From: Acidocella aminolytica 101 = DSM 11237
GTDB lineage: Bacteria > Pseudomonadota > Alphaproteobacteria > Acetobacterales > Acetobacteraceae
DNA length: 64,000 nucleotides
Direction of reading: 5' to 3'
NCBI RefSeq assembly: GCF_900129125.1
Contig: NZ_FQVJ01000004.1
Location: forward strand, 62,001 to 126,000
Part shown: positions 1 to 64,000 of the stretch, one piece after another
How the letters are laid out: each line of letters opens with the position of its first letter
Position numbering within the stretch: position 1 is the stretch's first letter
Notes under the pieces: generated by a model
The model's input: only the letters and a program-made list of their open reading frames with translations
What the model was told of the DNA's origin: nothing
Databases searched by the model: none
Made by a program: the position numbers and the translations under genes

Positions 1-260
1 AGAACCGGCCCCTCCAGCGCGCCGCCATAGCCACGCGTCAGCGCAAAAGGGAGCCCTGGTAGGCGTGACAAAATATCCAGCGCCACCACGGTTTTTCCTG
101 CACCGCCAACACTGGCATTGCCCACGCATATCGTCTTGATACCAATCGACAGCCCAGGCCGCCCCACCCGCCTAGCCGTAGCAAGGCGGGTGATCAGCCC
201 AAAGGGCCGTAAAAGCTGCGCGGCAAGGCCACGCCTGGTCCAGAATTCGGGAGCTATCAT
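1..260 (-). CDS. lpxK: Tetraacyldisaccharide 4'-kinase, N-terminal part (cut by window edge)
   Basis: Only the first 86 codons are inside the window; the rest lies left of base 1. LpxK phosphorylates the 4' position of the lipid A disaccharide at the inner membrane. The visible part has the family's modified Walker A loop (GNASVGGAGKT, about residues 47-57) followed by RGYGG at 76-80, both diagnostic. The ATG at 260 overlaps the waaA stop in an ATGA junction, so translation is probably coupled to waaA. The waaA-lpxK order is usual in alphaproteobacteria. Identity is clear; the C-terminal half cannot be judged. Confidence 0.93.
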   Translation of the reverse strand, partial: MIAPEFWTRRGLAAQLLRPFGLITRLATARRVGRPGLSIGIKTICVGNASVGGAGKTVVALDILSRLPGLPFALTRGYGGALEGPV

Positions 261-1489
261 GACACATCATCTAAGATGAGCCTTGCGAGGCGTTCAGGCA
301 ATCGCTCCACTTCCGCAAAAATCGCGGCCGCGCGTTGACCCGCCGCTCGTGCCTCCTCCGGCAAAGTCAGCCAGCCCCGCACAGTTCCGGCCAACCCGGC
401 AGCGTCCTGCACTTCAGCCAGCGCCTGAGCCATCCGCAAACGCGCGGCCGCTTCCTGGAAATTCTCGAGATGCGGGCCGGAAATCACAGGCCGGGACAGC
501 AAAGCGGGTTCAACGATATTGTGCCCGCCAAACCCGGCTAGAGAATTGCCAATGAATGCAAACGATGCCAGCCGGAAAAACAGCCCCAGCTCGCCCAGCG
601 TATCCGCCACATAAACCTGCCCAGCCACTGGCGGCTGCCCCAAGGCACGGCGCGGCGCGGCGCCACACAACGCCGCCACCTCAGCCCCACGTTCAGGATG
701 ACGCGGCGCCAAGATTGTCACCAATCCTGGAAACGCCCCCAGCAAGGCCTGATGTGCTTCATAAACCAGTATCTCCTCACCGGGATGCGTACTAGCAGCC
801 AGCCAAACCGGCCCCGGTAAGGCGGCTTGCAGCGCAGCCAGGGTTGCCTCGTCATACGGCAAGGGGGCCGCGAAGAATTTCAGATTGCCCCACTCCAGCA
901 CCCTCGCCGCCCCCAACGCCCGGAAATGCGCGGCATCCCCAGTTGATTGCGCATGGATGGCGGCAAACCCACCCAGCAGCCGCCTCGCCGAACCCGCCGC
1001 ACACCGCCAGTTCCGGGTGGACGCAGCGGAGATCCGGCCATTGACCAGAAACCGACGAATCCCCCGCGCCTCGCAGGCCAGCAGCAGATTGGGCCAGATC
1101 TCGCTTTCCAGAAACACCGCCGCATCCGGGTGCCAATGCTCAAGAAACCTAGCTCCCCATTGCGGCACATCCAGCGGCACGAATTGATGCACGGCCCCTT
1201 CCGGCAAACGTGCCGCCGCCAGCAGGGCCGATGTCACCGTGCCGGTGGTCAGCAGCACCGGGCCGCGCGCCGCCAGCAGCTTAATCAGCGGCAGGGCGGA
1301 CATTGTCTCCCCCACACTGGCGGCATGCACCCACACCAGCGACCCTTCAGGCCGTGGCAATGAGGCGAACCCCTCCCGCTCACCTAGGCGCCCGGCTACC
1401 TCCTTGCCCCGCCCCGCGCGGCGCCGCAACATCCGCCGCAACACAGGCGGCGCCAACCGGGTTGCACCCGCGTAAAGCCCTAAAATCAT
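257..1489 (-). CDS. waaA: 3-deoxy-D-manno-octulosonic acid (Kdo) transferase
   Basis: A 410-residue GT30 glycosyltransferase that adds Kdo from CMP-Kdo to the lipid A precursor on the cytoplasmic face of the inner membrane. The N-terminus is a hydrophobic anchor, followed by RLGER (34-38) and WVHAASVGE (53-61), where the last Glu matches the catalytic base of the family. The C-terminal half has the nucleotide-sugar fold with a NIVEPA-type segment near residue 325. Length is normal. It overlaps the upstream acyltransferase and downstream lpxK by ATGA junctions, forming a three-gene lipid A unit. Number of Kdo residues added cannot be read from sequence. Confidence 0.95.
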   Translation of the reverse strand: MILGLYAGATRLAPPVLRRMLRRRAGRGKEVAGRLGEREGFASLPRPEGSLVWVHAASVGETMSALPLIKLLAARGPVLLTTGTVTSALLAAARLPEGAVHQFVPLDVPQWGARFLEHWHPDAAVFLESEIWPNLLLACEARGIRRFLVNGRISAASTRNWRCAAGSARRLLGGFAAIHAQSTGDAAHFRALGAARVLEWGNLKFFAAPLPYDEATLAALQAALPGPVWLAASTHPGEEILVYEAHQALLGAFPGLVTILAPRHPERGAEVAALCGAAPRRALGQPPVAGQVYVADTLGELGLFFRLASFAFIGNSLAGFGGHNIVEPALLSRPVISGPHLENFQEAAARLRMAQALAEVQDAAGLAGTVRGWLTLPEEARAAGQRAAAIFAEVERLPERLARLILDDVS

Positions 1490-2196
1490 GGCACGGCCCG
1501 CTCTTGCGCCGCGTTCAACGCCGCCTCAATCGCAGGCAGTGCGGCGCGCCAGTCCTCACGCGACACCTCCACCGGCGCCCCGCATACCAGCACCAGCCGC
1601 CCGAATGGCAGCGGTATCCGCATCTGATCCCAGCTTTTATGCAAGGTGATAAACCGGCTCGTGGCCGCGGCGCAGGGCAGGATTTTCACCCCCGTGATTC
1701 CGGCCAAGGCCGCAACACCCGCCGCCGCGCGCCGGGCCGGGCCTCGCGGGCCATCCGGGGTGATCGCGACATGCGCGCCGCCTTTAATACTGCGGACAAG
1801 CTCCTGCATCCCAGCCACGCCGCCCTTGGAACTGGAACCAGACACCAGCCCCATGCCCAAAGCTCGCATTATATTGCCAATTAACTGTCCATCCCGGTGG
1901 CGGCTGGCCAATGCCACTGCCGGGCGCATCATGCCGGCTTTATGCACCTCCCGCCATAATACCGGCATTGTGGGCAGGGTTTCGTGCCAGAAGGCCGTGA
2001 TCATTGGTTGTTCACCTGCCAAAAGGCGCATATTCTCCGCGCCTTCAATTCTGAAGCCAAGCTGCAAGCGCAAAACGGCATGGATATACCAGGCCAGCAG
2101 CCGGGCCAGGACAGCTCGCACAGGAGCGGATTTAAACAAAGAACGCACCCAGCGCGGGTAGCACCAACCGGCGGCAGTTGCCAACGCGTGACCCAA
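1486..2196 (-). CDS. DUF374-type lysophospholipid acyltransferase family protein
   Basis: A 236-residue member of the DUF374 group related to PlsC/LpxL acyltransferases. Visible motifs are FWHE at 69-72, RHRDG at 99-103 (the usual H-x4-D is remodelled) and TPDGPRGP at 146-153. The family commonly sits just before waaA and lpxK and is thought to act on lipid A or phospholipid, but the substrate is unknown. The first start at 2196 is TTG, only 16 bases from the divergent TauE gene; a TTG at 2184 or a GTG at 2148 are alternatives, so the N-terminus is uncertain. Confidence 0.83.
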   Translation of the reverse strand: MGHALATAAGWCYPRWVRSLFKSAPVRAVLARLLAWYIHAVLRLQLGFRIEGAENMRLLAGEQPMITAFWHETLPTMPVLWREVHKAGMMRPAVALASRHRDGQLIGNIMRALGMGLVSGSSSKGGVAGMQELVRSIKGGAHVAITPDGPRGPARRAAAGVAALAGITGVKILPCAAATSRFITLHKSWDQMRIPLPFGRLVLVCGAPVEVSREDWRAALPAIEAALNAAQERAVP

Positions 2197-2212
2197 CCTT
2201 TACCGGGCGCGC

Positions 2213-3013
2213 ATGTCTATTTTCACGCTGTCGCACGGCCTGCTCTGGCCCACGCTCCACACACTTTCCGCGCAAGGCTGGCTGATTGTCATCGGCGCTT
2301 TACTCCTGGGCGGCCTGGTGAAAGGAGTTGTGAGCATCGGCGTGCCGCTGGTTGCCATTCCTCTGCTCACCGGGTTGCTCACGGTCAAGCAGGTAGTGCT
2401 TTTGCTTTCCATGCCCATCATCCTCGGCAACATTCCGCAGGCGCTGGAGGGTGGAAAAACTTGGCCTGCCCTCAAGAGCATCGGGTTTCTGGTCATCGGC
2501 GCGGTGGTTGGCATCGCGCTGGGGGTGAAAATCCTGTTCATGATTCCGGCGCATTTGGCCGTGGGGCTGGCCGGATGCATCCTGCTCGTCGCTGCCATCA
2601 CCCTGCTCGCCGCGCCGAAATTCACCCTGCCAAAGAAGTATGCCGCGTCGATGGGGCTGCTAGCCGGATTTATCAGCGGGCTGATGGAGGGCGTTTCAGC
2701 CATCCCAGGCCCGCTTCTGGCCACCTATCTCATCGCCACCGGTGCCACGGGCAAACGTTTCACCAAAGAGATCGCGCTAGTGCTAGTGATCTCCGTGGCC
2801 GTGCTCATTGCCATGTTCGGGCAATCCCGCCATGCCAATGAGACAGACCTTCTAATCTCCGCCCTGGCGGCTGTTCCGGTCATTGCGGGAATCGTGGCTG
2901 GCCGCCCGCTGCGCGATGCCTTGCCGCCCAAGCTGTTCCGCGCCCTGGTGCTGCTGTTCATTATCGTGGCAGCAGTGCAGATGTTGCGGCGGTCAGGTTT
3001 GCTGGGGATCTAG
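2213..3013 (+). CDS. TauE/SafE family anion (sulfite) exporter
   Basis: A 266-residue polytopic membrane protein with about eight hydrophobic segments and the duplicated Gly-rich TauE/SafE signature (GGLVKGVVSIGVPL near residues 33-46 and GLLAGFISGLMEGVSAIPGP in the second half). Members export sulfite, sulfoacetate or other organic anions. No sulfonate genes are adjacent, so the substrate is unknown. The 3' end overlaps the convergent YihY gene by 21 bases, so the two transcripts are complementary at their ends. Confidence 0.85.
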   Translation: MSIFTLSHGLLWPTLHTLSAQGWLIVIGALLLGGLVKGVVSIGVPLVAIPLLTGLLTVKQVVLLLSMPIILGNIPQALEGGKTWPALKSIGFLVIGAVVGIALGVKILFMIPAHLAVGLAGCILLVAAITLLAAPKFTLPKKYAASMGLLAGFISGLMEGVSAIPGPLLATYLIATGATGKRFTKEIALVLVISVAVLIAMFGQSRHANETDLLISALAAVPVIAGIVAGRPLRDALPPKLFRALVLLFIIVAAVQMLRRSGLLGI

Positions 3014-3868
3014 CTCCTGCAGGCCGCGCCACTGTCGGTCCAGCGCTGCGTTAAACTCAGCCCCAAACAGTACGACATAGGCCGAAATATAAAACCACAT
3101 CATCAGGCCGATAATCGTGGCCAGCGGACCGTATGTCGCGCTGTAGGCGGCAAAGCGGCCTACGTACAAGCCAAACGCCCAGCTTGCCGCGAGCCACGCA
3201 ACCGTGGCGATGGTCGCCCCCGGCGCGTAGAACATGCGATCTTGCCCCGCCGGGCCAAAGCGGTAAAGCAGCCCGAGCGCGACGATGACAAAGCTGATCA
3301 TCGCCCCAAAGCTGATCAGCCCGACCAGAAACTCCAAATTCCCCGGCAGACCGATATACGCCATCGCGATCGGCAGAAACACCAGAAAGCCAATGGCCAG
3401 AATGGTGCCCAGCACGGCGATGAAGGTCATGCTGAGCGCCACCAGATGAAAGCGGATCAGCCCGCGCGTCTCACGTTCATGATAAGCCAGCGTTAGCGCA
3501 TTGATCACGGATTTCGTGCCCGTGGAGGACGACCAAAGCGACAGCAGTAAGGACACGGCAAAAGACAGCCCCAGCCCCTTGGCGGGCTGCGCCACCAGAT
3601 TTTGAATCCGCTGCGATATCAGCATGTAAACATCCGGCGGCATGAAGCCTTGCAGATAAGCAAGCTGCGGCTGCACCGTATCCGGGTCGAACACCAATCC
3701 GTAAAGCGAGATCAGCATGGTAATGGTAGGGAACAGCGCCAGGGTGGCATAAAATGCACATCCCGCCGCCACCAGGGACACACGCTGCGAGGCCGTGGCC
3801 CGCGCGGCGAAGATTGCGGCACTCTTAACCCGCGGCATGTTCGCGCGGCTGAATATCTGACCCACCAT
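2993..3868 (-). CDS. YihY/BrkB family inner-membrane protein
   Basis: A 291-residue protein of the YihY family (once mis-called ribonuclease BN). It has the typical N-terminal stretch with GCAFYATLALFPTITMLISLYG around residues 36-57, five further hydrophobic segments, and LWSSSTGTKSVINALTLAYHE near the middle, which is the most conserved block. The molecular function is not established; suggested roles include transport. It is transcribed alone, converging on the TauE gene with a 21-base overlap. Confidence 0.85.
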   Translation of the reverse strand: MVGQIFSRANMPRVKSAAIFAARATASQRVSLVAAGCAFYATLALFPTITMLISLYGLVFDPDTVQPQLAYLQGFMPPDVYMLISQRIQNLVAQPAKGLGLSFAVSLLLSLWSSSTGTKSVINALTLAYHERETRGLIRFHLVALSMTFIAVLGTILAIGFLVFLPIAMAYIGLPGNLEFLVGLISFGAMISFVIVALGLLYRFGPAGQDRMFYAPGATIATVAWLAASWAFGLYVGRFAAYSATYGPLATIIGLMMWFYISAYVVLFGAEFNAALDRQWRGLQELDPQQT

Positions 3869-3936
3869 AAGATGAGTTTAAAAATTCAAGCCGCTTATTC
3901 AAGCATGTAATGCAAGCTTCATCCGCACTTTAGGTC

Positions 3937-4791
3937 TCAGCCTTCAAGCAGAAAAGCCTTAATCCGCGCCTGGCTCTCATAATCCATCAGCGCCGGGGCA
4001 TGGCCCGCATCCGCCACCACATAGCCCTCGGCACCTTCCTTCAACATACGCTCATAGGTCTCGCACAGCAGCAGATCGCTCTCAGCCCCGCGAATCACCA
4101 GTCTTGGCGCGTGAATCATCTCCCAGACAGGCCACATATCCACATCCAACGGCACGGCGGCACGCATCGGGTCGATGATCTTCGGGTCGTAATGCATGGC
4201 AATCCTCTTGCCGCTGCCGGTGGGGTCCAGCACCTGCCGGGCGGAGAACCGGGCCAGATGCGCCCACTCCGCATCAGAAAGCAAGCCAAACGGCGCATGA
4301 ACCTCGCGCAGATGCTGGGTGAGGTCCGCCATTGACCCAAAACGCTCCGGCGCCTCCAGCATATAATCACGGATACGCTGCAACGAGGCTGAAGGGATGT
4401 AAGGGCCAATATCATTCAACACCAGCTTCTTGATCGGCGTATTCTGCGCGGCGGCGATCATCATGCCACAAATCCCGCCCAGAGATGTGCCAACCCAGGA
4501 CACCGGCTTATTAAGTTGGGCCAGCAAATGCGCCAGTGCCACCACGTAGGTCGGCGGCTGGTAGGCCAGCCCATCCTGCAACCAGTCGGATTTTCCGCGT
4601 CCTGGCAGGTCTGGGCAAATAACATGGAACCGGTCGGACAGTGCCTCCGCCAGCGCATCGAAATCCCGGCCATTGCGTGTCAGTCCATGCACGCAGACTA
4701 CGGCGGGCGCGGCCGGATTGCCAAACTCGACATAAGCCATTTTGTAAAAGCGCGTGCCAAACAAATAATTGACAGCCCCTGCCCGCGCCAT
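3937..4791 (-). CDS. Alpha/beta-fold hydrolase
   Basis: A 284-residue hydrolase with a complete predicted triad: Ser103 in GTSLG (101-105), Asp239 in ESDLLL and His264 in DAGHAP. The oxyanion HG is at residues 35-36. No signal peptide is present, so it is probably cytoplasmic. Length and motifs fit the broad family of esterases, lactonases and C-C hydrolases; the substrate cannot be inferred. It is divergent from the GT87-like gene with 49 bases between them. Confidence 0.85.
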   Translation of the reverse strand: MARAGAVNYLFGTRFYKMAYVEFGNPAAPAVVCVHGLTRNGRDFDALAEALSDRFHVICPDLPGRGKSDWLQDGLAYQPPTYVVALAHLLAQLNKPVSWVGTSLGGICGMMIAAAQNTPIKKLVLNDIGPYIPSASLQRIRDYMLEAPERFGSMADLTQHLREVHAPFGLLSDAEWAHLARFSARQVLDPTGSGKRIAMHYDPKIIDPMRAAVPLDVDMWPVWEMIHAPRLVIRGAESDLLLCETYERMLKEGAEGYVVADAGHAPALMDYESQARIKAFLLEG

Positions 4792-4840
4792 GCGCTACTC
4801 CTTCTCTCGACCGCTCTGTAATCCTGCCTTATGGCCATAA

Positions 4841-6031
4841 ATGATGCCGACCCGCGCCACAACCAACCCGGCCCGTTTGAATATAATGCGGCTCATCGCC
4901 GGGTGCGCCGCGCTGAATTTAACCTTACTGGCCTTGCTGTTAGTAAGCAAAGCGAGGCTGAATAGCGATTTCATGGCGTTTTGGGCTTATCCGCGGTTTG
5001 CCGCCGGGGCGCATCCGGAGTGGATCTATAACGCCGCCTCGCTTAAAGCATTTGAGCAAAAGCTGTATCCAGGCTTTCACAGCTTTTACCCCTACATCTA
5101 CCCGCCGCCGATGCTGCTGGCGCTGTCCTGGCTGAAGACGCTGCCCTTCGGCGCCGCTGAACTCGTCTGGACCGCGCTGGGGGTCATTGCATTGGCCTTA
5201 GGCACGCGCGCCTTGTTTCCTGCCCGTCCCTGGGCGGCGCTGGCGGGGCTTTTGGCAAGCCCCGCAGCTTTGCTCTGCATTGCCACCGGGCAAACCGGCC
5301 TGTTCGCCACCGCGTTGCTGCTGGCGGGGTTTGCCTACCTGCCAAAACGCCCGGCGTTAGCTGGGGTTTGGTTCGGGCTGCTGACGCTTAAGCCGCAGTT
5401 TGGGCTGCTGGTGGCCGTGTTTCTACTCGCGCGCGACGCCCGGCGTTGCATCCTCACCGCCAGCCTCACCACCCTGGTGCTGGCGGGCGCGGCCTGCCTC
5501 TTTCTACCCGCCACCTTATGGCCACTCTGGCTGCACGCCATGCCGGCCTATCAAAATGGTTATTTCCAAGCGTCACACCTCAATATCGCCCCGGTTATCA
5601 CACCTGCCGCCAATCTCGCGATGCTTGGCGCCGGGCCTGCGACCATCTGGGCCGTGCAAGGGCTGTGCGGGCTGATGATGATCGCCTTGACGGTTTGGGC
5701 AGCCCGGTGTGTTCCGTACCGGTTGGCGGTGGGAATCGCTCTAATCGCCAGCTTTCTCGCCCAACCACATGCTTACGCTTATGACAGTCTCTCTATTATC
5801 GCCGCCCTGGCCCTCGGGCTGGAAGCTGTGCCCGGCAAAGCAATGCAGGCGCTGGGGAGCGTTACCTATCTTGCGCCATTCTTGCTGCTCTCAGCTTTCT
5901 CACCTTGGTTTTTCTATTCCCCCCTGCTGGCTGCATGTCTGCTTGCCTTGATAGCCCTTGCGTTTTCGGCACGAAAAGGGGCAGACTCGATGCATGAGCC
6001 AGACCCTGTTCTACCCCCCTCAACCGCCTGA
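4841..6031 (+). CDS. GT87 (DUF2029) family polyprenyl-phosphate-dependent glycosyltransferase-like membrane protein
   Basis: A 396-residue protein with about ten transmembrane segments. After the first segment comes LNSDFMAFW (Asp43), followed by a periplasmic loop with FYPYIYPP near residue 80, the pattern of GT87 transferases that use polyprenyl-phospho-mannose-type donors. It probably adds a sugar to an envelope glycan, but neither donor nor acceptor is known. The 3' end overlaps the RDD gene by 38 bases, suggesting coupling. Confidence 0.78.
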   Translation: MMPTRATTNPARLNIMRLIAGCAALNLTLLALLLVSKARLNSDFMAFWAYPRFAAGAHPEWIYNAASLKAFEQKLYPGFHSFYPYIYPPPMLLALSWLKTLPFGAAELVWTALGVIALALGTRALFPARPWAALAGLLASPAALLCIATGQTGLFATALLLAGFAYLPKRPALAGVWFGLLTLKPQFGLLVAVFLLARDARRCILTASLTTLVLAGAACLFLPATLWPLWLHAMPAYQNGYFQASHLNIAPVITPAANLAMLGAGPATIWAVQGLCGLMMIALTVWAARCVPYRLAVGIALIASFLAQPHAYAYDSLSIIAALALGLEAVPGKAMQALGSVTYLAPFLLLSAFSPWFFYSPLLAACLLALIALAFSARKGADSMHEPDPVLPPSTA

Positions 6032-6455
6032 TCAAGCGCTATCGGAAGGCGTGATTCTACGCCGCTGCGCGGCCCTGATCATGGATGCCATTTTCATGAG
6101 CATCTTCGGCTGGGCCATGGTCTTCGCCATCGCCATTTTCGGCGTGCTGACTTTCGGGTTTGGGTGGATTGCCTTTCACATTCTGCCCTGGCTGCCGTTT
6201 GTTTATTACACGCTGCTGATTGGCGGCACCGGCGCCACGCCGGGCCAGCGCATGGCCGGGCTTGCTGTCCGGCAGGACACAACGCTGGCCGCCCCAACGC
6301 TGGCCCAGTCCTTTGTCTGGTCGCTGCTGCTTTGGCTCAGCTTCGCGCTGGCGGGGCTGCCTTTTCTGCTTGCCTTCTTGAGTCCGCGCCGCCGCACGGC
6401 ACATGACATGCTGTCCGGTCTAACACTAATCCGCGCCACGCAATTTCCTTATTGA
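5994..6455 (+). CDS. RDD family membrane protein
   Basis: A 153-residue small membrane protein. Arg23/Arg24 and Asp31 in RRCAALIMDA give the RDD pattern, followed by three hydrophobic segments and GATPGQRMAGLAVRQD in the middle, the conserved family block. An ATG at 5958 is also in frame, but the one at 5994 gives the usual family start and a smaller overlap with the upstream gene. Some RDD proteins are ion transporters; the role here is unknown. Confidence 0.82.
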   Translation: MSQTLFYPPQPPDQALSEGVILRRCAALIMDAIFMSIFGWAMVFAIAIFGVLTFGFGWIAFHILPWLPFVYYTLLIGGTGATPGQRMAGLAVRQDTTLAAPTLAQSFVWSLLLWLSFALAGLPFLLAFLSPRRRTAHDMLSGLTLIRATQFPY

Positions 6456-6490
6456 CGCCGGGCGCGCGAGTCTCAAACATAGGGCTTACA

Positions 6491-7252
6491 ATGAGCTTCA
6501 AGCCCGCCAGGAGACCACACTTCTTCTACACCACCGCCCCTCTGCCCTGCCCTTACATTCGTGGGCGGACAGAACGCAAAGTGGTCACGGAACTCGCGGG
6601 CGTCTCTGCCGAAACATTGCATGACCGGCTTTCGCGCGGCGGTTTCAGGCGCAGCCACAACATTGCTTATGCGCCGGTCTGCCCTGGTTGCAATGCATGC
6701 GTGCCCATTCGCATCCGCGCCGATGCCTTCAGGCCAGACCGCACGCAAAAGCGCATCGAACGCCGCAACGCCGACTTGCTGGTACAGGAAATGCCACCTC
6801 GCGCCACGGCCGAGCAATATGCGCTGTTTCAGGCTTACCAGAGCGCCCGGCATGGGGATGGCGATATGTCCACCATGAGCTTTTACGATTACCGTGCCAT
6901 GGTGGAAGACACGCCGATCGAAACCTCCCTTGTGGAATTCCGCCTACCCAGCGGACGGCTGGTGGGCGCCTGCCTGACAGACCGGCTGGAAGATGGGCTT
7001 TCAGCCGTTTACAGCTTTTTTGAAACAGAACTGGGGCCGCGTTCGCTTGGCACCTACGCGATCATCTGGCTGGTGCGCCGCGCGGTGGCGCTAAATCTTG
7101 AGAATGTCTATCTCGGCTATTGGGTCGAGGAGAGCAAGAAAATGGCCTACAAGGCCAAATTCCAACCCAGCGAAGTATTGCGCGGCGGCAAATGGAAACC
7201 GCTGGGCGAGGCTACGCCGCTGTTCTCCGGCCTGCTGTCACAACCCGTCTGA
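6491..7252 (+). CDS. bpt: Aspartate/glutamate leucyltransferase (bacterial N-end rule)
   Basis: A 253-residue Bpt/ATE-type aminoacyltransferase that moves leucine from Leu-tRNA to proteins with N-terminal Asp or Glu, marking them for ClpS-ClpAP. Visible family blocks are FFYTTAPLPCPY near residues 11-22, the Cys-rich CPGCNACVPIRI, SMSFYDYRAMVEDTP-like central segment, and LGYWVEESKKMAYKAKFQPSE near the C-terminus. The ATG at 6491 is chosen over an upstream in-frame start because the family begins with this sequence. It appears to be cytoplasmic. Confidence 0.92.
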   Translation: MSFKPARRPHFFYTTAPLPCPYIRGRTERKVVTELAGVSAETLHDRLSRGGFRRSHNIAYAPVCPGCNACVPIRIRADAFRPDRTQKRIERRNADLLVQEMPPRATAEQYALFQAYQSARHGDGDMSTMSFYDYRAMVEDTPIETSLVEFRLPSGRLVGACLTDRLEDGLSAVYSFFETELGPRSLGTYAIIWLVRRAVALNLENVYLGYWVEESKKMAYKAKFQPSEVLRGGKWKPLGEATPLFSGLLSQPV

Positions 7253-7330
7253 GATTTTAGGGCTGGACGCGCGGCCGCACCGTGCCCATCTGCAAAACTC
7301 AAGCATCAAACAGCCGAAGGTCTGTCTCAG

Positions 7331-7891
7331 ATGGCCATGCCGCGCCCTAAACTGCATCACCTCGCAGCACTGTCCTTACCCGTTCTCGCAGTGGCTGGTT
7401 ACACGGTCTGGAGTCGGCGCTCACCTGTCGGCAACCCGCTGGTGCCAGAACCGCTCAAACCCGTGGACCTCAACGCCTATCTCGGGCGGTGGTATGAGGT
7501 TGCCCGATATGAACAGGCTTTCGAGAAAGGTTGTGAAGGTGTCAGCGCTGAATACCGCCTGCGGCCGGACGGCAAGATTGATGTGGTGAATAGCTGCCGC
7601 GCACCGGATGGTAAGTTCCGTACCGCCCGCGGCACGGCCAAAATTGTCCCCGGCTCACAAGGGGCCAAGCTGAAAATTAGCTTTTACGGCCCTCTTTATA
7701 TTGGCAATTACTGGGTCATGGACCATGCGGAAGATTACAGCTGGTCAATCGTGGGGGATCCCACGGGTCGCTATCTCTGGCTGCTGTCCCGGCAGCAGGT
7801 GCCGGAGGAGATGGAGCGGCACAGCCTCATCAAGCGTGCCACCGCACTGGGGTATGATACTTCACGGCTGGTGATCACCACGCAGCCCTGA
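7331..7891 (+). CDS. Lipocalin family protein (Blc-like)
   Basis: A 186-residue bacterial lipocalin. An N-terminal hydrophobic segment (about 11-27) precedes GRWYEVARYE (52-61), the lipocalin GxW motif, with the typical VSAEYRL, STSFYGPLYIGNYWV-like and LWLLSR strands following. No lipobox cysteine is seen after the hydrophobic segment, so it is likely membrane-anchored or secreted rather than a lipoprotein like E. coli Blc. The ligand is probably a fatty acid or lysophospholipid by family analogy. Confidence 0.87.
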   Translation: MAMPRPKLHHLAALSLPVLAVAGYTVWSRRSPVGNPLVPEPLKPVDLNAYLGRWYEVARYEQAFEKGCEGVSAEYRLRPDGKIDVVNSCRAPDGKFRTARGTAKIVPGSQGAKLKISFYGPLYIGNYWVMDHAEDYSWSIVGDPTGRYLWLLSRQQVPEEMERHSLIKRATALGYDTSRLVITTQP

Positions 7892-7899
7892 AGCACGGC

Positions 7900-9786
7900 T
7901 CAGAACCCAAACATATGGTCGAGCGAGAAGCCGCCCGCCTCATCCTCCAACCCATGAAAGCCGAAAAGACGGCAAGTCACATCACGGATTAGCACATATC
8001 CCGCCTCGCCTGCCGCCCGCAGCGCGGCGGGGGCAAAATGCTGATCTGGCCGCATGAGCTTTGACCCTGAACAAGCAATGCGGATACGTGAGGTTTCCAG
8101 CAGCACCCCGTTCGCATCATACAGTTCCAGGTCAGTGCTGGAATGTTCTTCCCACGGCGCCGAAGCCGGATAAATCAGCACGCAAAAGCTCTCCCGCCCG
8201 CCGAAACCCAGCTTCAGGAACAACCGCGTGGAAAGCCCTGGCGGCTTACCGGTATAGCTTTGCGGCTCGTTCTTATAGACCATCAGCGTATTGAAAATAT
8301 GCGCGCCGAAGCTGCTTTCCGCCGCATGGCCGTTGGCCCGATCCTCAAAGCGAAACAAAGCGTGCAGCCAGCCATCCGCCTCACCGCCGTCACGGAAATC
8401 ATAGACGAGTTCCGCGTGGCCGCCTTCCAGCAGCGCGCCGTCCGGCAGCAGATCGTCGAGATCAACCGCGCATTCATGGTTGCGCGGCAGGCGGCCCAGG
8501 AATTTTTCAGCGATCTTCTCGCCCTGCGGGGTGAACACATCCAGCCGCAGCGGCATGTCGCGTTCAGCCTCCACCATCGGGGTGGGCAGCGCGAAAGTGC
8601 GGAACCGCCCACGCGGCAGCACCGGAAACGGCAGCAAATAGCCGCGCCCCATGGAGGGATGCAGCGCCTTAATCTCAGGGTCAGGACGCAAATCCGCGCG
8701 CTCGACATTCACATGCGCGATGCGCGTGCGTCCTTCCCGCACAACCTCATAGCGCGGGCGCACCACATGCCGCCCGGCGCGGACCTCAAGCTGGGCGGGC
8801 CAGCGCAGATCCGGGAAAAGTTCCGCCACGTCCAGCGCGCGGGTGGCAAAAGGCGGTATCTCCTCCTCCAGCGCCACCGGCGCATCCGCGCCCATACGGT
8901 CCAGCGCCAGATCGCCCGCCGGAATTGGCACGCCATGGCTGTTCTGCACCCAGAGAATCACGCGCTCATCCGCGCGCGGCGCGGGCAGCCCGGCAAAGCG
9001 CGCGGCTGGCCAGGCATTGGCGTCATGCGTGCAGGAGAGCGAGGCACCGTTATCCGTAGCGTAGGTATCCAGCGCATATTTCACCACATCATGCCCCGCG
9101 ACACCGATGGCATGGATAAAAAGCTGCCCGGTAAAGGGCTTCAGCCCAAAGCGTGCGCGTACCTCCCGGCTGTCCACCACATAGCCGCCAGGCCCGGTGG
9201 GGGATTTCTGCGCCCATTCCGCCAAAACCTGCCCACCTTGGTCAAACAAAATATGCTGAAATAGGACTTCCTTCGCGCCATAACCCGCCCAGTAATTGGC
9301 CGTAGTCAGGCGCGTGGCAAAACGTTCATCGTCACGAAAAAACACGAAATTCGTGGCGAAATTCCGGGGCTCCAGATAACGCCTCGACACGGAGAGCCAA
9401 TCTTCCGGCAGCTTCACGGCATCAAGCGTCACCAGCTCCGCACCGGGCGGCAGCAGGGTTTGCAAATGCTGGGCGCGGCGCCCGGCATCGAAGGCCGCCA
9501 GCAGCACTTTCCGCACCCGCGCCTGCGGCAGGTCCAGCAGAGCGCGTGCCACATGCCCGGTCCGGATCTGGCCGATCGCCTGGGTGTCCTGCACATACAG
9601 CCCCTCGACCTCGAAAGCCGGGCATAAAGCGAGCAGCGGCCCGGCAATGCCATCCGGGTCGAACAAAGCCACCGGCCCGACCGTCTCCGCCAGCCTGGTC
9701 AGGGCCCGCGCCGCCAGCGGATGCGACAGCGCCTTATAAACGACATTGCCGCCCCGTACATTGTCGAAGGTTTCAATATTCAGCAT
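7900..9786 (-). CDS. Uncharacterised 628-residue protein coupled to ELM1-like gene
   Basis: I do not recognise a family. No signal peptide or membrane segment is evident, so it is probably cytoplasmic. The first 110 residues look like an alternating alpha/beta fold (PVALFDPDGIAGP, VLLAAFDAG); the remainder is rich in beta-type segments, ending with the aromatic LFGFHGLEDEAG and FSLDHMFGF. It starts inside the stop of the ELM1-like gene (ATGCTGA junction), so the two are very likely co-translated and functionally linked. It converges on the lipocalin gene with eight bases between. A role in surface glycan or storage-product assembly is only a guess from ELM1 relatives. Confidence 0.8.
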   Translation of the reverse strand: MLNIETFDNVRGGNVVYKALSHPLAARALTRLAETVGPVALFDPDGIAGPLLALCPAFEVEGLYVQDTQAIGQIRTGHVARALLDLPQARVRKVLLAAFDAGRRAQHLQTLLPPGAELVTLDAVKLPEDWLSVSRRYLEPRNFATNFVFFRDDERFATRLTTANYWAGYGAKEVLFQHILFDQGGQVLAEWAQKSPTGPGGYVVDSREVRARFGLKPFTGQLFIHAIGVAGHDVVKYALDTYATDNGASLSCTHDANAWPAARFAGLPAPRADERVILWVQNSHGVPIPAGDLALDRMGADAPVALEEEIPPFATRALDVAELFPDLRWPAQLEVRAGRHVVRPRYEVVREGRTRIAHVNVERADLRPDPEIKALHPSMGRGYLLPFPVLPRGRFRTFALPTPMVEAERDMPLRLDVFTPQGEKIAEKFLGRLPRNHECAVDLDDLLPDGALLEGGHAELVYDFRDGGEADGWLHALFRFEDRANGHAAESSFGAHIFNTLMVYKNEPQSYTGKPPGLSTRLFLKLGFGGRESFCVLIYPASAPWEEHSSTDLELYDANGVLLETSRIRIACSGSKLMRPDQHFAPAALRAAGEAGYVLIRDVTCRLFGFHGLEDEAGGFSLDHMFGF

Positions 9787-10721
9787 CCGTCACAAACTCC
9801 CAGGCGGCGGCGCAGCTCCTGGCCCGCCCATTCCGTGTCATCCAGTGGCGCTGTATCCCACAGCTCCAGCCGCCCTGCAAAATCCCGTACCCGGCCATCC
9901 GCCACCAGCGCGTCCATGAAGGCGCCGATACGCGCGGATTTGCCCGGCAGGCGCACCAGCAATACCGGCGCGCTGGTGGCCACTGCCTCGGAGACCATGG
10001 AGACAGAATCCGCCGTGCATACGACCTCGTCCGCGCAAGCCAGCATCCCGAAATAAGGGTTCTCGCCGATAAAATCCCAGATCCAGGCGCCCAGCGGCTC
10101 CAACGCCGCGCGCAGAATCGCCATCACCTCCGGCGCCGTGCGGCGTGACGGCGTGATCATCAACCCCGCCCCCTGCCGCATGATATCCGCCAGTTGCGCC
10201 GCCAACAGGGTCGCCTCGGCCGCTTCAAACCGGTAACGCCCGTTGGAACCGCCCAGCAGCACCGCCACCAGCGGGCGCGGCAGATGCGCGAAGCGCGGCG
10301 CCCACACCGCTTTTTCTAACGCCAGCCGGGTTCGCGTCACACGATGCAGCGCGGTGCGGGTTACGATCACGTTCGGCCCTTCAATCCCGTCATGCCGCCC
10401 CGCGAGAATCGCATCGAACCGCGCCAGCGCCATGCGTGGATGCTGGATGGCCACGGCCTTCACATCCCGTCCGCGCAGCGCCGCCGCCACGCGTGCGCCA
10501 GCTCCTCCCGCGCCGATTACCACCGGCGGCAATGGCGCCGCGAACAGCTCCGCCCCCACCGCCCAGTGGGGATTGAACCAGAAATTGGTGGGGATATGCC
10601 GCCATGGCGCCCGGAACCGCAACGCCCGAAAATCCGGAGCCAGCCCGGCAGCTTCCGCCAGCCCCAGCGCCTGAGATTTCAAACCCGCGAGATCAGTGCA
10701 GATAATACGCGCTTCACACAT
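9780..10721 (-). CDS. ELM1-like (mitochondrial fission ELM1 family, GT-B-like) protein
   Basis: A 313-residue member of the bacterial ELM1/DUF1022-like group, homologous to a plant mitochondrial fission factor but with a glycosyltransferase-B-like layout. Visible landmarks: an N-terminal half with VVIGAGGAGARVAAAL, a linker LVAVLLGGSNGRYRF near residue 165, then LMITPSRRTAPEV and FGMLACADEVVCTADSVSMVSEA near 225-247, which resembles a nucleotide-sugar site. Bacterial members occur near lipopolysaccharide genes; the enzymatic activity is unproven. It forms a coupled pair with the downstream 628-residue protein. Confidence 0.78.
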   Translation of the reverse strand: MCEARIICTDLAGLKSQALGLAEAAGLAPDFRALRFRAPWRHIPTNFWFNPHWAVGAELFAAPLPPVVIGAGGAGARVAAALRGRDVKAVAIQHPRMALARFDAILAGRHDGIEGPNVIVTRTALHRVTRTRLALEKAVWAPRFAHLPRPLVAVLLGGSNGRYRFEAAEATLLAAQLADIMRQGAGLMITPSRRTAPEVMAILRAALEPLGAWIWDFIGENPYFGMLACADEVVCTADSVSMVSEAVATSAPVLLVRLPGKSARIGAFMDALVADGRVRDFAGRLELWDTAPLDDTEWAGQELRRRLGVCDGC

Positions 10722-10797
10722 GGTGCCCGGCTTTGCGGCGGCAAGGGGATAACGTCAACCCAGCCGCATTGCACACCACCGCAGGTCGGCTAGAGTA

Positions 10798-11793
10798 ATG
10801 ATCATGACGTCCGGCCCCGTAACCGCACCGCAAACTGGCCTGCCGGTATTCGCGGTGGAGATTCCACCACCGGACCTGTCCGCCTATGTTCAGGGCAATA
10901 CCGGCATACCCGGCTTCACCCTCATCGATTCAGGCCGGTCGGGGCCACATGTGGTTCTGGTTTCACTGATCCATGGCAATGAGTTCGCGGGTGCGATTGT
11001 CCTGAAAGAGCTGCTGGATAGCGGTTTCAGCCCCTTGCGCGGCAAGCTCACGCTGGGTTTTGCCAACCTTGCTGCCTATACGCGCTTCAACGCGGACAAC
11101 CCCATCGCCGCGCGCTATGTGGAAGAAGACCTGAACCGCGTATGGGACGATTTCGCCCTGTTCGGCGTGCGCCGCTCGACGGAGCTGGAACGGGCGCGGG
11201 AAATTAAACCCATCGTCGATTCGGCGGATATTCTGCTGGACCTGCACAGTATGCTCTGGCCTTCAGACCCGGTGCTGCTCTGCGGGGCCGGGCCGCGCGG
11301 GCGGGCATTGGGCATGGCGGTGGGCACGCCGGAACTGGTGGTGGCGGACGCAGGCCATGCGGGCGGCAAAAGGCTGATCGATTACGGGCGCTTCACTGAA
11401 AACGCGCCCAACGGTGCTGCCTGCCTGCTGGTGGAAGCCGGGCAGCATTGGCGACCCACGGCGGTAAAGCAAAGCCGCGAAACAGTCCGGGCCCTGCTGC
11501 GCCATGCTGGAATGCTGCACGCCGCCGCCCGCCCCCCAATCAGCCGCTTTGCCGAAGTTGTGCAGGTGGTCACCGCGCGTACCAACCGCTTTGAGTTTGT
11601 TCGCCCGTTTCGTGGCGGTGAGGTCATCGCCAGGGCGGAGACGCTCATCGCGTATGATGGCGACGAGGAAATCCGCACGCCGGAGGATAATCTTATCCTC
11701 ATCATGCCTAGCCTGAAGGTCAGCCACGGCCATACGGCGGTACGGCTGGCGCGGCTGGGCCGAGACAAGGATAGTTTCTCAAAATTGCCATGA
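10798..11793 (+). CDS. Succinylglutamate desuccinylase/aspartoacylase family zinc hydrolase
   Basis: A 331-residue M14-like carboxypeptidase-fold enzyme. Zinc ligands are visible as His59 and Glu62 in HGNE and His150 in DLHSM; the catalytic Glu is probably Glu213 in LLVEAG. EDLNRVW at 110-116 is another family landmark. The C-terminal beta domain is present. It may deacylate an N-acyl amino acid; no arginine-degradation (ast) genes are nearby, so AstE itself is unlikely. A second ATG at 10804 is possible. It overlaps the next acyltransferase gene by ATGA, suggesting linked function. Confidence 0.85.
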   Translation: MIMTSGPVTAPQTGLPVFAVEIPPPDLSAYVQGNTGIPGFTLIDSGRSGPHVVLVSLIHGNEFAGAIVLKELLDSGFSPLRGKLTLGFANLAAYTRFNADNPIAARYVEEDLNRVWDDFALFGVRRSTELERAREIKPIVDSADILLDLHSMLWPSDPVLLCGAGPRGRALGMAVGTPELVVADAGHAGGKRLIDYGRFTENAPNGAACLLVEAGQHWRPTAVKQSRETVRALLRHAGMLHAAARPPISRFAEVVQVVTARTNRFEFVRPFRGGEVIARAETLIAYDGDEEIRTPEDNLILIMPSLKVSHGHTAVRLARLGRDKDSFSKLP

Positions 11794-12989
11794 AGGGCTG
11801 GCAAAATCTGGCTATGCCCCAGCCGCCCGCCCAAGACACCATCCGCGACGACCACATCACCGCCACAAGCAAAGAAGAAATCGGCGCGCTCACCGGTATT
11901 CGCGGCGTGGCGGCAGTACTCGTGGTGATTTATCATATCTACCCGTTTACCGATTTCCCCTGGGGGCTGCGGCAGATTGTTGCGCGCGGCTATCTCTCGG
12001 TGGATGTGTTCTTTGTCCTCAGCGGGTTCGTGATGGCGCTGAATTACGGCGCGTTGTTCAAAACCGGCTTTTCCAGCGCGACCTTTGGCACATTCATGTT
12101 GCGGCGGCTGGCTCGGCTTTATCCACTTTATATTGTTTTTCTGTTGTTGCGGATCGGCTATTCCCTGCTCGCCTATGGCAGCCTGCATGTCAAAAATTAT
12201 TGGTTCGCGGTGGATCTGTCGCATCCCGCGGCATCGCTCTTCGCCAACATGGCGATGATACAAAGCTGGGGCATCGCCACCGCCATCACTAACCCCACTT
12301 GGTCCATTAGCGTGGAATGGGGCGCTTATTTCCTGTTCCCTTTTATCATCGCCGCCATTCTGTATAGCCGGGCCTGGCAGGCTGGGCTGGCAACCGGCAT
12401 CGGCGCGGGACTGGTTATTTTAGTCACATGGCTCACCCTGCATGACGGGCAAGGCCATAACGGACCGCTGGACGCTTATGACGGCCGCACCCTCGTGCCG
12501 ATGATACGCTGCCTGGGCGGGTTCACACTGGGGCTGGCCACCTACCGGCTTTATCGCTGGGCGCCCGCGCGGCGCTGGGCGGGAAGCTGGCTCGGCTGGC
12601 TTGTCTGCCTGTATCTGCTAGCCGGCATTCTGCTGCATTGGGGGGATCTGGCCCTTTATGCAGCCTTCCCGCTACTGATCTTGTCCTTGGCCTGCAACCA
12701 GGGGCGGCTAGGGAGACTTTTCGCTTGGGGGCCTATCTTCCAGGCTGGCGTTCTGTCTTACGCCATTTATGTCATCCACAACCCCTGGATCGGACTATTC
12801 TACTGGGCGCGCCATACGCTGCCCAACTATATGCCGCATTGGCTGGCAGAAACGCTGATCGCGACGGGGCTAGCTGTGTCGATCCTCGGCGCCGCGATCA
12901 TTCTGCATCACTTTGTAGAAGTACCCGGCCGCCGCTTGGTGCGACGGCTGACCATAGCAAGAACAAAAACCAGAACCATCGAGGCTTAA
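11790..12989 (+). CDS. Acyltransferase family 3 (OafA/YrhL-like) membrane protein
   Basis: A 399-residue integral membrane O-acyltransferase with about ten hydrophobic segments. The family start LTGIRGVAAVLVVIYH is at residues 35-49, including the Arg38 and His49 that match the conserved functional residues, and VDVFFVLSGFVM follows near 72-83. Such enzymes acetylate or acylate surface polysaccharides and other envelope molecules. The acceptor is unknown. It is coupled to the aspartoacylase-like gene and overlaps the convergent phosphatase gene by four bases. Confidence 0.87.
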   Translation: MKGWQNLAMPQPPAQDTIRDDHITATSKEEIGALTGIRGVAAVLVVIYHIYPFTDFPWGLRQIVARGYLSVDVFFVLSGFVMALNYGALFKTGFSSATFGTFMLRRLARLYPLYIVFLLLRIGYSLLAYGSLHVKNYWFAVDLSHPAASLFANMAMIQSWGIATAITNPTWSISVEWGAYFLFPFIIAAILYSRAWQAGLATGIGAGLVILVTWLTLHDGQGHNGPLDAYDGRTLVPMIRCLGGFTLGLATYRLYRWAPARRWAGSWLGWLVCLYLLAGILLHWGDLALYAAFPLLILSLACNQGRLGRLFAWGPIFQAGVLSYAIYVIHNPWIGLFYWARHTLPNYMPHWLAETLIATGLAVSILGAAIILHHFVEVPGRRLVRRLTIARTKTRTIEA

Positions 12990-13804
12990 CGCAAAAGCGC
13001 ATCCGCCAAAGCGGTCCAGCTTGCCTCATCCGGCGCAAGCAAAAGCCCACCATTCGTGACCGAGGGACGATATTCAGAACCATCGAAATGCCGCGCAAAG
13101 CCGCCAGCCTCACGGTGCAACAGCACACCCGCCGCGTGGTCCCATGGCAGCAGCTTGCGGAACATCTGCACGTGGCAGTGTCCCGCCGAGAGCATCCGGT
13201 ATTGATGCGCCGCGCAACGATAATCTGTCACCGCAGCCAGCCGGTCCAGCCGGTGCAGCACATGGGAGCGCAAGGGCTCGGGCATGAAACGCCAGGACAT
13301 CGAGCCCACCATCTCCTCCACCGGCACGGGGGCGGCCACCTTTAAGCGCCGGCGTGTGCCGTCGGCGGCCGCCAGCCACGCGCCCTGGCCCTTCAGCGCC
13401 ACCGCGCAATCATCCCCGAACGGATCAAAGATAAATCCGGCCAGCACATCATCCTGCTCGACCAGAGCTGCCATGATACCAAACAAGGGCAGCTCTGCGG
13501 CAAAGTTCGCGGTGCCGTCAATCGGGTCGAGAATCCAGACCCGTCCAGGTTCCGAAAGCCGCTTAATCCGCGCCGCGCCGGAGGAAACAGCCTCCTCACC
13601 AATCACATCATCGCCGGGAAACAGCCGGTTTAACCCGGCCTTCAAGGCTTGTTCCGCCGCTTCATCCGCCACCGTCACTGGGTCCAGCGGGCCGGATTTA
13701 ATTCGGACATCCTCCGGGTTGAGGTTCTTAAACCGCGTCAGAACCTCCGTGCGGGCCACATGCCGCAGCAAATCGATTACGGACTGCACCTCGGTTTCAT
13801 TCAT
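12986..13804 (-). CDS. Inositol monophosphatase family protein
   Basis: A 272-residue Mg2+-dependent, Li+-sensitive-type phosphatase. All metal motifs are visible: GEEAV with Glu70, DPIDGT at 93-98 with Asp93 and Asp96, and PWDHAAG near residues 217-223. Substrates of bacterial members include inositol phosphate, histidinol phosphate, PAP and fructose bisphosphate; the sequence alone does not decide. Its start overlaps the hflX stop by ATGA, so it lies downstream of hflX in the same transcript. Confidence 0.88.
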   Translation of the reverse strand: MNETEVQSVIDLLRHVARTEVLTRFKNLNPEDVRIKSGPLDPVTVADEAAEQALKAGLNRLFPGDDVIGEEAVSSGAARIKRLSEPGRVWILDPIDGTANFAAELPLFGIMAALVEQDDVLAGFIFDPFGDDCAVALKGQGAWLAAADGTRRRLKVAAPVPVEEMVGSMSWRFMPEPLRSHVLHRLDRLAAVTDYRCAAHQYRMLSAGHCHVQMFRKLLPWDHAAGVLLHREAGGFARHFDGSEYRPSVTNGGLLLAPDEASWTALADALLR

Positions 13805-15084
13805 AGCGTTTCAAACCTCGCTTTATCCGTGGCGGAAAGGCGGACCTCCAGCTTCACGTGGGTCTCGTCATCGGTGCGGAAGAGTACCTCGCCATGGCGG
13901 TACAGCCATGCGATGCGCGCACCGTCGGAAACCGGAACCTCCAGCGTGAACACCTCCTGCGCCGCCGCCAACCGCGAATCGATATCCGCGAGTAATTGCG
14001 GCAGCCCCTCGCCAGTCAGCGCGGAGACGGCAATGCCCTCCCCTTGCACCACATGCTCGATGCCGCCCAGCACATCTGCCTTGTTCAGAACTTCCAGCGT
14101 GCGGATAGGCCAATCCTCATCCAGCGCGCCTTCCTTGGCCATGCGGTTGAGCACATTACGCACATCCTTCGCTTGGGCCTCTGTGTCCGGGTGGGAGACA
14201 TCGCGTACATGCAGCAGCAGATCCGCCTCCGCCACCTCTTCCAACGTGGCACGGAAGGCCGCCACCAGCTCGGTCGGCAACTCGGAGATAAAGCCCACAG
14301 TGTCAGAGAGGATGATATTCCGTCCCGAGGGCAGAACCAGCCCGCGCATGGTCGGGTCCAACGTGGCAAAGAGCTGATCCTCCGCCATCACAGTTGCCCC
14401 GGTTAGCGCGTTGAACAAGGTGGATTTGCCCGCGTTGGTATAGCCCACCAACGCCACAATCGGGTACGGTACCTTTTTGCGCGCCCCGCGATGCAGGCCG
14501 CGCGTGCGGCGCACATCCTCAAGCTCGGCCTTAAGTCGCACAATCCGGTCGCCGATCAAGCGGCGGTCTGCCTCGATCTGCGTTTCACCCGGGCCGCCCA
14601 GGAAGCCGAACCCGCCACGCTGACGCTCAAGGTGAGTCCAGGATCGGACCAGCCGCGAACGCTGATACTCCAGATGCGCCAACTCCACCTGCAACGCGCC
14701 TTCACGCGTGCGGGCCCGGGCGCCAAAAATGTCGAGGATCAAGCCGGTCCGGTCGATCACCTTAGTACCCCAGGCTTTCTCCAAATTGCGCTGCTGCACG
14801 GGCGTCAGGGCGGCATCCACCACCACCACATCCACCTGCGCGGCGCGCAAGGCGGCAGCGGCGGCTTCCACCTGCCCCTTGCCGAGCAAGGTCGCGGGCG
14901 TGATCGTCCGCAGTGGAAAAACCTGCTCATGGACGATCACGAGCCCAATGGACGCAGCTAACCCTACTGCTTCCGCGAGGCGGGCCTCAGCGGAACGAGT
15001 TTGACTGGCAGCAAAGGCCGCCTGCCTGTCCCATGGCAGCAAAATCGCCGCCCGGCTTGGCGGGGGCGCTGTCTCCCTCATCAT
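13801..15084 (-). CDS. hflX: GTPase HflX (ribosome-associated)
   Basis: A 427-residue GTPase that binds the 50S subunit and splits stalled or stressed ribosomes. The N-terminal domain ends with the Gly-rich GGFGFLGGPGETQIE (157-171), typical of HflX. The G1 loop GYTNAGKST is at 214-222, followed by switch and NKAD (G4) motifs. Two adjacent ATG codons start the frame. It lies directly after hfq, 15 bases apart, as in many alphaproteobacteria and enterobacteria (hfq-hflX). Confidence 0.95.
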   Translation of the reverse strand: MMRETAPPPSRAAILLPWDRQAAFAASQTRSAEARLAEAVGLAASIGLVIVHEQVFPLRTITPATLLGKGQVEAAAAALRAAQVDVVVVDAALTPVQQRNLEKAWGTKVIDRTGLILDIFGARARTREGALQVELAHLEYQRSRLVRSWTHLERQRGGFGFLGGPGETQIEADRRLIGDRIVRLKAELEDVRRTRGLHRGARKKVPYPIVALVGYTNAGKSTLFNALTGATVMAEDQLFATLDPTMRGLVLPSGRNIILSDTVGFISELPTELVAAFRATLEEVAEADLLLHVRDVSHPDTEAQAKDVRNVLNRMAKEGALDEDWPIRTLEVLNKADVLGGIEHVVQGEGIAVSALTGEGLPQLLADIDSRLAAAQEVFTLEVPVSDGARIAWLYRHGEVLFRTDDETHVKLEVRLSATDKARFETL

Positions 15085-15099
15085 ACCATCCGAACGGGT

Positions 15100-15432
15100 T
15101 TAGTCCTCTTGGTCCTGTTCGAATTGCGACTCCGCAGTGCGGTTCAGTCGCAGCGTGCTAGCGCTGCCAGCCTCAGCAGCAGGCGCCGCCCCTTCAGCGC
15201 GGGAAGCATCGAACAGCATGATCGGCGCACCTGGCATCACGGTGCTGATCGCGTGTTTGTAAACAAGCTGCGTGTGACCATCACGGCGCAGCAGCACGGA
15301 GAAATTATCGAACCAGGTGATCACCCCCTGCAATTTCACGCCATTGACCAGGAACACCGTAACCGGCGTCTTGCTCTTACGGACATGGTTCAGGAAGACA
15401 TCCTGCACGTTCTGGGATTTCTCATTTGCCAC
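15100..15432 (-). CDS. hfq: RNA-binding protein Hfq
   Basis: A 110-residue Sm-like RNA chaperone that forms hexamers and pairs small RNAs with mRNAs. The canonical start [10 protein letters not shown] is preceded in frame only by GTG; this GTG at 15432 has AAAGGA about eight bases upstream, so it is the chosen start although a longer frame reaches 15501. The Sm1 and Sm2 motifs end with YKHAIS (58-63). The C-terminal tail (about 72-110) is longer than in many alphaproteobacteria and ends acidic (QFEQDQED). Confidence 0.95.
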
Positions 15433-15640
15433 GGTTGCTGTCCTTTGTTTTTGTCGCCCACTTTGCCGGGCGAGTGATTGTATCCATTGTAAAAATTTCA
15501 AGTTCTTGAGGCTGCGTGGCGCACACCCCGTGGGATTTGTATACCAAGATTGTGCGCCGCCACAACCAGGCTCTTACCAAACCTTGCCAGCATGCTGCTT
15601 TTCCCGCAAAGCATGCCAAAATACAGGACGCCGCCATAAT

Positions 15641-16081
15641 ATGGCCACAAATACCAAGCCCGCCTCGCTCCCTGCGGAACCCACCCAAGCCCGCCGTTTC
15701 GGCAAAACCCGCGCTGCGCAATCCACCGCCATGCTTGAGGATTACGCCGAGCTGATCGACGATTTGCTGACCAGCACCGGAACCGCGCGGCCGACCGACG
15801 TTGCACGACGTCTGGGCGTCTCCCACGCCACCGCCATCAAAACTATTGGGCGGTTGAAGCGCGAGGGGCTGGCGACATCTGAGCCGTATCGCGGTGTGTT
15901 CCTGACCGAGGCCGGAACCGCGCTAGCGGCCAAAAGCCGGGAACGGCACCGCGTGGTGGTGGAACTGCTCACCGCCATCGGCGTGCCTCGTGAGGCCGCC
16001 GAGGAAGACGCGGAAGGGATTGAACACTACATCTCCCCGACCACACTCGCCGCCTTCAGGGCGTTTCTGAAACAGGCATGA
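15641..16081 (+). CDS. mntR: Manganese-responsive DtxR-family repressor MntR
   Basis: A 146-residue DtxR-type metal-dependent repressor. A winged helix-turn-helix spans about residues 48-92 (DVARRLGVSHATAIKTIGRL). Probable metal ligands are Asp34 and Glu37 in EDYAE, His103, Glu125, Glu128 and His129 in AEGIEHY, which match MntR rather than DtxR/IdeR. The ATG at 15641 is used; the longer upstream frame has no family similarity. It is divergent from hfq. The downstream ECF sigma gene begins only 22 bases after its stop, so the two may be co-transcribed. Confidence 0.85.
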   Translation: MATNTKPASLPAEPTQARRFGKTRAAQSTAMLEDYAELIDDLLTSTGTARPTDVARRLGVSHATAIKTIGRLKREGLATSEPYRGVFLTEAGTALAAKSRERHRVVVELLTAIGVPREAAEEDAEGIEHYISPTTLAAFRAFLKQA

Positions 16082-16103
16082 ACCGAGCTAGCCTTCACGC
16101 CAC

Positions 16104-16679
16104 ATGAACGCGCAATCTGCTTTCGACGGACTGGACGACGCCCAACTCGCCAGCCGTGCGCTATCCGGCGAACGAGCCGCATTTGATGAGATCGTGCGCC
16201 GCCATGGCCCTTCCACCCTCCGCGTGGCGTTACGCCTCTGCCATGACCGCGCCAGCGCTGAGGATATTACACAGGAGGCCATGTTGCGGGTCTGGAACCA
16301 GTTGCACCGCTACGACCCGGCCCTGGCCCGTTTTTCCACATGGCTGTATCGCATTACCGTTAATCTCTGCATCGACCAGTCCCGCAAATGGCGAGGCGAG
16401 GCGTTGCCGGGAAATTACGACGCGGCCGACACTAGCCCGGATAGCCAACAAACCCTGGCCGCACGAGAAGCCAAACAGCTTCTCGCCATGGCGCTGGCCC
16501 AGCTTCCCGTTCGGCAACGCGCCGTGATTCTGCTGGTTTATGAAGAAGGGCTTTCCGGCGCTGATACTGCCCGCGTGCTGGACCTTTCCCCCAAAGCAGT
16601 TGAGCGGCTTCTGGCCCGGGCGCGCGAGCAATTAAAAAAAGCTCTCCGGCGCAGGGGGATGCGTGAGTTTGAACCGTAA
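16104..16679 (+). CDS. ECF-type RNA polymerase sigma factor
   Basis: A 191-residue sigma-70 family factor of the extracytoplasmic type. Region 2 is at about residues 28-96 (AFDEIVRRH, DITQEAMLRVW, RFSTWLYRITVNLCID) and region 4 at about 135-185 (LPVRQRAVILLVYEEGLS, AVERLLARAREQLKKAL). It heads a locus with a lipoprotein, a probable anti-sigma protein and a CnrX-like sensor, so it probably directs an envelope or metal stress response. Target promoters were not identified. Confidence 0.9.
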   Translation: MNAQSAFDGLDDAQLASRALSGERAAFDEIVRRHGPSTLRVALRLCHDRASAEDITQEAMLRVWNQLHRYDPALARFSTWLYRITVNLCIDQSRKWRGEALPGNYDAADTSPDSQQTLAAREAKQLLAMALAQLPVRQRAVILLVYEEGLSGADTARVLDLSPKAVERLLARAREQLKKALRRRGMREFEP

Positions 16680-16707
16680 CAACACGACGTCCCTTATAGG
16701 AAAGAGC

Positions 16708-17376
16708 ATGGATATGATGAAACGCCTGAAAATCTCGGCTCTGGGTCTCTCGGCCCTGGTCTTAACCGGCTGCGCCAGCCCGCAAGTGACCGCGATGAGC
16801 CACACTGGCAGCAGTGCTAACACACCCGCGCCGGAACAAGTACTGGTAAACATCACCCCAGCGCCGCAGAGCAGCCCCACGGAAACGCAAACGGTGAATA
16901 ACGCAGTCACCGGCCTGCAAACGGCTCTTATGGAAAACCTGTCCCGGGAGCATGTGGCTGCGTCCATCTATAACCCGGCCTTGGACCAAAGCGGCGTATT
17001 GGTAATGCATGTCACGATCTCCGCCGCCACACCTGGCAACGCCGCCGCGCGGCTTGTGGTGGGACTGGGGGCTGGCGCCTCTCAATTACTCGTCACCACG
17101 GATATACGCCCTGGCGGTCAGCAGCCCGGCGGCGCGGCAGAGCAATTTAGCGTGGCCAGCGGCAGCGGTGCCAAGCCGGGGCTGATTCTGCCGGGCGGCA
17201 TTGCACTGGCGACGCATAATGTCTGGAGTCTGGCCATTGGCGGGGCCGTTGATGTGGCGATGAACCGCCGTTCCGGCATCAGCGCGGCGGAGGATAAAAC
17301 CGCCAAGAGAATCGTGGCTGAGTTGAAGGCCTATTATACCGCACAGGGCTGGAACTGGCCCGCCCAGAGCGATTGA
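16708..17376 (+). CDS. DUF4410-like lipoprotein in ECF sigma locus
   Basis: A 222-residue predicted lipoprotein. The signal sequence ends in LVLTGCAS with Cys22 as the lipidation site. The mature part contains VNNAVTGLQTALMENL and LVVGLGAGASQLLVTTDI, which resemble the DUF4410 family (function unknown). The ATG at 16708 has AGGAAAG just upstream. It lies between the sigma factor and the anti-sigma-like gene; its stop abuts the next gene's ribosome-binding site. That placement is unusual for cnr-type loci and suggests a sensory or target role. Confidence 0.72.
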   Translation: MDMMKRLKISALGLSALVLTGCASPQVTAMSHTGSSANTPAPEQVLVNITPAPQSSPTETQTVNNAVTGLQTALMENLSREHVAASIYNPALDQSGVLVMHVTISAATPGNAAARLVVGLGAGASQLLVTTDIRPGGQQPGGAAEQFSVASGSGAKPGLILPGGIALATHNVWSLAIGGAVDVAMNRRSGISAAEDKTAKRIVAELKAYYTAQGWNWPAQSD

Positions 17377-17393
17377 GACAGGAGGGCAGATCA

Positions 17394-17807
17394 TTGAAAA
17401 TCTCGGCATTCCGGCGGCTGGCGGCCGCCTACGGAGCAGATCTGACACGTTGGCCCGAAGCGCAACAGGCCGAAGCCCGGCGCTTGCTGGTAAGCTCAGC
17501 CGAGGCCCAGGCCCTGTTGCAGGCGGAAGCCGCACTGGACACCGCCTTGGCTAAACTGCTCCTCCCGCAGCCTGACGCAACGGATCTGGCACGGCTGCAA
17601 GCCGGCATTGCCACCCGCCTCGACGTCCCGAAACACCAGCCTTACCGACGACCCGCTTTGCCGCGTTGGAGCTGGCTCTGGGCTGGTGCCTCCGGCATGG
17701 TCGCCGCAGGGGTGGCGGTTGGGTTGTTAACCGCCACCCCGTCCGCCACAGCGGGCCTGCTCAGCGCATTGCAGCCCGCCGCCATACCGGTTTTTTCGGG
17801 ATCATAG
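17394..17807 (+). CDS. Probable membrane anti-sigma factor (CnrY-like position)
   Basis: A 137-residue protein with a soluble N-terminal part (FRRLAAAYGADLTRWPEAQQAEARRLL, typical of small proteins beside alphaproteobacterial ECF genes), a single transmembrane segment near residues 92-114 and a short periplasmic tail. The start is TTG at 17394 because GGAGGG lies seven bases upstream; another TTG at 17373 lacks a site. The topology and position between an ECF factor and a CnrX-like sensor suggest an anti-sigma function. There is no direct sequence proof. Confidence 0.65.
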   Translation: MKISAFRRLAAAYGADLTRWPEAQQAEARRLLVSSAEAQALLQAEAALDTALAKLLLPQPDATDLARLQAGIATRLDVPKHQPYRRPALPRWSWLWAGASGMVAAGVAVGLLTATPSATAGLLSALQPAAIPVFSGS

Positions 17808-17808
17808 A

Positions 17809-18267
17809 ATGAAAGCCCTTCCCTGGCGTCAAAGCGCCCTGTTTCTCTCCCTGGCGTTCAATCTGTTCTTGCTTGCGCTGATCAGCGCGCATGTGCTGCG
17901 AAATTGGCAGTTCGACACTGTCTTGAGCAGACAAACACCTTTGCAAAGGGTCCTTATTCAAGCCGAATCAGCTTTGTCTCCGGCTGACCGCAAAGCCTTC
18001 GACAAAGCGCTGCTGGCAGGTGAAGCGCAATTTGGCCCCGCAGCGGACAAAGTGGCTATCGCCCGGCATCATCTCGCCCAAACTCTGCTTGCCCAGCCTT
18101 ATAACCCCACCGCGACAGAAGCCGCGCTGGCAGGCTGGCAGACAAGCTGGGTGCAGTTCCAGACAGCCTTTACCCCACCGTTGCTCAACGCGTTCCAAGC
18201 TCTTTCACCGCAAGGCCGCCAAGCCTTGGTGCATGAGCGCCGCACGCGGCTGCACACTAGCCCCTGA
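17809..18267 (+). CDS. Periplasmic heavy-metal sensor-like protein (CnrX/CpxP type)
   Basis: A 152-residue protein with one N-terminal membrane segment (about residues 10-30) and a helical periplasmic domain (ALSPADRKAFDKALL, followed by several amphipathic helices). This is the layout of periplasmic metal sensors such as CnrX and NccX. The expected metal-binding His-rich region is sparse here (His86, His87), so the signal could be different. It follows the anti-sigma-like gene by one base, and the original terminator of the operon lies 21 bases after its stop. Confidence 0.7.
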   Translation: MKALPWRQSALFLSLAFNLFLLALISAHVLRNWQFDTVLSRQTPLQRVLIQAESALSPADRKAFDKALLAGEAQFGPAADKVAIARHHLAQTLLAQPYNPTATEAALAGWQTSWVQFQTAFTPPLLNAFQALSPQGRQALVHERRTRLHTSP

Positions 18268-18288
18268 CAATCGCCTCTCCGTCCCGCC

Positions 18289-18297
18289 AAGCCGGAA
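18289..18297 (+). terminator. Left half of a rho-independent terminator split by the IS607 element
   Basis: AAGCCGGAA here is a perfect reverse complement of TTCCGGCTT at 20243-20251, which is followed by more T residues. The two arms are now about 1.95 kb apart. Bringing them together gives a standard 9-bp hairpin with a T tail directly after the CnrX-like gene. Confidence 0.75.
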
Positions 18298-18350
18298 GGG
18301 CTGAAACAGTTTGCTTGAGATCTATTTGAACCTGCTTCATTTTCTCCAAA

Positions 18351-18985
18351 ATGGAGAGGTTAGTCAGTATAAGCGAAGCGGCTCAGACGCTGGGAGTGTC
18401 GATTACGACGCTTCGGCGATGGGAAGCCGAAGGCCGGTTGCTGGCGGAACATACGGCGGGCGGGCATCGCCGGTATGATCTGGCAAAGCTGCTGCCGGAG
18501 CGGTTTCGGGCGGTGCAGCAAGCAAGCCGCAAAACCATCGGCTATGCCCGCGTTTCCAGCCACGATCAAAAGGATGACTTGGAACGCCAGAAGCAGGTTC
18601 TTGAACTGTATTGTGCTCGGCAGGGCTGGACGTTCGAGGTCATCGCCGGCCTCGGGTCCGGGACGGGATGAACTCCCGCAAGAAGGGCCTCAAGCGGCGG
18701 CTGGACGCGATCATTGACGATCAGGTTGGCAGGCTGGTGATCGCCCATAAGGACCGGCTGTTGCGCTTCGGCGCGGAACTGGTGTTTGCCATCTGCGAGG
18801 CCAAGAACGTTGAAGTGGTGATCCTCAATCAGGGCGAGGATACGGCATTCGAGGAAAACCTTGCCAAGGACGTGCTGGAATTCATCACCGTGTTCTCCGC
18901 CCGGCTTTACGGCTCTTGGTCATACCGCAAGCAGAAACTGCTTGATGGTGTCCGCCGCGCCGTCGAAGAGTCAGCGCCATGCTGA
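18351..18985 (+). pseudogene. tnpA: IS607 family serine recombinase TnpA, frameshifted
   Basis: The first 103 or so codons give a MerR-like helix-turn-helix (SISEAAQTLGVSITTLRRWE) and the start of the resolvase domain (IGYARVSSHDQKDDLERQ, with the nucleophilic Ser). At 18659-18668 the five bases CGGGA occur twice in tandem. This shifts the frame and stops it after GLGSGTG. Removing one copy restores SGMNSRKKGL and reading continues in frame through HKDRLLRFGAEL and NQGEDTAFEENLAKD to the stop at 18985. The single lesion suggests a recent loss. Confidence 0.9.
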
Positions 18986-20190
18986 TTGCGCACCGCATCG
19001 CACTGGACCCGACCGACAAGCAGCCAACCTACTTCGCCCGTGCTTCCGGCGCGTGGAACTGGGCGCTGGCCGAATGGCAGCGTCAATATGCGGCACGCAA
19101 GGAGGATCCATCTTTGCCGCAGCCGTACGATGCCGGGCTGCGCCGGCAATTGAACAGCCGCAAGCGCGAACAGTTTCCTTGGATGTTCGATGTGACAAAA
19201 TGCGCCGCGCAGGAGGGCATCATCGACCTTGGCGGCGCGTTCCGGGCCTTTTTCGAGAAGCGGGGCCGCTATCCCAGGTCCAAAAAAAACCTGCCCGGCC
19301 AGCTTCTGCGCCGCCAATGAGGCGGGGACGTTCCGTGCCGATGGCAAGCGTATTGGGCTGCTGCCGGTGGTTGGCTGGGTGCGGATGCGCGAGGCCGTGC
19401 GGATCACCGGCAGGCTCAAGCGCGTCACGATTTCCCGCGAGGCCGACCGCTGGTTCGCCAGCGTCACGGTCGAGACGGACGATGTGCGGCCCGTGGCGCA
19501 GCCTTTGGCCGCTATCGGCGTCGATCTTGGCATCACCACCCTGGCCACGCTGAGCAACGGAGCGTCTATCCCTGGCCCCAAGGCTCACAAGGCGCTGTTG
19601 AAGCGCCTGCGCCGCGCCAACAAGGCCATGCCCGCAAGGTGCTTGCCGCCCGCCGGGCCAAGCGTAAATTCGGCGAGAACGTCGCCAAAGCCCGACGCAG
19701 GCTCGCCCGGCTGCATGCCCGGATCGCCAATATCCGCCGAGACGGCACGCATAAGGCGACAACAATATTGGCAAAGACTTACCGGCGCATCGGCATCGAG
19801 GATTTGAATGTGCGCGTCATGGCCCGCAACCGGCGGCTGGCGCTCTCCATCATGGATGGCGGCTTGTTCGAGTTTCGTCGCCAGCTTGAATACAAGACGC
19901 GGTTTTATGGCGCGGCGGTGATCGTCGCGGACCGTTGGCTTCCATCGAGCAAGACTTGTTCCTGCTGCGGTTCGGTCAAGGCCGAACTAGCGCTGTCGCA
20001 GCGGACCTATCATTGCGACGCCTGCGGGCATGAGATCGACCGCGATCTCAACGCTGCCCGTAATCTCGAACGTTTGGCCGCAAGCTCTGCGGTGTCAGCC
20101 TGTGGAAAGGAACGCTCTGGCGCTGTGCGCAAGCCCCGCGTGAAACGAGCCTTGAAGAAGCAGGAACCGAACAGCAGCCTCGCCGCGTAG
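18979..20190 (+). pseudogene. tnpB: TnpB RNA-guided nuclease (IS607/IS200 accessory protein), two frameshifts
   Basis: Three frames together encode a TnpB of about 403 residues. The N-terminal part runs 18979-19281. An A8 run at 19282-19289 has one A too many for the next frame. The middle part carries the first RuvC aspartate (IGVDLGI). After 19630 one G is missing (ATGCCC where ATGGCC is expected), and reading moves to the third frame, which holds the RuvC Glu (GIEDLNV), the zinc finger (CSCCG ... CDACG) and the last Asp (DRDLNAARN). All catalytic residues are still encoded, but no intact protein can be made without recoding. Confidence 0.9.
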
Positions 20191-20242
20191 CTTTAATCAG
20201 CTATGGCAAGGTATGCATAGGTTTCGGAGAGCGGTTCAACTA

Positions 20243-20255
20243 TTCCGGCTTTTTT
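20243..20255 (+). terminator. Right half of the split terminator with T tail
   Basis: TTCCGGCTT followed by four T residues (six T in all at 20250-20255). It pairs with 18289-18297. Together they form the terminator of the ECF locus before insertion. Confidence 0.75.
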
Positions 20256-20369
20256 GCGCCTTAACACGGATACGAAACGTTACAATTCCATCTGTCGCAC
20301 GGCTCATGCCCGTCCGTAACAACAGCATCAACCAACGACGCGGAACGCTAAACACCAAGGAGACAGGAC

Positions 20370-20696
20370 ATGACCCACAAAACAATTCTCGCCGGATTCA
20401 CGACTTGCGCGCTTTTGCTGGCCGGGCTGAGCCCCGCCATGGCAGCCGGATGGTCCTATACCGGGCCGCACGGGGGAAGCGTGACCCGCTGGGGAGCCCC
20501 ACCGCCACCACATTATTACCATTACGGATATAGCAGCGGGGCCGTGGCCGCCGCTGGGGTTGTGGGGCTGGCGACTGGGCTGGCCATCGGAGCCACGACT
20601 CAACCGCCCCCTCCACCGCCTGTTATAGTGGCGCCACCACCGCCGCCACTCACGGTTTATGTTACCCCGGCGCCTGGGTATTATTACGCGCCGTGA
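20370..20696 (+). CDS. Small exported proline-rich protein
   Basis: A 108-residue protein with a clear signal peptide (about residues 1-26, cleavage near AMAA). The mature part has a YHYGYSS segment, a Gly/Ala-rich hydrophobic stretch (VAAAGVVGLATGLAIGA, about residues 53-71) and three proline runs with VYVTPAPGYYYAP at the end. Similar short YXWW/proline-rich exported proteins are common in Acetobacteraceae, with unknown function. AAGGAGA lies upstream of the ATG. It stands alone, between the IS607 element and the convergent LpxR gene. Confidence 0.75.
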   Translation: MTHKTILAGFTTCALLLAGLSPAMAAGWSYTGPHGGSVTRWGAPPPPHYYHYGYSSGAVAAAGVVGLATGLAIGATTQPPPPPPVIVAPPPPPLTVYVTPAPGYYYAP

Positions 20697-20699
20697 CGC

Positions 20700-21698
20700 T
20701 TAAAACCGGAAGGAAAGCGCCACCGACCCATATTGGAAAGCTGGCGAAGAATTATGAAATTCCGGCGTCTCGAAGGTTTCAACCGCCGAGAGCCTCACGC
20801 CATGGAAGATCATTGCCGCGCCAACCTCCAGATCGCCTTGTAACGGTGTCAGCGGCACGGAGCGGCTGGATTGGAAGCTATTGCCCTGAATAAACAGGTT
20901 ATGCGCCACCAGCCGCCCCAGCACGCCGCCAAACACATACCAGACGAAGGGCCGGGTGGGCGTGTAGGCATCCGTGCCGGAGAGCTGCGGCTGAATCAGC
21001 GCCGGGCCGAAATCTGAATCCAGCCCTTGGCCAAATCTTATAATGCCGCCCGCCTGCGCATAAATCTCGGTATTGCCAACCTGCCCGGTCAACTGCGGCA
21101 ACACCTGCACGCCAACCCCGCCAATATCCCCCACATTCTCGCGCCAGATCCGCCCGCCGAAGAAATCCATCGTCGGCTCATTATGCAGCTGATAATGCCA
21201 GCCTTTGTTTGTGGTCTGACCAATAACCGCATGAAACCCGTTTTGCACGGACTGCGCGAGCGAGGCGGGCCCCACCACCCCAACCGCAACACCGGCGAGT
21301 GAGCGGGTCTGCGTGGTATCCTGAATCAAGCTGAACCGCAGGGAGAGCTGCCCGGCATAGGGGCGGTCATGCGGGTTGGGGTCATAAAGCTGGGTGTTTG
21401 TGGGGGTAAAGATCACCTGCTGAAGGTCGAACTCCATCCGCTGAAGCCCAGCCCCGAACAGGCTGTGGCCAAGCCCGGAGACAAAGCCTGGCACCGCCCC
21501 CGTGGGGCCGACATAGCCGAGCCGCTCGCCGGAAGTATAAAGTTCATCCGTGCCTGGGATTGAGGCGGCGTCATTTTCAAGTTGAAAGGTCAGAATGCTG
21601 TGCGGGTCTGCTGGCGGCACGGAGGCCATGACCGGCGTAGACACAAGCACAGCCGCTCCCAGAGCGGCGAGACAAGAGGCAGTCGCGGCTTTTTTCAC
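20700..21698 (-). CDS. LpxR-like lipid A 3'-O-deacylase (DUF2219 family)
   Basis: A 332-residue outer-membrane beta-barrel protein. A GTG at 21698 gives a compact signal peptide (KKAATASCLAALGAAVLV, cleavage after VMA); an ATG at 21761 would add 21 non-signal residues, so GTG is preferred. Family landmarks are FQLENDA just after the signal (Asn/Asp of the active site region), DRPYAGQL in the middle, and GWHYQLHNEPTMDFFGG. It ends with a C-terminal aromatic residue (ALSFRF), as barrel proteins do. It may remove the 3'-acyloxyacyl chain from lipid A. Confidence 0.85.
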   Translation of the reverse strand: MKKAATASCLAALGAAVLVSTPVMASVPPADPHSILTFQLENDAASIPGTDELYTSGERLGYVGPTGAVPGFVSGLGHSLFGAGLQRMEFDLQQVIFTPTNTQLYDPNPHDRPYAGQLSLRFSLIQDTTQTRSLAGVAVGVVGPASLAQSVQNGFHAVIGQTTNKGWHYQLHNEPTMDFFGGRIWRENVGDIGGVGVQVLPQLTGQVGNTEIYAQAGGIIRFGQGLDSDFGPALIQPQLSGTDAYTPTRPFVWYVFGGVLGRLVAHNLFIQGNSFQSSRSVPLTPLQGDLEVGAAMIFHGVRLSAVETFETPEFHNSSPAFQYGSVALSFRF

Positions 21699-21784
21699 GT
21701 CGGCAATACCTTGTATTTCAGAACCTGAAGAACTTTGCTTTCCGCAAGATGTGGTGGCCATGACAAAAAAGCAAACTCATGGCC

Positions 21785-22453
21785 TTAACGTTCCTCATTC
21801 GTACTCAACGCTAGATCGATCAGCCGTTCCAGAACTTCACTCTCCTGCGCCCCGGCAATCGCGTATTCTCCATCAATGAGAAAACATGGCACGCCGTTAA
21901 TGCCGAGCCGGTGCGCGTGGAGATTTTCTGCGTGCACAAACTCCGTGCCCTCGCCTGAATCCAGAAAACTCCGCACTTCCTCCACTTCCATACCAACCTC
22001 GCTTGCCAGGGTTGTGAGTACAGCATGGCTACCAATATCCAGCCCCTCGACAAAATGCGCGGCGAAAATCCGCGGTACCAGCCTGTTGGCCAGCCCGGTC
22101 CGCGCGGCCTCACGCACCAGCCGGTGGGCTTCCACACTGTTGGGGGTGCGGCGGATGGCGGAGAAGTTGATCGCGATCCCCTCAGCTTCGCCCAGCTCGG
22201 CAATGGATGCATAAAGCCGCTTCGCCCTGTCCTCCGCGCCGAATTTACGGATCATGTAATCCGCCCGCGACATGCCGCCCTTGGGCATATCCGGGTTCAG
22301 CAGAAACGGGCGCCAATTCAACACCACGTCCAACTCACGCCGCCGCGCAAGCAGAAAGGAAAGCCGCTTCACCCCCAGATAACACCAGGGACAGACAAAA
22401 TCGAAAACAATCTCGATCAGGAGTCGCGACGGCAAAGGCGCCAGACTGTTCAT
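21785..22453 (-). CDS. DsbA-family (FrnE/polyketide oxidoreductase-like) thiol-disulfide protein
   Basis: A 222-residue thioredoxin-fold protein with a CPWC motif (Cys21-Cys24 in FDFVCPWCYLG) and the cis-proline region GVPCFLIDGEYAIAGAQ near the C-terminus, the pattern of the FrnE group rather than of periplasmic DsbA. No signal peptide is present, so it is probably cytoplasmic. FrnE proteins help with oxidative stress and disulfide isomerisation. It is a single gene. Confidence 0.87.
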   Translation of the reverse strand: MNSLAPLPSRLLIEIVFDFVCPWCYLGVKRLSFLLARRRELDVVLNWRPFLLNPDMPKGGMSRADYMIRKFGAEDRAKRLYASIAELGEAEGIAINFSAIRRTPNSVEAHRLVREAARTGLANRLVPRIFAAHFVEGLDIGSHAVLTTLASEVGMEVEEVRSFLDSGEGTEFVHAENLHAHRLGINGVPCFLIDGEYAIAGAQESEVLERLIDLALSTNEER

Positions 22454-22588
22454 TACTTTTGAATAGCGGATTTTCTACCCTGGCGCGAGAGGCCTTACCA
22501 ACTGGCGCAAGGCGGACATACCCGCGTTTCAATCCGAGGGCGGCGGCAAAATCTTGTTTGAAAGGGCATTTTCGCTTAATTCCGCGGC

Positions 22589-23152
22589 ATGACCGAGAAT
22601 AACGACGTCCCCCCCCAAGACAGCGCCCCGCAGGACGCTGCCCCGCAGGAAGAAAAGCTCCTGGAAGCACCGGATCAGCGTATCGCCACGCTGGAGCAGG
22701 AATTGCAGGAGATGCGCGATAAATGGCTGCGCGCCGAGGCCGAGATGGCCAATCTGCGCGCCCGCACTAAGCGCGAGGTTGATGATGCCCGCCTCTACGC
22801 AGTGCAGAAATTCGCCCGCGACGTGGTCGAGGCGGCGGAAAATCTGAAGCGCGGCATCGACAGCCTGCCCCAGAAGACCGAGGCCGAGCCTGAGCTGGTC
22901 TCCAAGCTGCGTGAAGGCTTCGAAGGCATTGAACGCTCCTTCATCGGGATTCTGGAGCGCAACGGCATCACCCGGAACGATCCGACTGGCGCGGCGTTCG
23001 ACGCCAACCAGCATCAGGCCATGGCCGAGCAGGAAAGCGCCGAACACCCGCCCGGCACCGTGATGCAGGCCTGGAGCCAGACCTGGCAGCTTAACGGGCG
23101 GCTCCTGCGCCCGGCGATGGTTGTTGTCTCCAAGGCACCCGCCCAGGGGTAA
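22589..23152 (+). CDS. grpE: Nucleotide exchange factor GrpE
   Basis: A 187-residue cochaperone that releases ADP from DnaK. The first 30 residues are acidic and glutamine/proline-rich, then a long coiled coil (about 30-85, EQELQEMRDKWLRAEAEMAN) and the C-terminal beta domain (GVIPRNDPTGAAFDANQHQA-like, ending QTWQLNGRLLRPAMVVVSK). dnaK is not in the window and no sigma-32 promoter could be recognised upstream. Confidence 0.95.
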   Translation: MTENNDVPPQDSAPQDAAPQEEKLLEAPDQRIATLEQELQEMRDKWLRAEAEMANLRARTKREVDDARLYAVQKFARDVVEAAENLKRGIDSLPQKTEAEPELVSKLREGFEGIERSFIGILERNGITRNDPTGAAFDANQHQAMAEQESAEHPPGTVMQAWSQTWQLNGRLLRPAMVVVSKAPAQG

Positions 23153-23180
23153 GATTTAAAACCACATGACGTTTCGGTAT

Positions 23181-23208
23181 GCGGCCTTTCCTCTGGGAAG
23201 GCCGCTTT
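23181..23208 (+). terminator. Hairpin after grpE, possible terminator
   Basis: GCGGCCTT at 23181-23188 pairs with AAGGCCGC at 23198-23205 (8-bp perfect stem, 9-base loop), followed by only three T residues. It lies between the convergent grpE and AsmA-like genes and could serve grpE. Confidence 0.55.
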
Positions 23209-23216
23209 GGTATCCG

Positions 23217-25925
23217 CTACTTGCCCTTCGGTTTCGGCGTGGCCTCGCCCAGCCCGAAAATATCCCGCAAAATCCCCGGTGTGAGCGCTGAAAGCGGATT
23301 CGCCTGCACTTGCGGGTCTTGCAGATTGCCCTGCACATGCGCTCGCACGGCAAACAACCCACCGCCTTTCTCCGCCGAGAATAAATGCCCGATCAAAGGT
23401 ATCTTCCCCGGCAGGGAGTTCAGCGCGTAGGCGGGGATGATGGTGGTATCCAGGTCGCAGATGCTGGTCTTGGTGTTGACCGTACCGCTGGCGGTAAAGC
23501 CGAGCGATTCCGAATAAGCATCCGCCCCATGCAGGCTGAACACGCCTCTCTGCAAGGTAAAGGGGATAACGGCATGGTCAATCAGCAAGCCAGGGCCGGA
23601 CAGTGCTTCCGCAACGCCGTATAAAGTGGCCGCCTGCAAAATCTTGGTAAAGCCCGGCGCCTGAACCAGCCGTGCCTGGCTAAGCTTCAGCGTGCCTTGG
23701 ATTAAGCCGCCACCAAAACTGGCCTCCAGATCCAGTTGCCCGCCGCGCATTCCATTATAAGCTCCGAGCACTCGCAAAAGCTTCCCAGCATCGTTGCCTT
23801 GCATGGACAAGCTGTGCCGCCCGCCGGAAAGCGGCGCCACCGTCACATTCATTTCATCCGCCGCTCCTTTGGCGTCGTGCAGGTCATACCCCTGCCCGGC
23901 GGCGGTGATTTGCACATTGTCCAGCGGCGGAGCTGGCGATTTGCTAACATATACCTTTCCGAAGTCCAGCGTCGCACGCCAGGGTGATTCAATGGCTGCC
24001 GGTTGCGGGCTGGCTCCCTGTTTGCCCGCATGGCTGGTCATGCCATTCTGGCGCAAATCAAGCACGGCGCCGGTGGCACGCAGCAGCCAGGGCGCGCCGG
24101 GTGTGGCGGGGGCGCTAAGCGTACCGCTGGCCTGGGTCCGGCCAATCTGCGCTTTATCAAGCGTGAACACACCGCCTTGGCTATGGCCCCGTATCGCCAA
24201 TGCCGGCCCCTGCATGGAGAAATCCTGTATCCCATCCAACGCGCCATCGCGCAGGGCAAACTTGGCGGAAAGCGCCCCGGTGCTGCCTGGCTGTTTTTCC
24301 CACCCCAGTAGCGGTAAGGCCAGCCCGGCAGGGGTTAGGTCAACCGTCAGCGCGGCCTGTTGTGTGCCACCGGGCGGCCCGTTCAACGTAAATTCGAATG
24401 GCGCCGTGCCTTGAGCGGCGGAGCTGACATCGTTCGGCGTATCCAACCCGAAAGCGCGCCAAAGCCGAGGGCCCGCGACACCTTTCATCGTGAAATTTTC
24501 ATTCCCCCGCGCGGCGGTGAGGTCCTGCTGCACGGTCAGGCTAGCGGGCTCGCCCGCAAACTGCGCCGTGGCGGTAGCACGCAAAGTCTCGCCATCCGTA
24601 TGCAGCGCCACCTGCCCATCATTGAGCCCAATGCCGGGGATCATCGTGGCCATTTGTACGCCACTCAACTCAGCTTTCACATTCAGCGTCACATCCGCCG
24701 CTGTCAGATCTTTCTTGAACGGAATATTGATAGTCAGCAGCCCCTGCGCCGCGCCGGTAGCGTTTTTAATCTCCGGGGGGGTATGGTCTAGCAGATTCAA
24801 CGGCGGCGCACCCAAAATGCCCAGCACATCCTGCACCCGTCCGGACAAATTCAGCGTCAGCGCGCCATTCTGGTCAGGCGCTGAGAGGCCTGTAATCTTC
24901 ATTGTACCATGATCCAGCTTGACCCCTGCGGTCTCACCGGTCGTGGCGGTAATCACCGCCGTATCCATGTCCGGCATCACGAAGCTACCATTTAGCTGCC
25001 GCAGAGGCGGCGCGCCCTTCAGCCAGCTCAACGTCAGATCATCAGCGTTGAACGCGCCGTAGACGTTATCAATCCTGAAATGCGAGAGATCGCCATTGGC
25101 CGCCATATCAAACACGAAATGCGCGTCATGCGCAGTGCCCGCAGTGATGTTCTGTGTCACCCATGCCCGCGTATCCGGCGACAGCCCGGGCGGCCAGAGC
25201 GCCGCCAAGTCCTGAGCCTGCACCTTATCCAGCCGCGCATCCAGGCTACCATGCCAGAGCTTGTCCCGATGGGCGTGGAAGCTGAAGGTCAGGCGAGGTG
25301 AGCTTCGCCCCTGCTGGGCGAATTGCGCCATGCCATCAGTCACATTCACCCCGCCGCCGCGCGCCGTGCGCAGCACGAACGACCCGTCGCGCAGCGTCAC
25401 GTGATAGGCACCATGGCCAATATATCCTGCGCCAACCGTCACATAAACCGCACCGCGTGCGAAGCTGAAGCCCGGTCCTGGCCAAAGATCAGCGTACCAA
25501 GAAACTGGTACATCCCCCGCCGGAAAGGTCGCCCCAGCGCCACGCATCAAAATCGGCTCCCGCCCGCCGAACAAATCGGCCGTGGGCAGGCTCAGATCCG
25601 CTGAGGGAATATGCGCCAGCACGCCGCCGGAATCCGTTTGCACCGCGATATCCGCCAGCCGCAGCACAAACGGCACTGCCCCGCCTTCATGGTATCCTGC
25701 CCAGGCCAGCTCCGCTTTGGCCACATGCACGTTAATGCCCTCGCCAGTCAGGCGGGTTGCCACCCGTGAGGCCAGATGCGGAATCTCCAGCGGCCCTTGA
25801 GACAGCCGGAAACCAAGCGCCCCAAACAACGCAAGCACCAGCAAAACCAGCAGCATCATAATGCGGCCGAGCTGATGCAGCGCATCTAAGATTATCCAGG
25901 TAGCTTGACCTCTGCGGAACTTCAT
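23217..25925 (-). CDS. AsmA-like/DUF3971 large envelope protein
   Basis: A 902-residue protein with one N-terminal membrane anchor (about residues 21-38) and a long, mostly beta-type periplasmic part, ending with an AsmA-like C-terminal segment (GVFSLHGADAYSESLGFTASGTVN) and FDIFGLGEATPKPKGK-like tail. This fits the YhdP/TamB/AsmA-like repeating beta-groove group that bridges phospholipids to the outer membrane. The start at 25925 is chosen because an upstream frame to 26219 would run through the divergent glnE gene and has no family similarity. It is divergent from glnE with only 17 bases between starts. Confidence 0.82.
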   Translation of the reverse strand: MKFRRGQATWIILDALHQLGRIMMLLVLLVLALFGALGFRLSQGPLEIPHLASRVATRLTGEGINVHVAKAELAWAGYHEGGAVPFVLRLADIAVQTDSGGVLAHIPSADLSLPTADLFGGREPILMRGAGATFPAGDVPVSWYADLWPGPGFSFARGAVYVTVGAGYIGHGAYHVTLRDGSFVLRTARGGGVNVTDGMAQFAQQGRSSPRLTFSFHAHRDKLWHGSLDARLDKVQAQDLAALWPPGLSPDTRAWVTQNITAGTAHDAHFVFDMAANGDLSHFRIDNVYGAFNADDLTLSWLKGAPPLRQLNGSFVMPDMDTAVITATTGETAGVKLDHGTMKITGLSAPDQNGALTLNLSGRVQDVLGILGAPPLNLLDHTPPEIKNATGAAQGLLTINIPFKKDLTAADVTLNVKAELSGVQMATMIPGIGLNDGQVALHTDGETLRATATAQFAGEPASLTVQQDLTAARGNENFTMKGVAGPRLWRAFGLDTPNDVSSAAQGTAPFEFTLNGPPGGTQQAALTVDLTPAGLALPLLGWEKQPGSTGALSAKFALRDGALDGIQDFSMQGPALAIRGHSQGGVFTLDKAQIGRTQASGTLSAPATPGAPWLLRATGAVLDLRQNGMTSHAGKQGASPQPAAIESPWRATLDFGKVYVSKSPAPPLDNVQITAAGQGYDLHDAKGAADEMNVTVAPLSGGRHSLSMQGNDAGKLLRVLGAYNGMRGGQLDLEASFGGGLIQGTLKLSQARLVQAPGFTKILQAATLYGVAEALSGPGLLIDHAVIPFTLQRGVFSLHGADAYSESLGFTASGTVNTKTSICDLDTTIIPAYALNSLPGKIPLIGHLFSAEKGGGLFAVRAHVQGNLQDPQVQANPLSALTPGILRDIFGLGEATPKPKGK

Positions 25926-25942
25926 CCTGTTGTGCTTGCCAG

Positions 25943-28786
25943 ATGCTAGCCGATCTTCACAAGCCATCCTTTCCGCAAGCTGCCGATCAGGCGGCCGCAT
26001 CACATCTGCGCACGGATTTTGCCGCGCTTGGGGCCCAGGAAGCCGCCTTCGCCGCCACCGAATCGGGCGCTTCATTGCTGGACGCGTTAGGCGGCAACGC
26101 GCCTTATCTATCCGACCTGGCATGCCGTGAGCCCGCCACGCTGCTCGCCTGCATGGAAAACGGGCCTCATCCGGAGGCGTTGCTCGCCGCGCTAGCTGCT
26201 CTGCCACCAGATACACCACGCGCCCAACTTAGCGCCGCGCTGCGCCGGACCAAGCGGCAAATAGCCCTTACCATCGCGGTGGCTGACCTTGGAGGGCTCT
26301 GGCCACTGGAAAAAGTTACCACCGCGCTCTCGGACCTCGCGGAAACCGCGCTGCGGGCCAGCGTCCGGCATCTGCTGTGGGAGATGCACGAAGACGGTGA
26401 GATCACACTGCCCCACCCTGACGCCCCTGAGCGGGATAGCGGTTTTGTGGCCCTGGCCTTGGGCAAGCTCGGCGCGCGGGAGTTGAATTACTCCTCGGAC
26501 ATTGACCTCGTGCTGCTCTACGACCCCGAAGCCGCACCTTACGAACCCGACTCCCAACGCCTGATGGTCCGACTGGCACGCGACCTCACCACCCTGCTCT
26601 CGGCCCGTGACGCGGACGGCTATGTGTTCCGGGTGGATCTACGTCTGCGGCCCGACCCTGGCGCCACCCCGCCGGTGGTAGCTCTGCCCACGGCGTTGAC
26701 TTATTATGAAAGCCACGGCCGCACCTGGGAGCGTGCCGCCTTCTCCAAAGCCCGCCCCGTGGCCGGAGACATTGTCCTGGGACAGCATTTTCTCTCCGCC
26801 ATCCGCCCATTTATCTGGCGCAAATATCTGGATTTCGCGGCCATCTCGGACATTCATGAGATGAAACGCCAGATCGATGCACAGAGCAGCAATAAAGGGC
26901 TGAGCGGCTTTGACGTGAAATTAGGGCGTGGCGGCATCCGTGAAATCGAGTTTGTCGTGCAGACATTAGGGCTCGTCTGGGGCGGGCATGACCCGGCCTT
27001 ACGGATCCCCGCCACGCTGGAAGCCCTGCTCGCCATGGCACGTGCCGGACACATCCCCGAACGCGCCGCCAAACAGCTCGCGGCAGATTATCGTGAGCTA
27101 CGCCGGGTGGAACACAGGCTGCAAATGGTGGCGGACCGCCAGACTCACGAACTGCCCAATACCGAGGCAGCGCTGGATGCTTTCTGCGTCTTTCTGAACA
27201 CGCCACGTTTCAAACGGGACTTCCCCCACCTGCTAGCGCGCGTGCATGCTTATTTCCTCGATTTCTTCAACGCTGACACAGAAGACACGAAAGGCGCGCT
27301 GGACCCTGGCGTGGAAGGACCTCCCCCGGCTGAATTCACTGCCCGGCTGCGTGAGCTGGGCTTTAAGGACGATAAACATATCGCCACGCGGCTGCGGGAA
27401 TGGTCCTCCGGCAGCATGCAGGCGCTACGCTCCCACCGCGCGCGGGAGCTGCTGGATGGGCTGGTGCCGCATCTGCTCGCCGCCCTTGCAGCGCAGCCTG
27501 AGCCTGACAAGGTCTTCGCGCAGTTCGACACGCTGCTCAGCCGCCAGCGCGCCGGGGTACAGCTTCTCTCGCTCTTTACCCGCAACACCGCGCTGCTGAA
27601 ACGTCTGGCCGCCGTACTGGGCGCAGCCCCGGCGCTCTCGGACTATCTGGCCGATGACCCGCAGGCGCTGGATGGGCTGCTCGCCCCCCAGGCCCGCTTC
27701 GCCGCCCCGCGTCCGTTGCTGCGCCGCCTTCTGGCCGATGCGGAAGACCTTGAACAAGCCGTCGCCACCACACGCCGCCTTGTGCGGCAGGAGGAATTTC
27801 ACCTCTCCGTCGCCACCCTGGAAGGACGGTTGGACGCGAATGAAGGCGGGCGCCTGCGCAGCGCCCTGGCGGAAGCCTCGCTCTCCCTACTTTTGCCCTT
27901 TGTCATCGCCGCGCAAAAAGAACGCCAGGGTCCGGTGCGCGGCGCCAAGGTGGCGGTAGTGGCACTGGGCAAGGCCGGTGCCGGAGAAATGCTGGCCGGG
28001 TCAGACCTCGACCTGATGCTGATCTACGACCACGCCCCCACCGCCATCGCGCCAACACAATGGTTTGTGCGGCTCAGCCACAGCTTTGTCGGCGCGCTCA
28101 CAGCGCAAGGGCCGGGCGGGCCGCTTTACCATGTGGATATGCGGCTGCGCCCGTCCGGCAATGCCGGGCCGGTGGCGGTTTCGCTCGCCGCCTTCCGCAA
28201 TTATCACGCCCGCGAATCCTGGACCTGGGAACGCCTAGCCCTCACCCGCGCACGGGTGATTGCCGCCACGCCCGGCTTTGCCGCAACCGTGCGCGAGGCG
28301 ATTCTGGGCGCGCTTTGCCGCCCTGAGCCGCCTGAACGGATCTTCAAAGACACGGCCGCCATGCAAGCGCGCCTTGCCGCTGAGCTTCCGCCGAGCGGCC
28401 CCTTTGACCTACGCGGCATCCCCGGCGGCATGATGGAGGTCGGGTTTGTGGCTCAGGCGCTGCAACTCATCCACGGCGCCACAGCCCCTGCCCTGTTCCA
28501 GCCCAATACAGCCAAAGCGCTAAAAACCCTGGCTGATGCAGGGCATCTGCGGCAAAGCGAAGCCGAAACGCTGATCCAGGCTGATTTCCTCTGGCGGACC
28601 ATCCAGGGCATCAACCGCATCACCGGGCTTTCCGCCCGCGCCAACGAGCCGCCCACCGCCATGCTGGACCCTCTGCTGCGCGCCACGGGATTTAAAACAT
28701 TATCGGCGATGCGGACTGAAATTATTGAAACCGCCCGAGCCGCGCACGAAATCTTTGCACGTCTGATTATTGAAGGAACTGCCTGA
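25943..28786 (+). CDS. glnE: Bifunctional glutamine synthetase adenylyltransferase/adenylyl-removing enzyme
   Basis: A 947-residue two-domain nucleotidyltransferase controlling glutamine synthetase. The first catalytic centre is LGKLGARELNYSSDID near 173-187; the second, LGKAGAGEMLAGSDLD, lies near 674-691. The separate adenylyl-removing and adenylyl-transferring halves are typical in order and length. It would respond to PII state and glutamine. It overlaps bcp by TGATG, so the pair is co-translated. Confidence 0.95.
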   Translation: MLADLHKPSFPQAADQAAASHLRTDFAALGAQEAAFAATESGASLLDALGGNAPYLSDLACREPATLLACMENGPHPEALLAALAALPPDTPRAQLSAALRRTKRQIALTIAVADLGGLWPLEKVTTALSDLAETALRASVRHLLWEMHEDGEITLPHPDAPERDSGFVALALGKLGARELNYSSDIDLVLLYDPEAAPYEPDSQRLMVRLARDLTTLLSARDADGYVFRVDLRLRPDPGATPPVVALPTALTYYESHGRTWERAAFSKARPVAGDIVLGQHFLSAIRPFIWRKYLDFAAISDIHEMKRQIDAQSSNKGLSGFDVKLGRGGIREIEFVVQTLGLVWGGHDPALRIPATLEALLAMARAGHIPERAAKQLAADYRELRRVEHRLQMVADRQTHELPNTEAALDAFCVFLNTPRFKRDFPHLLARVHAYFLDFFNADTEDTKGALDPGVEGPPPAEFTARLRELGFKDDKHIATRLREWSSGSMQALRSHRARELLDGLVPHLLAALAAQPEPDKVFAQFDTLLSRQRAGVQLLSLFTRNTALLKRLAAVLGAAPALSDYLADDPQALDGLLAPQARFAAPRPLLRRLLADAEDLEQAVATTRRLVRQEEFHLSVATLEGRLDANEGGRLRSALAEASLSLLLPFVIAAQKERQGPVRGAKVAVVALGKAGAGEMLAGSDLDLMLIYDHAPTAIAPTQWFVRLSHSFVGALTAQGPGGPLYHVDMRLRPSGNAGPVAVSLAAFRNYHARESWTWERLALTRARVIAATPGFAATVREAILGALCRPEPPERIFKDTAAMQARLAAELPPSGPFDLRGIPGGMMEVGFVAQALQLIHGATAPALFQPNTAKALKTLADAGHLRQSEAETLIQADFLWRTIQGINRITGLSARANEPPTAMLDPLLRATGFKTLSAMRTEIIETARAAHEIFARLIIEGTA

Positions 28787-29253
28787 TGAGCTTGACCGAA
28801 GGTGACTACGCGCCAGATTTCTCCCTTCCAGCCACAGGCGAACGCACCGTCTCGCTTGAAACGCTCAAGGGCAAACCATTTGTGCTCTATTTCTACCCCC
28901 GCGCCGACACGCCCGGCTGCACCAAGGAGGCCTGCGCCTTCCAGGACGGGCTGCCCGATTTTTCCGGCCTTGGCGTAACCGTTATCGGCGTGTCCAAGGA
29001 TAAAATGAAAGCGCTGGAAAAATTCGCTGAAAAATACACACTCGAATTCCCCCTGGCCTCCGACCCGGACGCCACGGTGATCGATGCTTATGGCGCCTGG
29101 CAGGAAAAATCCATGTACGGGAAAAAATATATGGGCATCCAGCGTTCCACCGTGCTCGTGGACGCACACGGTAAAGTTGCAAAAATCTGGCCGAAAGTAA
29201 AAATCGAGGGCCATGCCGAGGTTGTTCTAAAAGCCGTGAAGGCCTTAGGCTGA
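28786..29253 (+). CDS. bcp: Thioredoxin-dependent peroxiredoxin (Bcp/PrxQ)
   Basis: A 155-residue atypical 2-Cys peroxiredoxin. Peroxidatic Cys45 and resolving Cys50 lie five residues apart in DTPGCTKEAC, the PrxQ pattern. It reduces hydroperoxides using thioredoxin in the cytoplasm. The ATG lies inside the glnE stop (TGATG). A hairpin with a U-rich tail follows the gene. Confidence 0.95.
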   Translation: MSLTEGDYAPDFSLPATGERTVSLETLKGKPFVLYFYPRADTPGCTKEACAFQDGLPDFSGLGVTVIGVSKDKMKALEKFAEKYTLEFPLASDPDATVIDAYGAWQEKSMYGKKYMGIQRSTVLVDAHGKVAKIWPKVKIEGHAEVVLKAVKALG

Positions 29254-29261
29254 CACGCCAC

Positions 29262-29298
29262 GGGCGCCGGGCTTGAAGTTTGGCGCCCCTTAATTATT
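29262..29298 (+). terminator. Terminator after bcp
   Basis: GGGCGCC at 29262-29268 pairs with GGCGCCC at 29282-29288 (7-bp stem, 13-base loop), followed by the A/T-rich tail TTAATTATT. It probably ends the glnE-bcp transcript. Confidence 0.7.
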
Positions 29299-29395
29299 AA
29301 AAATTCCCGCGCGGCGTTATATTTTCATGTCCCGTTAATTGTTTCGTTCGATCATGGACCCGTAATGGAAAGGTTCATGACTGGTGAACGGAATA

Positions 29396-30472
29396 ATGGA
29401 AACTAACCACATCGAATCCTCGCCCACGCACGCCCCGCTGTTCATGCCGAACAGAGAGGATGCGCTGCATGCCAACCGGCTTGACGATTACGATATTCTG
29501 GACAACGCCCCAGACAATGCCTTCGACGATCTCGCCCGTCTGGCCGCCCATTTATGTAGCGCGCCGCTAGCACTTATCTGTTTTTTTCACGGTGCTGAAC
29601 AATGGGTTAAAGCCGGCTGGGCCAGCGAATCGCTGAAAGGAAAACTCAAAGCCTTGCCTCGGCGCGCTTACCTTTACAACCATAGATTGCATGAGCATGG
29701 CGGCCTATTGCCTCTCCATTCCGTCGCCCCCGCGCCGCCGCTCATCAGCCTTAAACTGCGTCCGCTGGCAGCCATGCCGCTTTATGCGCCGGATGGGCTG
29801 GCACTCGGCAGTATTCTGGTGTTGGACAAAAAGACGCGCGCTCTACCCCAAACACAAGGCGAAGCCTTGATGCTCCTGGCCGCGCAAACGATGGAGGTAC
29901 TGGAATTACGGCGCACGCTGCTTAGCCTGTCGCAGGCCAATGCCCAGCTCGGCCAGCAAAACATGACTGATTCACTCACCGGCATTCCCAACCGCCGCGC
30001 CTATGACCAAAGACTGGCCACGGAAACCTCCCGCGCCCAACGCACGGGTGAGGCACTATGCCTGCTGTTGCTCGATATCGACCATTTCAAGAGCTATAAC
30101 GATGAATTCGGCCACCCCGCCGGAGACACCGCCTTGCAGGAAGTCGCACGGCTGCTCTTTTCGACCCTGCGCCCTTATGATTTTCTGGCACGTTACGGCG
30201 GCGAGGAATTTGCCATCATCCTGCCCTCCACCAACCTCACCGACGCGCTGCTGGTGGCCGAGCGCCTGCGCGGCCTAGTGGCAAAAACCACGTTTCCGCA
30301 TCGAAAACTCAGCATTTCCATCGGCGTATCCAGGATGGATCAGGATTCAGGTGCGCGCGCCATGGTTCTGGCCGCAGATAATGGGCTGTACCGGGCAAAA
30401 GCGGCAGGGCGCAACAAGGTGGTCGTTGGTAAATTGAGGCACGGAGAAGTTTCAGGCTCCGCGCGTGCTTAA
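29396..30472 (+). CDS. Diguanylate cyclase (GAF-like sensor + GGDEF)
   Basis: A 358-residue protein that makes cyclic di-GMP. The N-terminal half (about 20-185) resembles a degenerate GAF sensor; the GGDEF domain runs from about 190 to 350. The active-site motif is GGEEF at 268-272, intact. An RPYD at 259-262 sits five residues before it, matching the product-inhibition I-site RxxD. No membrane segment, so probably cytoplasmic. A GTG at 29384 precedes the chosen ATG. It has no coupled effector nearby. Confidence 0.9.
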   Translation: METNHIESSPTHAPLFMPNREDALHANRLDDYDILDNAPDNAFDDLARLAAHLCSAPLALICFFHGAEQWVKAGWASESLKGKLKALPRRAYLYNHRLHEHGGLLPLHSVAPAPPLISLKLRPLAAMPLYAPDGLALGSILVLDKKTRALPQTQGEALMLLAAQTMEVLELRRTLLSLSQANAQLGQQNMTDSLTGIPNRRAYDQRLATETSRAQRTGEALCLLLLDIDHFKSYNDEFGHPAGDTALQEVARLLFSTLRPYDFLARYGGEEFAIILPSTNLTDALLVAERLRGLVAKTTFPHRKLSISIGVSRMDQDSGARAMVLAADNGLYRAKAAGRNKVVVGKLRHGEVSGSARA

Positions 30473-30489
30473 ATAAGAACTCTTCCCCC

Positions 30490-31317
30490 TCAACGCTGCG
30501 TCTTGGGACAATAAAATGTGCTGCGGCCAGATTGGGTGATTTGCCGGATTCCGTTACATTCCGGCGGGCCGGGGCAACGCTCACACGGCTCCCCCGTGCG
30601 GCCATAAACCTTCCAGGCATGTTGGAAGTAACCCAACTCACCGCTCGGCTGCACATAATCGCGCAAGGACGATCCCCCCGCCGCAATCGCTTCAATCAGT
30701 GTGGCCCGCACCGCCGCCGCCAACGTCTCCAGCCGGGGGAGGGAGATTTTCCCCGCCGCGCGTGTGGGTGAAATGCCCGAACGGAACAACGCCTCACTCG
30801 CATAAATATTGCCAATGCCCGCCACAACGCGCTGGTCCAATAGCACGGCCTTAATCGGCGCGGAACGTCCCTTGCACACCGCCGCCAGATAAGCGCCGGA
30901 AAACTCATTCCCCAGCGGCTCCGGCCCCATCCCAGCCAGCAACTTATGGTTGTCCTCATCCACCGTGCGCACAAGGTCCAGCGCCCCGAACCGGCGCGGG
31001 TCTACAAACCCCACGCGTCCGCCATCCTCGGTTTCGATGGTCAGATGCTCATGCGCCGCTTCCGGCTTATCCAGCAGCATCCGGCCGGACATGCCGAGAT
31101 GGATCAACACGGACCAGCCATTATCCAGCCGCATCAGCATAAACTTCCCGCGCCGCCTGAAACCCAGCACGGTCGCGCCGGTCAGCACGCGCGGCAGCGT
31201 AAGGGGAATCGGCCACCGAATATCGGCGCGGCGCAGAATGGCGCGGGCAATTCGCCGTCCGGTCAGATGACCGTCCAGCCCGCGCATCACGGTTTCAACT
31301 TCGGGGAGTTCCGGCAT
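30490..31317 (-). CDS. mutM: Formamidopyrimidine-DNA glycosylase (8-oxoguanine)
   Basis: A 275-residue base-excision enzyme. The catalytic N-terminal MPELPEVE (Pro2, Glu3) is intact. The C-terminal zinc finger is unusual: Cys245, Cys248 and Cys270 are present, but the fourth position is Thr273 (YCPKTQR where YCxxCQ is usual). An extra Cys254 lies in a five-residue insertion (CPGPPEC), so it may replace the lost ligand. The gene is divergent from ubiE with 26 bases between, a usual alphaproteobacterial arrangement. Confidence 0.93.
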
Positions 31318-31343
31318 GGCAAAACAAGGGTATAAAGGCGCCC

Positions 31344-32096
31344 ATGAGCCAGAACAATGCCAGCGATACCGCTGATTTCGGTTTCCGTTCCGTTCCCCGC
31401 GAGGAAAAAAGCACCCTAGTCCGGGAGGTGTTCAATTCCGTGTCGGGCAAATACGATGTGATGAACGACTTGATGTCTCTCGGCATCCACCGGCTCTGGA
31501 AGCGCGAGTTCCTCACGATGCTGGACCCGCGTCGTTATCATAAGCTGCTGGATCTCGCGGCGGGCACGGGAGACATCACCTTCGGTTGGCTAAAACGCGG
31601 CGGCGGGCAGGTGGTAATGTCGGACATCAACGAATCCATGCTGAATGTCGGCCGCGACCGCGCCACCGCCAACGGCTATTTGGGTGATATCGAGTTCCTG
31701 GTTGCCGATGCCGAGAAGCTGCCTTTGCCAGCTTCCAGCTTCGACCGTATCTCAATGGCATTTGGCCTGCGCAACTGCACCAATAAGGACAAAGTCATCG
31801 CGGAGGCTTTCCGGCTACTCCGCCCCGGCGGACGTTTCATGGTGCTGGAATTCTCCAAGCTTCAAATCGCGGGACTTGAAAAGCTGTATGACACTTGGTC
31901 ATTCCAGGCTTTGCCCAAAATCGGCAACATCGTGGCCAAAGATTCCGAGAGCTATCAGTACCTCGCCGAAAGCATCCGCATGTTCCCCCCGCAGGAAGAG
32001 TTGAAGCGCATGTTCGAGGCAGCGGGGTTTGAGCGTGTGAACTACCGCAACCTCTCCGGTGGCATCGCCGCTATCCATGCTGGCTGGAAACTGTGA
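31344..32096 (+). CDS. ubiE: Ubiquinone/menaquinone methyltransferase UbiE
   Basis: A 250-residue SAM-dependent C-methyltransferase of quinone synthesis. The SAM loop LDLAAGTGD is at 69-77, and the family blocks [17 protein letters not shown] (37-53) and [17 protein letters not shown] are present. AAAGGCG lies just upstream of the ATG. The stop overlaps the coaBC GTG start, coupling translation. The usual neighbour ubiB is absent between ubiE and coaBC. Confidence 0.95.
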
Positions 32097-33274
32097 AGCG
32101 TATTCTGCTTATCGTCACGGGCGGCATTGCTGCCTATAAGGCGCTAGAGCTGGTGCGCCTCGCCACCAAGGCGGATATTGGCGTTACCGCCGTGCTTACC
32201 AGGTCTGGCGCGCAATTCGTTACCCCGCTTTCGCTGCAAGCCCTCACCGGGTCCAAGGTGTATCAGGACCTGTTTTCCCTGACCGATGAAAGCGAGATGG
32301 GCCATATCGAACTGTCCCGCGCGGCTGACCTTGTGGTGGTGGCCCCCGCCACGGCGGATATTCTGGCCAAAATGACAGCCGGGCTGGCGGACGACCTCGC
32401 CAGCACCCTGCTGCTGGCGACGGACAAGCCCGTGCTGGTGGCACCAGCCATGAATGTGCGCATGTGGCAGCACCCCGCCACCTCAGCCAACATGGCAACC
32501 TTGATACAACGCGGCGTACTGGTGGTGGAGCCGGATGAAGGCCCGATGGCCTGCGGCGAATATGGCCCTGGCCGTCTGGCGGAACCGCCGGCGATCTTCG
32601 CAGCGATCCAGGCCGCGCTGAATAAGGGCCCTTTGAGGGGCAGGCACGCCATCGTCACCTCCGGCCCCACCCATGAGCCGATCGACCCAGTGCGCTTCAT
32701 CGCCAACCGTTCCTCCGGCAAGCAGGGCCACGCCATTGCCTCAGCTTTAGCGGCATTGGGGGCGCGCGTCACGCTTATTTCCGGCCCTGTTTCCCTGCCG
32801 GACCCGCCGGGCCTCACCACCATCCACGTTGAAACAGCACGCGAGATGCAATCCGCCGTGCAGGCCGCTCTGCCGGCTGACATCGCCGTCTGCGCCGCCG
32901 CCGTGGGGGATTGGCGTACCGCCACTGAAGCCGGACAAAAAATCAAGAAGGGTGGCGGTGCGCCACCCAGCTTGGCCCTGGCCGAAAACCCGGACATTCT
33001 GGCCGGCATTTCTGCCCCTGGCCCGCAACGCCCACGCCTTGTGGTGGGCTTCGCCGCGGAGACGGAGAAACTGGAAGAACACGCCGCCACCAAGCGCGCC
33101 CGCAAAGGGTGCGACTGGCTGGTTGCCAATAATGTCGGCGGCACCGGCATCATGGGCGGCAACGAGAACGAGGTGCTGCTGCTGACCGAAACAGACAGCG
33201 CACATTGGGACCGCATGAACAAGCTGGCGGTGGCGCAACGCCTTGCCGCGAAGATCGGAGATTATTTTAAATGA
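32093..33274 (+). CDS. coaBC: Phosphopantothenoylcysteine synthetase/decarboxylase
   Basis: A 393-residue bifunctional coenzyme A enzyme. The N-terminal FMN-dependent decarboxylase (CoaC, about 1-180) has [13 protein letters not shown] and the [13 protein letters not shown] active-site segment; the C-terminal synthetase (CoaB) has the NRSSGKQG motif. The start is GTG, sharing bases with the ubiE stop. It overlaps dut by ATGA. Confidence 0.95.
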
Positions 33275-33720
33275 AATCTGTTGGAGTGAAGATCCGCCGA
33301 CTGCCGCATGGGGAAGGGCTGAACATGCCCACTTATGCCACCAAGGGCGCTGCGGGTATGGATCTTCTGGCCGCCGTGCAGGCGCCCGTGACCATCGAGC
33401 CCGGCAAGCGCACCCTCATCCCCACCGGCTTCTGCATCGCCCTGCCGGACGGTTATGAGCTACAGGTGCGCCCGCGTTCCGGCCTCGCGCTCAAAAATGG
33501 TATCACAGTCCCCAACACCCCCGGTACCATCGATGAGGATTATCGTGGTGAAGTTGGTGTCATTCTTCTTAACACTGGCGACACGCCTTTTGAGATCACG
33601 CGCGGTATGCGTATTGCCCAGGCCGTGCTGGCCCCGGTGGTGCGCGCCGCGTGGGAGGAGGTGGACGACCTGTCTGAAACCAGCCGAGGTGCTGGCGGCT
33701 TCGGCTCCACAGGCCACTGA
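33271..33720 (+). CDS. dut: Deoxyuridine 5'-triphosphate nucleotidohydrolase
   Basis: A 149-residue trimeric dUTPase that keeps uracil out of DNA. All five motifs are visible: AAGMDLLAA (1), RPRSGLALK (2), [15 protein letters not shown] (3), RIAQAVL (4) and the C-terminal [11 protein letters not shown] (5). It is coupled to coaBC by ATGA and is followed by nikR after 22 bases. Confidence 0.95.
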
Positions 33721-33742
33721 AACGCATCGCGCGGAGACCAGC

Positions 33743-34195
33743 ATGGAACGGATCACCATCACTATCGATGACGAGCTGCTCGCCAGTATCGACGCGCTGG
33801 CATCTCTGCGCGGCTATACCAGCCGGTCCGAGGCGATCCGCGACATGCTGCGTGAGGCCGCCAAGCGAGAGCATCTGGCCAATGGCTCCACGGAATGCGT
33901 GGCCAGCCTGACCTATGTGTACGACCATTCCATGCGCGACCTGCCGCAACGGCTGGTCGAGGCACAACACTCGCATCATGACCTCGGGATCGCCACCACC
34001 CATGTGCATTTCGACCATGATAACTGCCTGGAGGTCGCCCTGTTGCGCGGCAGCGCTGAAGCCATCCAGCACCATGCAGACAGTCTCACCGCCCAGCGCG
34101 GCGTCCGCCATGCGCGGCTGCATCTCATTCCGCTGCCGCATGGGACCGCTCCGCACCGCCACGGCGGGCGCACGCATAGCCATGGCGGCTTGTAA
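33743..34195 (+). CDS. nikR: Nickel-responsive repressor NikR
   Basis: A 150-residue ribbon-helix-helix regulator with a C-terminal ACT-like metal domain. DNA-binding residues are about 1-45 (RITITIDDELLASIDALA, TSRSEAIRDMLR). High-affinity nickel ligands His76, His87, His89 and Cys95 match E. coli NikR numbering. The tail from about 133 is His-rich (PHGTAPHRHGGRTHSHGG), unlike classic NikR, and could bind metal. It sits just before the ABC permease gene, a likely but unproven target. Confidence 0.93.
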   Translation: MERITITIDDELLASIDALASLRGYTSRSEAIRDMLREAAKREHLANGSTECVASLTYVYDHSMRDLPQRLVEAQHSHHDLGIATTHVHFDHDNCLEVALLRGSAEAIQHHADSLTAQRGVRHARLHLIPLPHGTAPHRHGGRTHSHGGL

Positions 34196-34213
34196 TTCCC
34201 TCGTGTCTTTCAC

Positions 34214-34277
34214 GAAAGCTCAACCCGCCCCCGGTGACAAAGGCTGGCCATCCGGCTAAAGAGCGGAGTTGAGTTTC
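34214..34277 (+). promoter_or_regulatory. Candidate structured RNA leader of the ABC permease gene
   Basis: An outer stem pairs 34214-34224 with 34268-34277 (GAAAGCTCAAC with GTTGAGTTTC; one bulged G), extended by CCGC/GCGG with a single bulged A. Inside, GGCTGG (34242-34247) pairs with CCGGCT (34252-34257) over a CCAT loop, with two G-U pairs, leaving asymmetric unpaired stretches (34229-34241 and 34258-34262). This closes directly before the start codons at 34286 and 34301. It does not match a riboswitch class I know. Structure was worked out by eye. Confidence 0.4.
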
Positions 34278-34300
34278 TCCTCCCGATGCCAGGCGGCCTG

Positions 34301-36028
34301 ATGACGAATTACACCCCCCCTGCCCTGGCTGGGCAACGCTTGCCAAACCGTTTTGACGGTGCCGCCATGTTGCTGGTTATGGCGCTGCTGATCGCACTGG
34401 TTGAAGTCGGGCGCACCACCATCGGCACGCCCATCGCCCAGATCGAGAATACGCCTATCCATCTGGACCCGTCCTGGCTGCCGTATTACGCGCTGCGCTC
34501 AACCGCGCGCATGTTTCTGGCGCTGTTTTTCTCGCTCATCTTCACGTTCACCTACGCGACGCTGGCGGCCAAATCCCGTCGCGCCGGCATGGTGCTGATC
34601 CCGATCCTTGATATCCTCCAGTCCGTGCCCATTCTAGGCTTCCTTACCTTCACCACGGTGTTCTTCCTGCACCTCTTCCCTGGTGAGGTGATGGGCGCGG
34701 AGCTGGCCTCCGTCTTCGTCATTTTCACCAGCCAAGCCTGGAACATGGCCTTCAGCTTCTACCAGTCCCTCACTACCTTGCCGGATGATTTGCAGGAAGC
34801 CTCGCGCAGCTTCCGCCTCTCCTCCTGGCAGCGTTTTTGGAAGCTGGACGTGCCCTTCGCTATGCCCGGCTTGGTGTGGAACACCATGCTCTCAATGTCC
34901 GGCGGCTGGTTCTTCGTGGTGGCGTCAGAGGCCGTGACCGTCGGCAACACCCAGTTCACCCTGCCTGGCATCGGCTCCTATGTGGCCGTGGCGCTGGCAA
35001 AAGAAGATCTGCCCGCAATTTTCTACGCCATCCTGACCATGCTGGTGGTGATCCTGCTTTACGATCAACTGCTTTTCCGCCCGCTTGTGGCATGGTCGAC
35101 CAAATTCCGGTTCGAGACCACCGCCGCCGTCGCCGGCCCTGAGCCCTGGATGCTGAAACTCCTGCGCCGCACTGCCTTGTTCCGCAGCATTGGGGAGATG
35201 ATCGGCGGGGTGTTCGGCACCATCTTCCAGCTGCGCTTGTCTTTCCGCCAGCCCGGCCAGGTGGACGAGACCAGCGAACCCTCCCGCATCATAGACGGCG
35301 CCTGGTTCCTGATGATCACCGCCGTGGCGCTTTACGCGGCCTGGCATATTGTGGGCTATGTTTCCTCCACACTGCATTGGCATGATTTGTTCACCGCCGT
35401 ACTAATGGGCGTCTATACCGCCATCCGCGTGACGGTGCTGATGATCATCGCCTCGCTGGTCTGGGTGCCGATCGGCGTCTGGATCGGCCTGCGCCCCAAA
35501 GCTACGCGCATCGCCCAACCCATCGCGCAGTTCCTGGCTGCCTTCCCGGCTAACCTGCTGTTTCCGCCCGTGGTTCTGGCCATTGTGTATTTCCATCTGG
35601 CTCCGGATATCTGGCTGACGCCGCTCATGCTCATCGGCACGCAATGGTATCTGCTGTTCAACGTCATCGCCGGTGCCGCCGCCTTCCCGGGAGACATGAA
35701 GGAGGCCGTGGCGAATTTCCATATTCACGGCTGGCTTTGGTGGCGCAAGGTGATGATCCCCGGCATCCTGCCTTATTTCATCACTGGCGCGCTCACCGCC
35801 TCGGGCGGAGCATGGAACGCCTCCATCGTTGCCGAGGTTGCAAGCTGGGGGCACCATACCCTCATCGCGCATGGGCTCGGCGCCTATATCGCGCAGGCCA
35901 CCGCTGCCGGTGATACGCCGCGCGTGGTGCTGGGCGTGGTGGTGATGTCCTGCTTCGTGATCTTCTTCAACCGCATTCTGTGGCGGCCGCTTTATGCCTA
36001 CGCCGTCCGCCGCACCACGCTGGGGTAA
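34301..36028 (+). CDS. ABC transporter fused permease (two permease domains)
   Basis: A 575-residue protein with two binding-protein-dependent permease domains in tandem (about 20-265 and 325-575), each with the EAA-type loop (DDLQEASRSFRLSSWQRFWKLDVP and DMKEAVANFHIHGWLWWRKVMIPGI). This is the nitrate/sulfonate/taurine transporter type. An ATG at 34286 is also in frame, but AGGCGG lies ten bases before 34301. No substrate-binding protein gene is adjacent, so the substrate is unknown; nikR upstream suggests a metal-linked role. Confidence 0.85.
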   Translation: MTNYTPPALAGQRLPNRFDGAAMLLVMALLIALVEVGRTTIGTPIAQIENTPIHLDPSWLPYYALRSTARMFLALFFSLIFTFTYATLAAKSRRAGMVLIPILDILQSVPILGFLTFTTVFFLHLFPGEVMGAELASVFVIFTSQAWNMAFSFYQSLTTLPDDLQEASRSFRLSSWQRFWKLDVPFAMPGLVWNTMLSMSGGWFFVVASEAVTVGNTQFTLPGIGSYVAVALAKEDLPAIFYAILTMLVVILLYDQLLFRPLVAWSTKFRFETTAAVAGPEPWMLKLLRRTALFRSIGEMIGGVFGTIFQLRLSFRQPGQVDETSEPSRIIDGAWFLMITAVALYAAWHIVGYVSSTLHWHDLFTAVLMGVYTAIRVTVLMIIASLVWVPIGVWIGLRPKATRIAQPIAQFLAAFPANLLFPPVVLAIVYFHLAPDIWLTPLMLIGTQWYLLFNVIAGAAAFPGDMKEAVANFHIHGWLWWRKVMIPGILPYFITGALTASGGAWNASIVAEVASWGHHTLIAHGLGAYIAQATAAGDTPRVVLGVVVMSCFVIFFNRILWRPLYAYAVRRTTLG

Positions 36029-36033
36029 ACGCC

Positions 36034-37356
36034 ATGGACCAGATTTACACGCCGCTCGTCTCCGTGCGCAACTGCCGCCAAGCCTATCACAAGGATTCCA
36101 GCGCCGACCTCGTGGTGCTGGACGATGTAGACCTTACCCTGCACGAGGGAGAGATTGTCGCTCTGCTCGGGCGCTCTGGCTCGGGCAAATCCACATTGCT
36201 GCGCATTGTCGCCGGGTTGCTCAAACCCACCTCCGGGGAGGTAAACTGGCGCGGCTCACCGCTGAAAGGTCCCGCCCCCGGTGTGGCCATGGTGTTCCAA
36301 AGTTTCGCGCTCTTCCCCTGGCTCACCGTGCAGGAGAATGTCGAACTCGGCCTGGAGGCTCTGGGCGTGGGGCGCGAGGATCGGGAAGAACGCTCCGAGG
36401 AAGCCATCGATCTCATCGGCCTCGGCGGTTATGACGGCGCATATCCCAAGGAACTTTCCGGCGGTATGCGCCAGCGCGTCGGCCTCGCCCGCGCCCTGGT
36501 AGTGCATCCAGACCTGCTCTTGATGGACGAACCCTTCTCGGCTCTGGACGTGCTGACAGCCGAAACACTGCGTACCGACCTCATCGACCTCTGGATGGAC
36601 GGCAAGCTGCCAGTCAAATCCATCCTGATCGTGACGCATAATATCGAGGAAGCGGTGCTGATGGCGGACCGCATCCTGGTGTTCGCCTCCAACCCGGGCC
36701 GAGTGGCGCATGAGCTGAAAGTGCCCTTCACCCATCCGCGCAACCGCTTCGACCCCGCCTTCCGTCAGATGGTAGACGATATTTATGGCATCATGACCCG
36801 CCGCAAGGCGCCCGAAATACACACCACCACGGCCGCAGCGCCCAACCCGTTCTCACACCCGCTGCATCCGGTGGGTACCAACATGATGGCCGGTCTTTTG
36901 GAGACACTGAACAGCCAGCCCTATAATGGCCGGGCCGACCTGCCCGCCTTGTCCGCCGCCTTACAGTTTGAGGTGGACGAACTGCTGCCCCTGGGTGAAA
37001 CGCTGAGCATGCTGGGCTTCGCCTTGCTGGAGGAAGGTGATCTTCAGATCACGGATACCGGCCGCCACTTTGCCGAAGCCGAGACCGAGGACCGCAAGGA
37101 TATTTTTGCGGAAGCCCTGCGCGCCCATGTGCCGCTAGTCACCGAGATCCGCAACGTGATCGACCAGCGCTCCAACCACCGCGCCGCCGCCGTGCGCTTC
37201 CGTGACCAGCTGGAGGATTATATGTCCCCCGAATATGCGGCGGAAACGCTGCGCACGGTCATCGCCTGGGGACGCTACGCGGAGTTCTTCGAATATGATG
37301 AAGAAGCCCAGCAATTCAGCCTTGAGGAAGACGACGAAGCGGAACACGAGGAATAA
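36034..37356 (+). CDS. ABC transporter ATP-binding protein with C-terminal AAA-associated domain
   Basis: A 440-residue ATPase partner of the fused permease, starting five bases after its stop. Walker A GRSGSGKST is at 46-54, the signature LSGGMRQR near 142-149 and Walker B LLLMDEPF at 161-168. After about residue 290 an extra domain follows (winged-helix-like, acidic C-terminus EEDDEAEHEE), the AAA-associated domain found in this subfamily. Nitrate/sulfonate-type by similarity; the substrate is unproven. Confidence 0.88.
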   Translation: MDQIYTPLVSVRNCRQAYHKDSSADLVVLDDVDLTLHEGEIVALLGRSGSGKSTLLRIVAGLLKPTSGEVNWRGSPLKGPAPGVAMVFQSFALFPWLTVQENVELGLEALGVGREDREERSEEAIDLIGLGGYDGAYPKELSGGMRQRVGLARALVVHPDLLLMDEPFSALDVLTAETLRTDLIDLWMDGKLPVKSILIVTHNIEEAVLMADRILVFASNPGRVAHELKVPFTHPRNRFDPAFRQMVDDIYGIMTRRKAPEIHTTTAAAPNPFSHPLHPVGTNMMAGLLETLNSQPYNGRADLPALSAALQFEVDELLPLGETLSMLGFALLEEGDLQITDTGRHFAEAETEDRKDIFAEALRAHVPLVTEIRNVIDQRSNHRAAAVRFRDQLEDYMSPEYAAETLRTVIAWGRYAEFFEYDEEAQQFSLEEDDEAEHEE

Positions 37357-37393
37357 GGCGCTCTTTCTCGAAGCAAAGCGCGCCCTTTCCAGC

Positions 37394-38062
37394 TTACCGC
37401 CGGGTCAGGGACCAATAAAGCGGCGCACGCCCCGCGGCGATGGCCTTGGCTTTATAACGCGTATGGGGCCAGCCTTCAGGATGAATATCCGTCCGGCTCA
37501 CCATGAAGACATCTTGCGCCCCCAGCACTTCATCCGTCCATTCCTGATAGGTCGGGTCGTCAGAGGCGATGCGCCACTCCCCACCTGGGCGGATCACTCG
37601 CGCAACCTCCGCCACGATTTCAGGATGCACAAAACGGCGTTTAGCATGGCGGGCCTTCGGCCAGGGGTCCGGGAACATCAGAAACAGCTTTGCGAGCGCG
37701 CCCTCCTCAAAGCCGCGCAGCAGCGGGCGCGCATCCTCGGTGTAAAGGCGCAGATTGGGGAGCGGCTGCGGGTCTCCCGCGCCGTCCGGCGCAATGCGTG
37801 AGAGCAGCGAACAAATGCCGTTATCAAACACCTCCGCCGCGATATACCCCACATCCGGGTTCTTCGTGGCCAGTTCATAGGCATGTTCGCCGCCGCCAAA
37901 CCCCACCTCCAGCCACAATTCACGGGGCTGAATGGTAAAGGGCGTGGTTGGCCAAACGGTCCGGGGCAAAAATTCTTCCAGCAGCCATTCCTGGCGAGGG
38001 CGCAGCTTCTTGCCACGGGAACGGCCGTAAAGGCGATCAGGGGGAGATTTCAGAGTCGTCAT
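37394..38062 (-). CDS. trmB: tRNA (guanine-N7-)-methyltransferase
   Basis: A 222-residue enzyme making m7G46 in tRNA. SAM loop EVGFGGGEHAYEL and the diagnostic FPDPWPKARHAKRRF are present. The ATG at 38062 overlaps the upstream DMT transporter stop by ATGA; the longer frame reaching 38326 lies inside that gene and is not used. Its end faces the ABC ATPase gene 37 bases away. Confidence 0.94.
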   Translation of the reverse strand: MTTLKSPPDRLYGRSRGKKLRPRQEWLLEEFLPRTVWPTTPFTIQPRELWLEVGFGGGEHAYELATKNPDVGYIAAEVFDNGICSLLSRIAPDGAGDPQPLPNLRLYTEDARPLLRGFEEGALAKLFLMFPDPWPKARHAKRRFVHPEIVAEVARVIRPGGEWRIASDDPTYQEWTDEVLGAQDVFMVSRTDIHPEGWPHTRYKAKAIAAGRAPLYWSLTRR

Positions 38063-38961
38063 GCGGCTTTCCTTTGCCCTCGCACCAGCGCCACGCCAAG
38101 CCCCGCCACCGCCATACCTGCCCAAGCGAGCACTGGCATCGCCTCCCCCAGCAGCCCCCAGGCCATCAGCCCGGACAGCGGCGGCACCAGATAAAACAAA
38201 GCGGAAACCTGCGATGCCCGGCCAAACCGCAGCATGGCGATATAAAGCGAAATCGCCACCAGAGAATTCGCGGTCACCAGATAGCTCATGGCCATTATGA
38301 AATGGGGGCTGACATGCACGCGCCAATCCAGCAGCGCGAACGGCAAGGTGGTCAACAGCCCCACGACATATTGCACGATATTGGACGGCACCGGATGCAT
38401 CCCCGTACCAAATCGCTTTTCATATAAGGTGGCCCCCGCCATGCCGGACAGCGCCCCAAACGCGCACAAAATGCCCAGTACGGAGACATTCCCCATCTCA
38501 CCATAGCCCAGAATCGTGATCACCGCACCGCAGAACCCCAGCCCCAGCCCGGCCCAGCCCTTGGCACTAATCTTTTCCCGCACCAAAACGGAGGCCAGCA
38601 CCCCCACCAAAAGCGGCTGCAAGGACACCACCAGCGCAACCACCCCCGCCGAGGTGCCCAGCGCATAAGCCGTGTAGCACATGCCGAAATAAACGGTCTG
38701 GATGCAAAACCCCACCACTGCCACATGCAGCCACGCTACGCGCCGTGCGGGCAAAGGCGGGCGCAGCCAAAGCGCCAGCGGCACCAGCACCAGCAGCGCA
38801 AGGCTATAGCGCAGCACCAGAAACGTGAACGGCGCCGCGTATTGAATCCCGATTTTCGACACCGGAAACCCCGCCGACCAAAACAGCAGAAACAATACCG
38901 GCGCCGCGCGCAGCCAGAGCGGCACGGATGAAGCGGGCGTATCCTCAGTGCGGATTTTCAT
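38059..38961 (-). CDS. DMT superfamily (EamA) transporter
   Basis: A 300-residue protein with about ten transmembrane segments and two EamA repeats (FLLFWSAGFPVSKIGIQY at the start; LCAFGALSGMAGATLYEKRF in the second). Such exporters move metabolites, drugs or amino acids. The ATG at 38961 is preferred; one at 38991 would lie in the metK terminator region. Coupled with trmB by ATGA. Confidence 0.88.
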   Translation of the reverse strand: MKIRTEDTPASSVPLWLRAAPVLFLLFWSAGFPVSKIGIQYAAPFTFLVLRYSLALLVLVPLALWLRPPLPARRVAWLHVAVVGFCIQTVYFGMCYTAYALGTSAGVVALVVSLQPLLVGVLASVLVREKISAKGWAGLGLGFCGAVITILGYGEMGNVSVLGILCAFGALSGMAGATLYEKRFGTGMHPVPSNIVQYVVGLLTTLPFALLDWRVHVSPHFIMAMSYLVTANSLVAISLYIAMLRFGRASQVSALFYLVPPLSGLMAWGLLGEAMPVLAWAGMAVAGLGVALVRGQRKAA

Positions 38962-38973
38962 GGACCACCAATA

Positions 38974-39010
38974 AAGACAGGCCTGGAGCACTATGTCTCA
39001 GGCCTGTCTT
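38974..39010 (-). terminator. Terminator after metK
   Basis: A 12-bp perfect inverted repeat (arms 38974-38985 and 38999-39010, core AGACAGGCCTG) with a 13-base loop. On the minus strand it is followed by TTTATT. It lies 39 bases after the metK stop. Confidence 0.8.
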
Positions 39011-39048
39011 CGTCTCTCACTTTGCCGCTACCCGCAAGCGGGCAGCCT

Positions 39049-40236
<1,188 letters not shown>

Positions 40237-40412
40237 GCAAAACCCCCGTAAGACTTCGAACCGCCGGGCGATTCACCCATAAACGGCGCGGCCCGCATGG
40301 CGCATCGGGGGGCTGGGGTCAATATGCTGGCGTTTTACAACAATCACGCCTCGGCCGCCCCTGCTTGCCCAGGATTACCAGCGTTTTTGGTGCCACTTTT
40401 TTCAAAAACCAG

Positions 40413-40445
40413 AAAAAAGCGGCCTTTTTTGCGAAAAAGGCCGCT
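40413..40445 (-). terminator. Terminator after dapB
   Basis: A 12-bp perfect stem (AGCGGCCTTTTT at 40418-40429 with AAAAAGGCCGCT at 40434-40445) with a four-base loop. On the minus strand it is followed by six T residues. It lies 34 bases after the dapB stop and separates dapB from metK. Confidence 0.93.
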
Positions 40446-40478
40446 CACAAAAAACTTTTATCTGTTTGAATAAAGACT

Positions 40479-41240
40479 TTACAGCTTCAAAAAATCCCTC
40501 ATGCCATACAGCCCTGCCGGTTGTGCATGAAGCCACAGCGCCGCACGCACGGCACCTGAGGCAAACACACGCCGGTCAAACGCATGGTGGGTGAGGCTGA
40601 TCTGCTCATCCCCGGCCGTAAACATCACAGTATGGGAGCCAACAATCTGCCCGCCGCGCAGCGTGGCAAAGCCGATCTCACCATCCTTGCGCGGCCCGGT
40701 ATGACCATCTCGGCCAGAGGCGATCACATCGCCCAGATCCACGCCCCGGCCTGCTGCCACGGCACGGCCAATAGCCAGCGCGGTGCCGGAGGGCGCGTCC
40801 ACCTTCTGGCGATGATGCATCTCCACAATTTCAGCATCATATTGTGACGCGGGCAGCACTGCCCCCAGCTTCTCGGCCAACAGCAGCACCAGATTCACGC
40901 CCGTGCAGAAGTTCGGTGCGGCGATCACCGGAATAACCTTTGCAGCTTCCTGGATCGCGATTTCATCTTCCGGACCATAGCCGGTGGTGCCCAGCACCCA
41001 GGGTGTCTCGGTCTCGGCCAGCGCCCTGGCGTGGGCCTGGACCGTGCTGGCATGGGTGAAATCAATCACTACATCCGACTCCCGAGCGAGCGCGATAATA
41101 TCCGGGAAATGCGGTGCCCCGGCCGGGCCCGCGCCGGACCGACTGGTGCCGCCGGAAAGAGTTGCCGCGGCGGCGGCTTCCTCCGCCAGATAAATGCCCA
41201 TGCGGCCGGAAATCCCGGCAATGCCGATCCGCAAACTCAT
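40479..41240 (-). CDS. dapB: 4-hydroxy-tetrahydrodipicolinate reductase
   Basis: A 253-residue NAD(P)H reductase of lysine and diaminopimelate synthesis. The N-terminal nucleotide motif GIAGISGRMG (6-15) and the catalytic MHHRQKVDAPSGTA segment are intact. It follows the ETF-QO gene by five bases and so is probably co-transcribed with it, although the functions are unrelated. A strong terminator follows. Confidence 0.95.
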   Translation of the reverse strand: MSLRIGIAGISGRMGIYLAEEAAAAATLSGGTSRSGAGPAGAPHFPDIIALARESDVVIDFTHASTVQAHARALAETETPWVLGTTGYGPEDEIAIQEAAKVIPVIAAPNFCTGVNLVLLLAEKLGAVLPASQYDAEIVEMHHRQKVDAPSGTALAIGRAVAAGRGVDLGDVIASGRDGHTGPRKDGEIGFATLRGGQIVGSHTVMFTAGDEQISLTHHAFDRRVFASGAVRAALWLHAQPAGLYGMRDFLKL

Positions 41241-41245
41241 AACGC

Positions 41246-42883
41246 TTACATACCTCCCGGATAGTTCGGCCCGCCAGCCCCCTCCGGCACCACCCAGTTG
41301 ATGTTCTGGGTCGGATCCTTAATGTCGCAGGTTTTACAGTGCACGCAGTTCTGGGCGTTGATCTGCAGGCGCGGCTCATTCTCCTCCGCGCCGACAATCT
41401 CATACACACCCGCCGGGCAATAGCGCGTCTCCGGGCTGGCATACTCATTATAGTTGACGCTAATCGCCTTGGCCGGGTCCAGCAGCGTGAGATGCGCGGG
41501 CTGGTTTTCCTCATGGTTGGTGTTGGAGAGGAACACGGAGGAAAGCCGGTCGAAGGTCAGCTTGCCATCCGGCTTGGGATAGTCGATCGGGGTGCAGTCT
41601 TTGGCCTTCTTCAGCGCCAGATGATCCGGGTGATGATGCAGCGTCCACGGCGCCTTGCCTTTGAACACATAGGTTTCCAGCGCCGCGTTCACCAGCCCGC
41701 CATACATGCCGAACTTGGCGAAGCCAGGGCGGATATTGCGCACCTCATGCAGCTCCGGCCACACCCAGCTTTCCTTTAGCTTCTGCGGATAAGCTTCCAG
41801 CGTATCCGGCTTATCCCCCTCGAGAGCCTCGGCAATCGCCTCGGCGGCGACCATGGCGGACTTCATCGCGGTGTGGGAGCCTTTGATCTTCGGCACATTC
41901 AGCGTGCCCGCCGCGCAGCCAATCAGCACACCGCCAGGGAAAGCCAGCTTCGGCAAAGACTGGAACCCGCCCTCATTGATAGCCCGCGCGCCATAGGAAA
42001 TACGTTTGGCCCCCTCGAACGTGGGCGCGATGGCCGGATGCGTCTTGAAACGCTGGAACTCCTGGAAGGGCGATAGATACGGGTTGGTATAATCCAGCCC
42101 GATGACGAACCCGACCGCGACGAGATTCTCCCCAAAATGATAAAGGAAGGACCCGCCATAAGTATCCTTGGCCAGCGGCCAGCCAATGCTGTGCTGGGTC
42201 AGCCCCTTGCGGAATTTTTCAGGCTGGACCTCCCACAGTTCCTTGATGCCGATGCCATAAGTCTGCGGGTCCGCGCCCTCGCGCAGGTTGAAGCTCTTTT
42301 CCAGCTGCTTGGTCAGGGAGCCGCGGCAGCCTTCAGCGAAAATCGTATAGGTGGCGCGTAGCTCCATGCCGCGCTGATAATTGCCCGTTGGCTCGCCATC
42401 CTTGCCGATCCCCATGTCGCCCGTGGCAATGCCCACCACGCAGCCATCCTCGATCAGCGTTTCAGCGGCGGCGAAACCGGGATAAATCTCCACCCCCAGC
42501 TCCTCGGCCTGCTGTCCCAGCCAGCGCACCAAATTGCCGAGCGAGACGATATAATTGCCTTCATTATGCATCTGCGGCGGGGTGGGCAGCTTCCTCGCCC
42601 CGGTGGGGGTCAGCATCAGGAACTCATCCGCCGTGACCGAAGTGGCCAGCGGAATTAGGGCAGGATCAACATCCGGGATCAGCTCCTTCAACGCGCGCGG
42701 CTCCAGCACCGCGCCGGAGACGATATGCGCGCCCACCTCCGAGCCCTTCTCGACAACGCAGACCGACAGTTCAGGATTCAACTGTTTCAGGCGAATCGCC
42801 GCTGAAAGCCCACCCGGCCCAGCGCCCACCACCACCACATCGAATTCCATCGCCTCACGCGGCAGAGCCTCGTCCGACATCAT
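41246..42883 (-). CDS. Electron transfer flavoprotein-ubiquinone oxidoreductase
   Basis: A 545-residue membrane-associated flavoprotein that passes electrons from ETF to ubiquinone. FAD motif [12 protein letters not shown] is at 17-28. The C-terminal 4Fe-4S site has [12 protein letters not shown] plus an earlier Cys in TRYCPAG. It ends GGPNYPGGM as in the mitochondrial type. etfA/etfB are not in the window. The gene precedes dapB. Confidence 0.95.
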
Positions 42884-42994
42884 CGTGTCCCTTTGTTATG
42901 CCTCTATCCTGATGGTCTAATGATAAATCTACCCATGAGTAAAGGGGCAGGCACGGGCTAGCCGGACGGGGGCCCACAAGATAATGATTTGCCC

Positions 42995-43783
42995 ATGGAA
43001 CTGCTGGACGGTCTGAGGCTGCAATGGGAATGGGGGGCTGACGAGGCGTTGCTCGACGCGCCGCAAGACCGCCGCCACTCGCCCGCGCCGCCGCCTTTGC
43101 CTTTTGCCAAGCCGCAGGACACACCACCCGCCCGGCGCCCCCCCCGCCAGCCATCCAGCCCCGCTTTGCCAGGGCCCGAGGATGCTGCGCGCCTAGCCGC
43201 GAGTTGCACAACCCTGGCGGCGCTGGAAGACGCAATGCGCGGCTTCACCGGCTGCGCGCTGCGTGAAACCGCTACCCAGCTTGTTTTTGCCGATGGCGCG
43301 GCGGATGCCAGGCTAGTTATTATTGGTGAAGCGCCCGGCGGCGAGGAAGACCGCGTCGGCAAGCCTTTTGTCGGCCCTGCCGGGCAATTATTGGACAGGA
43401 TGCTGGGCTCCATCGGGCTGGACCGAACCAAGGTGCGGATTATCAACGCGATTCCCTGGCGTCCCCCCGGCAACCGCACCCCCACCGAAGCTGAAATCGC
43501 GCTCTGCCTGCCTTTTTTACACCGGCAGATCGCCCTCATCGCCCCGTACGGGCTTTTCACCTTGGGGGCCGTCGCGGCCAAGGCGCTGCTCGGCAAAGAA
43601 GCGCAGACCGGAATAAGGCGGCTGCGCGGCAGGTGGCGCGAAGCCACAATTGAGGGCCTCCCCGCCCCTTTGCCTGTACTGCCCAGCTATCATCCGGCGT
43701 ATCTGTTGCGTACGCCCACGGCCAAGCGGGAGACCTGGCAAGACCTGCTCAGCCTCCGCGCATGGCTGGAAACACAATGTTGA
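42995..43783 (+). CDS. Uracil-DNA glycosylase, family 4-like (alphaproteobacterial type)
   Basis: A 262-residue glycosylase of the family-4 group. Motif 1 [17 protein letters not shown] and motif 2 [13 protein letters not shown] are intact. The N-terminal 60 residues are proline-rich and variable. Two of four Fe-S cysteine positions are not Cys (the first in [11 protein letters not shown] and the Cys replaced by Trp in IPWRPPGNR), whereas GC and ALC remain. So a cluster may be missing or altered. The ATG at 42995 follows a TTG at 42989. Confidence 0.87.
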
Positions 43784-43807
43784 TTAATGTAAAATTCATA
43801 TCTTGCC

Positions 43808-43844
43808 GCCATATTTCCCCTGGAATCCCAAGCCGAAATATGGC
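43808..43844. repeat. Inverted repeat upstream of the lytic transglycosylase gene
   Basis: Ten-base arms GCCATATTTC (43808-43817) and GAAATATGGC (43835-43844) separated by 17 bases, in the 157-base gap between the uracil glycosylase and transglycosylase genes. No T run follows, so it is not a typical terminator; it may be a regulator site or RNA hairpin. Confidence 0.55.
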
Positions 43845-43940
43845 AACAATGTGGTACATGGCCGCGACCGTCTCATGAGCTGAGATTTGAGTCGTTGTTA
43901 AGGCTTGCGTCACTAGTTCTATGTGTGTACGTCCGTCACC

Positions 43941-45599
43941 ATGCGAGGAGCCATCAAACCGCTCTCCCGCCTGAACGTGACGCGCACGGCTCTTGCCGCC
44001 ATGTCCGTTTTCGCTACGAGTTGCATGCTTGCCATGCCAGCGTTGGCGAAGTCCCAAGATGCGGGACAAGGCCCGGGAACGACGACGCCCCCCACCCAGC
44101 CGTCAGACGGCATCAACGGGGAATCTGTAGCCTATGCCGTGCCGCGCAATGCCCCTTCAGGCACTGTTGAGGTCATCCTGCCGCGCCCGCTGGCTCCCAG
44201 CGATGTGGCTTTCTATAAACGCGCCCTGCAACTCCAAAAAGATGGGCAGTTTGCCGCGTCAGACAAGATGCTGGACCGAGCGTCCGATAGCGGGCTCGTC
44301 GGCGCCGTGCTGGCCTTACGGTATCTGAGCAACAATTACATCACCAAACCTGCCGAACTGACCGCCTGGTGGGCCAAATATTCCAACCAGCCAGAGGCCC
44401 CGGCCATTTACGCGCTGATGCAGCACAAACTGCCACGCGCGAACCTGCCGCCTGCGCCCCATCAGGCGCTCCTGCCGGAAGAAACACTGACCTATAGCGG
44501 CGCCGCCCGCCCCGGTTACGCGCCGGACAGCGCAAGCTGGCGAAAAATCTTTCTGTCAGGTCTCGACGCCTGGAAACAGCACAACCTGACCCAGGCCGCG
44601 GATGATTTCCGCAAATCATCGCAGCTCCACGGCATCTCCGCCGATGATCGCGCCGCCAGTGACTTCTGGGCCGCGCGCGCGGCCCTGCGGATGCAGCAGC
44701 CCGACCAATATCTTGACTGGCTGCATCAGGCCTCCTGGGCCAGCGGCACATTCTACGGCATGTTGGCCTCCCGCCTGCTTGGCCAGAACTTCATGCCCAC
44801 CTACTCCACAACGCTGACGGAAGCCGACGTCACCGCCGTCGATTCTCTGCCGGACGGGCATTTGGCCTTTGAGATGCTCCAGGTCGGACTGACCGAGCAG
44901 GCTGAAACCGCCCTGCGTGCTTTGTGGCCGCAAATCCGGTCCACGCCGGATCTTGGCCACGCGGTCATGGCTGTAGCCGCGCGAGCGGGGCTGGTGAACA
45001 TCACAATCGCCATCGCCGGCACGCTGCCGCAGAGCGGCAACGAGTTCGCCGGGGTTCATCTTCCCATGCCGCCCTTGCATCCTGAAGGCGGTTTTAAGAT
45101 CAATCCCGCCTTGGTCTATGCCCTCACCCGCACTGAATCTGGCTTTGACCCCCATGCTGTCTCGTATGTCGGCGCACGCGGGCTGATGCAGCTCATGCCG
45201 CGTACGGCTGAGTTCATGCGCCAGGATGCCGGCATTTCCGGCTCCATCAACAACCCATCCGCAAATCTCGCGATGGGCCAAGCTTATATTCAATATCTGG
45301 CAAGACAGCCGGATATCGACAACAACCTCATGGCGATTCTGGCCAGCTACAATGCTGGGCCGGGCGCTGCCGCCACCTGGTATAACGCGATCACCAAAGA
45401 CTCTGATCCGCTGATGTTCATCGAAACCATCCCCAACGACCAGACCCGCCATTTCGTGCATCAGGTTCTGGCCGATAGCTGGATTTATGCCGAGGAAATT
45501 GGGGTTCACCCCCGCAGCCTGGACGAACTAGCGCAAGGCGAATTCCCGACCCTGCAGGCATTCACCCCGGCGCCGATCGAAACAGCGGACGCGCAATGA
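43941..45599 (+). CDS. Lytic transglycosylase (SLT domain)
   Basis: A 552-residue periplasmic murein lytic transglycosylase. A signal peptide covers about residues 1-36 (cleavage after ALA). The central part is helical with repeat-like segments, as in soluble Slt70. The SLT domain has catalytic Glu399 in RTESGFDPHAVS, then GARGLMQLMP and ILASYNAGPGAA. The ATG at 43941 is used; an upstream GTG at 43923 would add residues before the signal. It overlaps moaB by ATGA. Confidence 0.92.
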   Translation: MRGAIKPLSRLNVTRTALAAMSVFATSCMLAMPALAKSQDAGQGPGTTTPPTQPSDGINGESVAYAVPRNAPSGTVEVILPRPLAPSDVAFYKRALQLQKDGQFAASDKMLDRASDSGLVGAVLALRYLSNNYITKPAELTAWWAKYSNQPEAPAIYALMQHKLPRANLPPAPHQALLPEETLTYSGAARPGYAPDSASWRKIFLSGLDAWKQHNLTQAADDFRKSSQLHGISADDRAASDFWAARAALRMQQPDQYLDWLHQASWASGTFYGMLASRLLGQNFMPTYSTTLTEADVTAVDSLPDGHLAFEMLQVGLTEQAETALRALWPQIRSTPDLGHAVMAVAARAGLVNITIAIAGTLPQSGNEFAGVHLPMPPLHPEGGFKINPALVYALTRTESGFDPHAVSYVGARGLMQLMPRTAEFMRQDAGISGSINNPSANLAMGQAYIQYLARQPDIDNNLMAILASYNAGPGAAATWYNAITKDSDPLMFIETIPNDQTRHFVHQVLADSWIYAEEIGVHPRSLDELAQGEFPTLQAFTPAPIETADAQ

Positions 45600-46129
45600 G
45601 CCGGATCGACGAAAGCCGCCTTTTCATTCCCGTGCGCATCGCAGTGGCAACGATCTCAGACACGCGCAAGGCGGAGAACGACACATCTGGCGACGCGCTG
45701 GCCGCGCGCATTGCCGAAGCCGGTCATGAGTTGGCCGCCCGTGTCGTCATCAAAGACGACGCAGAGCTGATCGCGACCCAGCTTCGTGCCTGGATTGCCA
45801 ATCCGGCCGTGGATGTGGTCATCACCACCGGCGGCACCGGGGTCACGGGCCGGGATGTCACTCCGGAAGCCTTCCATCGCGTGCTGGACAAGCTGATCGA
45901 AGGGTTCGGCGAGCTGTTCCGCATGTTGTCCTATGCGAAAATTGGCACCTCCACCATGCAGTCCCGCGCTTTAGGCGGCGTAGCAAATGGCACTTACCTC
46001 TTTGCTCTGCCCGGCTCCACCGGCGCGGTAAAGGATGGCTGGGATGATATTCTCCGTTTCCAGCTCGATTCCCGGCACCGCCCCTGTAATCTGGTGGAAC
46101 TCATGCCCCGGCTAAAAGAGCATTTTTAA
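45596..46129 (+). CDS. moaB: Molybdenum cofactor biosynthesis protein MoaB
   Basis: A 177-residue protein of the MoaB/Mog group that adenylylates or binds molybdopterin. The family block VVITTGGTGVTGRDVTPEA is intact, with LPGSTGAVKDGWDDIL near the C-terminus. It starts inside the transglycosylase stop codon. A terminator follows. Confidence 0.93.
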   Translation: MSRIDESRLFIPVRIAVATISDTRKAENDTSGDALAARIAEAGHELAARVVIKDDAELIATQLRAWIANPAVDVVITTGGTGVTGRDVTPEAFHRVLDKLIEGFGELFRMLSYAKIGTSTMQSRALGGVANGTYLFALPGSTGAVKDGWDDILRFQLDSRHRPCNLVELMPRLKEHF

Positions 46130-46142
46130 CAGAACAACCGAG

Positions 46143-46176
46143 AGGCCGCGTCATGCGGCTTTTCTTTTATCTTTTA
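46143..46176 (+). terminator. Terminator after moaB
   Basis: GGCCGC (46144-46149) pairs with GCGGCT (46155-46160), a short stem over a TCAT-type loop, followed by TTTTCTTTTATCTTTT. It lies 13 bases after the moaB stop. Confidence 0.75.
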
Positions 46177-46177
46177 A

Positions 46178-46192
46178 GTTCTTCTTTTGTTC
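46178..46192 (+). promoter_or_regulatory. LexA (SOS) box GTTC-N7-GTTC
   Basis: GTTC at 46178-46181 and GTTC at 46189-46192 with exactly seven bases between, the direct-repeat LexA operator of alphaproteobacteria. It abuts a TTGACT -35 element of the radical SAM gene downstream, so LexA binding would block that promoter. Confidence 0.75.
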
Positions 46193-46221
46193 TTGACTTG
46201 CGACCAAAAAATGACCTTAAT
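46193..46221 (+). promoter_or_regulatory. Promoter of the radical SAM gene
   Basis: -35 TTGACT (46193-46198) and -10 CTTAAT (46216-46221) with a 17-base spacer. The -10 matches four of six consensus bases. The in-frame ATG at 46211 lies inside this promoter, which argues for a later start at 46238 or 46247. Confidence 0.6.
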
Positions 46222-46246
46222 CAAACAAGAACGGAGCATGAACATA

Positions 46247-47350
46247 ATGTCTGTTTCCCACGTGCATATCAAACAGGCTGCGGGTTCCGGCGTTCTCAAG
46301 GGGCGCGGAACCGCATTGAATCCAGCCAACAGGTTCGAAGCCGCCCGCCAAGAGGCCTTCGATGACGGCTGGGCACAGGAAGACGCAGCAGACAAACCAC
46401 AGACTACCCTGATTCGGGACAGCACACGCAGCATCATCGCCCGTAACGACAGCCCAGACCTGTCTTTCGAGACCAGTGTGAACCCTTATCGCGGCTGTGA
46501 GCATGGCTGCATCTACTGCTTCGCCCGGCCCAGCCACGCATATCTGGGCTTTTCCGCCGGGCTGGATTTTGAAACCAGGATCGTTTTCAAACCCGAAGCC
46601 CCGCGCCTTTTGGAAAAAGAGCTCTCCCGCCCCGGCCATAAGCCCGACGTGATTGTACTGGGCTCCAATACCGACCCGTATCAGCCCGTGGAACGCACGC
46701 TTGGCATTACCCGCGCGATTCTTGAGATATTGGAGCGCTTCAACAACCCGCTTGGCATTGTCACCAAATCCGCCGGCGTGGTGCGGGACAAGGATATTCT
46801 AAGCCGCATGGCCGCGAAGGGACTGGCCAAGGTTCATCTCTCCGTTACCACGCTGGACCCACCCCTAGCCCGCGCCATGGAACCACGCGCCGCCGCGCCC
46901 GCCCGGCGCCTTACCGCCATCTCTGAACTTGCAGCGGCCGGTATTCCCGTGGGCGTGATGGTCTCTCCCATGATCCCCGGCCTGAACGATGCCGAAATGG
47001 AGACCATTCTGGAGGAAGCCGTAAAAGCTGGCGCCAGCAGCGCTTACACCACAATGCTGCGCCTGCCGCATGAGCTGGGTGCCTTATTCACAGACTGGCT
47101 GGAGCAATATCTGCCGGAACGCGCCGCGCATGTGCTCAGCCTGATCCGGCAAAGCCGCGCTGGGCAGCTGAATGATTCAAAATTCCATACACGCTTTGCC
47201 GGTGAGGGCCCTTACGCGGCAATGCTGGCCCAACGCTTCACCCGCGCCGTGCAACGGCTGGGACTAGATGAAGCACCCTCCCGCCTCGACATTTCGCAAT
47301 TCCACGTCCCCGGCCGCCCCCCCGCCTGCTTACAGATGAGCCTCTTCTAA
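46247..47350 (+). CDS. PA0069 family radical SAM protein (SplB-like)
   Basis: A 367-residue radical SAM enzyme related to spore photoproduct lyase. The cluster motif is Cys84, Cys88, Cys91 (CEHGCIYCFARPSH). VILGSNTDPYQPVERTLGITR and NPLGIVTKSAGVVRD follow, as in the PA0069/Rv2578c family. The ATG at 46247 is chosen because GGAG lies ten bases upstream; the one at 46238 is too close to it. A LexA box and promoter lie just upstream, so it may act in DNA damage repair. The substrate is unknown. Confidence 0.88.
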   Translation: MSVSHVHIKQAAGSGVLKGRGTALNPANRFEAARQEAFDDGWAQEDAADKPQTTLIRDSTRSIIARNDSPDLSFETSVNPYRGCEHGCIYCFARPSHAYLGFSAGLDFETRIVFKPEAPRLLEKELSRPGHKPDVIVLGSNTDPYQPVERTLGITRAILEILERFNNPLGIVTKSAGVVRDKDILSRMAAKGLAKVHLSVTTLDPPLARAMEPRAAAPARRLTAISELAAAGIPVGVMVSPMIPGLNDAEMETILEEAVKAGASSAYTTMLRLPHELGALFTDWLEQYLPERAAHVLSLIRQSRAGQLNDSKFHTRFAGEGPYAAMLAQRFTRAVQRLGLDEAPSRLDISQFHVPGRPPACLQMSLF

Positions 47351-47365
47351 CAAAGGAGTTTCGCG

Positions 47366-47626
47366 ATGGAATGGATTTTCTATATCAACCCCCGCATCGT
47401 CATCAGCATCGCCTCAGCATTGGCTTGTTTGTATTTTCTCTGTATCTGCGCTGAGGAAATCCAGGTCCTACTAGCTTACTGGAAAACCACCGGCCTTAGC
47501 GCTGAGCCTTTGACCATTCATAAGCGCGTGAAATTTCCGCGATTTCCACGCGATACGATTCATACCACCGCGCCTGGCCTCTATTTTGTGCCAGAAGATG
47601 CTCAGCTTGCCCCTTCCAGGCTTTAA
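47366..47626 (+). CDS. Small predicted membrane protein, 86 residues
   Basis: A frame with a strong site (AAAGGAG seven bases before the ATG) 15 bases after the radical SAM stop. Residues 9-35 are hydrophobic (IVISIASALACLYFLCICAEE). From about residue 44 the coding overlaps the antibiotic monooxygenase gene on the other strand (131 bases), so the C-terminal half may be non-homologous. The start and membrane segment look real; the function is unknown. Confidence 0.5.
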   Translation: MEWIFYINPRIVISIASALACLYFLCICAEEIQVLLAYWKTTGLSAEPLTIHKRVKFPRFPRDTIHTTAPGLYFVPEDAQLAPSRL

Positions 47627-47798
47627 TCGCAGCGAGATCAGGCCAATAAGAAAGCGTAATCTCCTCCGCCCCCTCGGTCACAGACTTAAATTCCAGGCAG
47701 CCATAATCGCGCAATGCCAGATCACGTAATAAAGCCGCTGTTTCAATATAATCCGCATCCACCGCCTTAATGCGGGCGCGGAAGATCACCACGAACAT
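47496..47798 (-). CDS. Antibiotic biosynthesis monooxygenase (ABM) domain protein
   Basis: A 100-residue dimeric ferredoxin-like fold protein: MFVVIFRARI at the start, LRDLALRDYGCLEFKSV in the centre, EITLSYWPDLAAIKAWKGQAEH typical of ABM/EthD-like proteins. Members act as small oxygenases or quinone-related enzymes. It begins one base after the arsC stop (minus strand), so the two form a unit. Confidence 0.82.
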   Translation of the reverse strand: MFVVIFRARIKAVDADYIETAALLRDLALRDYGCLEFKSVTEGAEEITLSYWPDLAAIKAWKGQAEHLLAQNRGQARWYESYRVEIAEISRAYEWSKAQR

Positions 47799-48137
47799 TC
47801 AGAGCAATCCGAGCACTGTTTCTGCGGGTCGACAGGCTCTCGCACCTTTTTCCGTCACCACCACTGGGCGGTTGAACAAAACAGGATGCTCGGCAATCGC
47901 ATCCAGCACTACGTCCTCGCTGGCCTGCTTCAACCCCAACTCAGCGGCCAGCGGTTCCTTGGCGCGCAAAAGTGCTTCCGCGCTGCCAAGCCGCTTGGCC
48001 AAGCTGGCCAGTTCTTTGCGCGATAATGGCGTTTTCAGATATTCGACAATCCTGGGCTCATTCCCGGCTTCGCGCAGAATTTGTAGCACCGCACGGGAGG
48101 TGCTGCATTTCGGGTTGTGGTAGATTGTCGCGTTCAT
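47799..48137 (-). CDS. arsC: Arsenate reductase (ArsC, glutaredoxin-coupled)
   Basis: A 112-residue ArsC with the catalytic Cys11 in HNPKCSTSR and the family IVEYLKTPLSRKEL segment. The conserved NRPVVVTEKGARACRP contains the arginine oxyanion site. It reduces arsenate to arsenite with glutathione and glutaredoxin. No arsB/acr3 efflux gene is nearby. AAAGGGG lies upstream of the ATG. Confidence 0.92.
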   Translation of the reverse strand: MNATIYHNPKCSTSRAVLQILREAGNEPRIVEYLKTPLSRKELASLAKRLGSAEALLRAKEPLAAELGLKQASEDVVLDAIAEHPVLFNRPVVVTEKGARACRPAETVLGLL

Positions 48138-48183
48138 CGAAAATCCCCTTTCAAGCGAGAACCGTTGAAATCACGCAGTCTCG

Positions 48184-49077
48184 TTACTTGTGAATCATCG
48201 TCCCGATGCCATGCTCGGTAAACAATTCCAGCAGCAGCGCATGTGGCACGGTTCCATCCAGAATGGTTGCCCCCTTCACACCCTGCGTGACGGCTTCCAT
48301 GCAGGTTTCCACCTTCGGAATCATCCCGCCGGAAATCGTGCCATCCGCGATAAGCCCACGAATCTGTGACAACGACAAATCACTCAGCAACTGCTTGCTC
48401 TTTTCCAGCACGCCCGGCACATCGGTCAGCATCAGCAGGCGTTGCGCGTTCAACGCACCCGCAATCGCTCCGGCTACCGTATCGGCATTGATGTTATAGG
48501 TCTGGCCATCTTCACCAGCCCCCACCGGCGCAATCACCGGAATCAACCCAGCCCCGGTCAACGCATGAATCACACGCGTATCAATAAACATCGGCTCGCC
48601 CACATATCCCAGATCAAGCGCCTGCTCGATCATCGAATCCGGGTCTTTATAGGTACGGCGCAGTTTACGGGCACGGATCAACCCGCCATCCTTGCCGGAG
48701 ATCCCCACCGCTAGCGCACCGGCGGCGTTAATCAGCCCGGCCACCTGCTTGTTCACGGTTCCAGCCAGCACCATTTCCACTACTTCGACCATGGCGGCAT
48801 CCGTCACGCGCAGCCCTTGCACAAAGCTGGACTGGATACTCAGCCGTTTGAGCATCGCGTTAATCTGCGGCCCGCCACCATGCACCACCACGGGGTTGAT
48901 GCCTACCTGCTTCAGCAGCGCGATATCCCGCCCGAACTCATTGGCCAGCGAGCCATCCATCGCGTGCCCGCCATATTTCACCACAATCGTCGCCCCGGCA
49001 TATCGGCGCAGATACGGCAGCACCTTAGTAACGATATGCGCTTCCCGGGCAGCGTCTTTGATGTCTTGACGGTTCAT
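48184..49077 (-). CDS. argB: Acetylglutamate kinase
   Basis: A 297-residue arginine-pathway kinase. VVKYGGHAM near residue 34, [12 protein letters not shown] and [18 protein letters not shown] are the substrate motifs. ATG at 49077 is used because the upstream frame to 49143 overlaps engB. It starts seven bases after the engB stop and is the last gene of the rpmH unit. arg genes other than argB are not in the window. Confidence 0.95.
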
Positions 49078-49084
49078 CTGGTCC

Positions 49085-49786
49085 TCATTCAACGAATTCG
49101 GCAATGGCGGCACGCAGCTCCTCAACGCCGATTCCTGCGGCACTGGAAGTGGTGATAATCTGGTTCATCGCGGCGGGATGTTTCGCCACCAGGGCCAGCA
49201 CCTCGTCCTGCTTGCGCTTCAAGGGGCAGGGTTTTACCGAATCCGCCTTAGTCAGAACAATCTGGAAAGACACGGCGGACTGGTCGAGTAGTTCCATCAC
49301 GGTCAAGTCAGAAACCTTCACCTCCACCCGCGCATCCAGCAGCAGAAACACCCGGCGCAAATTAGGCCTGCCGCGCAGATAATCGAGCATCAGCCCTTGC
49401 CAGTCACGCTTAATCTCCTTCGGCGCCTCGGCATAGCCGTAGCCTGGCATATCTACCAGTACCAAAGGCCCCGCCTGGCATTCAAAGAAATTCAGCTGCC
49501 GGGTGCGCCCCGGCTGATGCGAAACCCGCGCCAGCGCCTTGCGTCCGGTAATCGCGTTGATCAGCGAGGACTTGCCGACATTGGAGCGGCCGGCGAGAGC
49601 AATCTCATTGCCCCGCGGCGCGGGCAGATGGTCCAGCGCCTGCGCGGCGTAAAAGAATTCGCAAGGTGAGGCGAAGAGTTTCCGCCCTGCCTCGATCTGC
49701 TCCGGGCTCGGCCCGCTGGTCTCGAACTTCAGCCTTTGGCCGGAACTGTCGGCTTTGGCCCCATGGCCCTGCGCATGATCAGCCAT
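49085..49786 (-). CDS. engB: Ribosome biogenesis GTPase EngB/YihA
   Basis: A 233-residue GTPase needed for 50S assembly. P-loop [10 protein letters not shown] and [14 protein letters not shown] (G3) are intact, with TKAD as G4. The ATG at 49786 overlaps the yidC stop by 58 bases; no later ATG exists before the conserved domain, so a true overlap is likely. An even earlier start at 49816 is less plausible. Confidence 0.93.
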
Positions 49787-51477
49787 TGCTGCCCCACGGA
49801 AAGAATGTTGTTCCATGCCCAGTACAGCACCAGCCCGGCGGGCGAACGTGCCAGCATGAAAGTAAAGATAATCGGCATCAGCTGGAACATACGCTGCTGC
49901 GCCGGGTCGGGCGGCGTCGGGTTCAGCTTCTGTTGCAGATACATGGTGAAGCCCATGATGATTGGCAGCAGACCAACATGCAGCAGCGGGCTGATCATGG
50001 TCGGGTCATACGGGATCAGGCCGAACAGGTTAAAGATGTTCGTCGGATCCGGCACGGAAAGATCCTTGATCCAGCCATAGAACGGTGCCTGACGCATCTC
50101 GATGGTGATGAAGATCACCTTATAAAGCGAGAAGAACACCGGAATCTGCAACAGCATCGGCAAGCAGCCGGAGGCCGGGTTGATCTTCTCGGTCTTATAC
50201 AGCTCCATCGTCGCCTGCTGGAGCTTGGTGTTATCACCCTTATACTGCTCCTTCAGCGCCGCGATCTTCGGCTGCATCGCCTTCATCCGGCCCATCGAGC
50301 GATAGGAATAGCTCGCCAGAGGGAAGAACAGCAGCTTCACACCCACGGTGAAGATCATGATCGCTAGGCCGAAATTGCCGGTCAGCGTATTCAGCCAGTC
50401 CAGCGCAAAGAAAATCGGCTTGGTCAGGAAATAGAGAATGCCGAAATCGACGGCTTTATAGAAATTCGGGATATGATAAATACGCTGGTAATAATCTAGG
50501 ATTTTTACAACCTTGGCGCCGGTGAACAAATGGCTGGTAAACGCCGCCTGCCCGCCTGCCGGCACGGTAATCGCCTTATCGGTGATGAAGCTGGTCTGAT
50601 AAGCACCGCCGTCCCCGTCGATCACCTTGCCATAGCTCATTGTGGCGTTCATCTGCGCTGTCTGCTCAGGCGCTACGGCGGCAAGCCAATATTTGTCGGT
50701 AATGCCGGTCCAGCCGCCCGGGCCGCTACTGGAATAAGCCACGCCCCCCGCAGATTTCTCGCCCTTATCCTTCAACGCACCATAGCCTTCCTGCTTCAAC
50801 GTGCCGTTGAACACACCCAGTGGCCCTTCAAACAGCACCCAACTGCTCTCCACCTTGGGCTTGTAGTCACGCACCACCCGCGACCAGGGATAAACCTGAA
50901 CCGGCGCGGCCCCCTTGTTCACCACGTTCTGCGTCACAGTGAACATATATTTGTCGTCAACCTTCAGGATCAGCTGGAATATCAGCCCCTGCCCGTTATC
51001 CCAGGAGAGCGTGACCGGCGTTTTCGGCGTCAGCTCCTGCGCGCTGGGGGTCCAGACGGTGCTGTCATCCGGCACCTTCGCGCCCGCAGGCGCAGTCCAG
51101 CCGAACTGAACATAAGACGGCGTGGTGCCACCTCGGCGGCCCATGATCTGCACCAGCGGCGAATTCTTCGCCACGGTCTCATGATAATCCTTCAGCACCA
51201 CGTCATCGAACACCGCGCCGGTGAGTTCGATACTGCCTTTCAGCATGGGTGCATCCACGGCCAGACGCGGGCCATTCGCGACAGCAGCCTGGGTGGAAGC
51301 GGAGCCCGGCGCACCGGTGGCGCTCTGCGGCTTGGTTGCCGTGCTCTGCGGCGTGGTTTGCGCCGTTTGCGTGGGGTTATGGGCTGGGTGCGGAAAAAAC
51401 TTTTCCTGCAACACCGTAAAAATAGCCAGGATGCCGAATGACAAGGCTAGGGCGAGGATCAGGCGCTTCGAGTCCAT
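49729..51477 (-). CDS. yidC: Membrane protein insertase YidC
   Basis: A 582-residue Oxa1/YidC insertase. An N-terminal membrane segment (about 6-24), a large periplasmic domain with proline/threonine/glutamine-rich linker (about 30-65), then a core of five segments including FGLAIMIFTVGVKLLFFPLASYS and GCLPMLLQIPVFFSLYKVI. It inserts proteins with or without Sec. It follows yidD in a unit typical of proteobacteria. Confidence 0.96.
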   Translation of the reverse strand: MDSKRLILALALSFGILAIFTVLQEKFFPHPAHNPTQTAQTTPQSTATKPQSATGAPGSASTQAAVANGPRLAVDAPMLKGSIELTGAVFDDVVLKDYHETVAKNSPLVQIMGRRGGTTPSYVQFGWTAPAGAKVPDDSTVWTPSAQELTPKTPVTLSWDNGQGLIFQLILKVDDKYMFTVTQNVVNKGAAPVQVYPWSRVVRDYKPKVESSWVLFEGPLGVFNGTLKQEGYGALKDKGEKSAGGVAYSSSGPGGWTGITDKYWLAAVAPEQTAQMNATMSYGKVIDGDGGAYQTSFITDKAITVPAGGQAAFTSHLFTGAKVVKILDYYQRIYHIPNFYKAVDFGILYFLTKPIFFALDWLNTLTGNFGLAIMIFTVGVKLLFFPLASYSYRSMGRMKAMQPKIAALKEQYKGDNTKLQQATMELYKTEKINPASGCLPMLLQIPVFFSLYKVIFITIEMRQAPFYGWIKDLSVPDPTNIFNLFGLIPYDPTMISPLLHVGLLPIIMGFTMYLQQKLNPTPPDPAQQRMFQLMPIIFTFMLARSPAGLVLYWAWNNILSVGQQWLIMRRAMGPKPTVPAKG

Positions 51478-51482
51478 CAGGG

Positions 51483-51716
51483 TCAGCTATCCTTGGGAGT
51501 GGGAACCGGGTCGTATCCGCCGGGGTTGAAAGGGTGGCAGCGCAGAATACGCTTGGCCGCGAGCAGGCTGCCCCGCGCGGCACCGTGGCAGACCAGGGCC
51601 TCGCGCGCATAGGCGCTGCAGGAAGGGTGGAAACGGCAATTTGCACCAATCACCGGGCGCAGCGTCAGCTCATAAGCCCGCACGGCACCGGAAAGCATCA
51701 GGGCGGCGGGGCTCAT
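51483..51716 (-). CDS. yidD: Membrane protein insertion efficiency factor YidD
   Basis: A 77-residue amphipathic protein with the family block [27 protein letters not shown] and [13 protein letters not shown] near the end. It assists YidC. The start overlaps the rnpA stop by ATGA, and yidC begins five bases after it. Confidence 0.95.
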
Positions 51717-52060
51717 GCCAAAGCCTCCTCCACTGCCTGGGCCAGACTATGGGTAAGGCGGGAAAATGGAACATCCCCCGTCTCACGCCGCGCGATCAGC
51801 ACCAACTCCACGCCGGGCATTTCGCGGCCAGCCAAAACAAGCCGCGCCGCCTCCCGCAGCCTGCGCTTGGCGCGGTTGCGAGTGACGGCGTTGCCGATTT
51901 TCTTGGTGGCTGTGTAGCCCACGCGCAGGGCTTCCTCCGAGCCATCTTTAGCGGCCTGGAGCACGAAACCATGCTTCGCGATTTTTTTCCCCCGCGCGGC
52001 CAGGCGCAAAAACTCTGCGCGCCGGGTCAACCGAGCGGGCGGGGTTTGGGCAATGGCCAT
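51713..52060 (-). CDS. rnpA: Ribonuclease P protein component
   Basis: A 115-residue basic protein subunit of RNase P. The RNR-type motif [13 protein letters not shown] is visible, after [16 protein letters not shown]-terminal [23 protein letters not shown] is typical. It lies 27 bases after rpmH and is coupled to yidD by ATGA. Confidence 0.95.
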
Positions 52061-52087
52061 AACGCTACCGGCGCGCAGGGCGCGCGA

Positions 52088-52222
52088 TCAGGCGGAGAGC
52101 TTGGCGCGGCCCTTGGAGCGGCGGTTGGCGATTACCTTGCGGCCGCCAACAGTCGCCATACGGGCGCGGAAGCCGTGCCGGCGCTTGCGGACGAGCTTGG
52201 AAGGTTGATAGGTCCGTTTCAC
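52088..52222 (-). CDS. rpmH: 50S ribosomal protein L34
   Basis: A 44-residue protein encoded with a GTG start at 52222. The sequence [20 protein letters not shown] is conserved almost unchanged among bacteria, and it ends with KGRAKLSA. It heads the rpmH-rnpA-yidD-yidC-engB-argB unit on the minus strand. Confidence 0.97.
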
Positions 52223-52290
52223 GGTATTCTACTCCGGCAAAAGACAAACAAAACTGTTCGCGGACCGTCCCCGGCCCGGCGTGTTGGCGG

Positions 52291-52320
52291 GGTATAGGCA
52301 GGGCAGACCCGCCACGTCAA
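52291..52320 (-). promoter_or_regulatory. Promoter of the rpmH operon
   Basis: On the minus strand TTGACG (52315-52320) and TATACC (52291-52296) are separated by 18 bases. They lie about 70 bases before the rpmH start, consistent with a strong housekeeping promoter. The flanking 52321-52526 shows no gene. Confidence 0.7.
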
Positions 52321-52348
52321 TCTCACCGACACGTGAACCCGGCAAGGC

Positions 52349-52368
52349 AAAGGCGCAAAGCCGCCTTT
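52349..52368. repeat. Small inverted repeat between rpmH and the AhpD-like pseudogene
   Basis: AAAGGCG (52349-52355) and CGCCTTT (52362-52368) with two extra T. It lies in the 304-base gap 52223-52526, which otherwise holds the rpmH promoter and no recognisable gene. Confidence 0.4.
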
Positions 52369-52526
52369 TTCCTGCCCCCGGCGTCTATGCGCACGCGTCT
52401 TTCTTCCCCACACCTGGGCCTTACCGGAGTCGATGATTCGCTAAACGCAGGATTCGCGTCCCGGTTACTCTCGGCGCATATTAAGTATTAAAGCTTTGAT
52501 ATTACGTTGAACCCGGAAGCAGCCCT

Positions 52527-52969
52527 ATGAATTTGGAAGATTTCTCAAAACTCTACCCCGCCGCGCCCGCCGGGCTGCGCAACCTCTCCGCCGCCATGAA
52601 GAAGGCCCAGCTGGACCTAACACTGACGATACTTATTAAAATCCCTGCCTCGCAAATGAATAGCTGCGCCTTCTGCACACAATTCCACCTGAGCATGGCC
52701 CGCAAGCTTGGCGTTGCACAGGCCAAGCTTGACCTCATAGCCGTCTGGCGCGATGCCAGGCTGTTCTCGGCGCACGAACAAGCCTCCCTGGCCTGGACGG
52801 AACGACTAATTGCCCTGCCCACGTCCACCTGACCGAAACTGAGAACGAGGAAGCCGAATGCGCCTTCCCCGGCACGGAATTTGCACAGCTTTGCACCGCC
52901 ATCGCCACCATCAATGCCTGGAACCGCATTGCCGCCGGACTCGGTTTTCCGCCCCGCTTTGACCATTGA
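52527..52969 (+). pseudogene. AhpD-like alkylhydroperoxidase/carboxymuconolactone decarboxylase family, frameshifted
   Basis: The first 100 codons carry the redox motif NSCAFCTQFHLSMARKLG (Cys-x2-Cys and His of the AhpD core). At about 52825 a C appears to be missing: the sequence gives ALPTST then stop, whereas adding one C gives ALPTSHLTETENEEAE and the frame runs on to WNRIAAGLGFPPRFDH and a stop at 52969, the usual family end. Restored length is 147 residues. So this is probably a recent pseudogene or a sequencing error. Confidence 0.85.
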
Positions 52970-53014
52970 TGGTTGCAACGACTCGGTGTTTTCATTCACA
53001 AAAAAGGTGAGCCC

Positions 53015-53941
53015 ATGCAGATTTTTTCCTCACCACGCCCCCGCACTGTTCTGGCTTTGCAAGGTGGTGGCGCGCACGGTGCCTTCACCTGGGGTGTTCT
53101 CGACAGGCTTCTGGAGAACGAATTCAAATTCGACGCCGTCACCGGCGTATCCTCCGGCGCCATGATCGCCGCCCTGGCGGTGCAAGGCATGGTAAAAGCC
53201 GGGCCGCAAGGCGCGCGCACGGCCATCACCAAGCTCTGGACCCGGGTGATGGAAGGAAATCTCTTTGGCAATTTCCCCGCCACACCGCTCGATTGGATGT
53301 GGGACACCACCAAAGCCCTCAGCAACGACTTTGCCTGGACCGGTCTGACCCAGGCCTTGCGGCTGTTCGACCCCGCGCAACTCAACCCGCTGGGGCAAAA
53401 CCCGCTGGAACCGTTGCTGCGCGAATTGCTCGACACCAAAGCCCTGTGCGCCCCCAACGCCCCCCGGCTTTATGTTGGCGCCACGGATGTTGAAACCGGC
53501 GAGGCAGCCGTGTTCTCCAACGCCGAGATCGGGATTCCTGAACTTCTAGCCTCTGCCTGCATCCCCATGATGTTCCCCACGGTTCGGATCAACGGGCGGC
53601 ATTACTGGGATGGCGGCTATAGCTGCAATCCGCCTCTGGCTCCGATCCTGACCCCCAAGCCGGAAACGCTGATCCTGATCCGCGCCCAGCCCCGCCAACG
53701 CAGCGGCGTGCCTAGCGCCACGGCGGACATTGTCCACCGGCTGCACGAAATCGCTTTCCAAGCGCCTCTGGCGGCGGAATTATCCATGCTTCCGCGCAAT
53801 GTGCGGTTGGTGGATATCCCGGCGGATGAAGCGCTCTCCCACCATCCGCTCACCTCCAAGCTCAACACCGACCGCCCCTTTCTTGAGGCCCTGTTCGATG
53901 CGGGCCGGAAGGCGGCAAACAACGCCCTACATAGTACATGA
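53015..53941 (+). CDS. Patatin-like phospholipase family protein
   Basis: A 308-residue lipid hydrolase. The oxyanion GGGAHG is at about 17-22, the nucleophile Ser46 in GVSSG (44-48), and the catalytic Asp199 in YWDGGY. No signal peptide. AAGGTG lies nine bases upstream of the ATG. It overlaps the following histidine kinase by ATGA, so the two are likely co-expressed; a functional link is unknown. Confidence 0.9.
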   Translation: MQIFSSPRPRTVLALQGGGAHGAFTWGVLDRLLENEFKFDAVTGVSSGAMIAALAVQGMVKAGPQGARTAITKLWTRVMEGNLFGNFPATPLDWMWDTTKALSNDFAWTGLTQALRLFDPAQLNPLGQNPLEPLLRELLDTKALCAPNAPRLYVGATDVETGEAAVFSNAEIGIPELLASACIPMMFPTVRINGRHYWDGGYSCNPPLAPILTPKPETLILIRAQPRQRSGVPSATADIVHRLHEIAFQAPLAAELSMLPRNVRLVDIPADEALSHHPLTSKLNTDRPFLEALFDAGRKAANNALHST

Positions 53942-55365
53942 ACCGGCTGAGCCGCCTCAAACCCCAGCCCGCTTCCCTATCCAGCAAGGTACTGTGGGTC
54001 ACGGTCATTGCCATCCTGGTCATCGAATCCCTCGCCTTACTCCCCGTCCTTGGCCGCCAGCGTCTGCATTGGATGTATGAGGTCCAAAGCCGGGCCAATG
54101 TCGCCGCCTATGCGCTGCAATCCGCGTCTCCAACCCAGGCGGCGCGCATATTGCGGCTAGCCGGAATTCACCGGCTCACCCTGGTGTCTCCGAGCGGCCA
54201 GCAAGAGAGTTGGTCAGCATCGGACGCCCCGCCCCCTACAAACGCCGTTCTCATCCCTGAGGAAGAACATTTAAGCTACAGCATCTGGCGCACCTGCCTG
54301 CGCATCGCGGGGCTGGCACCGGCCGAGCAAACTCTTCTCTTTACCTCCCCGCTTTCGGCCACGGGCGGCATGGCGGTTCAGGTCAGCACCGCCCCACTGA
54401 CCTTCCGGATGCGGCTTTATGCACGGCGGGGGGTCAGCTTGATCGTGCTGCTGTCCATGCTTGCCGGGCTCGTTGTTTACGGGGTTCTCAACAAGCTGCT
54501 TGTCCAGCCCATGGAGATTCTCACCGCCTCCATCATCCGGTTCCGCGAAGCCCCGGAAGAAGCCGACCATGCCGGGTTGGACCTGCTTGCCGCCCGCCCA
54601 CGGGACGATATTTCCACCGCCGCGCGGGAGTTGAAAGCCATGCAGAGCGAGTTGCGCGGCGCCCTATGGCGCAATGCCCGCTTGGCCGCTGTGGGCACGG
54701 CGGTGGCGAAAATCGCCCATGACCTGCGCAACGTCCTCTCCTCCGCTCTGCTGGTCGCCGACCGATTGCAAGGCGTGGAGGACCCCGTGGTCCAGCGCGC
54801 CACCCGCACCCTCATCCCCGCTGTTGAGCGCGCCACGCAATTTGTCAGCCGCACGGTGGAGTTCGCGCGGGAAGGTCCGCCTCCAGTCACCCGCAGTCTG
54901 GTGCGGATCTGGGAGCTAATCGAAGAAGTGGCCAACACCGTCCGGCCCGCCAGCGCCAAATGGCGCATCGAAAACCTGGTGCCAGAGATGTTGGAACTAC
55001 CCATGGATCGGGACCAACTCTACCGCGTGCTGACCAACCTGATCCGCAATGCGGCTGAGGCGGGCGCCACCCTCATCACGCTGAGTACCGAAATCATCGG
55101 TGATCAAACGAAATTACGGGTGCTGGATAACGGCCCCGGCCTGCCGCCTAAAGCCCAGGCCAATCTGTTCAAACCCTTCACCGGCTCGGTCCGCAGCGGC
55201 GGCACGGGTCTTGGGCTGACCATCGCGCGTGACCTGATCCGCGCCCATGGTGGTGATCTAGTGCTGGAGCATAGCGGCCCGGATGGCACAGTCTTCTGCA
55301 TGGACCTCGCCACGCACGACCCGCATACGCCCCCGCCCTTCGCCAGCCGTGAGTCTGCTCTATAA
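53938..55365 (+). CDS. Membrane sensor histidine kinase (orphan)
   Basis: A 475-residue kinase. A membrane segment near residues 20-40, a periplasmic domain (about 40-165), a second segment (about 168-190), a HAMP-like linker and then the H-box KIAHDLRNVLSSALLVADRL with the phospho-accepting His261. The ATPase domain has NLIRNAAEAG (N box), DNGPGLPP (G1) and GGTGLGLTIARDL (G2). No response regulator gene is nearby, so its partner is unknown. Confidence 0.9.
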   Translation: MNRLSRLKPQPASLSSKVLWVTVIAILVIESLALLPVLGRQRLHWMYEVQSRANVAAYALQSASPTQAARILRLAGIHRLTLVSPSGQQESWSASDAPPPTNAVLIPEEEHLSYSIWRTCLRIAGLAPAEQTLLFTSPLSATGGMAVQVSTAPLTFRMRLYARRGVSLIVLLSMLAGLVVYGVLNKLLVQPMEILTASIIRFREAPEEADHAGLDLLAARPRDDISTAARELKAMQSELRGALWRNARLAAVGTAVAKIAHDLRNVLSSALLVADRLQGVEDPVVQRATRTLIPAVERATQFVSRTVEFAREGPPPVTRSLVRIWELIEEVANTVRPASAKWRIENLVPEMLELPMDRDQLYRVLTNLIRNAAEAGATLITLSTEIIGDQTKLRVLDNGPGLPPKAQANLFKPFTGSVRSGGTGLGLTIARDLIRAHGGDLVLEHSGPDGTVFCMDLATHDPHTPPPFASRESAL

Positions 55366-55517
55366 ACCATTAAAAGCATAGAGAATATTAGGGTTTATGC
55401 TTGCCCTGAGCTCTCAAATTCCAGAAAAACCTTTTCACAACGCGCTGAATTTTGGCAGAAAATCGTTATTTTTCGCTAGAGATTGCATTTCGCGCGGAAA
55501 TCCTTTTCTAAAGACCC

Positions 55518-56090
55518 ATGATCCCATTGGCTCTCAACTCTTCTCGCCTGCGGCTTGGTTTGGCCGGGGCTGGCACGCCCGCTTTGCGGCGGCTGCGGGC
55601 CCTGCGCGCCGCCGGCGCCGGAGAAGAGCTGCGCGTCTTCACCACAGACCCCGCTTTGAGCGCCGAAGCCGGAGCAGCCACCACGCCCCGCCTACCCACG
55701 CCAGAAGATATCAGCCCGCTTAACCTGCTCTGGATCGCCGGGCTTGAGGAAGATATTTACCGCCCGCTGGCCCAGGCCGCCCAGGATGCGAAACTCCTTC
55801 TGAATGTCGAGGACGTCCCTGAATTTTGCGATTTCAACTCCGTCGCGGAAATCCGCCGGGGCGATCTGCTGCTCACCGTTTCCACCGGCGGTCAGGCGCC
55901 TGGCTTGGCCGGTGCCATCCGCAAGCGGCTGGAAGCCTGTTTCCCTGAAAGCTGGGCCACCCGCGTGAAAGAGATTGCCACCCTCCGCCAAGGCTGGCGG
56001 GCTGAACGAATGCCCATGGCGGAAGCCGCCCGGCGTATCGACACGCTGGTTGAGGAAAAATGCTGGCTTTCCTGTCCAAAGCTCCGCTGA
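55518..56090 (+). CDS. Precorrin-2 dehydrogenase/ferrochelatase domain (CysG N-terminal)
   Basis: A 190-residue protein covering only the NAD-dependent dehydrogenase/ferrochelatase domain of siroheme synthase (LRLGLAGAGTPALRRL, LLNVEDVPEFCDFNSVAEI and SVSTGGQAPGLAGAIRKRLE-type block). The uroporphyrinogen methyltransferase domain is absent here and probably encoded elsewhere. It lies 66 bases before cysH, linking siroheme to sulfate assimilation. The 152 bases upstream show no clear regulator site. Confidence 0.87.
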   Translation: MIPLALNSSRLRLGLAGAGTPALRRLRALRAAGAGEELRVFTTDPALSAEAGAATTPRLPTPEDISPLNLLWIAGLEEDIYRPLAQAAQDAKLLLNVEDVPEFCDFNSVAEIRRGDLLLTVSTGGQAPGLAGAIRKRLEACFPESWATRVKEIATLRQGWRAERMPMAEAARRIDTLVEEKCWLSCPKLR

Positions 56091-56156
56091 CCTTCCGCCT
56101 TGTTCCTCTCCGCCCCGCCAAAACGGCCGGCCCATACGGCCCTGGGAGCCTGATAC

Positions 56157-56870
56157 ATGCCTGACAGCCTACCCCCCTTCTCCGATGCGGAGACCGTTCT
56201 GCGTAACGCCATCACCTGGCAATTTCCGGGCAAAATCGCGCTCGTGTCCTCCTTTGGGACGGAATCCGCGATCCTGCTGCACATGGTGGCGCAGATCGAC
56301 AAATCCCTGCCGGTGATTTTTCTAGAAACAGGAAAATTATTCCCCGAGACCCTCGCCTACCGGGACGAGCTGATCGAAAAGCTTGGCCTGACTGGCGTGC
56401 GTTCCATCCGCCCCTCTGGCAAACAGCTCGCCGCCTACGACCCGGACGGCCGGTTGTGGGAGAAAGACCCGGATCTGTGCTGCACCATTCGCAAGACCAA
56501 CCCGCTGGACGACGCGTTGGAAGGGTTTGATGCCTGGATCACCGGCCGCAAGCGCGGCCAGTCCGCCACCCGCGCCAATCTGCAATTACAGGAAACCGGC
56601 GCGGATGGGCGTATCACCATCAACCCACTGGCCTTCTGGAACGATGAAATGCTGGAAGCCTATTTCCTGGCACATGGCCTGCCGCACCACCCACTTGAGG
56701 TTCAGGGCTATACATCCATCGGCTGCGCCACCTGCACCCACAAGCCTTTGCCGGGGCAGGATAAACGCTCCGGTCGCTGGGCGGGCCAGGCCAAGACAGA
56801 GTGCGGCATCCACATGCCCCGCGCTATGACCAAGCCTGACTGGCCGGAGACGCTGATCTTCGAAGTCTGA
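56157..56870 (+). CDS. cysH: Adenylyl-sulfate (APS) reductase, CysH type with 4Fe-4S cluster
   Basis: A 237-residue thiol-dependent reductase. The four cluster cysteines are visible as CC (108-109) and CATC (190-193), which mark the APS-reductase type rather than the PAPS type of enterobacteria. The catalytic Cys216 is in KTECGIH. The family PAPS/APS loop VSSFGTESAILLHM is at 30-43. It reduces APS to sulfite in the cytoplasm. The CysG-like gene lies upstream. Confidence 0.94.
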   Translation: MPDSLPPFSDAETVLRNAITWQFPGKIALVSSFGTESAILLHMVAQIDKSLPVIFLETGKLFPETLAYRDELIEKLGLTGVRSIRPSGKQLAAYDPDGRLWEKDPDLCCTIRKTNPLDDALEGFDAWITGRKRGQSATRANLQLQETGADGRITINPLAFWNDEMLEAYFLAHGLPHHPLEVQGYTSIGCATCTHKPLPGQDKRSGRWAGQAKTECGIHMPRAMTKPDWPETLIFEV

Positions 56871-57182
56871 GCTTTTCCGGGCGCTTTTTGGCTGCGCTCA
56901 TAGATGGTCTCTCCCATGCGTGAGGCGCAGCCCAATGGCAATATAATTTCGTCAACCCTCAACAATCATACATTATATTACTGAAACCATTAGGTTTCAG
57001 CACGTCTCTCCGACCCTCCGTGGATTTCCACCGCCTGCTTTTCAACGCCGCTCAACCCCATGGCTGCCATGCTGCGGCGCGGCAGACTGGCTTTACACAA
57101 GGCGGCGGATTGAATAACGCTTCAGCCGTTCCGTCCCGTCGGGAACGCCTTTCCTGACGCCTAATAAAGTTACAATGAGAAG
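56871..57182. other. Intergenic region upstream of citrate synthase
   Basis: About 312 bases without a gene. It contains a perfect stem-loop at 56981-57000 (CTGAAACC, ATTA, GGTTTCAG) inside an A/T-rich stretch with TATATT at 56974-56979, possibly part of a promoter, and a weaker hairpin GTTCC/GGAAC near 57129-57147. No regulator is identified. Confidence 0.5.
56981..57000. repeat. Perfect 8-bp hairpin upstream of citrate synthase
   Basis: CTGAAACC at 56981-56988 and GGTTTCAG at 56993-57000 with loop ATTA. It lies about 190 bases before the gene and next to a possible -10. It could be an operator dyad or an RNA hairpin. Confidence 0.5.
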
Positions 57183-57191
57183 GTGAAGCAT

Positions 57192-58505
57192 ATGGCTAAA
57201 ACCGCTACGAGCAAGCAGGTCGGCACGGCGACGCTTAATTTCAACGACAAAACAGCGACCCTGCCGGTGCTGGGCGGCACGCTCGGCACGGATTGCATGG
57301 ATGTCCGCAAGATCCAGAGCGAGCTTGGCATCTTCACTTTCGACCCGAGCTATGGCGCCACCGCCTCCTGCGAAAGCTCCATCACCTATATCGATGGCGA
57401 CGAAGGAGTGCTGCTGCACCGTGGCTACCCAATCGACCAGTTGGCCGAAAACTCCTCCTTCCTCGAAGTGGCGTACCTGCTGCTAAACGGCGAACTGCCG
57501 AATGAGGCCGAGTTCACCAAGTTCACCAACGGCATCACCCGCCACACGATGCTGCACGAGCAGATCCGCAATTTCTGGAACGGCTTCCGCCGTGATGCCC
57601 ACCCGATGGCGATGCTCTGCTCTGTGGTCGGCGCCATGTCCGCCTTCTACCCGGACAGCATCGACATTCACGACGAGCACCAGCGTGAGATTTCCGCCTT
57701 CCGCCTGATCGCCAAAATGCCGACGATCACCGCCTGGGCGTATAAGTATAATGTCGGCCAACCCTTCATGTACCCGCGTAACGATCTCTCCTACGCGGAA
57801 AATTTCCTTTATATGTTCCATGGTGTTCCGGCCGAAACCTACAAGCCAAACCCGGTGTTGACCAAGGCGATGGACCGGATCCTGATCCTGCATGCGGATC
57901 ATGAGCAGAATGCCTCCACCTCCACCGTGCGTCTGGCCGGCTCCACCGGCACCAACCCGTTCGCCTGCATTGCCGCTGGCGTTGCCTCCCTCTGGGGTCC
58001 CGCTCATGGTGGCGCCAACGAAGCGGTGCTGAAGATGCTCGGCGAAATCGGCCATAAGGACAACATCCCCGACTTCATCAAGCAGGTGAAGGACAAGGAT
58101 TCCAACGTGAAGCTGATGGGCTTCGGCCATCGCGTTTACAAGAACTACGACCCCCGCGCGAAGATCATGCAGAAGACCTGCTACGAAGTGCTGGGCGAGC
58201 TGGGCATCAAGGACTCCCCTCTGCTCGACCTCGCGATGGAGCTGGAAAAAATCGCGCTGGAAGACGAATACTTCGTCTCCCGCAAGCTCTACCCGAACGT
58301 GGATTTCTATTCCGGCATCATCCTGAGCGCGATGGGCTTCCCTACCACCATGTTCACGCCGATCTTCGCCCTGGCACGCACCGTGGGCTGGATCAGCCAG
58401 TGGAAGGAAATGATCGAGGACCCGACGAACCGCATCGGTCGTCCCCGTCAGATTTATACCGGTGCGGCGCAGCGCGACTACACGCCGCTCGACAAGCGGG
58501 GCTAA
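57192..58505 (+). CDS. gltA: Citrate synthase
   Basis: A 437-residue type II citrate synthase. [22 protein letters not shown], the active-site His in [11 protein letters not shown] and the catalytic [16 protein letters not shown] are all present, ending [17 protein letters not shown] at 57192 with AAGGTG upstream is used; a GTG at 57183 is possible. It supplies citrate to the TCA cycle. A terminator follows. It is not next to prpC/prpB genes. Confidence 0.96.
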
Positions 58506-58561
58506 TGCCGCTTCCGCGACAATCCGTAACGCAGGGGAAGCATCTCCTCCCCGGCTGCCTG

Positions 58562-58598
58562 CCCTTCCGTGCCTCGCGCGCGGAAGGGTTTTGTTTTT
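58562..58598 (+). terminator. Terminator after gltA
   Basis: CCCTTCCG (58562-58569) pairs with CGGAAGGG (58581-58588), followed by TTTTGTTTTT. It lies 57 bases after the gltA stop. Confidence 0.9.
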
Positions 58599-58609
58599 CG
58601 TGACCTCGC

Positions 58610-59629
58610 ATGAAGGGGTTTTCTGAAAATCCTGCCCGTAACCTCATCATCGGGCTTATCTTCATCGTGGTGCTCATCACCTGCGCCACACTCGCCTTCA
58701 CCAGCGAAGGCTGGAGCCTCGGCGATGCGTTCTACTTCGTTATCATCACGGTTTTCACGGTAGGGTATGAGGAAGTCCACCCTCTCACCACGCCAGAACT
58801 GCGCGCCATCGCGCTGGCCACCATCATTCTCGGCTGCACGGGTGTCATTTTCCTCACCGGCGCGCTGGTGCAGTTCATCACCTTCGGGCAGATTCAGCAA
58901 TTATTGGGGAACAGACGGATGAAAACGCAAATCGGCAAGATGAGCGGGCATGTGATCGTCTGCGGCTATGGACGCATCGGGCACATGCTGACCGATGAGC
59001 TGACAGCCGGCGGCGCAAGTTTTCTGATTCTGGACCGTGACGAAGCCAAGCTGCACGACGCCGCCGCACGCGGCCTCATCACCCTGGCAGGCGATGCAAC
59101 GGATGAAGCCGTGCTGGAGGAAGCCGGCGTCAAACGCGCCCGCGCCTTGGCCTGCGTGGTGCCGAATGACGCGGTGAATGTGTTCATCACCCTCTCCGCG
59201 CGGAATTTGAACAAGGATATTGAGATCATCGCCCGGGGCGAGGCTGCCAGTACCAAAAGCAAGTTGCTGCGCGCGGGGGCCAGCGCGGTGGTGGAACCCA
59301 CCCATATCGGCGCTGAACGCATTGCCCAGCTCATCCTGTTTCCCCGCACTGCCAAACTCACGGATTCCAGCCGGATGCGCCTGCTCGGCTCAGGGCTGCG
59401 CACGCTGGGGCTGGAGCTGGAAATTGTGCCCGTCCCCGCCGAGAGCTCTTATGCCGGGCAAACGGTCGAGCAAATCGAACAAAGCGCCAACGGCACCTTG
59501 TTTGTGGTCGCGGTGAACCGGCAGAACGGTGAGACCATCACCCGCCCAGAGCCGGAGCTGGTGATCGAGGCGGGGGATGGCGTTATCGTCATCACCCGCG
59601 CCGGGCGGGAATCACCCCGCATCATCTAA
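58610..59629 (+). CDS. Potassium channel family protein with TrkA-N (RCK) domain
   Basis: A 339-residue two-segment channel with a C-terminal RCK domain. Membrane segments are at about 11-30 and 65-88, with a pore helix and filter TVGYEEV at 50-56 between them. The usual Gly of TVGYG is replaced by Glu54. The Rossmann part starts at HVIVCGYGRIG, followed by a TrkA-C domain. It probably forms K+ channels gated by a nucleotide or ion ligand. It begins 104 bases after gltA. Confidence 0.88.
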   Translation: MKGFSENPARNLIIGLIFIVVLITCATLAFTSEGWSLGDAFYFVIITVFTVGYEEVHPLTTPELRAIALATIILGCTGVIFLTGALVQFITFGQIQQLLGNRRMKTQIGKMSGHVIVCGYGRIGHMLTDELTAGGASFLILDRDEAKLHDAAARGLITLAGDATDEAVLEEAGVKRARALACVVPNDAVNVFITLSARNLNKDIEIIARGEAASTKSKLLRAGASAVVEPTHIGAERIAQLILFPRTAKLTDSSRMRLLGSGLRTLGLELEIVPVPAESSYAGQTVEQIEQSANGTLFVVAVNRQNGETITRPEPELVIEAGDGVIVITRAGRESPRII

Positions 59630-59631
59630 CC

Positions 59632-60813
59632 TCAGCCCAAGGGCGGCACATGCACCCAACCGCTCATCAACACTCGCGCGCTGCGGCTCATCATCGCCTT
59701 ACTCACCTGCCATTGCTGTTTCACCAGCGTCGCCCCCGCGCCCACGCGCAGCGTGCCGGAAGGGTGGCCAAACCGCACTGACTCACGCGCCCCACCACCA
59801 GCGGCCATATTCACCAGCGTGCCCGGCACGGCGGCGGCTGTGGCAATGGCCACCGAGGCCGTGCCCATCATCGCGTGATGCAGCTTGCCCATGGACATGG
59901 CGCGCACCAGCACATCGATATCCCCAACTCCAATCCGCTTGCCGCTGGATGCTGTGTAGCCCTTCGGCGGGGCCACCCAGGCGATTTTGGGGGTATGCTG
60001 GCGCGTCGCGGCTTCATCAAGGCTCTTGATCAGCCCCATCCGCAACGCCCCATACGCCCGGATGGTCTCCAGCTTTTTAAGTGCCGCCACGTCAGCGTTC
60101 ACATCTTCCTGCAACTCCGTGCCGCTATAGCCCAGCGCCTCGGCATTCAGGAAAATGGTGGGAATCCCGGCATTGATCAACGTCGCCTGAAAGCTGCCAA
60201 CCCCCGGCACCTCCAGCTCGTCCACCAGATTGCCGGTCGTGAACAAAGCGCTACCCTCCCCTTCTTCAGCCGGATCGAGAAATTCCAACTCAATCCCAGC
60301 GGCGGGGAATGTCACGCCATCCAGTTCGAAATCACCGGTCTCCTGCACGGCCCCGCCCGTCATCGGTATATGCGCGACGATGGTTTTGCCGATATTCGCC
60401 TGCCAGATGCGGATAACGGCCACGCCATCACGCGGCAGCCGCGCCGGGTCAACTAGGCCATTACTGATCGCAAACGGCCCCACGGCGGCGGATAAATTCC
60501 CGCAATTCCCGGACCAATCAACAAACGCCTGATCGATCGCCACCTGCCCGAACAGATAATCCACATCATGATCCGCCCGCGTGCTGCGACTGACAATCAC
60601 GGCCTTGGACGTGCTGGAGGTCGCGCCCCCCATGCCGTCAATCTGTTTGCCATACGGGTCCGGACTGCCGATGACGCGCATCAGCAGTCTATCCCGCGCG
60701 GAACCGGGCATACGCGCGGCCTCGGGTAGATCCTCCAGCCGGAAGAATACGCCCTTGGAGGTACCACCACGCATATAGGTGGCGGGAATTTTGATCTGCG
60801 GTGCAAAAGCCAT
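59632..60813 (-). CDS. prpF: 2-methylaconitate cis-trans isomerase PrpF
   Basis: A 393-residue diaminopimelate-epimerase-like isomerase of the methylcitrate cycle. TYMRGGTSKGVFF is near residue 12, and DGMGGATSSTSKAVIV is the family block. It works with AcnD to convert 2-methylcitrate to 2-methylisocitrate. ATG at 60813 is five bases after the acnD stop; a GTG at 60822 overlaps it. It faces the K+ channel gene. Confidence 0.95.
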   Translation of the reverse strand: MAFAPQIKIPATYMRGGTSKGVFFRLEDLPEAARMPGSARDRLLMRVIGSPDPYGKQIDGMGGATSSTSKAVIVSRSTRADHDVDYLFGQVAIDQAFVDWSGNCGNLSAAVGPFAISNGLVDPARLPRDGVAVIRIWQANIGKTIVAHIPMTGGAVQETGDFELDGVTFPAAGIELEFLDPAEEGEGSALFTTGNLVDELEVPGVGSFQATLINAGIPTIFLNAEALGYSGTELQEDVNADVAALKKLETIRAYGALRMGLIKSLDEAATRQHTPKIAWVAPPKGYTASSGKRIGVGDIDVLVRAMSMGKLHHAMMGTASVAIATAAAVPGTLVNMAAGGGARESVRFGHPSGTLRVGAGATLVKQQWQVSKAMMSRSARVLMSGWVHVPPLG

Positions 60814-60818
60814 GGCGC

Positions 60819-63416
60819 TCACTCCGCCGCCTGCGCGGCTTCCAGGAAGTCCTGCGCGAAACGTTGCAGCACCCCGCCGGCATCGTAAATCGAGACTTCC
60901 TCCGCAGTATCCAAACGGCAGATCACGGGCACACGCGTCTCATCGCCATCCTTGCGGTGAATCACCAAAGTCAGTTCCGCGCTCGGCTTGCGCTCGCCCA
61001 GCACGTCATAGGTCTCAGTACCATCCAGCCCTAGCGTCAGGCGGGTGGTGCCGGGTTTGAACTCCAGCGGCAGTACCCCCATGCCGATCAGATTGGTACG
61101 GTGGATTCGCTCGAACCCTTCCGCCACAATCGCCTCCACCCCTGCTAGGCGCACGCCCTTCGCCGCCCAATCGCGTGAGGAACCCTGCCCATAATCCGCG
61201 CCCGCGACGATAATCAACGGCTGACGGCGGTTCATGTAGATCTCAATCGCCTCCCACATCCGCGTCACCTGCCCTTCCGGCTCCACACGGGCCAGCGAGC
61301 CTTTGCGTACGCTGCCATCCTCATTGCGCACCATCTCGTTCAGTAGCGTGGGGTTGGCGAACGTGGCGCGCTGTGCGGTCAGATGATCCCCGCGATGCGT
61401 CGCGTAAGAATTAAAATCTTCTTCCGGCAAGCCCATCCTCGCCAAATACTCACCCGCCGCCGAACTCGGCAGAATCGCATTTGAGGGCGAAAGATGGTCG
61501 GTAGTGATATTATCCCCCAGCACCGCCAGAGGACGCATGGCCTTCAGCGTGCGCTCCCCGGCCAACGCCCCCTCCCAATAAGGCGGGCGGCGGATATATG
61601 TGCTTTGCGGTCGCCACGGATAAAGCGGGCTCACCTTCTGCCGCGTCGCACGCTGGCCAAACATCGGCTCATACACATTGCGGAACTGCTCCGGCTTCAC
61701 CGAGGCCGTGACCACCGCGTCAATTTCCTCATCCGAGGGCCAGATATCCTTGAGCCGGATTTCCTTGCCGTTCGTATCATGCCCCAGCACATCGCGCCCG
61801 ATATCAAACCGGATCGTCCCCGCAATGGCATAGGCCACCACCAAAGGCGGCGATGCCAGGAAGGCCTGTTTCGCATACGGATGGATCCGCCCATCGAAAT
61901 TCCGGTTTCCTGACAGCACGGCGGTTGCGTAGAGATCCCGGTCAATAATCTCCTGTTGGATCTTCGGGTCCAGCGCGCCAGACATGCCATTGCAGGTTGT
62001 GCAGGCAAAAGCGACAATGCCAAAGCCGAGCTTTTCCAACTCCGCCGTCAGCCCGGCCTCATTCAGATACAACGCCACCGCCTTAGAGCCCGGCGCCAGC
62101 GAGGATTTTACCCACGGCTTACGCACCAGCCCGGCGCGATTGGCATTGCGCGCCAGTAGCCCGGCGGCAATCACGTTGCGCGGGTTGGAGGTGTTAGTGC
62201 AGCTGGTAATCGCCGCGATAATCACCGCCCCATCCGGCATCTTCCCCGGCTCCTCCTTCCAAGGTGCCGCCACGCCTCGCGCGGCAAGATCGGCAACCGG
62301 TAAACGCTTGTGCGGGTTGGAAGGCCCGGCCAGCGTACGCACCACGGAGGAAAGATCAAAACTCAACACACGCTCGTAACGGGCTTTCGTCAGCATATCC
62401 GCCCATAGCCCAGCGGCGCGGGCATAATCCTCCACCAACTTCACATGCGCCACCTCACGGCCAGTGAGACGCAGATAATCAATGGTCTGCTCATCAATGG
62501 CGAACATCGCCGCCGTGGCCCCATATTCCGGCGCCATGTTGGAGATGGTGGCCCGGTCGCCGACTGTCAGGCTGCGCGCGCCCTCTGCATAAAACTCAAG
62601 ATACGCGCCCACAACTTTCTCACGACGCAAGAATTCCGTCAGGCTCAATACAATATCCGTGGCGGTAATGCCCGGCTGACGCCGCCCAGTCAGCTCCACC
62701 CCCACAATATCCGGCAACCGCATCCAGGAGGCGCGGCCCAGCATCACATTCTCGGCTTCCAGCCCGCCCACGCCAACGGCAATCACGCCCAGCGCATCCA
62801 CATGCGGCGTATGGCTGTCCGTGCCCACCAGCGTATCCGGGAAGGCCACGCCGTTCGTCAGCTGAATCACAGGCGAAAGCCGTTCCAGATTAATCTGATG
62901 CATGATGCCATTACCCGCGGGCACAACATCGATATTGTCGAACGCTTCTTTCGTCCAGTTGATGAAATGAAAGCGGTCTTCATTTCGCCGGTCCTCAATG
63001 ACCCGATTCAGCGCGAAGGCGTTCTTCTCGAACCCCGCATGTTCCACGGCCAGCGAGTGATCCACAACCAATTGCACCGGCACAACCGGATTCACCTTGG
63101 CCGGATCACCGCCTTTCTCGGCAATGGCATCACGCAGCCCAGCCAGGTCGACCAGCGCCGTCTGGCCCAGAATGTCATGGCAGACCACCCGTGCCGGATA
63201 CCATGGAAAATCCAGATTGCGCTTACGTTCAATCAACTGTTTCAGCGCATCATTCAAAAGTGCCTGCTCGCAGCGCCGAATCAGGTTTTCAGCCAGTACG
63301 CGAGACGTATAAGGTAGCGTCTCATACGCACCGGGAGAAATCGCCTCTACCGCCGCGCGCGCGTCGAAATAATCAACGCCCGCATCGTTCAGAGGCTTGC
63401 GGAATTTCGTGTTCAT
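60819..63416 (-). CDS. acnD: Fe/S-dependent 2-methylisocitrate dehydratase AcnD
   Basis: An 865-residue aconitase-family enzyme making 2-methylaconitate. The 4Fe-4S ligands are Cys406 (TSCTNTSNP) and Cys472/Cys475 (CTTCNG). The long C-terminal swivel domain ends with GGVLQRFAQDFLEA. Presence of prpF directly after it indicates the AcnD-PrpF route rather than PrpD. Its ATG overlaps the GntR gene stop. Confidence 0.95.
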   Translation of the reverse strand: MNTKFRKPLNDAGVDYFDARAAVEAISPGAYETLPYTSRVLAENLIRRCEQALLNDALKQLIERKRNLDFPWYPARVVCHDILGQTALVDLAGLRDAIAEKGGDPAKVNPVVPVQLVVDHSLAVEHAGFEKNAFALNRVIEDRRNEDRFHFINWTKEAFDNIDVVPAGNGIMHQINLERLSPVIQLTNGVAFPDTLVGTDSHTPHVDALGVIAVGVGGLEAENVMLGRASWMRLPDIVGVELTGRRQPGITATDIVLSLTEFLRREKVVGAYLEFYAEGARSLTVGDRATISNMAPEYGATAAMFAIDEQTIDYLRLTGREVAHVKLVEDYARAAGLWADMLTKARYERVLSFDLSSVVRTLAGPSNPHKRLPVADLAARGVAAPWKEEPGKMPDGAVIIAAITSCTNTSNPRNVIAAGLLARNANRAGLVRKPWVKSSLAPGSKAVALYLNEAGLTAELEKLGFGIVAFACTTCNGMSGALDPKIQQEIIDRDLYATAVLSGNRNFDGRIHPYAKQAFLASPPLVVAYAIAGTIRFDIGRDVLGHDTNGKEIRLKDIWPSDEEIDAVVTASVKPEQFRNVYEPMFGQRATRQKVSPLYPWRPQSTYIRRPPYWEGALAGERTLKAMRPLAVLGDNITTDHLSPSNAILPSSAAGEYLARMGLPEEDFNSYATHRGDHLTAQRATFANPTLLNEMVRNEDGSVRKGSLARVEPEGQVTRMWEAIEIYMNRRQPLIIVAGADYGQGSSRDWAAKGVRLAGVEAIVAEGFERIHRTNLIGMGVLPLEFKPGTTRLTLGLDGTETYDVLGERKPSAELTLVIHRKDGDETRVPVICRLDTAEEVSIYDAGGVLQRFAQDFLEAAQAAE

Positions 63417-64000
63417 GCTTTCGTTTCCTGCAAATTTTGACGTTCGATATTCAACCGCGAAGTACGGATATGGCGGCGCATCAACAGCTCCGCCAACTCA
63501 CCATCACCATCCGAGATAGCATCCAGAATTCTATGATGTTCCGCGAACGCCTGGGCCGGACGGTTGGGCGTCGCGGAATATTGAATCCGGTACATACGCG
63601 CGAGTTGGTAAAGCTCATCGCATAACAGGCGGAACAGCATGGCGTTCCCGCAGGCTTTGACGATCCTGTAATGAAAATCGAAATCGCCTTCCTGCTGATA
63701 ATAACCCCGCCCGGCCTGGAAGGCTTCATCCTGCTCATGCGCCCGCAGCACCGCGCGCAAGGCATCCACCTCCGCCGGGCTCATATGTTCAGCAGCCAGG
63801 CGACAGGCCAGCCCCTCCAACGATTCCCGTATCTGGTAAAGCTCATTCAGTTCCTCACGGCTCAAAGAAACAACCCGCGCCCCCACATGCGGCACCCGCA
63901 CCAAGAGCTTCTGGCCTTCGAGCCTGTGCAACGCCTCACGTAACGGCCCCCGGCTGATCCCATAAGCCCGTGCCAGTTCAGGCTCGGAAATCTTGGCACC
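63413..64000 (-). CDS. GntR/FadR-type transcriptional regulator, partial (probable prp regulator)
   Basis: Only the C-terminal 195 codons are in the window; the start lies past base 64000. The visible N-terminal part is the end of a winged helix-turn-helix (KISEPELARAYGISRGPLRE), then an FCD ligand domain (ELYQIRESLEGLACRLA, DFDFHYRIVKACGN, AEHHRILDAI) whose histidines bind metal or acid ligand. It is coupled to acnD by ATGA, so it probably controls the methylcitrate genes. Its ligand is not known. Confidence 0.92.
   Translation of the reverse strand, partial: GAKISEPELARAYGISRGPLREALHRLEGQKLLVRVPHVGARVVSLSREELNELYQIRESLEGLACRLAAEHMSPAEVDALRAVLRAHEQDEAFQAGRGYYQQEGDFDFHYRIVKACGNAMLFRLLCDELYQLARMYRIQYSATPNRPAQAFAEHHRILDAISDGDGELAELLMRRHIRTSRLNIERQNLQETKA

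Follow-up and report, generated by a model that had tools for sequence, protein, structure and literature searches.

Elements of the IS607 family insert at GG or (G)GG without duplicating their target and have no terminal inverted repeats, and (G)GG is the only feature that was reported to be common to their target sites (PMC6188088). The guide of the associated TnpB comes from the DNA flanking the element (PMC8612924). In the IS607 reRNAs described so far a 3' part of 64 nt is found, after which the guide begins (PMC11061315). We analysed a stretch of 64,000 nucleotides from Acidocella aminolytica (referred to as the window), in which an element of this kind is located behind an operon encoding an ECF sigma factor, a probable anti-sigma factor and a CnrX-like sensor (Table 1). 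It is very probable that an IS607-family element inserted into the loop of the terminator of this operon, split its two arms and decayed later on.

Table 1. Features of the operon, the element and its flanks (positions in the window)
Feature	Position	Strand	Basis
ECF sigma factor, encoded by the first gene in the operon	16104-16679	+	Pfam Sigma70_r2/r4_2
DUF4410 protein	16663-17376	+	PF14366, E 5.9e-12
Small protein, probable anti-sigma factor (CnrY position)	17373-17807	+	conserved position in relatives; without Pfam match
CnrX-like periplasmic metal sensor	17809-18267	+	PF13801 Metal_resist, E 5.8e-12
Putative split terminator, 5' arm AAGCCGGAA	18289-18297	+	direct reading, flank-pair test
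Left junction, (G)GG core common to target and element	18298-18300	+	left ends of homologous copies
IS607-type element, about 1,935 bp, degenerate	18300-20234	+	aligned copies, Pfam, tblastn
tnpA (MerR and serine recombinase domains), frameshifted once near 18662-18664	18351-18985	+	tblastn
tnpB, frameshifted twice (around 19260-19290 and 19630-19660)	18979-20190	+	tblastn
Probable reRNA (omega RNA) region: RAGATH-18 match 20099-20166 plus 68-nt 3' flank	20099-20234	+	weak match; layout as in PMC11061315
Predicted TnpB guide (20 nt), covering the terminator loop, 3' arm and T tract	20235-20254	+	right end of the element and guide position in PMC8612924, PMC11061315
Putative split terminator, 3' arm and T tract, TTCCGGCTTTTTT	20243-20255	+	direct reading, flank-pair test
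Small secreted protein gene beyond the insertion	20370-20696	+	similar gene downstream of CnrX in Acidisoma

Ends and decay of the IS607-type element

The ends of the element were fixed by aligning other IS607 copies, and the arms were not used for this purpose. On the right the element ends with AGAGCGG at 20234; the other copies read AGA(A/G)CGG and continue with unrelated sequence past it. The left ends of the copies read (G)GG and then YT..AACAG (window, GGAAGG before GCTGAAACAG; L143, GGTGG before GCTTTAACAG; L147, TCAGG before GTTTTAAACAG; L154, TGCGG before GCTCGAACAG), and therefore the left junction lies within the GGG at 18298-18300. The GG core is present at both ends and in the target, and neither a target duplication nor terminal inverted repeats were found. 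In a preliminary description of the window the arms had set the limits of the element at about 1.95 kb, with its boundaries expected between 18298 and 20242. The independent mapping (18298-18300 to 20234, about 1,935 bp) places both boundaries inside this interval.

Because the ends mapped from homologous copies fall inside the arms, both arms are host DNA. As exact inverted repeats that flank the element they could also be taken for its own terminal inverted repeats or for parts of its ends. This is exceedingly improbable, since the arms are absent from all other copies aligned, in which the homologous part is bounded by (G)GG on the left and by GCGG on the right, and since the elements of this family are known to be without terminal inverted repeats (PMC6188088).

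That the element between the arms is of the IS607 type, as had been proposed from its first inspection, is borne out by the Pfam domains of its products. MerR and resolvase domains (PF00376 and PF00239) are located on two pieces of TnpA, and the TnpB pieces comprise HTH_OrfB, OrfB_IS605 and Cas12f1-like_TNB domains (PF12323, PF01385 and PF07282). TnpA is 76-85% identical to the TnpA of the IS607 element on plasmid pACRY02. When the intact pACRY02 proteins were used as tblastn queries, TnpA was recovered in two pieces and TnpB in three, in both cases in different frames. The copy is degenerate because tnpA carries one frameshift and tnpB two; it does not have the intact tnpA and tnpB frames that are required for mobility, which are no requirement for descent, and by descent it is a degenerate member of the family.

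Contigs C75, C71, C17 and C107 of the same genome carry additional, incomplete IS607 copies that belong to this subfamily (L002-L006). Several of these partial copies end at contig ends, and the element is therefore a repeat which breaks the assembly. Two IMG/VR viral contigs, L147 and L148, carry the same IS607 insertion, the copy in L148 being 179 bp longer, apparently within the tnpA region. The L147 copy (about 2930-2950 and 4905-4925) lies inside a small inverted repeat, TTTCAG/CTGAAA, of 6 bp and without a T tail.

The arms and the original site

The 5' arm AAGCCGGAA at 18289-18297 is the exact complement of the 3' arm TTCCGGCTT at 20243-20251, just as the preliminary description had stated, and the gene ahead of the 5' arm is CnrX-like according to its PF13801 match. 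Together with TTTT, TTCCGGCTT spans 20243-20255 as TTCCGGCTTTTTT, which ends in a run of six T (20250-20255). An inverted repeat continuing inward from the arms (GGGCTGAA versus TTCAACTA) was considered as well and rejected; its left stretch belongs to the conserved left end of the element.

If the flanks are rejoined without the element (AAGCCGGAA-GGTTCAACTA-TTCCGGCTTTTTT, i.e. AAGCCGGAAGGTTCAACTATTCCGGCTTTTTTG), they fold into an intrinsic-terminator hairpin that begins 22 nt past the stop of the CnrX-like gene. This hairpin has a 9-bp stem, six T and a folding energy of about -13.5 kcal/mol (-13.4 to -14.8; -14.8 with the third G counted). A G+C-rich hairpin, a T run directly after it and a stop codon just before it are the features by which Rho-independent terminators are recognised, and all of them are present in the rejoined flanks. 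Contig C59 of the same genome carries a near-identical intact hairpin, AAGCCGGAAGTTATCCGGCTTTTTT, whose distance from the stop of the preceding open reading frame is likewise 22 nt. Five further genomes of the genus contain hairpins of like shape, and none was obtained with the reversed control pattern.

The bare presence of the 9-mer AAGCCGGAA is weak evidence, because it occurs four times in the window on both strands (mean of 0.5 in shuffles). The weight rests on the arrangement: each copy adjoins one end of the same mobile element, the two are inverted relative to each other, and T residues follow the second. For the flank-pair test unrelated GG flanks from the window were paired at random 400,000 times, and a pair counted as a match if it gave a perfect stem of 9 bp or more, a loop no longer than 16 and a tail with five or more T in six. 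Stem, loop and T tail together were obtained for a single pair in 400,000; stem and loop alone were obtained for 626 pairs. The two further occurrences of the 9-mer in the window, as well as the searches in the genus, in relatives from the order and in viral contigs in which an empty site was not found, would suit arms that are unrelated and complementary by chance, the element having entered ordinary intergenic DNA. With a match in one of 400,000 unrelated pairs, and with arms that abut the mapped core and resemble the intact copy on C59 in shape and in the 22-nt distance from the stop, we consider such a coincidence very unlikely. A shared origin of the arms is supported because the rejoined flanks fold as an intrinsic terminator and the probability of this by chance is about 2.5e-6. 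That the arms represent the two halves of one original terminator, which has since been split, is well supported by the sequence, and on this point too the earlier proposal stands.

No empty site was found in DNA and protein searches of the genus or, for CnrX, in a sample of 397 genomes of the order, nor was one found among the sigma-factor relatives in GTDB genomes. A scan of viral contigs with the joined-site pattern gave no match, and within the genome itself the right-flank sequence has no exact copy other than the locus. CnrX has no match in the 37 other genomes of the genus that were searched, and CnrX-like matches are present in 53 of the 397 genomes of the order; this patchy distribution is possibly due to transfer or loss. 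The best relatives of the operon, too distant to supply an empty site, are found in Acidisoma cellulosilyticum (sigma factor, 57%) and in a genome of the same family (CnrX, 40%). The intergenic sequence after CnrX is not common to the closest relatives, whose identity does not exceed 57% for the sigma factor and 40% for CnrX. As a comparable terminator follows CnrX in only 3 of 22 operons elsewhere in the order (random rate 3%), the terminator reading gets no support from conservation.

For a comparison of target sites, six other independent IS607 copies with both ends mapped were available. If the IS607 elements of this clade selected the loops of terminators or hairpins, the insertion would have been a targeted event, and both the position of the window copy in a loop and the 6-bp stem straddling the L147/L148 site would fit. 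However, none of the six other sites is a terminator, their stems comprise 2-6 bp without a T tail, and (G)GG is the only common target feature reported (PMC6188088). Targeting is therefore highly improbable; since none of the six lies in a terminator, there is no sign of it, and the insertion into a terminator looks like a matter of chance for this family. In the titles and abstracts from a literature search on IS607 with terminators, a targeting of terminators by IS607 is unreported.

Proposed history, possible read-through and predicted TnpB guide

According to the history that we favour, insertion into the terminator loop, the original site would have read AAGCCGGAAGG(G)TTCAACTATTCCGGCTTTTTT, with the arms joined by about 10-11 nt. 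The target of an IS607-family element would have been the (G)GG in the hairpin loop of the operon's intrinsic terminator, and the TnpA serine recombinase of the element would have exchanged strands across the GG core, so that the target was not duplicated. The arms would have been left as exact host flanks 1.9 kb apart (the element measures 1.94 kb), and separated in this way they could no longer form a local hairpin ahead of the T tract. Afterwards the element would have decayed as frameshifts arose in both of its genes.

From 18200 to 20400 the present sequence has no predicted terminator on the + strand, which supports the earlier view that the operon has lost its terminator. As no replacement is predicted, transcription of the operon may continue into the element, and a read-through of this kind is plausible. 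The frameshifted reading frames would leave untranslated RNA that is open to Rho, which would probably end the transcripts there. The locus is an ordinary and clear case of insertion-sequence damage, and its local interest lies in how the operon is now ended. It provides base-level ends of a degenerate IS607 element, documents an insertion into a probable terminator loop and predicts that transcripts started in a presumed metal-responsive sigma operon read through into a transposon; the knowledge of IS607 is unchanged by it.

Close to the right end of the element a weak match to RAGATH-18 (RF03064; E 0.1) plus 68 nt stops exactly at 20234. The layout is that of the RAGATH-18 reRNAs of IS607 TnpB, in which a motif of about 70 nt and a 3' part of about 65 nt are followed by the guide; it differs from them in its score of 25.0 bits, which is below the gathering score of 44.9. 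The predicted guide of the window copy is TTCAACTATTCCGGCTTTTT. Because tnpB is frameshifted, this guide would be a remnant, unless it is used by a different TnpB. There is only a slight chance that the nuclease of the intact element cut the restored terminator and in this way enforced the loss of termination of the sigma operon, and that hairpins of this kind may be preferred by IS607 elements related to it.

Comparison with described operons and elements

An ECF sigma factor, an anti-sigma factor (assigned this role by position) and a Metal_resist sensor are encoded in one operon, as is characteristic of the CnrYXH type. The gene order sigma, anti-sigma, CnrX is found in most CnrX relatives, and from its position the product of 17373-17807 is probably the anti-sigma factor. 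The operon shares with CnrYXH-type ECF sigma operons that the ECF sigma factor, a small second protein and the CnrX-like sensor occur together. It differs from them by a DUF4410 gene between the sigma factor and the second protein. In Acidisoma (L041) a DUF4410 homologue occurs further downstream, preceded by CnrX, by an EF-hand-like gene and by a gene related to that at 20370-20696. The window gene at 20370-20696 has a similar position to the Acidisoma gene downstream of CnrX, and the sequence match between the two is weak (E 0.05).

The element agrees with the IS607 family in the order of its genes, a MerR-resolvase TnpA followed by TnpB, in (G)GG at both junctions, in the absence of target duplication and terminal inverted repeats, and in an reRNA-like region at its 3' end. 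It is different in that both genes are frameshifted and that it sits in what was probably a terminator loop and not in ordinary DNA. Among annotated copies the IS607 element on the Acidiphilium cryptum plasmid pACRY02 (NC_009468.1) is nearest, with the same ends and 75% DNA identity over the element; in contrast to the window copy, its genes are intact and its insertion site is not a hairpin.
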